IMG/VR virus record: IMGVR_UViG_3300005584_000033
Location: 1 to 25,743 of that record
Length of the DNA: 25,743 nt
Direction: 5' to 3' (one strand)
Source: a virus
Part shown: in pieces, positions 1 through 25,743 of the stretch
Layout of the letters: every line of letters begins with the position of its first letter
How positions within the stretch are numbered: the stretch's first letter is position 1
Position numbers and translations under genes: made by a program
Notes under the pieces: generated by a model
The model's database searches: none
The model's input: only the letters and a program-made list of their open reading frames with translations
What the model was told of the DNA's origin: nothing

Positions 1-468
1 GTTTCACGTTCGGCCCGGCTCCGAAGATATCGCCTGCGAGTTTCACGTTCGGCCCGGCTCCGAAGATATCGCCTGCGAGTTTCACGTTCGGCCCGGCTCC
101 GAAGATATCGCCTGCGAGTTTCACGTTCGGCCCGGCGCCGAAGGTATCGCCCGCGAGTTTCACGTTCGGTCCCGCTCCGAAGGTATCGCCCGCGAGTTTC
201 ACGTTTGGTCCCGCTCCGAAAATATCTGGTGCGAGTTTCAACTGGGGTACGCCTCCCAAGGTGTCGCCTGCGAGTTTCAACTGGGGTACGCCTCCCAAGA
301 TGTCTGGTACAAGTTTTGACTGGGGTACGCCTCCCAAGATGTCTGGTACAAGTTTCGACTGGGGTACGCCTCCCAAGATGTCTGGTACAAGTTTCGACTG
401 GGGTACGCCTCCCAAGATTTCTGGTACAAGTTTTAACTGGGGTACGCCTCCCTCGGTGACCGGCTCAT
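1..468 (+). repeat. 39-bp tandem coding repeat (12 copies visible)
   Basis: Units of exactly 39 bp start at 1, 40, 79, 118, 157, 196, 235, 274, 313, 352, 391 and 430. Each begins GTTTCACG, GTTTCAAC or a close variant. The first three copies are identical. Copies 4-6 carry a few substitutions, and from copy 7 the core changes from TTCGGCCCGGCTCCG-type to CTGGGGTACGCCTCCC-type. Because 39 is a multiple of three, the array encodes a 13-residue protein repeat and also leaves a second frame open (205-459), which is a shadow. The array continues beyond the left edge. Confidence 0.95.
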
Positions 469-1304
469 TTTATTGGGGCAATGCTCCGAGCGTGATAGCT
501 TCTGTAAAGTGGGGGAATATTCCCAGCGTCACGGGATCTTTCACGTGGGGGGATTATGTTCCCAGCGTCACGGGATCGTTCTCGTGGGGCGATGTGCCTA
601 GCATAACTGCATCGCTGTATTGGGATAATCCTCCAAAAGTAAGCATAGAATGGGGAAATGTCCCGACATTGTCCTGCGTCGTGACCGTGGAGTGCGGAGG
701 GAGCCAGGGAAGCGGATTCAGGAGGGCGAATACGCTTGATGAAAACTTTGTGGACGACTTCAACACGGACAACTTCGACATAGAAATAGGCGACATAGGC
801 ATACCTTCGGAAATCAAGGTCGTGGTGCCGAAGTTCCCCGACATCAAAATAACCCACGACATACCCAATTTCATAGACATAAAATCAGACATTCCCAACA
901 AGATCGTTCTTTATCAAGCCGATCTGATACCCAAGGAAATAAAAATAGTCAATGAATCGGTGATTCCGAGCGTCATATCGCTGGACTCTTCTAGCGTTCC
1001 GAATTCCATAAGGATAGACGCAACCTCCGTTCCGGGCTTCATAAGCCTCATTCCGGTGAACATACCGTCCACCATCAGGCTAGACGGTTCGGAAATACCC
1101 GAATTCATACGGGTGGTGGGCATACCCGAGTCAATCGAGGTGAAGATGCCGAGCGAAATAGTTGCGAGACTTGAGGTGCCTGAAAACCTGGAAATCCCAC
1201 TAGTTTACAAGGGCGGACCCGTTCCCATCCAGTTTGACACATCTAATCTGCTGGGGGGTGACGAGCAGGCCTGTTTTGCCCTCGTACCATGCAACAAAAA
1301 ATGA
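1..1304 (+). CDS. Repeat-rich fibre-like structural protein (5' end outside window)
   Basis: The reading frame is open from the left edge, with codons starting at base 3, so the true start lies upstream. A methionine at 261 is internal to the repeats. The visible part has three zones. First is a tandem 13-residue repeat, early copies reading SFTFGPAPKISPA and later ones SFNWGTPPKMSGT. Second is a looser 12-residue series of the type SFxWGxxPSVTG, to about base 690. Third, after a Gly/Ser/Asp-rich linker, are about a dozen 11-13-residue repeats of the type IPxxIxID (about 800-1230). Regular short beta-strand repeats with Pro and Gly turns suggest an elongated beta-structured shaft such as a tail fibre or adhesin. 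That is an inference, as no family was recognised. The end overlaps the next gene by 16 nt (stop at 1302-1304, next ATG at 1289). Confidence 0.75.
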   Translation, partial: FTFGPAPKISPASFTFGPAPKISPASFTFGPAPKISPASFTFGPAPKVSPASFTFGPAPKVSPASFTFGPAPKISGASFNWGTPPKVSPASFNWGTPPKMSGTSFDWGTPPKMSGTSFDWGTPPKMSGTSFDWGTPPKISGTSFNWGTPPSVTGSFYWGNAPSVIASVKWGNIPSVTGSFTWGDYVPSVTGSFSWGDVPSITASLYWDNPPKVSIEWGNVPTLSCVVTVECGGSQGSGFRRANTLDENFVDDFNTDNFDIEIGDIGIPSEIKVVVPKFPDIKITHDIPNFIDIKSDIPNKIVLYQADLIPKEIKIVNESVIPSVISLDSSSVPNSIRIDATSVPGFISLIPVNIPSTIRLDGSEIPEFIRVVGIPESIEVKMPSEIVARLEVPENLEIPLVYKGGPVPIQFDTSNLLGGDEQACFALVPCNKK

Positions 1305-2149
1305 GAATAAAGAAGTACAGAAACAACGAATACATTCTCGCCGAAGGTATTTGGGTCAGAAATCTGTGCTCGGAGGCGAAGCCCCTTGACATAAACTCTC
1401 TCGGCGGCAGGGATATGAGTCTGTTTCTCTGGAACGAGTGCGAGAATATGAAGGTTTCGGGGATGAACATGGATGATCTGAACCGCGTGGATATGGAAAA
1501 TCTCGTGATATTTTCTGACGGATACGGATGGAGTCAGAGGCAGAAGGTTTTGGCGGGCATGACCAACAAGATGGTCAAGACGATAGGCGTGAACGGCAGT
1601 CTTTCTAAATGGGAGATGGCCGGTGAAAAGGCCGAGATCAAGAGGACGATGACCTTCTATCTCGTCAGCAATCCCTACGGGGAGTGCATCAGATACCTGC
1701 CCCGCAAACACAGGTACCATCCGAATCTGATAGCCTCCACAAAGACGAATCCCAAGTTCATAAGGGAATACGAAGGCCAGCCGGCGTTCTACAGATCTTC
1801 CCAGGATCCGCACTACTCCGGAGTGGGTCAGGATGAATGCATGAGGCTGGACGACTACAGAAACCCCATATGTGCGGCCTTGAGCTTTGCCTGGAGAAAC
1901 AGGGTCAGGAAAATAGCCCTGCTCTGCTGCGACGAGGCCTTTGAGGATGAACGACCGGGCTCCATCAGAATGGAGAACGGACTGTATCAGTATCCCCCGC
2001 AGATAATGTGCCAGAAGATAATAGACAAGCAGATATACTGGCTGAGGCAGGCTGGGGTGGAGGTGATGGACTGCTCGTCGGGAATGGAATATGAAAATGC
2101 GGGATATATAAGTCTAGAAAATTTGCCCTCTTTTTTTCATAAGGATTGA
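1289..2149 (+). CDS. DUF115/GT42-like glycosyltransferase candidate
   Basis: This 286-residue protein has a layout resembling DUF115/MAF-type and GT42 sialyltransferase-like enzymes. A strand followed by a Ser-Asp-Gly turn (residues 72-81, LVIFSDGYGW) is followed by IGVNGSLSKW (99-108), a segment naming an Asn-Pro-Tyr (128-130), and then CAALSFAWRNRVRKIALLCCDEA (195-217). The last resembles the family pattern of a helix, a basic Lys-Ile turn and a strand ending in Cys-Asp. No catalytic residue can be assigned with certainty. It follows the fibre gene with a 16-nt overlap and is followed directly by another gene (TGA then ATG), so the three are probably co-transcribed. A role in modifying fibre or surface sugars is inferred from context. 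An alternative is an unrelated Rossmann-like protein. Confidence 0.5.
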   Translation: MQQKMRIKKYRNNEYILAEGIWVRNLCSEAKPLDINSLGGRDMSLFLWNECENMKVSGMNMDDLNRVDMENLVIFSDGYGWSQRQKVLAGMTNKMVKTIGVNGSLSKWEMAGEKAEIKRTMTFYLVSNPYGECIRYLPRKHRYHPNLIASTKTNPKFIREYEGQPAFYRSSQDPHYSGVGQDECMRLDDYRNPICAALSFAWRNRVRKIALLCCDEAFEDERPGSIRMENGLYQYPPQIMCQKIIDKQIYWLRQAGVEVMDCSSGMEYENAGYISLENLPSFFHKD

Positions 2150-2437
2150 ATGTCCGGTTCATTTTATATCAACCCCGATAACTTCAAGAAGTGGATGAAC
2201 AGCCAGGAGGAATACAATCCTTCCATGGGGTGCAATCTCGTGGGTCTTCAGGTGGAGACCAGATTCAGTGCGAAAAGAATAATGAAAAAGATGACGATGG
2301 AATCGGGCAAGGCTTGCAAGGTTGCCAAGGACTTTGCGGAGAATGGAGGAGTCATATCCGAGGTCATTGGGGAAGAATATCTCATCAAGGTTGAATCGGG
2401 ATCGTTCTTGATAAGCAAGAACATGGTCATCTTCTGA
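2150..2437 (+). CDS. Hypothetical protein, 95 residues
   Basis: The start ATG directly follows the TGA of the upstream gene, which suggests translational coupling. The 95-residue product has a basic helical middle (residues 38-65, many Lys, Met and Ala) and a C-terminal hydrophobic beta hairpin (about 68-95). No family was recognised. Its 3' end overlaps the convergent gene at 2427-2795 by 11 nt. The intact frame in a compact tail-gene context supports it as real. Confidence 0.65.
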   Translation: MSGSFYINPDNFKKWMNSQEEYNPSMGCNLVGLQVETRFSAKRIMKKMTMESGKACKVAKDFAENGGVISEVIGEEYLIKVESGSFLISKNMVIF

Positions 2438-2795
2438 TGTCCGAATTCCTCCGAAGCATCGTGGACTTCGTAGTCACAAGCGCATTTCTGTTTATGCTCG
2501 TGGATCCTATGTAGCCCGTGAACTGCTGCAGGGGAAGATTTGAGTATCCTCTGTTTTGAAGTGAGATTCTCAAGTCGTTGAAGGACTCCGCAGACTCCAC
2601 GAAAAGCTCGTACTCCATGCGATTTTCATAGGCCTCTCTTGCGACAGTCGCGGACACCTGGGGATTCAGTCCGAGTCTGGAGATGTCTTCCACCCGCGCG
2701 GCATAGGCCTTGCCTTTGAAGCCGAACCCACTTACCACCTTGATCCCCTTCTTGTCACGCCTTGCTAGGTATAGATAAAGACTATTTGTGATCAT
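2427..2795 (-). CDS. Hypothetical protein, 122 residues
   Basis: This minus-strand frame encodes 122 residues beginning MITNSLYLYLARRDKKG. The centre is helical and acidic and the C-terminus is basic. Its ATG overlaps the end of a smaller upstream minus-strand gene (2782-2913): the stop TAG lies within ATGATCACAAATAG, typical of coupled phage genes. No conserved domain was recognised. It is convergent with the gene at 2150-2437, and the two overlap by 11 nt. Confidence 0.6.
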   Translation of the reverse strand: MITNSLYLYLARRDKKGIKVVSGFGFKGKAYAARVEDISRLGLNPQVSATVAREAYENRMEYELFVESAESFNDLRISLQNRGYSNLPLQQFTGYIGSTSINRNALVTTKSTMLRRNSDIRR

Positions 2796-2913
2796 TTAGT
2801 AGCTCCTTGAAGAATTCCTCAAGCACTATCTGCGTGTATATGTCCGGGGTGCCGAACTGGCCAAAAAAGCACCTCATTGCCTCTTCAGCCTTGTCTTCGT
2901 TCTGTTCTTCCAT
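2782..2913 (-). CDS. Small acidic hypothetical protein, 43 residues
   Basis: On the minus strand an ATG at 2913 opens a 43-codon frame beginning MEEQNEDKAEEAM and ending FFKELLNDHK, with TAG at 2784-2782. It sits just upstream of, and overlaps by 14 nt, the gene at 2427-2795, consistent with a two-gene operon. A GGAG lies 4 nt before the ATG, a rather short spacing. The product is mostly helical and acidic. It fills an otherwise empty interval and ends in the typical overlap, but there is no homology evidence. Confidence 0.5.
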   Translation of the reverse strand: MEEQNEDKAEEAMRCFFGQFGTPDIYTQIVLEEFFKELLNDHK

Positions 2914-2940
2914 GTTTCTCCGAGAAAGCCCTATTCTGCA

Positions 2941-2950
2941 CTATATATAA
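2941..2950 (+). promoter_or_regulatory. Putative late-type promoter box
   Basis: CTATATATAA lies 27 nt before the ATG at 2978, followed by an AGAGGA ribosome site. It resembles the T4 late consensus TATAAATA and other boxes at gene starts in this window. It lies in the divergent gap between 2913 (-) and 2978 (+) and is nearly symmetrical, so it could serve either strand. This is assigned by pattern only. Confidence 0.45.
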
Positions 2951-2977
2951 CAATAGTTCGACCAAAAGAGGAAAAAT

Positions 2978-3529
2978 ATGAGCGTTTTCAGGGTGAAGCT
3001 GACAAATTCAAGGCAGGGACTCCTAGACATACACGACAACCAGAGGACGGCCTACATCACGGGTCCAAACCGGATCAACAGGAAGCTGAAGGACGGCGAG
3101 ACATTCATTGACTGCAACTACTGGAAGCGCTTTTCCTATCCAAACGTATCTATGGAGGAGGCGTTCATAGAGGTTGTTTTGGATGACGGCACAATATACA
3201 GCGATCAGATAGCCGAGAACACTTATCCGAGGGTATACAACATCGTGGCGGCTGCGGCATCCACATACGCCCAGAACAAGGCCGACATAGCAGGGGATTC
3301 AGGGTCATGGGCTCTCTTCGCCCAGATTACCAACAAAAGCAACGCCGACGACGTAAAGGTCAGAATAAACGGCCTAGACACTGCGATAATAGACGTACCT
3401 GCGGGGGCTACGCAGACCTTCAATCCCGGCGAGGTCACGATAGGAACCTTGGAAATAGACAACGGATCGGGGTCGGCTCCAGTGGAGGTGCAGATACTCG
3501 TTTCGGTCAGTTCCGTGGGCAGGAGCTGA
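2978..3529 (+). CDS. Hypothetical protein, possible virion structural protein
   Basis: This 183-residue protein starts at ATG 2978, 6-7 nt after an AGAGGA ribosome site. The N-terminal part is mixed. The C-terminal 70 residues (about 112-180) form alternating hydrophobic strands with Gly/Asn/Pro turns (for example VKVRINGLDTAIIDVPAGAT), suggesting a beta-sandwich or jelly-roll domain. The central Ala-rich stretch (about 89-95, IVAAAAS) could be a hinge. It opens the plus-strand cluster that contains the actin-like gene. A structural role is inferred only from this architecture. Confidence 0.6.
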   Translation: MSVFRVKLTNSRQGLLDIHDNQRTAYITGPNRINRKLKDGETFIDCNYWKRFSYPNVSMEEAFIEVVLDDGTIYSDQIAENTYPRVYNIVAAAASTYAQNKADIAGDSGSWALFAQITNKSNADDVKVRINGLDTAIIDVPAGATQTFNPGEVTIGTLEIDNGSGSAPVEVQILVSVSSVGRS

Positions 3530-3566
3530 TTTGTCCTCGTACAAGCTATATTATGCCGGGTGAAAA

Positions 3567-3815
3567 ATGCCAAATCTAATCAAACCAGGGGAAGCCAGGG
3601 TAATTACCAAGAACGGCGAGGTTTTCGTCAACATATCCCTGGAGTTGACCGTGAAGCTGGACGGGTCGAATATAAGCGTTGCGGCTGTAGGAAAGAATTC
3701 GGAATCAGGGCTGTCGTCTGACGCCGTTTCGGACAGCAAGGTTGGATGGCAGATTCCCGATTTCACATCTAACAAGATAGACTTCGGAAAAATAAAAGGA
3801 GAAAAAATTGAATAG
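3567..3815 (+). CDS. Hypothetical protein, 82 residues
   Basis: The protein has 82 residues. Its N-terminal half is beta-rich (EARVITKNGEVFVNISLELTVKLDG, residues 9-33) and its C-terminal half is polar. It ends with KIDFGKIKGEKIE, whose codons contain the ribosome site of the next gene. Its last 8 nt overlap the start of the actin-like gene, so the two are probably translationally coupled. In plasmid segregation and phage actin systems a small partner gene often sits next to the filament gene, so a partner role is possible. Nothing in the residues proves it. Confidence 0.6.
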   Translation: MPNLIKPGEARVITKNGEVFVNISLELTVKLDGSNISVAAVGKNSESGLSSDAVSDSKVGWQIPDFTSNKIDFGKIKGEKIE

Positions 3816-4830
3816 TCGAGGATTCGATGCCGGCACCTATAATCTCGTATGTTGCAGCAGAAAAAATGACAATGAATTTGTCTACAAGAGGGAGGTCAAT
3901 GCCTTTCTTGAAATGCCGTTGGACAATCGCTTTGTATTTAACATGATGAGGAACGCGGGCGTCCCTCTGATAGAGAACAAGGAATCGAATGTGGGATACG
4001 CCCTTGGAGAGTCTGCCGTCAACATGGCCTACACAATGAATCAGATAGAACTCAAGCGTCCGATGAAGGACGGATGTCTGAATCCGAGGGAGAGGCATGC
4101 CCAGCAGATCATGAATGTGATGTGCCACAGCCTCATAGGCGAAATAGAAGAGGATGACACAACGCTTTACTACTCCGTTCCCGCCAACGCCATAAATAAA
4201 GAGACCGATGCCGATTACCACGACAAGGTTCTCGAGGCGATGTTCAAATCGTACAGAAGCGAAAAGGGATACAAGTTAAACCCGCACCCGATCAATGAGG
4301 CTCTTGCTCTTGTTTATGCGGAACTTCAGAATAAGAATTGGACCGGCGTCGGAATTTCTTTCGGAGCTGGAATGGTGAATCTCTGCTATGCGATGTACGG
4401 CGCTCCCATATTTCAGTTCTCCCTAGTGAACAGCGGCGACTGGATTGACAAGATGGCCTCAAAGGCAATAGGCGAGGAGACCACGACCTATGTGAACAAG
4501 GAAAAAATGCACGCCGATCTGACAGTTGAAAATCCCGACACTCTTGTACAAAGGGCGATAAAGGCCCAGTACGAGATAATGATCCAGCATACGGTTCAGG
4601 GGATCAAGAAGGGGATAGAGGAGGCGGGAAACAAGGCCAGGTCGGAACAGCCGATAGACATCGTGATCGCGGGAGGCACCAGCATTCCCAAGGGATTCGA
4701 TGTTCTGTTCCGCACCATACTTGATCAGTCCAAGATTACTACGATGAAGATAGGAGAGGTCATCAGGCCGCAGGACCCTCTCTATTCAGTGGCCAGAGGC
4801 TGCTTGATTGCTGCGGAAAACACGAAGTGA
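3808..4830 (+). CDS. Actin/Hsp70-superfamily ATPase (ParM/MreB-like)
   Basis: This 340-residue protein shows the actin-fold nucleotide-binding motifs in order. Phosphate 1 is GFDAGTYNLV (residues 5-14), a connecting segment is NEALALVYAE (163-172), phosphate 2 is GVGISFGAGMVNL (180-192), and an SGDWID turn lies at 209-214. The adenosine motif is DIVIAGGTSIPKGF (284-297), followed by DPLYSVARGCLIAA (323-336). The order and length fit bacterial and phage actin-like proteins such as ParM, MamK and Alp types, which form ATP-driven filaments for DNA segregation or positioning. The start is TTG at 3808, preceded by AAAGGAG at a good distance; no nearby ATG would retain phosphate 1. It overlaps the upstream 82-residue gene by 8 nt, and two small genes follow closely. 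Filament formation is inferred from the family. An ASKHA kinase-like enzyme is the main alternative. Confidence 0.82.
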   Translation: MNSRGFDAGTYNLVCCSRKNDNEFVYKREVNAFLEMPLDNRFVFNMMRNAGVPLIENKESNVGYALGESAVNMAYTMNQIELKRPMKDGCLNPRERHAQQIMNVMCHSLIGEIEEDDTTLYYSVPANAINKETDADYHDKVLEAMFKSYRSEKGYKLNPHPINEALALVYAELQNKNWTGVGISFGAGMVNLCYAMYGAPIFQFSLVNSGDWIDKMASKAIGEETTTYVNKEKMHADLTVENPDTLVQRAIKAQYEIMIQHTVQGIKKGIEEAGNKARSEQPIDIVIAGGTSIPKGFDVLFRTILDQSKITTMKIGEVIRPQDPLYSVARGCLIAAENTK

Positions 4831-4851
4831 AAAAGAAAGAAAGGAAGAAAA

Positions 4852-5067
4852 ATGAAAAAGACAGTAAGCGACCTAGGTTCTGGAGCCTACCTCCTCATGC
4901 ACGGACACAAGGTCGTGGGCAGGAAGGGTAGGGACTTCATATTCGAGGTAAATGATCAGGAGGAAGTGGAGTTCGAGCAGAGGAAGCTCGAGTATCTCTC
5001 GAGCGAATTCCACAGGTTCGACTCCTATATCATGTCCATGAAGAAGATCGGCGAATACAATCCATGA
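4852..5067 (+). CDS. Small hypothetical protein (DUF5659-like)
   Basis: This 71-residue protein starts 21 nt after the actin-like gene, with an AAAGGAAG ribosome site. The pattern resembles short phage proteins annotated DUF5659. It has an N-terminal helix ending in a Gly turn (SGAYLLMHGHKVVGRKG, residues 10-26), a strand FIFEV (29-33), and a C-terminal helix (about 41-66). The similarity is from memory and tentative. The stop overlaps the next start (ATGA), indicating coupling. The function is unknown. Confidence 0.55.
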   Translation: MKKTVSDLGSGAYLLMHGHKVVGRKGRDFIFEVNDQEEVEFEQRKLEYLSSEFHRFDSYIMSMKKIGEYNP

Positions 5068-5483
5068 AAATAGAAGGTCTTGAGTATTTCGTCGGAAAGA
5101 TATGCACCGTTTTCACCGTGCAGACGAACAGGGATTTCAAATCTGAAAACCCCCAGACCTTTCCACAGCCCGTATTTCACTACTTTGTGGGAAGGGTGAT
5201 GGAGGTGAATTCCAGGGGTGTATGTGTGGAGCAGTGGAACAATGAGAAGAAGCTGCGGACTTTCTTCTTCATGGATCACATCGTTTCCATATCCGAAGAG
5301 GAAATCCTAGATCCGTCTAATCCGAAGGACAAGCAGGTTATAGAGGACTACAAGAAGACGAATGAGTCTTCCTTGAAGAAGGCCAACGATAATGTGGAAA
5401 TGCTGAAGAAGCAGAGGGAGAGCCTGGCGGAGAATCCCTATCTAGACATAGAGGACTTGTCCTCTATGTCCAAGGCTCGCTAG
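5064..5483 (+). CDS. Hypothetical protein with beta core and coiled-coil tail
   Basis: The 139-residue protein begins with a beta-rich domain (residues 10-75; VGKICTVFTVQT, HYFVGRVMEVNSRGVCVEQW and TFFFMDHIVSISEEE), compatible with a small barrel of SH3 or LSm type. It ends with a charged helical tail (about 88-125) that could form a coiled coil. Its start overlaps the preceding gene by 4 nt (ATGA), making it the last gene of the actin-containing operon. Its TAG shares a CTAG palindrome at 5480-5483 with the stop of the convergent primase gene. No definite family was recognised. Confidence 0.6.
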   Translation: MKIEGLEYFVGKICTVFTVQTNRDFKSENPQTFPQPVFHYFVGRVMEVNSRGVCVEQWNNEKKLRTFFFMDHIVSISEEEILDPSNPKDKQVIEDYKKTNESSLKKANDNVEMLKKQRESLAENPYLDIEDLSSMSKAR

Positions 5484-6526
5484 ATTATTTTTCTCATGGC
5501 GATCTTCGTGCTTTCCCAGTCTCCTTGGGCGACGGATTCGTTGTATTGTCGCTCGTTTGCCCTAATGTAGTGTCTCAGTATCTTTTCGCCCTTCTCAACG
5601 AGCATGCCGTTCCAGTCCTTGAACTCCTTGCAGGCCCTCACATACGAGATGTTTGTGATTCCCCTGGACAGCAATTGCTTAGCTATTTTGGGAAGCGCGT
5701 CCGATCCGGCATCGTCGGCATCAAGGCATATAACAGACAGGCATCCCTTGATCATGTTCATCTGCGTTTCGCTCATGGCCTTGCCCCCGAGGGCCGCAGA
5801 CTTGAATCCGCACTGGAATAGGGACATTGCGTCAAATTCGCCCTCTGTTATGTATATTTTTTCGCCGTCGGAAGGCCAGTTCTGGACATAGAGGACGTCG
5901 CCTTTTCCTATTCCTAGTTCCTTGGGAGGACCGAGGTAACGGAGGTTCGTTCCCGGATCTCCGATGTATCGGCCGTTGTAGTATATGAGACGGCCTTCTC
6001 GCGAGTAGTAGGGGATAACTATTCTGTTTCTGTACCTTCCCGAAGTGCATATCCGAAGGTTTCCCGTCTCTATCTTTCTTGACCTGAGGTACTCCTCGGC
6101 TTCCCTCTTGAGCCTGTGTGAGGAGGGCAGTTCTTCAAAAAGATAGCAGTCCCGCGCCATGCCGAGACCTTCCGGGACGGCCTCGGCCGGTTCAGACTCG
6201 CCCTTTTTTTCAAAAAGTTCGTTGACACGCCTTTCAAGGTCGCCCAATCCGCCCGAATAAGTGGAATCAAGGATTTCCGCCGCCTGCTCGTTATTGCATT
6301 TGTCAACAATCATGACCAGTCCGAGTAGGCTCCCCTTCTCGTCTGACTTCCAGCAGTGGTAGACGCCGTTCTCATTGCTGGTCTTGCCCCCGGACGGGTT
6401 GCACCAAAGGTGGTGCTTCCTGTCATCGCAGAATATAGAGTTCAGGAGAATTTCATCTCCCTTTACAATTACATCGTCGAATCTGGACTCTGCCCAGTTC
6501 AAGAATTTGTCGAAATCAATTGACAT
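5480..6526 (-). CDS. DnaG-like DNA primase with Toprim domain
   Basis: This 348-residue protein has an N-terminal Cys/His-rich region (C33, H38, H39, C42, H57, C58) that resembles a primase zinc-binding domain. The central and C-terminal part is a Toprim catalytic core: IYITEGEFDA with the catalytic Glu at 228, and VICLDADDAG with the DxD at 269-271. The product should synthesise RNA primers for phage DNA replication. No helicase domain (Walker A) is fused, unlike T7 gp4, so a separate helicase is expected elsewhere. The start ATG at 6526 has an AAGGAG site 6 nt upstream and a sigma70-type promoter at 6575-6547. It is a single-gene unit between two plus-strand operons. Confidence 0.85.
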   Translation of the reverse strand: MSIDFDKFLNWAESRFDDVIVKGDEILLNSIFCDDRKHHLWCNPSGGKTSNENGVYHCWKSDEKGSLLGLVMIVDKCNNEQAAEILDSTYSGGLGDLERRVNELFEKKGESEPAEAVPEGLGMARDCYLFEELPSSHRLKREAEEYLRSRKIETGNLRICTSGRYRNRIVIPYYSREGRLIYYNGRYIGDPGTNLRYLGPPKELGIGKGDVLYVQNWPSDGEKIYITEGEFDAMSLFQCGFKSAALGGKAMSETQMNMIKGCLSVICLDADDAGSDALPKIAKQLLSRGITNISYVRACKEFKDWNGMLVEKGEKILRHYIRANERQYNESVAQGDWESTKIAMRKII

Positions 6527-6546
6527 CAGCGGCTCCTTGTGGGAGA

Positions 6547-6575
6547 ATTATAACAAGAAATCCGGCAAAATTCAA
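6547..6575 (-). promoter_or_regulatory. Putative sigma70-type promoter of the primase gene
   Basis: On the minus strand TTGAAT (6575-6570) is followed by a 17-nt spacer and an exact TATAAT (6552-6547). Transcription would start roughly 15 nt upstream of the primase start and include the AAGGAG ribosome site (6538-6533). Spacing and the -10 match bacterial housekeeping promoters, and the -35 matches 4 of 6. This suggests early transcription by unmodified host polymerase. Confidence 0.65.
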
Positions 6576-6598
6576 TCCGCCGGTCTCTATTAGGTCTG

Positions 6599-7408
6599 AT
6601 GAAAATAGAACACATATCCGTATCAAGGGGCAAGTCCTACAAGCAGTGTCCCTACTACTACAAGCTCAAGTACCACGAGAAAATACCGAACCCCGGCGAG
6701 GAGCCGTTCTATTTCGTGTACGGCAAGATCATACACAAGATCGCGGAGTGCCATGTCCAGGAAAAGGGCAGGAGAAGCCTGAACGAAATAGCCAACGATG
6801 TGCTGAAGGGCAAGATAGAGATAGATGACGGGAAGAAGGCTCCTCCCCTGCCGAAGGACTACAAGAAAAGGATGCCGTCCCACATAAGAGCCATAGAAAA
6901 ACTGAACAAGTCCATAGGCTGCGACGGCGTAACGGAGCACAAGTTCAAGTACGATCTGCAGTCTCCCAACGGAAAGTTCGTCACGGGGTTCATAGACAGG
7001 ATAATAATAAGGGACGACAAGGCGTGGATAATAGACTACAAGACCACCAAGAAGGGGCCATTCAGGGAAAACAAGCATACGATCAAGTATGACCCGCAGC
7101 TCCGCATTTACTCCAGGGTGGTGCAGAAGGAATTCGGAATAGAGCCGGAGAACATAAAGGCGGGCCTTTACTACCTCGAGGACGAGGAGGCGATCTCATC
7201 CTCGTATGATGAGGAATCGCTGATCAGGGTCGAGCAAGAACTTCTGGCGGTTTACGACACCATCTTCTCGCACGAACCCGATCAGGTAGTCGGAACCACG
7301 GGACAGCACTGCCAGCGCTGCGAATACAGAGACATGTGCCCATTCTTCAAAAGTTCCAAGAGAAGGGTCGTCTGGGACGGGGATCTGAGCAAGATACCTA
7401 GAACATGA
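6599..7408 (+). CDS. RecB/Cas4-type PD-(D/E)XK nuclease with Fe-S cluster cysteines
   Basis: This 269-residue protein matches the PDDEXK_1 (RecB/Cas4/AddB-like) fold. It has an N-terminal QCPYYYKLKY (C17), a helix with H46 (YGKIIHKIAE), GFIDRI with D133, IIDYKTTK with D146 and K148, and a Q167-Tyr motif (DPQLRIYSR). The C-terminal cysteines C238, C241 and C247 (CQRCEYRDMCPFF) with C17 form the four-Cys pattern that holds a 4Fe-4S cluster in AddB and Cas4. It probably acts as an exonuclease in recombination, replication or host DNA breakdown. The ATG at 6599 has no clear SD, only AGGT close by. Its 3' end overlaps the convergent protease gene by 11 nt. Confidence 0.85.
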   Translation: MKIEHISVSRGKSYKQCPYYYKLKYHEKIPNPGEEPFYFVYGKIIHKIAECHVQEKGRRSLNEIANDVLKGKIEIDDGKKAPPLPKDYKKRMPSHIRAIEKLNKSIGCDGVTEHKFKYDLQSPNGKFVTGFIDRIIIRDDKAWIIDYKTTKKGPFRENKHTIKYDPQLRIYSRVVQKEFGIEPENIKAGLYYLEDEEAISSSYDEESLIRVEQELLAVYDTIFSHEPDQVVGTTGQHCQRCEYRDMCPFFKSSKRRVVWDGDLSKIPRT

Positions 7409-8252
7409 TGGGCATGGGTATGAAGTTCCCTTCGTACTTTCTGTCCGGTTTGTCCCAGTCCTTTATTGGCACGATCTCCATGGCATTTCTGTTGCCTATG
7501 AGCCACATGTGGTTGTTTTTTGAAAACACCTTCTCCATGGAGCTCACGGGTGTGAAATAGCCTATTCCCTTGCCGGATATGTCCGAAGTGCCCCAGCATA
7601 TGCCCACAAGTTCTCCCTCTTTCGTCACAAGTCCTCCGCCGGATCTTCCGGGACGAGGGCTGTTCAGTTCGGTAATGATGTCAAGAGACCTTTTCTCGAC
7701 AAACCTGACCTCATACCTTGCAACCTCCCTGCCTCCGTCGCACCCCATGGAATTCAGCAAATCGCCCTTCTTCAATTTGAGTTTGGGCGATATCGGAAAG
7801 CATTCCGGAATCCAGTCGCACTTGAATCTGACAAGGCTGCAGTCGTAGCCTCTGTCGTTGCTCCAGAATAGAACCTCCGCATCGTATGCTCTGGCTTCGG
7901 GCAGTTTCGTGCCGTTTTCATACCAGACCGTCACCCTTGCCCCCACCTTAGGTTCGGAGCCGTATCCCTTGTTGCCCTCCCAAAGGTGTCCGCACGATAT
8001 TACGTAAGCCCATTCTGACGATGGATCATAATAGATTATCGTTCCGGAGCCGGCCGATCCGTTCACTGACAACTTGACGGAAGCGGAGAGGAACTTGGAG
8101 TATTTTTCGTCCCTCTGCTCCTTCGGAACCGGAAAATCAACCATCGCCGCATCCTCTCTCAGGATGGGATGGATGGGTTCCGCCGACGCGAAACAGTTGC
8201 AAAAACTTATAGATAAAGCTAGAATCAGAGCGGCACGTGAAATCCTTTTCAT
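7398..8252 (-). CDS. Exported trypsin-like serine protease
   Basis: This 284-residue protein starts with a clear signal peptide: MKRISR, a hydrophobic core (residues 8-18), and a likely signal peptidase cut after ASA (24). It then shows a chymotrypsin-fold triad: His89 in ISCGHLW, Asp137 in DRGYDCSLVRF and Ser204 in RPGRSGGGLV. Two Cys in the signal region do not form an obvious lipobox. The protein should be secreted or periplasmic, which is unusual for a virion prohead protease and suggests action on the host envelope or outside the cell. AAGGAGG lies 8 nt before the ATG at 8252, under an AT-rich box at 8274-8283. A captured host HtrA/trypsin-like gene is a possible origin, though no PDZ domain is present. 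Confidence 0.82.
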   Translation of the reverse strand: MKRISRAALILALSISFCNCFASAEPIHPILREDAAMVDFPVPKEQRDEKYSKFLSASVKLSVNGSAGSGTIIYYDPSSEWAYVISCGHLWEGNKGYGSEPKVGARVTVWYENGTKLPEARAYDAEVLFWSNDRGYDCSLVRFKCDWIPECFPISPKLKLKKGDLLNSMGCDGGREVARYEVRFVEKRSLDIITELNSPRPGRSGGGLVTKEGELVGICWGTSDISGKGIGYFTPVSSMEKVFSKNNHMWLIGNRNAMEIVPIKDWDKPDRKYEGNFIPMPIMF

Positions 8253-8273
8253 TTGTGTAGCCTCCTTGCTATT

Positions 8274-8283
8274 GATATATATC
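8274..8283. promoter_or_regulatory. Putative shared late-type promoter box
   Basis: GATATATATC is a perfect palindrome in the 41-bp gap between divergent genes (8252 on minus, 8294 on plus). It resembles the other AT-rich boxes at gene starts. For the minus gene it leaves a leader with an SD. For the plus gene it lies only about 10 nt from the ATG and no SD is visible. Assigned by pattern. Confidence 0.4.
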
Positions 8284-8293
8284 CGTATTAAAA

Positions 8294-8806
8294 ATGAATA
8301 ATCTTGCCTTGTTTGTTACTCATCATTTGTTTTTGACCGAAGAACAAATAGCCGAAGTTGTTTCCGGAAAAACCGTGGAGTCGGCGGGCCATTGCGTACC
8401 CGTATGGGTGGATGCGAAGACCGGAAAGACGACGGAGCCTGCATCGGAGGTGTTCTGTTCCTATAGAATCCACAACTGCAGGGAAAAATCATGCGATGTA
8501 GATGTCGTCCTGAAGAGGGGATACGACGTCTATATCCCCAACGTCTCGTCCTGGAGGCCGCCCGAGGATTTGGACTTAAAAAAAATGGCGGACATGACAA
8601 GCGAGGAAAGGCAGGTCATCATGAAGGATCGCGAGAAGTGGTGGTTCAACAATCCGAAGCCGCCCGACGCGGAGAACCTGAAGTCGGGATACCTGCGGTT
8701 CGAGGTGAAGAAGACAAAACAGAAGGCCGGGCGGCGCGAATACTCGGCTCAGCACATGGTGGAAATAGCCTCGCTTTCCAGACTAGAAAAGTCCCTAACT
8801 TCCTGA
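8294..8806 (+). CDS. Hypothetical protein, 170 residues
   Basis: This 170-residue protein has an N-terminal hydrophobic and helical segment, then a mixed region with several Cys (C34, C55, C62, C67). A beta-rich segment KRGYDVYIPNVSSWRP (about 74-89) follows, and the end is basic and charged. No family was recognised. The ATG has no SD and follows a palindromic AT box by 10 nt, as with other genes here that may be leaderless. The 3' end overlaps the convergent tail gene by 12 nt. Confidence 0.6.
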   Translation: MNNLALFVTHHLFLTEEQIAEVVSGKTVESAGHCVPVWVDAKTGKTTEPASEVFCSYRIHNCREKSCDVDVVLKRGYDVYIPNVSSWRPPEDLDLKKMADMTSEERQVIMKDREKWWFNNPKPPDAENLKSGYLRFEVKKTKQKAGRREYSAQHMVEIASLSRLEKSLTS

Positions 8807-9301
8807 CAGGGACATCGCCATCTTCATGGTGATTATTTCGCCGTCTGAGACAGTTATTGTTCTGCTTAGGCTTGCGGATGAAACAAGTACGACGCCCGAC
8901 GCGTACCCTAGGCCAGTGGATAGGAAGATGTTCTTCACGGGCCCCCACGATCCTCCTACGGCCTTGAAAAGTATGGCAGGACTCGTGGCCTTGTGACTTG
9001 ACTGGCCGGTCGTCACCGAGAAGTTGTCGCTCTGTATCCTCTGACGCTCGTAGGCGTTTGAGGTCGGCTCGGGGCCGTATAGCTGCGATATCGTCGTGGA
9101 TGCGACTAGGGAGGTCCGTGAGTCAAGGCCGATGTAGTAGTTGGCCGGGAGCGGGGTGCCGCCGAACAACACCTTCAATATGAAGTCCTCCCCAGCGTCG
9201 TGGAGCATGTTCCTGACATTCTCCTCCCTGTGAAGGACGGCCCCGGAAGAGTCCAGGTGCTCCATTTCAAGTACCGTCATTATTCCGTGCCAGGGCTTCA
9301 T
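8795..9301 (-). CDS. Phage tail-fibre/tail protein with YIGLD motif
   Basis: This 168-residue protein matches a family of phage tail proteins recognised by YYIGLDSRT (residues 55-63), the following LYGPEPTSNAYERQ region (79-92), and a WGPVKNIFLS segment (119-128) ahead of a C-terminal strand-rich end (TITVSDGEIITMKMAMSLS). The family is usually part of tail fibres or their adaptors. The ATG at 9301 has no purine-rich SD. An AT-rich box shared with the divergent gene at 9340 lies at 9326-9338. It is convergent with the preceding gene, with a 12-nt overlap. Confidence 0.65.
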   Translation of the reverse strand: MKPWHGIMTVLEMEHLDSSGAVLHREENVRNMLHDAGEDFILKVLFGGTPLPANYYIGLDSRTSLVASTTISQLYGPEPTSNAYERQRIQSDNFSVTTGQSSHKATSPAILFKAVGGSWGPVKNIFLSTGLGYASGVVLVSSASLSRTITVSDGEIITMKMAMSLSGS

Positions 9302-9325
9302 ATTTTTTAAATGAGGAGGGTTTTT

Positions 9326-9338
9326 GATATATATATGG
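9326..9338. promoter_or_regulatory. Putative divergent AT-rich promoter box
   Basis: GATATATATATGG lies in the 38-bp gap between starts at 9301 (-) and 9340 (+). For the plus gene it ends immediately before the ATG, too close to leave room for an SD, so a transcript from it would be leaderless. For the minus gene it would leave a leader of about 20-25 nt. Assigned by pattern. Confidence 0.4.
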
Positions 9339-9339
9339 C

Positions 9340-9567
9340 ATGGACTTCAAAAAGTGGCTTCTTGAGGTGGGTGGCGGAGGCGGCCTCGGGGGAGGCATCA
9401 CACCTCCGCTCCAGAATCCGCTCTTATACCAGGGGGCATTTGCCGACTACCACGGCGAAACCGAAAGAGACCCCGCTAATCCCGACGGAAACTTGCCGCC
9501 GGTCAAAAAGAACAGAAAAGGCCTAAATAAAAAACATGGACAACACAAATTTCGCGGAAATCCTTAA
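9340..9567 (+). CDS. Small Gly-rich hypothetical protein
   Basis: This 75-residue protein has a short amphipathic N-terminus (MDFKKWLLEV), then a Gly-rich stretch (residues 11-19) and a Pro-rich central part with FADYHGE and NLPPVKK, and a basic C-terminus. This plan (short helix, Gly/Pro linker, ADYH, LPP) is reminiscent of small proteins in T4-like phages of aquatic bacteria. That is a recollection, not a confirmed homology. It has no usable SD and overlaps the next gene by 32 nt. Confidence 0.5.
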   Translation: MDFKKWLLEVGGGGGLGGGITPPLQNPLLYQGAFADYHGETERDPANPDGNLPPVKKNRKGLNKKHGQHKFRGNP

Positions 9568-11077
9568 CGGCTTAGAAAAAGACGTATTCGACCTCGTATC
9601 CAACCTTGAGGGACAGATAAACAACCGGCTTGCCTCGTACGGAAGTGGTTCCCGAATCCCCGCCAAAAACGAGCCCGTGAAGCCCTTCCAGCCTAAATGG
9701 AGAGGGTTGAGAGGTGCATTGAGATGGCTCTGGAAGGGTCATTCCCGTGACAATCCCGACTACGCACACCTTTATGACAAGGAAGCAAAGAGCGAATCAA
9801 AGAACGGCAGAGCGACTCTCGCCGAGTATCTATCGGATGTCAGATTGATAGATGGATTTGCGGAAGAAATATGCTCGGAGGTTCTGGGTGATTTTCTGAC
9901 CGAATCTTCAATAGACATTTCTGACCTGTCAAGGCAGTTCGTGCTGGATTTCAGAAACATAATATTGAAGTACAAGAATCTGGTCAAGAGTGTTGGTCCA
10001 GCGTCTCCCGAAGTCGCCCCCGCCGCAACCGGCCGGATGCCCCAGGATGCTCCGGTGCGGGCATCAAAGACGGTTGAGCCCAAGGCTCCGGAGACGCCAG
10101 AACCGGCCTCTTCCCAGAAGGCTTCGGAAGAAGACCCAAGAGAGAAGGCTCCACAGAAAGACGCCGAAAAAGAAAACATACCTCCTGCGGCCCAAGAAGA
10201 CGGGGAAGAGAACGGCGATTCGGGGTCGGGATCGAACGAGGCGGGAGCCACGCGTAAGTCCAAGAGCCACTCCGCAAACATAGGAAGATGGTTCAAGGAT
10301 GCCATGGAGGCCAAGAAGAAGGGAGGAGACGGTCTGAATCCCAAGCCGGAATGGCTCAATGCCAAGGGAATAGTCAAGCCCGAAAAGCTTCCGTGGGTTA
10401 TCGCTTGGATGGGGACGAAAAGCCACAAAGACCTTCAAAAGGACGAGGATGTAAAGGCGGAACTCCAGTCCGCCATAGGATCTTCCTTCAAGGATTTCGT
10501 GACCCAGATAGCAAAGAAAAAAAGCGGCGACAGCCTTGTGGGATACCTCAGAAAGAACATGCCCATGGTCTCCGACGAGGAGTTCAAGAGGCTTGTTTCT
10601 GAATTGTACGGGTCGGAATACGACGGCCCAGGGGGGTCCTCCCAGAAAAAGGGGAGAGATAAGAAGAGGGATTACGCGGATAGTACCGAGAAGGAGGATT
10701 CCGCAGATAGTGCCGAGAATTCCAAGGGAGAAAAGGAACAGGAGCCGGACATACAAGAAAAACGGACAAAGGCTCTATCTTCGCTCTACGAAGGAATGGA
10801 CAAAAAGGATCGCGTATTAGATGCAATAGAAAATAAGATAATTCGGCCTACATTTACAATGATGGACTCGGACGAAGATAAAAAGTACTTTGTTGGATGG
10901 TGGAAGTCGTTCAAAAGAGAAAGAATAAATGACGTCCAAGAAGATATGAAGTCAATGATTGTCAGAATCAACACTTTAGCTATGTTTAATGACATACTAG
11001 AAAATTCAGAAGTGTCAAAAAAGAAGCCGGAAAAAAAGATAAAATTAAGAAATCTAATGGACATGCTGGCGGGTTGA
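9536..11077 (+). CDS. Large charged hypothetical protein with disordered Pro/Glu-rich linker
   Basis: This 513-residue protein has three zones. The first is an N-terminal mostly helical region (1-155). The second is a low-complexity Pro/Ala/Glu/Lys-rich linker (about 157-250). The third is a Lys/Asp/Glu-rich C-terminal part, including a second low-complexity stretch (about 365-410) and a helical end. No catalytic motif or family was recognised. Interrupted helical domains suggest a scaffold or tether, but this is speculative. The ATG at 9536 follows CTAAATAA (9523-9530) by 5 nt, with only a distant AAAAGG as possible SD. The last 290 nt (from about 10790) are visibly more AT-rich than the rest. 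The stop is 4 nt from the convergent acidic gene. Confidence 0.65.
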   Translation: MDNTNFAEILNGLEKDVFDLVSNLEGQINNRLASYGSGSRIPAKNEPVKPFQPKWRGLRGALRWLWKGHSRDNPDYAHLYDKEAKSESKNGRATLAEYLSDVRLIDGFAEEICSEVLGDFLTESSIDISDLSRQFVLDFRNIILKYKNLVKSVGPASPEVAPAATGRMPQDAPVRASKTVEPKAPETPEPASSQKASEEDPREKAPQKDAEKENIPPAAQEDGEENGDSGSGSNEAGATRKSKSHSANIGRWFKDAMEAKKKGGDGLNPKPEWLNAKGIVKPEKLPWVIAWMGTKSHKDLQKDEDVKAELQSAIGSSFKDFVTQIAKKKSGDSLVGYLRKNMPMVSDEEFKRLVSELYGSEYDGPGGSSQKKGRDKKRDYADSTEKEDSADSAENSKGEKEQEPDIQEKRTKALSSLYEGMDKKDRVLDAIENKIIRPTFTMMDSDEDKKYFVGWWKSFKRERINDVQEDMKSMIVRINTLAMFNDILENSEVSKKKPEKKIKLRNLMDMLAG

Positions 11078-11081
11078 TTCT

Positions 11082-11522
11082 TTAGTCGTCATCTTCTTCA
11101 TCTTCATCTTCATCATCCCAGTCGTCATCATCTTCGTCATCGTCATCGTCATCGCCATCGCCATCGTCATCGTCATCGTCATCCCAGTCATCGTCATCAT
11201 CTTCTTCATCTTCATCTTCATCTTCATCGTCGTCGTCGTCGTCCCAGTCATCCTCATCATCCTCATCATCCGACAAATTATCATCAACAATCTCATCATC
11301 TTCCGAGTCATCGGAGTTCTCGTTTTGTCGGTCACCTCCTTCTTCCAAGTCCTCGTAATCATGGGAATCAGAATCATCGGAGGCCTTCTCCCACTTCCAC
11401 TCGGTCAACACACCCTCTTTATTGGATTCGTCTTTTTTTGCCGGCGCATAAGAAAAATCACTATACCAGTCATTGGTGTAGATGTAGTCAATTTGATTTT
11501 CAACATCCTCATGTGAACTCAT
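11082..11522 (-). CDS. Hyperacidic poly-Asp/Glu protein
   Basis: This 146-residue protein has a mixed N-terminus (residues 1-60, including KEGVLTEWKWEKAS) followed by about 85 residues that are almost only Asp and Glu, with Trp residues recurring every 20-22 positions near the end. The codons are runs of GAT/GAC/GAA, which make a trinucleotide-type repeat. AAAGGAG lies 10 nt before the ATG at 11522, and AT-rich boxes lie further up (near 11555 and 11590). Such extreme acidity could mimic DNA, buffer cations or act as a chaperone for basic proteins. None of these can be chosen from sequence. Confidence 0.65.
   Translation of the reverse strand: MSSHEDVENQIDYIYTNDWYSDFSYAPAKKDESNKEGVLTEWKWEKASDDSDSHDYEDLEEGGDRQNENSDDSEDDEIVDDNLSDDEDDEDDWDDDDDDEDEDEDEEDDDDDWDDDDDDDGDGDDDDDDEDDDDWDDEDEDEEDDD
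11085..11280. repeat. Trinucleotide-type low-complexity tract (TCA/TCG, GAT/GAC on minus)
   Basis: The tract consists almost entirely of TCATCG/TCTTCA-type triplets, interrupted by four near-identical CCCAGTCATC-type patches that encode the spaced Asp-Trp-Asp motifs. It lies in the 3' half of the acidic gene and is a likely site of slippage or unequal recombination. Confidence 0.85.
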
Positions 11523-11614
11523 GGGCCGAAAGCTCCTTTTGTGTTAACGAACCTAGTTATATTAAATCCAAAAACCTGACTAGCGAATTATTATATATGT
11601 ACTTTGCTAGAAAA

Positions 11615-13015
11615 TCAAGAGATTTTCTGCCTCACAAGATGGCCGTTTTTCACGAACCAATCCCCATTTTTACCTATTGACTTTGCTATGCTGCTGAGAC
11701 AAATCGCCGCGGAGGACTTGATTTCCTCGTCGGAAGGCTTTATTTCAAATAAAAGCCTTCCTGTTTTATCAAACTCGTAGTAGGAGTCCGAGGGGACTTC
11801 TATTTCAAAATCATCCTTGAAGGAAAGACTTGAAACCATCGGAAGTTCGCTCGCTTTGAGGGTCGCCTCGTTTCTTATGACGACCGATGTGACCTTGCTG
11901 TTCTTGACCACTATGTCGTTCTTTTTGAGTTGGGAGACCATATCGTTCCACGAAGGGCCGGAAAGAGTTCTGACCTCGCTTTCGTTAAGAATTCTCCATT
12001 CGACAAATACCTGCTTCATGATCCTTGCGTATTCCGGGTTCTTGGACTGCGCCACGACGATCATGGATTTGGCCATAGAAGCGTAGTAGTTGACAACCCT
12101 TGCGCTTCCGGGAATGGCTTGTGCGAGAATTGAAAACGAAAAGTCCCTCGCGGTTCTGATCGCGGAAATCGGGTTGTTTCCGATAGAGACGTGGTATTTG
12201 AATATTCTTACAAAAATCTGGTACCATGCGCTTGAAAACACGCGGCCAAAGCTGTGGCACTCGGCGGCAAGTTTGTTGTTTGAAGTTTCCGCGGGCAGCG
12301 TGGACGGCTCCTCGTACTTGAAGACCTCCACCGCGGGGTCCCTGAGGGCATTTGGCAGGTGTAGCGGATCTCTTGTGACATTTCTTATCAGGATTCCGAC
12401 TTCCTCGGCAAGCCTTGATACGGAATTGGAAACCGAAAGATCGCCCTTGGTTTCAACGATCATCTTGTTCAGTGCGACATCGTAGCTCATCAAATTGAAC
12501 ATGGCGACTATATCGGAAAAGGCCTCGTGGAAAGACCACACCTCCAGGGCTTGGACGCTCCAGAAGTCGGGACGCATGGCGTCCAGCATCGCATGACCCA
12601 GTTCATGGGTGACAATGTCGGAGGAATCCGCGAAATACACGTTCTTTCCCTTGAAATTGTAGTAGTAGAACTTGAGAGATTTTCTGTCGTAAAATGCGTT
12701 AAGGTCAGTGCCCGCGGCGGGATGCACCACGAGCAGCGAGGTGGCAGACCAGTTTTTTATGGGAGTCTTTAAGTGCCTCTGGACGTTTTCTATGCAGTTT
12801 CCGATAGAAATGTGGCAGTTGACGGCTCTCTTCTCATTTGTGCTGAAAGGAGTGGGGTTCATTTCCTTCACCGCGTACTTCAGAAATCCGACCTTGGGCA
12901 TTTCGGCATCTATGACCAGATCGGGGGTGCTAGGGTCGTTTACGGTGTACCTGCTGAGCAGGTGAGCCAGACTAGACTGAATTTGAGTTATCTTACGGCC
13001 GAAAATATTGAACAT
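11615..13015 (-). CDS. Gluzincin (thermolysin-like) zinc metallopeptidase
   Basis: The frame is open from 13027, but the second ATG at 13015 has GGAGG exactly 5 nt upstream and is the likely start (466 residues). The zinc site is DIVTHELGHAMLDAM (HExxH at residues 137-141) followed 22 residues later by FHEAFSDIVAMF (Glu164, Asp168), the arrangement of M4/M36-type gluzincins. No signal peptide is obvious, so it may act in the cytoplasm or in the virion. The C-terminal 150 residues are of unknown fold. It is transcribed from a shared AT box at 13042-13050. About 92 bp separate it from the acidic gene downstream. That gap holds AT-rich boxes and an 8-bp hairpin (11609-11628) without a T-run. Confidence 0.82.
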   Translation of the reverse strand: MFNIFGRKITQIQSSLAHLLSRYTVNDPSTPDLVIDAEMPKVGFLKYAVKEMNPTPFSTNEKRAVNCHISIGNCIENVQRHLKTPIKNWSATSLLVVHPAAGTDLNAFYDRKSLKFYYYNFKGKNVYFADSSDIVTHELGHAMLDAMRPDFWSVQALEVWSFHEAFSDIVAMFNLMSYDVALNKMIVETKGDLSVSNSVSRLAEEVGILIRNVTRDPLHLPNALRDPAVEVFKYEEPSTLPAETSNNKLAAECHSFGRVFSSAWYQIFVRIFKYHVSIGNNPISAIRTARDFSFSILAQAIPGSARVVNYYASMAKSMIVVAQSKNPEYARIMKQVFVEWRILNESEVRTLSGPSWNDMVSQLKKNDIVVKNSKVTSVVIRNEATLKASELPMVSSLSFKDDFEIEVPSDSYYEFDKTGRLLFEIKPSDEEIKSSAAICLSSIAKSIGKNGDWFVKNGHLVRQKIS

Positions 13016-13041
13016 ATAAACCTCCATGTTTCTGTTCTAGA

Positions 13042-13050
13042 CTTATATAG
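13042..13050. promoter_or_regulatory. Putative bidirectional late-type promoter box
   Basis: CTTATATAG (CTATATAAG on minus) sits between the divergent peptidase (minus start 13015, SD GGAGG) and the MscL-like gene (plus start 13059, no SD). It is nearly palindromic and close to TATAAATA-type late boxes on both strands. For the plus gene it lies 8 nt from the ATG, consistent with a very short or absent leader. Confidence 0.45.
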
Positions 13051-13058
13051 ATATTGGA

Positions 13059-13538
13059 ATGGAAGAAAGGTCGCTGATCGGAAAAAAGGAAATAGAGGAA
13101 TACAAGAACTTCGCCTTCCGGGACGACATGCTGAAGCTTGCCGTTGGCGTGGTGCTCGGGAACTCGTTCAACAAGGTCGTATACGGGATATCGGACTATC
13201 TTGTTATGCCCGTTCTGACATTTCTCGTGTCCAAGACCGGCGATGAATGGAGAAGGTGGGAGTTCAGCCCCTTTTTGGGACTCAAATTTGAATTCGGAAG
13301 AATGATCGGCACTTTCGTTGATTTTCTTCTAATGTCATTCTTCCTCTATCTATTCTATGTTAAATTGGCGAGCCGGCTGGTTCGTCCCGAAGTATCCAAG
13401 AAGAAGGAGTGTCCCTTCTGCCATGAGAGCATACGGCTAGAAGCCGCAAGATGTCCCTTTTGCACCGGAGATTTAAGTGTCAAAACAAGAAGACCTAGAG
13501 GAAAGAATAAGAGAGCAGAGAACCGTAGAGGCCAATAG
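13059..13538 (+). CDS. MscL-like mechanosensitive channel with C-terminal zinc ribbon
   Basis: This 159-residue protein begins like MscL: a polar N-terminal helix, then YKNFAFRDDMLKLAVGVVLG (15-34), whose LAVGVVLGNSFNKVV stretch matches the first membrane helix and pore. MPVL (50-53) follows, a short loop to about 78, and a second membrane helix GRMIGTFVDFLLMSFFLYLF (80-99). After the second helix a CxxC-x10-CxxC zinc ribbon follows (C118, C121, C132, C135; CPFCHES and CPFCTGDL), then a basic tail. MscL releases solutes when membrane tension rises. A phage copy could relieve osmotic stress or assist lysis. The zinc ribbon is an addition not usual in MscL. No SD is visible. The 3' end overlaps the next gene by 62 nt. 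Confidence 0.8.
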   Translation: MEERSLIGKKEIEEYKNFAFRDDMLKLAVGVVLGNSFNKVVYGISDYLVMPVLTFLVSKTGDEWRRWEFSPFLGLKFEFGRMIGTFVDFLLMSFFLYLFYVKLASRLVRPEVSKKKECPFCHESIRLEAARCPFCTGDLSVKTRRPRGKNKRAENRRGQ

Positions 13539-14097
13539 AAAAGGCCTCGTCGGGCACGGGGGCAAGATAGGAGTGGTGCTGAAGGTACTCGGCCAGCCCA
13601 TAGTCGGCCAGTCTGAGGGCGGAATCTACGTGGACACGAACAAGCTGGAAGAATGGGACAGGGATGACTCCGAACCCAGAAATGCATTGGAAATGATGAG
13701 GAAGATTCCCGTCATGGATACGGGGGGCCACGACCGTCCGTCTACGGATGAGTGGTCGGAAATGGACGATCCCATCCCGTACGGCACAAGAACCATTGGA
13801 TGGCATTTTGACGGACTCGGAAGGGGAATGCACCTTGAAATAATGTACGACGACGCGACGACGGAATTCACCGTCACCTACAAGGGATACCTGGTGTACA
13901 GGGAGGTCAAGGGCGAGCTCAGCGCATACATTCCGCATCCGGAGTGGGAGGGCTGGATAGACCAGCTCTTCAAGAAGGCTCGGGAAGCACAGCGCGTGAT
14001 GAAGGAGGATGAGTTCAAGGAGCAGATAAAGGCGGCCGACAGAAGCAAGGAGAACTGGCTGAGGGAAATCGCGTCAAGATGGGGGATAATTAAATGA
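13477..14097 (+). CDS. Hypothetical protein, 206 residues
   Basis: The frame starts with GTG at 13477, 7 nt after GGAG, and overlaps the end of the channel gene by 62 nt. The 206-residue protein has a charged N-terminal helix, a middle with an Asp/Gly-rich segment and beta strands (HLEIMYDDATTEFTVTYKG, residues 121-139), and a C-terminal long helix (about 163-206) rich in Lys and Glu. No family was recognised. An in-frame ATG start is not available near the SD, which supports GTG. A strong hairpin terminator follows directly. Confidence 0.6.
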   Translation: MSKQEDLEERIREQRTVEANRKGLVGHGGKIGVVLKVLGQPIVGQSEGGIYVDTNKLEEWDRDDSEPRNALEMMRKIPVMDTGGHDRPSTDEWSEMDDPIPYGTRTIGWHFDGLGRGMHLEIMYDDATTEFTVTYKGYLVYREVKGELSAYIPHPEWEGWIDQLFKKAREAQRVMKEDEFKEQIKAADRSKENWLREIASRWGIIK

Positions 14098-14125
14098 AAA
14101 ACCCAGGCAGAACCTGGGTTTTTTG
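14097..14125. terminator. Bidirectional intrinsic terminator
   Basis: AACCCAGG (14100-14107) pairs with CCTGGGTT (14113-14120) around a CAGAA loop and can be extended by A-T pairs on both sides. On the plus strand it is followed by TTTTG and TTTTT, ending the 13477-14097 gene. On the minus strand the A-tract becomes a T-run, so it can also end the gene at 14146-14517. Confidence 0.85.
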
Positions 14126-14145
14126 TTTTTGTAGAGATGAATTTT

Positions 14146-14517
14146 TCACATGCCGAACATCAAATAGACGAGCAAGGCGAACTGGGCGAGGACGACCGCC
14201 ACGAACACGTATTTCATGACATTCTTCTTCTCGTTAATTCTGCTCTCTACGGCGGCAAGAACCGGAGACTTTGACTGCGACTTGGTCTTGACCAAACCCT
14301 CGCAAACATTTTCCACCACGGTGGAGACGACTTCGCCGGTCGTCTCATCCAGGGTCTCAACAACCCTCTCGCATACGCAGAGGCGTTCTGTGACCCTCTG
14401 GGACAGCTTCTTCTGCTGCTTGGGTTCTACATAGACCTCTGTGACCTTTGTCATTGAGTCTACATTGTTTTCTACTTTCTCGGCCTTCCTGCCGTCTTCG
14501 AGTGTGAATTCAGACAT
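14146..14517 (-). CDS. Single-pass membrane protein, tail-anchored
   Basis: This 123-residue protein has a charged N-terminal region (1-95) with Thr/Val/Glu-rich stretches such as TLDETTGEVVSTVVENV, then a basic segment (SRINEKKNVMKY) and a C-terminal hydrophobic helix (about 100-121, VFVAVVLAQFALLVYLMFG). This suggests a tail-anchored inner-membrane protein with the bulk in the cytoplasm. No family was recognised. AAAAGGAG precedes the ATG by about 5 nt, and CTAAATAA (14551-14544) lies 26-33 nt upstream. It lies alone between two terminators, so it is probably monocistronic. Confidence 0.65.
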   Translation of the reverse strand: MSEFTLEDGRKAEKVENNVDSMTKVTEVYVEPKQQKKLSQRVTERLCVCERVVETLDETTGEVVSTVVENVCEGLVKTKSQSKSPVLAAVESRINEKKNVMKYVFVAVVLAQFALLVYLMFGM

Positions 14518-14543
14518 TTTATCTCCTTTTGAATTACCTATTC

Positions 14544-14551
14544 TTATTTAG
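14544..14551 (-). promoter_or_regulatory. Putative late-type promoter box (CTAAATAA)
   Basis: On the minus strand CTAAATAA lies 26-33 nt before the ATG at 14517, with an AAAAGGAG SD in between. It is identical to the boxes before the plus genes at 9536 and 18463 and shares TAAATA with the T4 late consensus. Assigned by pattern. Confidence 0.5.
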
Positions 14552-14562
14552 TGGTCTGAAAA

Positions 14563-14597
14563 CAAAAAAACCCACCCGGAAATTCCCGGGTGGGTTT
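14563..14597 (-). terminator. Intrinsic terminator of the 93-residue gene
   Basis: A perfect 12-bp stem (14568-14579 with 14586-14597, AAACCCACCCGG and its complement) encloses an AAATTC loop. On the minus strand it is followed by a T-rich tract, TTTTTTTGTTTT. It ends transcripts from 14901-14620. A second smaller hairpin (GAAAACC/GGTTTTC, 14603-14621) overlaps the stop codon. Confidence 0.85.
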
Positions 14598-14619
14598 CTC
14601 TTGAAAACCCTCGTGGTTT

Positions 14620-14901
14620 TCACGCACCGTGGACGATTAGGTCAGAAAGCGTGTGCTTGCTGAGGGTGGTGCGGTTCCCGCCCTTCGTGGGAGCGATCTT
14701 GCTCTTTTTGAAGGACTGGATTCGGGCGTCCTGGAGGCGGGAGCAGACCGAGTTGCCCCTGCGGAGGACATAGCCCTTGACGACATCGCCCTTGTTCTCC
14801 ACGACGGCGATCGTCGTGCGGATGGGCTTGCTATGGGTTCCCTTGTAGAAGAATTTCCACACGGGAAGGTTTCTAATCAGACAGTAATTACTACCAGACA
14901 T
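14620..14901 (-). CDS. Basic small protein under a consensus sigma70 promoter
   Basis: This 93-residue protein is rich in Lys, Arg, Ser and Thr, with beta-like stretches (IRTTIAVVENKGDVVKGYVL, residues 27-46) and a basic middle (SFKKSKIAPTKGGNRTT, 63-79). No family was recognised. Its regulation is exceptional here: a TTGACA/TATAAT promoter with 16-bp spacing, an AAAGGAG SD 6-7 nt before the ATG, and a strong private terminator. It is therefore likely made early and at high level, which fits a host-takeover or nucleic-acid-binding role. That role is inferred from regulation and charge only. Confidence 0.7.
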   Translation of the reverse strand: MSGSNYCLIRNLPVWKFFYKGTHSKPIRTTIAVVENKGDVVKGYVLRRGNSVCSRLQDARIQSFKKSKIAPTKGGNRTTLSKHTLSDLIVHGA

Positions 14902-14904
14902 TTT

Positions 14905-14925
14905 GAACTCCTTTCGTTAAAGTTC
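14905..14925 (-). promoter_or_regulatory. Leader hairpin covering the ribosome site
   Basis: In the leader of the gene ending at 14901, GAACT (14925-14921) can pair with AGTTC (14909-14905), or CTTT with AAAG around AACG. Either structure uses bases of the AAAGGAG ribosome site. This could reduce translation or respond to a bound protein. It is a visual inference without energy calculation. Confidence 0.35.
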
Positions 14926-14939
14926 GGGTGTAGAGATCA

Positions 14940-14967
14940 ATTATATAATTCTTTCTCTACTTGTCAA
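14940..14967 (-). promoter_or_regulatory. Consensus sigma70 promoter
   Basis: On the minus strand TTGACA (14967-14962), a 16-nt spacer, and TATAAT (14945-14940) match both consensus hexamers exactly. The -35 overlaps the last codons of the ferritin-like gene. The start point would be about 30 nt upstream of the ATG at 14901. Confidence 0.85.
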
Positions 14968-15433
14968 TAGCATTTTCTAGCATTTCCCGGATGTTGTCGG
15001 CGTCGCCCCTGCTGTCAAGAATCTGATCCTCGAGAAACAAGGCCAAGTATGTGCCGTCAACTGTATCTTCGGGTCCGCTGGCGGCGAGGGTTTCGGCTTG
15101 CGAGTGCCTTGTTACGTAGTTCTGGACTACCCTGTCCTCCATTTCCATGGCGGCCTGAAGCAGTTCCCTCGGGCACGTCAGGCCCTCCTTGAATTCGGCG
15201 ACCGTGCTGGGAATCTTCCTGTCAAGGTTTCTTCTCGTGATTATTCCCTGGATGAGCCTTCTGAACTCCTCCACGTGCTTCATTTCGCTGGAGGCCTGCT
15301 CGGAGAAGAATTCGCCGATCTCTTGTCTGTGGAGTCCTTTGATGCTGGTGGCCGCCTGCATGTAGAAGTGCATATGGGAATATTCATTTGCAAGATCGCC
15401 CATCAAGATATCAACCATATTTTCTATGTTCAT
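14957..15433 (-). CDS. Ferritin-like diiron protein
   Basis: This 158-residue four-helix protein has ferritin-type metal ligands: Glu17 in ANEYSHMHFYMQ, Glu50-x2-His53 in SSEMKHVEEF, Glu97 in AAMEMEDRVV, and ALFLEDQILD (131-140) in the last helix. Ferritins oxidise and store iron as a 24-mer shell. The length fits bacterial ferritin, somewhat shorter than FtnA. A phage copy could protect from iron-driven oxidative damage or supply iron. The start ATG at 15433 has AAAGGA upstream and overlaps the end of the previous minus gene. The metal site is judged by eye. A rubrerythrin-like relative is the alternative. Confidence 0.75.
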   Translation of the reverse strand: MNIENMVDILMGDLANEYSHMHFYMQAATSIKGLHRQEIGEFFSEQASSEMKHVEEFRRLIQGIITRRNLDRKIPSTVAEFKEGLTCPRELLQAAMEMEDRVVQNYVTRHSQAETLAASGPEDTVDGTYLALFLEDQILDSRGDADNIREMLENAIDK

Positions 15434-15720
15434 TTTTCATCCTTTCTTGCAGAAAAAAGAGGCTCGACGCCGTCAAATCCATTAATATTGACGGATCCGT
15501 TCAGGAAGTTCTTCCAGAGTATATTTCCCACTCTGATGGCTCCGCACCACGAAACAACAGCAAAAACCTCATCTATTTCGGTGATGCCTTGCCGGACGCA
15601 GGCCATGGTGATTTCCTTGGTTTCCTCTTCGGAAAGCGAAACATACTTGTTTTCCGATGAATCCCAGTGAAGATCATCGGCGGGGATCACTTTGTTTATT
15701 ATATTTTTATACATTTTCAT
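15430..15720 (-). CDS. Hypothetical protein, 96 residues
   Basis: The ATG at 15720 gives 96 residues (MKMYKNIINKVIP...), while a TTG at 15756 would add 12 residues and overlap the stop of the upstream small membrane gene. The ATG is preferred because the extra segment is not protein-like, though neither has an SD. The protein is mixed alpha/beta with an acidic stretch (SLSEEETKEITMACVRQG). No family was recognised. It overlaps the start of the ferritin-like gene by 4 nt, indicating one transcript. Confidence 0.55.
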   Translation of the reverse strand: MKMYKNIINKVIPADDLHWDSSENKYVSLSEEETKEITMACVRQGITEIDEVFAVVSWCGAIRVGNILWKNFLNGSVNINGFDGVEPLFSARKDEK

Positions 15721-15752
15721 GATTCTACTAATTGAGTCGTCCCGCCACAATA

Positions 15753-15944
15753 TCAAAGATAGTCTCGGCGTTTAGCTTTCCACTTTTCCCAGCCCTCCTT
15801 GGTGAAGAAGGCCACTGTCGCGTAGAAGAATCCGCCGAGCACACTCTGAAGAAACCAGATCAGAAGCGAACATCCAATGAAACTTACGACAAGGAAGTTC
15901 TTTTTTTTATCTTTTTCTTCCGATCTAATATCTGTGTTTTTCAT
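15753..15944 (-). CDS. Small membrane protein, 63 residues
   Basis: The ATG at 15944 opens a 63-residue frame: MKNTDIRSEEKDKKKN, a hydrophobic segment (about 17-46; FLVVSFIGCSLLIWFLQS then VLGGFFYATVAFF) that could make one or two short helices, and a basic C-terminus (WKAKRRDYL). Longer extension of the frame to 16244 runs through the terminase gene and is not credible. The start is only 15 bp from the terminase start, and no SD is visible. It heads the minus operon with the 96-residue and ferritin-like genes. Confidence 0.6.
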   Translation of the reverse strand: MKNTDIRSEEKDKKKNFLVVSFIGCSLLIWFLQSVLGGFFYATVAFFTKEGWEKWKAKRRDYL

Positions 15945-15959
15945 TCTAGATAATAGAGA
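15945..15959. promoter_or_regulatory. 15-bp divergent intergenic region
   Basis: The only bases between two divergent ATGs (15944 minus, 15960 plus) are TCTAGATAATAGAGA. They contain a -10-like CTAGATAAT on plus and CTATTAT on minus. There is no SD for either gene. Transcripts starting near here would be leaderless, unless promoters lie inside the coding sequences. Confidence 0.4.
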
Positions 15960-17774
15960 ATGGAAAATGGAAAAACTAAAACGCCTGAAAATCTGCCCTA
16001 TCCTACGGAGCCTTTCGAGGATTTTTATTTCAGGTTCAAGAATACGAGGGAGATGGTCGGGGATCCCGAATGGGAAAGGATATATTCCATCTACTACGAG
16101 TTGAGTTCGGATGAGATGGACATCCCGATAGGCGAGACCGTAGAGGATTTGAACGCATTTTCCGGGGACAAGCAGATAGAAGAGGTCATAAGGTGTGCCA
16201 GGAGTTTTTTCTACTTCTGCCACCGGTATGTAAAAATTCTGCATCCCAAGTTCGGAACGATACCCTTCATGCTGTACAAGTACCAGAGGAGGGTCATCGG
16301 GGAGTTCGGGTCGAAGAGATTCAACATGATCTCAAAGTTCAGGCAGGGGGGCTTGAGCACCGTGGCGGTTCTCTGGGGTCTGTGGAAGTGCATGTTCCAG
16401 AAGGATCAGCAGATTTACTTGCTCTCGAAGACGGACCGCGAGGCTCTTGCGGCGGGGGATATAGCCAGGAGGGCGATGGACAACTTCCCCTACTGGATGT
16501 ACGACGCGAGCAGGGCGGACATAACCAAGCACGAGAAGAACTTCAACGATGTCGGATCAAAGATATGCTTCTACACGCCCGAGGCCGCCCGAGGAAAGTC
16601 CGCCACCTACATCATAATCGATGAGGCGGCGTTCATAGACAAGATGGACGAGCACTGGAAGGCGATGTACCCCGTGATCGCCACGGGAGGACACATAGAG
16701 ATCATCTCTACGGTCAACGGGCTTGGAAACTGGTACGAGGAGACATACCACGAGGCGCAAGCAGGACGTAACTTCTTCAACATAATAGAACTAGACTACT
16801 GGGAGCATCCCGTCTACGCGAACCCCGAATGGGCGGAGGCGATGAGGGCCAACCTCGGTGAGAAGGGATGGCAGCAGGAAGTACTGCGCGACTTTCTCGG
16901 ATCGGGCGACACCTACATAAGCTCCAACGTCATAAGCCAGTATGACAGGACCGTGCGGAACATAGCCCCCTCAAGGACGGCGTTTTCCAAGTGGACTAAT
17001 GAGTCTCAGCAGAAGCAGGAATTCGAGGACGGAGCCCTTTGGATATGGAAGGAGCCGATGGTCGGACACGAATACATCATAGGTGCGGACTGCGCCGAGG
17101 GCGTGGGCAAGGACGGCGACAACTCGTGCTTCGAGATAATAGACGCCACGAGCTTTGAGCAGGTGGCCGAATTCTACAGCAACCTTGTCCCCCCCAACGT
17201 TTTCGCGCAGATAATCAACCAGATCGGAATATACTATAATACAGCGACGGTGGCGGTGGAGAACAACGCCATTGGAGGAGCTGTCATAAACTGCCTGAGC
17301 AACGACATGGGATACGAGGCGATATACTACGAGGTAAGGAAGACCTCGGCCAGGCTGGGAATAAAGGTGACTTCCTCCAACAGGCCGATACTGCTTGAGT
17401 CCATGCAGAGCAGGCTCATGACGGGGGTGGTTCGGCTCAACAGCCAGAGGCTTATAAACGAACTGAAGACCTTCATATACAGCCCGCAGAAAAAGCGGGC
17501 CGAGGCCATAAAGGGAAAGCACGACGACGCCATAATGGCTCTCTGCTTCGCGCTTTACGTAAGGGACGAGAGGACGAGGGGACTTCCCGTCAGTTCGGAG
17601 ATGTCCGACGTTGGAATCCCCCTGAAAAGGTCTCCCTATGAAGAAATCAAGAAAGAGATAATGGAAGGGGGCACGACGGGCTGGCTGGACGCTCGTGGGG
17701 GCGACACCTTCTCGATGGGCGAGGGCGACATCCCGAGGAAGAACGACGCCATACTCAAGGAGTTCGGATGGTGA
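15960..17774 (+). CDS. terL: Terminase large subunit (DNA packaging motor)
   Basis: This 604-residue protein carries both domains of TerL. The ATPase has SKFRQGGLST (125-134) as the P-loop and IIIDEAAFID (218-227; Asp221, Glu222) as Walker B. The RNase H-like nuclease has GADCAEGVGKDGD (Asp377), VAVENNAIGG (Glu434) and KHDDAIMAL (Asp522/523). It should cut concatemers and pump DNA into proheads, as T4 gp17 does. The P-loop lacks the classical Gly-Lys-Ser/Thr lysine and instead has Lys126 just before FRQ, a variant known among terminases. The ATG at 15960 has no SD. The gene is long enough to be complete. Its last 7 nt overlap the next gene. The start is set by ENGKTKTPENLPYPTEPFED following directly. 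Confidence 0.95.
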   Translation: MENGKTKTPENLPYPTEPFEDFYFRFKNTREMVGDPEWERIYSIYYELSSDEMDIPIGETVEDLNAFSGDKQIEEVIRCARSFFYFCHRYVKILHPKFGTIPFMLYKYQRRVIGEFGSKRFNMISKFRQGGLSTVAVLWGLWKCMFQKDQQIYLLSKTDREALAAGDIARRAMDNFPYWMYDASRADITKHEKNFNDVGSKICFYTPEAARGKSATYIIIDEAAFIDKMDEHWKAMYPVIATGGHIEIISTVNGLGNWYEETYHEAQAGRNFFNIIELDYWEHPVYANPEWAEAMRANLGEKGWQQEVLRDFLGSGDTYISSNVISQYDRTVRNIAPSRTAFSKWTNESQQKQEFEDGALWIWKEPMVGHEYIIGADCAEGVGKDGDNSCFEIIDATSFEQVAEFYSNLVPPNVFAQIINQIGIYYNTATVAVENNAIGGAVINCLSNDMGYEAIYYEVRKTSARLGIKVTSSNRPILLESMQSRLMTGVVRLNSQRLINELKTFIYSPQKKRAEAIKGKHDDAIMALCFALYVRDERTRGLPVSSEMSDVGIPLKRSPYEEIKKEIMEGGTTGWLDARGGDTFSMGEGDIPRKNDAILKEFGW

Positions 17775-18049
17775 AGAACAGACGGATCAAAGGAATAATA
17801 AAGGATGCGATAGAAAGATGTGGAGGAGTAAAGATGCAAGGCGTCAAGTCACATCTGATCCGGGCCCTCAGAGAAATCTCCGAAATGGAAAAGAAAGAGG
17901 AAAGGAAGAAGAGTGCGGCTCCCGAGCAACAGTGGAAATTTGACATAGCCACCGGCAAAGTGAAGAGCATGACAAGGGAGCAGGCGAACAACGCCCTCGG
18001 AAACATAGAAAGAATGATAGAGGACGAAGCGGGAAAGGGCGGAGGCTAA
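17768..18049 (+). CDS. Small basic/helical hypothetical protein
   Basis: This 93-residue protein starts within the last codons of the terminase gene (ATGGTGA, 7-nt overlap), so it is translationally coupled. It is highly charged: a basic N-terminus (MVKNRRIKGIIKDAIERCGG), a Lys/Glu helix (about 36-50), and a C-terminal acidic helix ending in Gly-rich residues. A link with packaging is suggested by position only. No family was recognised. Confidence 0.6.
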   Translation: MVKNRRIKGIIKDAIERCGGVKMQGVKSHLIRALREISEMEKKEERKKSAAPEQQWKFDIATGKVKSMTREQANNALGNIERMIEDEAGKGGG

Positions 18050-18156
18050 GACGATCGGTTGAATAATTCCACCAGATAGTCGTAGTTGAATCCTATGGCG
18101 TATCCAATGAGAAAGAAGACGGAAGAGATGGCCAGAAGTCTAATGAGATCCACCAA
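18046..18156 (-). CDS. Possible tiny membrane protein, 36 residues
   Basis: A minus-strand frame runs from TTG at 18156 (or GTG at 18153) to TAG at 18046. It encodes about 36 residues including a hydrophobic helix LIRLLAISSVFFLIGYAIGF. A GAAGG motif lies 8 nt before the TTG. It overlaps the end of 18140-18415 and its stop overlaps that of the convergent gene at 18049, the same overlap style as other gene ends here. No ATG start exists, so this is uncertain. Confidence 0.3.
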   Translation of the reverse strand: MVDLIRLLAISSVFFLIGYAIGFNYDYLVELFNRSS

Positions 18157-18415
18157 GGTGATCGCCTTCCATTCTTTTCTGGGTAGTTCTGCAGATCTCC
18201 TCCATTCCCCACCTGTCCTTGTCATTGAATTCGGGGGCGTTTCCGGTTATCTCCAGTTTGACGGAGCCATCGCCGACCCTCCAGAATCCTACGGGGAATT
18301 CCACGCCGCTTTTGTGCCAGATGAGTTCCGTGTACCCAAGCCTTTTGATCTCGTAGTTTTCAAGGATGTAGTTTCTGGCCTCGATGTTTCCAATCTTGTA
18401 TTTGTACGGAAGCAT
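18140..18415 (-). CDS. Hypothetical protein, 91 residues
   Basis: This 91-residue, beta-strand-rich protein (GYTELIWHKSGVEFPVGFW, residues 27-45, and VKLEITGNAPEF) has an AAAGGAG site 6 nt before the ATG at 18415. The AT-rich segment TGTATATTG upstream may be its promoter. No family was recognised. The clear SD and its place in the compact layout support it. Confidence 0.6.
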   Translation of the reverse strand: MLPYKYKIGNIEARNYILENYEIKRLGYTELIWHKSGVEFPVGFWRVGDGSVKLEITGNAPEFNDKDRWGMEEICRTTQKRMEGDHLGGSH

Positions 18416-18450
18416 GAAGTTCTCCTTTCAATACAATATACATCAGGACT

Positions 18451-18458
18451 CTAAATAA
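18451..18458 (+). promoter_or_regulatory. Putative late-type promoter box (CTAAATAA)
   Basis: CTAAATAA lies 4 nt before the ATG of the epimerase gene at 18463, with no SD between. It is the same sequence as the boxes at 9523 and 14544 (minus). The distance implies a leaderless start if it acts as the -10 element. Confidence 0.45.
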
Positions 18459-18462
18459 TTCC

Positions 18463-19329
18463 ATGCCAAAAATTCTCGTCACCGGCGGAGCTGGATTCGT
18501 CGGCTCCAATTTGATTGAGGCGATTGTATCCTCGGGTGCGGAGGCGTGTTCGCTGGACGACTATTCGACGGGGCGAGAAGAAAATCATGTCGTAGGATGC
18601 GAATACCACAAGGGCGATGTGTCAGAAGAAAAAGACTTGCAGGTCGTAGAGTCCGTGGACTTCATATTTCATCTTGCCGCAAAGGCGAGAATATCCAGAT
18701 CCTTCGAGGATTCCGCCGGATATTTCAAGGCAAACGCCATGGGAACGATGGACGTCTGCCGCTTCGCACTTGAAAGAAGCATACCTGTTGTCTACGCGGG
18801 CACGGGAAGCAATCATGGAGGAAGGTATAGAAATCCCTACACATTTTCCAAGGCCGTAGGCGAGGACGTCGTCAGAATGAGCGTGGGTCTTGGACTCAAG
18901 GCGTCAATTGCAAGATTCTTCAATGTTTACGGACCGCACGAGTCCACGTGCGAAGACCACTCCACGCTCATAGGGTCATGGCGTGGCAAGGCTGCCCGGG
19001 GCGAAATTCCCGTCATCTACGGCGATGGAACCAAGGTCAGGGATTTCACGCACATCAGCGACATTACAGAAGCCCTGATGAGCATCATGCAGAAGAGGGC
19101 GTTCGGATTTGAATTTGATCTCGGAAGAGGATCTCCCTTGAGCGTCCTGGAGGTTGCAGGGATGTTCGGCCTCGGATTTGAATTCCGTCCGGACAGAAGG
19201 GGCGAGATGCAGGAATCCGTTTGCGACAACTCGCTCGCCAGAAAAGTATTGGGATGGAATCCCTTCAGAAATTTGAAGGACTATGTGGATTCGGAGAAAA
19301 TTCGCACAAGTCCGTCAAAAAATGAATAG
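18463..19329 (+). CDS. NAD-dependent sugar-nucleotide epimerase/dehydratase
   Basis: This 288-residue extended short-chain dehydrogenase (SDR) protein has the NAD-binding VTGGAGFVGS (6-15), a D-D-Y turn after the second strand (32-34), HLAAKA (70-75), the catalytic YTFSK (Tyr126, Lys130), FNVYGPHE, and a C-terminal DVxxA-like region (HISDITEALM). These features fit UDP-glucose/GlcNAc 4-epimerases and dTDP-glucose 4,6-dehydratase relatives. The exact substrate is not readable. It is a little shorter than the typical 310-340 residues and lacks part of the C-terminal substrate domain. Near two glycosyltransferase candidates and many fibre genes, it may supply a sugar nucleotide for surface modification. 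It lacks an SD. Confidence 0.85.
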   Translation: MPKILVTGGAGFVGSNLIEAIVSSGAEACSLDDYSTGREENHVVGCEYHKGDVSEEKDLQVVESVDFIFHLAAKARISRSFEDSAGYFKANAMGTMDVCRFALERSIPVVYAGTGSNHGGRYRNPYTFSKAVGEDVVRMSVGLGLKASIARFFNVYGPHESTCEDHSTLIGSWRGKAARGEIPVIYGDGTKVRDFTHISDITEALMSIMQKRAFGFEFDLGRGSPLSVLEVAGMFGLGFEFRPDRRGEMQESVCDNSLARKVLGWNPFRNLKDYVDSEKIRTSPSKNE

Positions 19330-19357
19330 ATATATGCGAGGCCACAAGGAGGGTTCC

Positions 19358-19786
19358 ATGGGAAAAAGAGAGAATTTTAAAAAGTTTCTGCGGGCCCGGG
19401 AAAAGATTGAACTCCCCAAGGGCAAGCCGCTCCCGCAAAAGGACATCCATCAGCTGAGCGAGGACCATGCGGGGGTTTCTTCATTCTGCCGGCTTGTGAC
19501 CCCGGGTCAGGAAACGGCGACCATACGGACCGGAAACGCCGGGATGGGATACCAAGTCGTTTCGGCAGGGGAGGAGATTTCAAAACTCAATCAGATTCCC
19601 ATAGAAAATCAATCGGCTCTCATCAAATACAGACAGAACATAACGGTTCCGGCCGTGTGGCTTGGAGAACAGGGGATAAGGGTGTCAAACATACCGATGA
19701 TCCCGGCGGAAAAAATATCAAATCTAAATACATACATCCAAAGCCGCCTCCTCAGAGTCGACGGGGGCAATCTAGACGCCCGATAA
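19358..19786 (+). CDS. Hypothetical protein, 142 residues, possible structural protein
   Basis: The frame is open from 19283, but AAGGAGGG lies 4-5 nt before the ATG at 19358, which fixes that start. The protein has a basic N-terminal part (KRENFKKFLRAREKIELPKG) and a middle with Gly/Thr/Val (ETATIRTGNAGMGYQVVSAGEE). A later IPxxxxS-type segment (RVSNIPMIPAEKISNLNTYI) recalls the IP repeats of the fibre at the left edge. No family was recognised. It directly precedes fibre genes. Confidence 0.55.
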   Translation: MGKRENFKKFLRAREKIELPKGKPLPQKDIHQLSEDHAGVSSFCRLVTPGQETATIRTGNAGMGYQVVSAGEEISKLNQIPIENQSALIKYRQNITVPAVWLGEQGIRVSNIPMIPAEKISNLNTYIQSRLLRVDGGNLDAR

Positions 19787-19798
19787 AAAAGGAAAGCA

Positions 19799-20845
19799 AT
19801 GGTAGACGCCGCCGGAGAAGTGGTGATTCAGATAAGAAGGGCCACTTCCTCCACTTGGACCCAACTGGACTTCTTGCTTGAAGAAGGCGAGATGGGGCTG
19901 GAGTTGGACACCCGCAGAATAAAAATAGGCACGGGTCAAACGAGATGGAATGCGCTTCCTTATTCACTGAAGCAGACCGACAACCTTCTGTTGGACGGCA
20001 ACGCCATCTCCTCCGTGGATTCCAACGGGGACATTGAACTAGCCCCCAATGGATCCGGAAAGGTCGTAGTTTATTCCGATCTTTCCGTGGACGGGGACAT
20101 TTATTCGCAAGGCGACAAGAAGGTGGCGACCGAGGAATATGTCAATTCGGTAAAGCAGGCTCTTGATGTGAAGGACTCTGTGCGGGTTGCGACTTCGACC
20201 GCGATCGTGCTTGCCGGAACGCAGATCATTGACGGGGTTCAACTTTCGGCGGACGACAGGGTTCTCGTAAAGAACCAAGGCTTGATGTCGGAGAACGGAA
20301 TATATTCCGTATCTGCAGGAGCATGGTCCAGGTCCGAGGACGCCAACTCAAATCTAAAGGTTACGCCCGGGCTTTTTGTTTTTGTGGAAGAGGGGGACTC
20401 CAATGCCGACAGCGGGTGGGTTCTTTCGTCCGAAGTGTCGATAGCCCTGGGGCAGACGAACATCATATTCGCCCAGTTCAGCGGAGCGGGGCAGATCACG
20501 GCGGGGGCGGGACTCACGAAGGCCGGAAATGAAATTGACGCCGTGGGAACGACTGACAGAATACTCGTCGGGGCCGACAGCATAGACATATCCCCCGAAT
20601 ATGAAGGACAAACATCCATCAGCGTCCTGGGGGTGGTTTCCACAGGAACTTGGAGGGGAACTGCCGTGGAGGCTTCTAGCGGGGGAACGGGAATATCGGA
20701 ATTCTCTCCCGGAGACATCCTTTATGCGGGAGAAAACAACATTCTTTTGCGGCTTTCTGCCGGCGGCGGGCGTTATTTTCTGAAGATGAACGCAGGCGGC
20801 ACGGCTCCCGAGTGGTCTGGCGTCATAGACGGCGGAACTCCCTGA
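19799..20845 (+). CDS. Tail-fibre protein with Mtd/hyaluronidase-type N-terminal domain
   Basis: The 348-residue protein starts with the phage fibre N-domain (IQIRRATSSTWTQLDFLLE at residues 10-28, GEMGLELDTRRIKIGTGQT at 30-48, WNALPY). It continues with NGDIELAPNGSGKV, then a module beginning KQALDVKDSVRVAT and running to about residue 235 (ENGIYSV, DANSNLKVTPGLFVFVEEG, GWVLSSE). That module also occurs in the genes at 21809 and 24844. A C-terminal Gly-rich part follows. It probably forms a trimeric fibre for host binding. The ATG is preceded by AAAAAAGGAAA. Confidence 0.8.
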   Translation: MVDAAGEVVIQIRRATSSTWTQLDFLLEEGEMGLELDTRRIKIGTGQTRWNALPYSLKQTDNLLLDGNAISSVDSNGDIELAPNGSGKVVVYSDLSVDGDIYSQGDKKVATEEYVNSVKQALDVKDSVRVATSTAIVLAGTQIIDGVQLSADDRVLVKNQGLMSENGIYSVSAGAWSRSEDANSNLKVTPGLFVFVEEGDSNADSGWVLSSEVSIALGQTNIIFAQFSGAGQITAGAGLTKAGNEIDAVGTTDRILVGADSIDISPEYEGQTSISVLGVVSTGTWRGTAVEASSGGTGISEFSPGDILYAGENNILLRLSAGGGRYFLKMNAGGTAPEWSGVIDGGTP

Positions 20846-20846
20846 T

Positions 20847-20882
20847 ACGGTCCGTTTTTTGAAAAAAGCGACCGTTCTTTTC
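20847..20882 (+). terminator. Putative intrinsic terminator after the fibre gene
   Basis: ACGGTC (20847-20852) pairs with GACCGT (20870-20875), enclosing a T6/A6 inner stem with a small internal mismatch. TTCTTTT follows. It lies directly after the stop of the fibre gene and before the regulator promoter box. The imperfect stem lowers confidence. Confidence 0.5.
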
Positions 20883-20930
20883 CTGCTTCCGTGCATTCCA
20901 CGTATTTCTCCGAAAAAACATCCGTGAATA

Positions 20931-20938
20931 TTATATAA
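20931..20938 (+). promoter_or_regulatory. Putative promoter box of the regulator gene (TTATATAA)
   Basis: TTATATAAGA lies 6-13 nt before the ATG at 20944. It resembles the other AT boxes of the window and has no SD after it. Confidence 0.4.
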
Positions 20939-20943
20939 GACAT

Positions 20944-21105
20944 ATGGATAAATCACGGAAAGAAAAACTCTCTAGAGAAATCGTGGTGATGATACAGCCC
21001 TCGCTCTATTGCCAGTTCAAGAACAAGTGCGACAAGAACTACGTCAAAGTAAGCGAGGTCATACGCCAGCTTGTCCGTGAATACATCAAGAAAGAGGAGG
21101 GATAG
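20944..21105 (+). CDS. Ribbon-helix-helix (Arc/MetJ/CopG-type) regulator, 53 residues
   Basis: This 53-residue frame has the plan of a ribbon-helix-helix DNA-binding protein. A basic N-terminus is followed by the strand EIVVMIQP (12-19), helix A (about 20-31), a turn with Ser37, and helix B SEVIRQLVREYIKKE (37-51). The SEVIRxLV motif in helix B is characteristic. Such proteins bind operators as dimers. Here it may control neighbouring fibre genes or host genes. No SD is visible, and an AT box precedes the ATG. A hairpin GAGGAGG/CCTCCTC (21094-21113) overlaps its stop. Confidence 0.75.
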   Translation: MDKSRKEKLSREIVVMIQPSLYCQFKNKCDKNYVKVSEVIRQLVREYIKKEEG

Positions 21106-21126
21106 GCCTCCTCCGGTCATTTCACC

Positions 21127-21687
21127 ATGCCAAGAATAGACAACATAAACATAAGAAGGGGAAGCGAACAAGAGTGGCTATCGGTCAATCCGGTGCTGGA
21201 TTCCGGGGAGTTCGGATTTGACACGACGAACAACCTAGTAAAGGTCGGCAACGGAACTGATCCGTGGAGTTCGCTTTCCGTCATGGCGTTGGCCAACCCG
21301 GTGATCCTCTCCCAGAACTCCGCATTTACAAACAAGATGACCATAAGGTCGCCGATCCTGGATTTCAGGCAGGCGGCCGACACCGTAGTCTTCGAGGTTC
21401 CAGAAGGCCATGTGTTCTCCATAGACTCGCTTGAAATACTGACCACCCTGATAGACAGCCCGGACGCACCTCCTTCTGTCAGATTCGGCAACTCCTCCAA
21501 TCTTTCGGCCTATTGCGACTCGGAAGAGACCATAAGCAACGGTTCCGGCTCGAGGCACATTATAGAAAATCCCCAGGACGCCGCGGCATCGGGAACCGTC
21601 ATAACTTTTGGAATCACCTCTGAAAGTTCGGCCGACTCGCACTTCGGATGCGGGATAATATCCGGACATCTAATAAGGATATCGTGA
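21127..21687 (+). CDS. Short tail-fibre protein with Mtd-type N-domain
   Basis: This 186-residue protein has the same N-terminal domain as the 19799 gene (INIRRGSEQEWLSVNPVLDS, GEFGFDTTNNLVKVGNGTD, WSSL). Its C-terminal domain (about residues 86-186; VFEVPEGHVFSIDSLEILTT, RHIIENPQDAAASGT, HFGCGIISGHL) is clearly paralogous to the end of the long fibre at 21809-24163. It probably forms a small tip or spike component. No SD is seen before the ATG at 21127. Confidence 0.75.
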   Translation: MPRIDNINIRRGSEQEWLSVNPVLDSGEFGFDTTNNLVKVGNGTDPWSSLSVMALANPVILSQNSAFTNKMTIRSPILDFRQAADTVVFEVPEGHVFSIDSLEILTTLIDSPDAPPSVRFGNSSNLSAYCDSEETISNGSGSRHIIENPQDAAASGTVITFGITSESSADSHFGCGIISGHLIRIS

Positions 21688-21773
21688 ATTCCTTTGGCTC
21701 GATCAAAGGAGTAGGTTGATTCCATCCGTGCTAAAACTTTTCCAACAGCATGGTAATTGAATTTCAAAATCAA

Positions 21774-21783
21774 TATATAAATT
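21774..21783 (+). promoter_or_regulatory. Putative late-type promoter of the long fibre gene
   Basis: TATAAATT (21776-21783) differs from the T4 late consensus TATAAATA by one base. It lies 25-32 nt before the ATG at 21809 with an AAGGGAG SD in between. The rest of the gap 21688-21773 shows only a weak hairpin (TCCTTTG/CAAAGGA, near 21690-21712) without a T-run. Confidence 0.6.
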
Positions 21784-21808
21784 CAGACACGCAACAAAGG
21801 GAGTAAGC

Positions 21809-24163
21809 ATGCCACTTTCGTACGTTGAAAGATTCAGAGGACTGTTCACTGGAAACGTAGCTTCAACTAGCACATCCACCGGAACCATAGTAGTCACTGG
21901 GGGAATAGGCGTCAGCGGAGCCGCCAATACGGGGTCGGTCGGCACCGGCGCAGTCGCCGCGAGCGGCTCTGTGACGATGACCCAAGGAACCGCGAGCACA
22001 AGCACCGGAACTGGCACGTTGGTCGTGACCGGCGGTGTGGGCGTCAGCGGCGCGATCTACAGCGCATCCCAAGTGCTGACGGGAGGCACAGCCAGTACAA
22101 GCACAGGCACCGGAGCTCTGGTGGTGACCGGCGGCGTGGGCGTCAGCGGAGCCGTCAACAGTGCATCGTTGGGCACGGGCGGAGTTGCCGCAAGTGGCGC
22201 AGTAACAATGACACAGGGAACGGCCAGCACAAGTACGGGTTCAGGAACGCTTGTGGTGACCGGCGGCGTGGGCGTCAGCGGAACAGTGCATGCGACGCAA
22301 ACTAACACTGGAAACATCCAAGTTGCAGGCAACACGATATCCTCAACAAATGCGAACGGCGACATAGTAATCAGCCCGAATGGTTCCGGTTTGGTCAAGA
22401 TCGGAGCAAACGAAGTTGCCACCAGATCTTATGTCGATGCCTCTATCCAGGGCCTGGACGTCAAGCAGAGCGTCAAGGTTGCGACCGTTGCTGCCGGAAC
22501 TTTGGCCACCTCCTTCGCCGAATCAGAGGTGGTGGACGGATACACGCTTGTCGCGGGCGACAGAATATTAATCAAGGAACAGTCAACCGCATCCGAGAAC
22601 GGCATATACACCGTCAACACGGAAGGCGCCCCCACTAGGGCGGCCGATGCAAATACCAGTTCCGAAGTGACGGCAGGGCTCTTCGTTTTCATCGAACAAG
22701 GATCGACTTTGGCTGATACTGGCTGGGTGCTTTCCACAAACGGAACAATTACGCTTGGAACGACCGGACTGTCATTCGTTCAGTTCAGCAGTGCGGGGCA
22801 GGTCACGGCGGGCGACGGCATCGCCAGAACCGGCAACGTCCTCAGCGCCAAACTCAAGAGCAACGGCGGACTCGTAATAGAAAGCGGAGACATCGCCGTA
22901 GACCTCGGAGCCGCCAGCATAACTGGAACACTTGCGGTTGGCGACGGTGGCACAGGCGCCACGACGCTGACGGGATATGTTTACGGCAATGCAACTGGGG
23001 CGATGACCGCTTCCGCGACCATCCCCGGCAGTGCCATAACGGGAGCGATGGACAATGTGACGGTCGGAGCCACAACTAGGGCCTCCGGTGCGTTCACGAC
23101 TCTCGCGGCCAACGGCGCGGTGACCATGACGGTAGGAACGGCAAGCACAAGCACCGGAACTGGCACATTGGTCGTGACCGGCGGCGTTGGCGTGAGCGGC
23201 GCGGTGACAAGTGGATCAGTAGGCACCGGCGCAGTCGCCGCGAGTGGCGCAGTAACGATGACCGCTGGAACGGCAAGCACGAGCACCGGAACTGGCACGT
23301 TGGTCGTGACCGGCGGCGTGGGCGTGAGCGGTGCTGTGACAAGTGGATCAGTAGGCACCGGCGCCCTTGCTTCAAGTGGCGCAGTGACCATGACCGCTGG
23401 AACCGCAAGCACGAGCACCGGAACTGGCACGTTGGTCGTGACCGGCGGCGTGGGCGTGAGCGGGGCTGTGACAAGTGGATCAGTAGGCACCGGCGCCCTT
23501 GCTTCAAGTGGCGCAGTGACCATGACCGCTGGAACGGCAAGCACAAGCACCGGGACTGGCACGTTGGTCGTGACCGGCGGCGTGGGCGTGAGCGGGGCTG
23601 TTACAAGTGGATCAGTAGGCACCGGCGCAGTCGCCGCGAGTGGCGCGGTGACGATGACGGCAGGAACGGCAAGCACAAGCACCGGAACTGGCACATTGGT
23701 CGTGACCGGCGGCGTGGGCGTGAGCGGACAAGTTACCGCGGCCAACGTGGCCATCACTGACGGCTTCAACACTGGCGTTTCACTCGGAGAGAACAGTTGG
23801 TCTACTGGAGAATTGATTGTTAGGTCGGAAATTGTCAGTCTGAAGACCGTTTCAGAATACACGCTTTTCACTGTGCCTACGGGCTACATGTTCCTTGTGA
23901 ACACGATGGAAATCGTAACGACCGCCATAACAAGCGCAGGCACGGCTCCAAGCGTTAGATTCGGAACGACATTGCTCCCGTCGGACTACTACGGACCTGC
24001 TCAAATAACGAGCAACAGCGCTGGAGCAAGACACATTATAGAGAATCCTCAAGAGGCCGCGGCCGCAGGAACGCTCGTTTCCTTCGGCGTGACAACGGGA
24101 TCAACCGCCAGTACCCACTCTGGATGCGCCATAGTCAAGGGATACCTGTTCAAGACCTCCTGA
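21809..24163 (+). CDS. Long tail-fibre protein with TGGVGVSG repeats
   Basis: This 784-residue protein contains two blocks of Ser/Thr/Gly-rich repeats centred on LVVTGGVGVSG (about residues 17-165 and 436-642). Between them is a central module (about 200-335) paralogous to those in the 19799 and 24844 genes (QGLDVKQSVKVAT, GDRILIKEQ, ENGIYTV, AADANTSSEVTAGLFVFIEQG). The C-terminal domain (about 680-784; YTLFTVPTGYMFLVNTMEIV, RHIIENPQEAAAAGT, HSGCAIVKGYL) is shared with the 21127 protein. Such repeat fibres occur in T4-like phages of aquatic bacteria and build long shafts that carry a receptor-binding tip. The ATG has AAGGGAG 6 nt upstream. Confidence 0.85.
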   Translation: MPLSYVERFRGLFTGNVASTSTSTGTIVVTGGIGVSGAANTGSVGTGAVAASGSVTMTQGTASTSTGTGTLVVTGGVGVSGAIYSASQVLTGGTASTSTGTGALVVTGGVGVSGAVNSASLGTGGVAASGAVTMTQGTASTSTGSGTLVVTGGVGVSGTVHATQTNTGNIQVAGNTISSTNANGDIVISPNGSGLVKIGANEVATRSYVDASIQGLDVKQSVKVATVAAGTLATSFAESEVVDGYTLVAGDRILIKEQSTASENGIYTVNTEGAPTRAADANTSSEVTAGLFVFIEQGSTLADTGWVLSTNGTITLGTTGLSFVQFSSAGQVTAGDGIARTGNVLSAKLKSNGGLVIESGDIAVDLGAASITGTLAVGDGGTGATTLTGYVYGNATGAMTASATIPGSAITGAMDNVTVGATTRASGAFTTLAANGAVTMTVGTASTSTGTGTLVVTGGVGVSGAVTSGSVGTGAVAASGAVTMTAGTASTSTGTGTLVVTGGVGVSGAVTSGSVGTGALASSGAVTMTAGTASTSTGTGTLVVTGGVGVSGAVTSGSVGTGALASSGAVTMTAGTASTSTGTGTLVVTGGVGVSGAVTSGSVGTGAVAASGAVTMTAGTASTSTGTGTLVVTGGVGVSGQVTAANVAITDGFNTGVSLGENSWSTGELIVRSEIVSLKTVSEYTLFTVPTGYMFLVNTMEIVTTAITSAGTAPSVRFGTTLLPSDYYGPAQITSNSAGARHIIENPQEAAAAGTLVSFGVTTGSTASTHSGCAIVKGYLFKTS
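23114..23731 (+). repeat. 132-bp (44-residue) tandem repeat in the long fibre gene
   Basis: Units start at 23114, 23246, 23378, 23510 and 23642 (last one partial). Each unit encodes GAVTMTxGT, then ASTSTGTGTLVV, TGGVGVSGAV, TSGSVGTGA and (V/L)A(A/S)S. The units are nearly identical at DNA level, with differences clustered at a few positions such as GCAGTCGCCGCG versus GCCCTTGCTTCA. Older, more diverged copies lie at about 21860-22290. Confidence 0.95.
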
Positions 24164-24182
24164 TGAAATACTACTATAGTTC

Positions 24183-24815
24183 ATGAGCAATAAAATACTA
24201 ATTGCGGTTCCTTCGACGGAACAGGTCGCGGCCGAATTCGCCCAGTCCTTGAGTCTCGCCACGGGATATCTGGTGTCCCAGGGACATACGGTCAATGTGG
24301 GTCTCAATATAGGGAGTTATGTCGGCAAGAACAGGAGGGAACTCGTGCAGTACTTCCTCTCCACCGATTTTGAGTACATATGGTGGCTTGACTACGACAT
24401 GACATTCCCAATAGACGCATGCGACAGGCTCCTCAAGCACGACGTTCCCGTGGTCGGCTGCAATTACAGAAAAAGAAGGTTCCCGAACCCTTCGTTCCTG
24501 GCCTGCCGCACCGACAAAAAGTCTATCCTAGACGGGGGGGAGACTGTGGAACTCACCGACAAGAGTCCGGACACAGAGTTCGTGGACGTTGTTGGTCACG
24601 GCTGCTGCCTCGTCAAGAGGGAGGTCTACGAGAGCCTGGGCGAGCCCTACTACATCATGGACTACGACAAGAAGAAGAAACTTGAGGTCGGAGAGGATAT
24701 ATTCTTCTTCCAGAGCTTGAAGAACAAGGGCTACAAGGTGCTGTGCGACAACCTCTTAAGCAAGGAGATTTCGCACATCGGCGTGTTCCACTTCAGGTAC
24801 AACCTGAGTTACTGA
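24183..24815 (+). CDS. GT-A-type glycosyltransferase
   Basis: This 210-residue protein starts with the strand KILIAVPSTEQ and has a central YIWWLDYDMTFP motif (residues 65-76) with the Asp-Tyr-Asp (70-72) typical of the metal/nucleotide-sugar site of GT-A enzymes. A GHGCCLVKREVYE segment (138-150), a GEDIFFFQSL acidic motif (170-179) and a late His (ISHIG, 198) follow the order seen in family-2-like phage glycosyltransferases. It may decorate the fibre proteins encoded on either side. No SD is visible; CTATAG lies 4-9 nt before the ATG. Confidence 0.8.
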   Translation: MSNKILIAVPSTEQVAAEFAQSLSLATGYLVSQGHTVNVGLNIGSYVGKNRRELVQYFLSTDFEYIWWLDYDMTFPIDACDRLLKHDVPVVGCNYRKRRFPNPSFLACRTDKKSILDGGETVELTDKSPDTEFVDVVGHGCCLVKREVYESLGEPYYIMDYDKKKKLEVGEDIFFFQSLKNKGYKVLCDNLLSKEISHIGVFHFRYNLSY

Positions 24816-24832
24816 TCTTTGGCTTGCCCGAT

Positions 24833-24840
24833 CTATATAC
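24833..24840 (+). promoter_or_regulatory. Putative promoter box (CTATATAC)
   Basis: CTATATAC ends 3 nt before the ATG at 24844. No SD is present between the previous stop and this ATG. It is a further case of an AT-rich box immediately before a start. Confidence 0.35.
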
Positions 24841-24843
24841 GGC

Positions 24844-25743
24844 ATGGTCAAATCCTACGTAGAAAACTCTGCCATATCAGATCTTGATTTCAAGCAATCC
24901 GTACGCGTTGCCACTACGGAAGACATAGTTCTTTCCGGGCTAGAGACTGTCGATCAGGTCTCCCTCTCGAACGGCGACAGAGTGCTCGTCAAAGACCAGG
25001 ACGAGGCGAGCGAGAACGGAATCTACATCGCATCGGCGGGCGGCTGGAACAGGTCTCTCGACGCCAATATAAATTCAGAGATATCTTCCGGAATGATCCT
25101 GTTCGTGGAGGAAGGTTTTTCCAATGTGGGAACCATATGGATACTTTCCACGAGCAATCCCATATCCATAGGCACCACGTCTCTTTCGTTCACTAAATTC
25201 GTCGGCGCCCAAGGCATACAAGGCATACAAGGCATACAAGGCATACAAGGTATTCAAGGAATACAAGGTATTCAAGGTATTCAAGGTATTCAAGGAATAC
25301 AAGGTACTCAAGGTACACAAGGAATTCAGGGAATCACTGGATCTCAAGGTACACAAGGACAACAGGGAATCACTGGATCTCAAGGTACACAAGGACAACA
25401 AGGAATCACTGGATCTCAAGGTACACAAGGACAACAGGGAATCACTGGCACACAAGGACAACAAGGTATCACTGGATCTCAAGGTACACAAGGCACTCAA
25501 GGACAACAGGGAATTACTGGATCTCAAGGCACACAAGGTACTCAAGGAGTACAGGGCATCACTGGATCTCAGGGTACACAAGGAGTACAGGGAATCACTG
25601 GATCTCAAGGTACTCAAGGTACTCAAGGTACTCAAGGTACTCAAGGTACTCAAGGTACTCAAGGTACTCAAGGTACTCAAGGTACTCAAGGACAACAAGG
25701 CATCCAAGGTATTACTGGATCTCAAGGTACTCAAGGACAACAG
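24844..25743 (+). CDS. Collagen-like tail-fibre protein (3' end outside window)
   Basis: The frame is open for 300 codons to the right edge. Residues 1-120 hold the module shared with the 19799 and 21809 fibres (DLDFKQSVRVAT, GDRVLVKDQ, ENGIYIA, RSLDANINSE, LFVEEGFSN), here without the N-terminal Mtd-type domain. From residue 121 it is a Gly-X-Y repeat with Gln, Ile and Thr (GIQGIQ, GTQGTQ, GQQGITGSQ). Phage collagen-like repeats form trimeric triple-helical shafts. The receptor-binding end should lie downstream of the window. Confidence 0.85.
   Translation, partial: MVKSYVENSAISDLDFKQSVRVATTEDIVLSGLETVDQVSLSNGDRVLVKDQDEASENGIYIASAGGWNRSLDANINSEISSGMILFVEEGFSNVGTIWILSTSNPISIGTTSLSFTKFVGAQGIQGIQGIQGIQGIQGIQGIQGIQGIQGIQGTQGTQGIQGITGSQGTQGQQGITGSQGTQGQQGITGSQGTQGQQGITGTQGQQGITGSQGTQGTQGQQGITGSQGTQGTQGVQGITGSQGTQGVQGITGSQGTQGTQGTQGTQGTQGTQGTQGTQGTQGQQGIQGITGSQGTQGQQ
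25203..25743 (+). repeat. Collagen-like 9-bp/compound tandem repeat
   Basis: GGCATACAA and GGTATTCAA nonamers give way to compound units of about 36 bp (ACTGGATCTCAAGGTACACA...), then to nine consecutive GGTACTCAA copies (about 25612-25692). The array continues past the right edge. It also leaves a long minus-strand frame open, which is a shadow. Confidence 0.95.

Follow-up and report, generated by a model that had tools for sequence, protein, structure and literature searches.

To our knowledge, only few phage cytoskeletons have been described, and the well-studied one, found in giant phages, is a tubulin. Among the actins, volactin (HVO_2015) of Haloferax volcanii assembles into dynamic filaments in vivo and influences cell shape (PMC10869688). 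Salactin, a haloarchaeal actin of Halobacterium, has been linked to DNA partitioning (PMC10746226). A phage actin, AlpC, is encoded by the Corynebacterium prophage CGP3 together with a co-transcribed small gene upstream, the product of which (AlpA) binds the alpS DNA repeats (PMC4446434).

The locus studied here lies in the IMG/VR virus record IMGVR_UViG_3300005584_000033, of which positions 1 to 25,743 were analysed and are referred to as the window. A preliminary description had reported a phage-encoded actin-like ATPase within four coupled open reading frames. All four were found where reported, including the TTG start of the second and the ATGA overlap between the third and the fourth (Table 1), and they belong to a tailed phage that encodes a primase and a terminase.

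Table 1 Position and basis of the features of the actin locus in the window
Feature	Position	Strand	Basis
183-aa gene (up183), function unassigned	2978..3529	+	Found in most relatives
82-aa partner candidate (up82)	3567..3815	+	Synteny, C-terminal motif
Actin-like ATPase, volactin family (PF25216), 340 aa, TTG start	3808..4830	+	Pfam, AlphaFold, Foldseek
71-aa partner candidate (dn71)	4852..5067	+	Synteny, conservation
139-aa gene, ATGA overlap with the 71-aa gene	5064..5483	+	Translationally coupled in the window

The TTG start codon of the actin gene is preceded by AGGAG about 7 nt upstream, and the gene overlaps the preceding one by 8 nt. Since most relatives have ATG at this site, or at most two codons away, after a similar Shine-Dalgarno sequence, TTG is a plausible start codon and a peculiarity of the window copy. 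The five actin signatures follow each other in the order noted before: phosphate-1 (D7-x-G9-T10-x-N12), connect-1 (including E164), phosphate-2 (S184-x-G186-x-G188), adenosine (G289-G290-T-S...G296-F297) and connect-2 (L325...A336). Residues D7, G9, T10, E164, S184, G186, G188, G289, G290 and G296 are invariant in an alignment of 48 viral and archaeal homologues. Ser184 replaces the usual first Asp of phosphate-2, a substitution common to the whole volactin family.

The protein matches the Pfam family Volactin (PF25216) with an E-value of 4.3e-64 and 217.5 bits, compared to a cut-off value of 35. The match spans profile positions 3–321 of 321 and residues 4–336 of 340. Values for other actin families are below the respective thresholds: 24.5 bits for MreB_Mbl in Pfam (cut-off 27), 20.8 of 293 bits for the MreB model NF010539 and 38.4 bits for the MamK model NF040964 (cut-off 400). 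In NCBIfam, the protein matched MamK, MreB and BeeR only weakly, far under the cut-offs; the salactin model NF053533 yielded none at E 0.1, and no PHROGs family matched the protein. A search of the PDB with the volactin-family profile returned MamK (E 3e-9) and MreB (7e-6). On these profile matches, the protein is assigned to the volactin family and not to MreB, MamK, salactin or the sugar kinases. From their single copy number, volactin and salactin had first been suspected to be one family, which was rejected: NCBIfam separates them, a Haloferax PF25216 protein reaching 14 bits on NF053533 at a cut-off of 400. Because the two families are separate, the role of salactin in DNA partitioning is not transferable to the phage protein.

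An AlphaFold (AF2) monomer model of the protein reached a pLDDT of 90.7 and a pTM of 0.89. Foldseek ranked MreB, MamK, BeeR and eukaryotic actins at the top, with the filament structures of MamK and BeeR among the nearest; no close viral structure was found in BFVD. MamK and MreB are hence the nearest solved structures by both profile and fold, yet stay under their family cut-offs. The structure prediction suggested in the preliminary description thus yielded an actin fold. An ASKHA nucleotide fold would also fit a non-polymerising enzyme of the sugar kinase or Ppx-like kind. However, actins rank first and kinases are missing among the top matches in Pfam, NCBIfam, the PDB profile search and Foldseek (top 50), and such an enzyme is highly improbable. 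We conclude that the open reading frame encodes a real actin-fold ATPase, the ATP-site conservation, fold and family of which are established by computation.

Like volactin, the phage actin belongs to PF25216 over its full length and carries the same Ser in phosphate-2, with 31–38% identity to archaeal members. It differs in its lower score (217 bits versus about 450 bits for haloarchaeal proteins), in its placement in a viral clade of its own (100% support, apart from archaeal members) and in having two fixed small neighbour genes, which were not seen in any of the searched loci of archaea and bacteria. In the trees, the phage group of the window, a second phage group and a bacterial chromosomal group each formed one clade with full support, and the latter two were joined (100/99 support). 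A single viral clade for both volactin lineages was not rejected (AU p-value of 0.07), but a single viral origin of the two is disfavoured. One cytoskeletal family is thereby common to archaea, bacteria and phages.

Of 299 genomes from one bacterial phylum, about 15 have chromosomal genes of the volactin family, beside FimV-like and housekeeping genes (loci L190–L204, in genomes G057, G064, G068, G092, G096, G120, G124, G128 and others). Genome G128 also has a MamK-like gene, and the bacteria with chromosomal volactins may be magnetotactic.

Close viral relatives with 59–88% identity were found in IMG/VR, 103 with one query, on contigs of up to 532 kb; a broader alignment query retrieved 392 relatives. 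Of the 50,697 phage records searched, two carry a volactin, both from uncultured huge phages. The volactin of LR756511 (595 kb) shares 61% identity with the window protein, that of LR745208 (485 kb) 30%. In the open-licence literature on phage actins, volactin, salactin, huge or jumbo phages and cytoskeletons, no account of a phage volactin was found. The main text of a huge-phage survey mentions PhuZ and not actin, and actin is likewise not named in a jumbo-phage review of 2026.

For a core-gene test that avoids selection on the actin, loci were collected by their PD-(D/E)XK nuclease gene. Of the 59 loci that extend 9.5 kb or more upstream, 56 carry the actin, as do all nine loci with 5–9.5 kb upstream. 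One of the three exceptions among the 59 has the actin further along the contig, and two are without it. Since 57 of the 59 independently anchored contigs with enough DNA have the actin, it belongs to the core genes and is seldom lost. Compared to two near relatives, dN/dS is about 0.03–0.04, with dS saturated. Identities to the four nearest relatives are 88, 86, 86 and 81% for the actin and 68, 68, 64 and 59% for the primase, so the actin is, judged by these identities, far more conserved than the primase. In an undescribed group of giant viruses of bacteria, missing from isolate records, an actin of a family described from archaea is thus a near-universal, core and strongly constrained gene.

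The four genes had been described as one coupled cassette with the flanking genes as candidate partners of the actin, which holds for three of them. A homologue of up82 lies immediately 5′ of the actin in 76 of the 80 loci; 600 or more upstream bases are available in 76 loci. In 77 of the 80, a homologue of dn71 follows the actin within 1.5 kb, with a median gap of 38 nt. The 139-aa gene is not a fixed neighbour: it lies within 1.5 kb of the actin in only 15 of the 56 loci having the gene and is usually more distant and on the opposite strand. The fixed cassette is therefore up82-actin-dn71, without the 139-aa gene. Further upstream, up183 was found in 76 of 80 loci (at most 1.5 kb away in 63), mostly two or three genes before the actin, and has no match in Pfam, PHROGs or NCBIfam.

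Copies of up82 consist of a conserved N-terminal beta-hairpin region, a variable linker and a conserved C-terminal W-x-I-P-D-F...K-I-x-F-G-K. The pattern [WF]x[IVM]P is present within the last 30 residues in 66 of 80 copies, which were chosen by their FGK ending, versus 3.7% of control ORFs. No family match was found for up82, and AF2 of the protein alone predicted it to be mostly disordered (pLDDT 55), which fits, but does not establish, a peptide-type adaptor. The small conserved domain of dn71 occurs singly or in tandem in relatives; the identity of dn71 to the four nearest relatives is 93, 91, 88 and 80%.

That the hosts of the actin-bearing phages are bacteria is well supported because three large actin contigs, LR756511 included, encode bacterial ribosomal protein S21. 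The terminase is of the T4 type, with phages of Flavobacterium and cyanobacteria as its nearest relatives in culture. The window contains a sigma-70 promoter (TTGACA-16-TATAAT, 12/12 perfect) at 14967-14940 on the minus strand, 39 nt before the open reading frame 14901-14620, although promoter-like sites overall show no excess over shuffles. An archaeal host was rejected on the basis of S21, the perfect promoter and the T4-type terminase.

We favour, with moderate confidence, the reading that the cassette provides the phage with its own actin cytoskeleton. The volactin-family protein would bind ATP in the actin cleft, as the conserved motifs and the predicted fold suggest, and would assemble dynamic filaments inside the infected bacterium; by analogy with volactin, polymerisation is likely. 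The Ser that replaces Asp in phosphate-2 counts against this reading. The product of up82, made just before the actin, would act as tether or regulator, its C-terminal WxIPDF...KIxFGK binding the filament and its N-terminal part binding cargo or itself; we regard the chances of an adaptor role as about even. Based on its synteny and equal conservation, dn71 may be a second co-factor. The filaments would position or move replicating DNA or new capsids, a job similar to that of PhuZ, and chances are again about even that they position one of these two.

The preliminary description had proposed a DNA-positioning or replication-centre system. A late, virion-related role is nearly as likely, because the order up183-up82-actin-dn71-terminase is kept in LR756511, where about 11.6 kb separate actin and terminase, close to the 11.1 kb in the window. 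This arrangement, together with the genes with a sheath-like N-terminus that flank the actin of the second phage group, would fit a late scaffold for capsid transport, packaging or tail assembly instead of a DNA-positioning device. On the other hand, primase and nuclease genes also adjoin the actin cassette in the window and up183 is without a structural match, and we consider a dedicated morphogenesis actin possible but doubtful. Centromere-like repeats and DNA-binding domains, which would support DNA as the cargo, were not found in the window and the neighbours.

The same observation bears on a plasmid-like segregation system of the ParMRC or AlpACS type, in which a DNA-binding adaptor and a centromere would partition the phage genomes. 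The small gene upstream of the actin resembles alpA-alpC of prophage CGP3 (PMC4446434), a likeness by gene layout and not by direct comparison with AlpC, and a large low-copy genome would suit such a system. The protein family differs from ParM and AlpC, however, and neither an RHH nor an HTH domain was recognised in the neighbours with Pfam and NCBIfam. No alpS-like repeats and no other iteron or repeat array were found near the operon in the window or in three relatives, and the gaps around the genes, at only 37 and 21 nt, are too short for a centromere array. A ParM/Alp affiliation is thus not supported: the protein belongs to the volactin family and no ParR-like gene was seen nearby. Given the missing repeats, the lack of space for them and the absence of a recognised DNA-binding neighbour, we regard a segregation system of this type as improbable. 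It is also quite improbable that the phage actin takes over the host as a poison or decoy that disturbs MreB or cell shape. Volactin influences the shape of Haloferax cells (PMC10869688) and the predicted fold is close to MreB, but MreB is far in sequence, with MreB_Mbl under its cut-off, and a poison would have no need of an ATP site kept intact by strong purifying selection, nor of two fixed neighbours.

The favoured reading, an actin cytoskeleton of the phage's own, invites comparison with PhuZ of phiKZ-like jumbo phages, likewise a cytoskeletal filament protein of giant phages and possibly one with the same job. PhuZ differs in being a tubulin GTPase. PhuZ (phrog_4733) and chimallin (phrog_4795), by which membership in the Chimalliviridae was tested, were both found in phiKZ as positive control and in none of 23 actin-bearing large contigs of both phage groups; these contigs are possibly incomplete, and distant versions could escape the models used. 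The tubulin family had no match in 15 such contigs, also possibly incomplete. Since the completeness of the contigs is not established, this absence falls short of proof, and the window, at 25.7 kb, is only a fragment. We suggest only tentatively that a huge-phage lineage runs its infection on an archaeal-type actin spindle that replaces PhuZ, with a novel type of adaptor gripping the filament by a short C-terminal Ile-Pro motif, and that two groups came to do so separately. Whether giant phages that lack PhuZ use actin to organise the cell can be tested directly in this system, for which up82 is a ready adaptor candidate.

The second phage group was retrieved with LR745208 as query and comprises 236 viral relatives on contigs of up to 497 kb. 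The best 80 of these share 58–81% identity with LR745208, beyond two copies of LR745208 itself. None of the tested neighbour genes of the window is present in this group. The actin is preceded by a different protein with a conserved FIP motif at its end ([FY]IP); the tail of this upstream neighbour has [FYW][IVLM]P in 66 of 80 loci versus 7.4% of 2,093 control ORFs. The Ile-Pro tails of these non-homologous neighbours may have converged on one actin-binding peptide, which we regard as a lead and not as a result. Large repeated genes flank the actin (loci L205–L284); their N-terminus is tail-sheath-like, an identity that obtained no confirmation from Pfam or PHROGs. A 297-kb contig of this group (IMGVR_UViG_3300025141_000016; L264, L276) carries two different volactin genes.

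In six distinct phages, in-frame inteins are inserted in the phosphate-2 loop of the actin, between Ser184 and GAGM. Mobile inteins commonly insert at active sites. The insert comprises about 370 residues, as read in three phages, and Hint and LAGLIDADG domains were confirmed in one. The actin of the window is without an intein, while one of the phages with the insert shares about 93% identity with the window; presence of the element thus varies even between phages this similar. The intein loci are L303 (6093-8222), L302 (1930-4053), L086 (5369-7486), L329, L330, L351, L365 and L369.

Several other genes of the window were noted. A homologue of the mechanosensitive channel MscL (13059-13538, plus strand; 64 bits in Pfam) has a zinc-ribbon-like C-terminal end. 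On the minus strand, a ferritin-like protein is encoded at 14957-15433, and two protease genes at 11615-13027 and 7398-8252 represent a thermolysin-like M4 and a trypsin-like type, the latter with an apparent signal sequence. The C-terminal half of a 146-aa protein (11082-11522, minus strand) is extremely acidic and rich in Asp.
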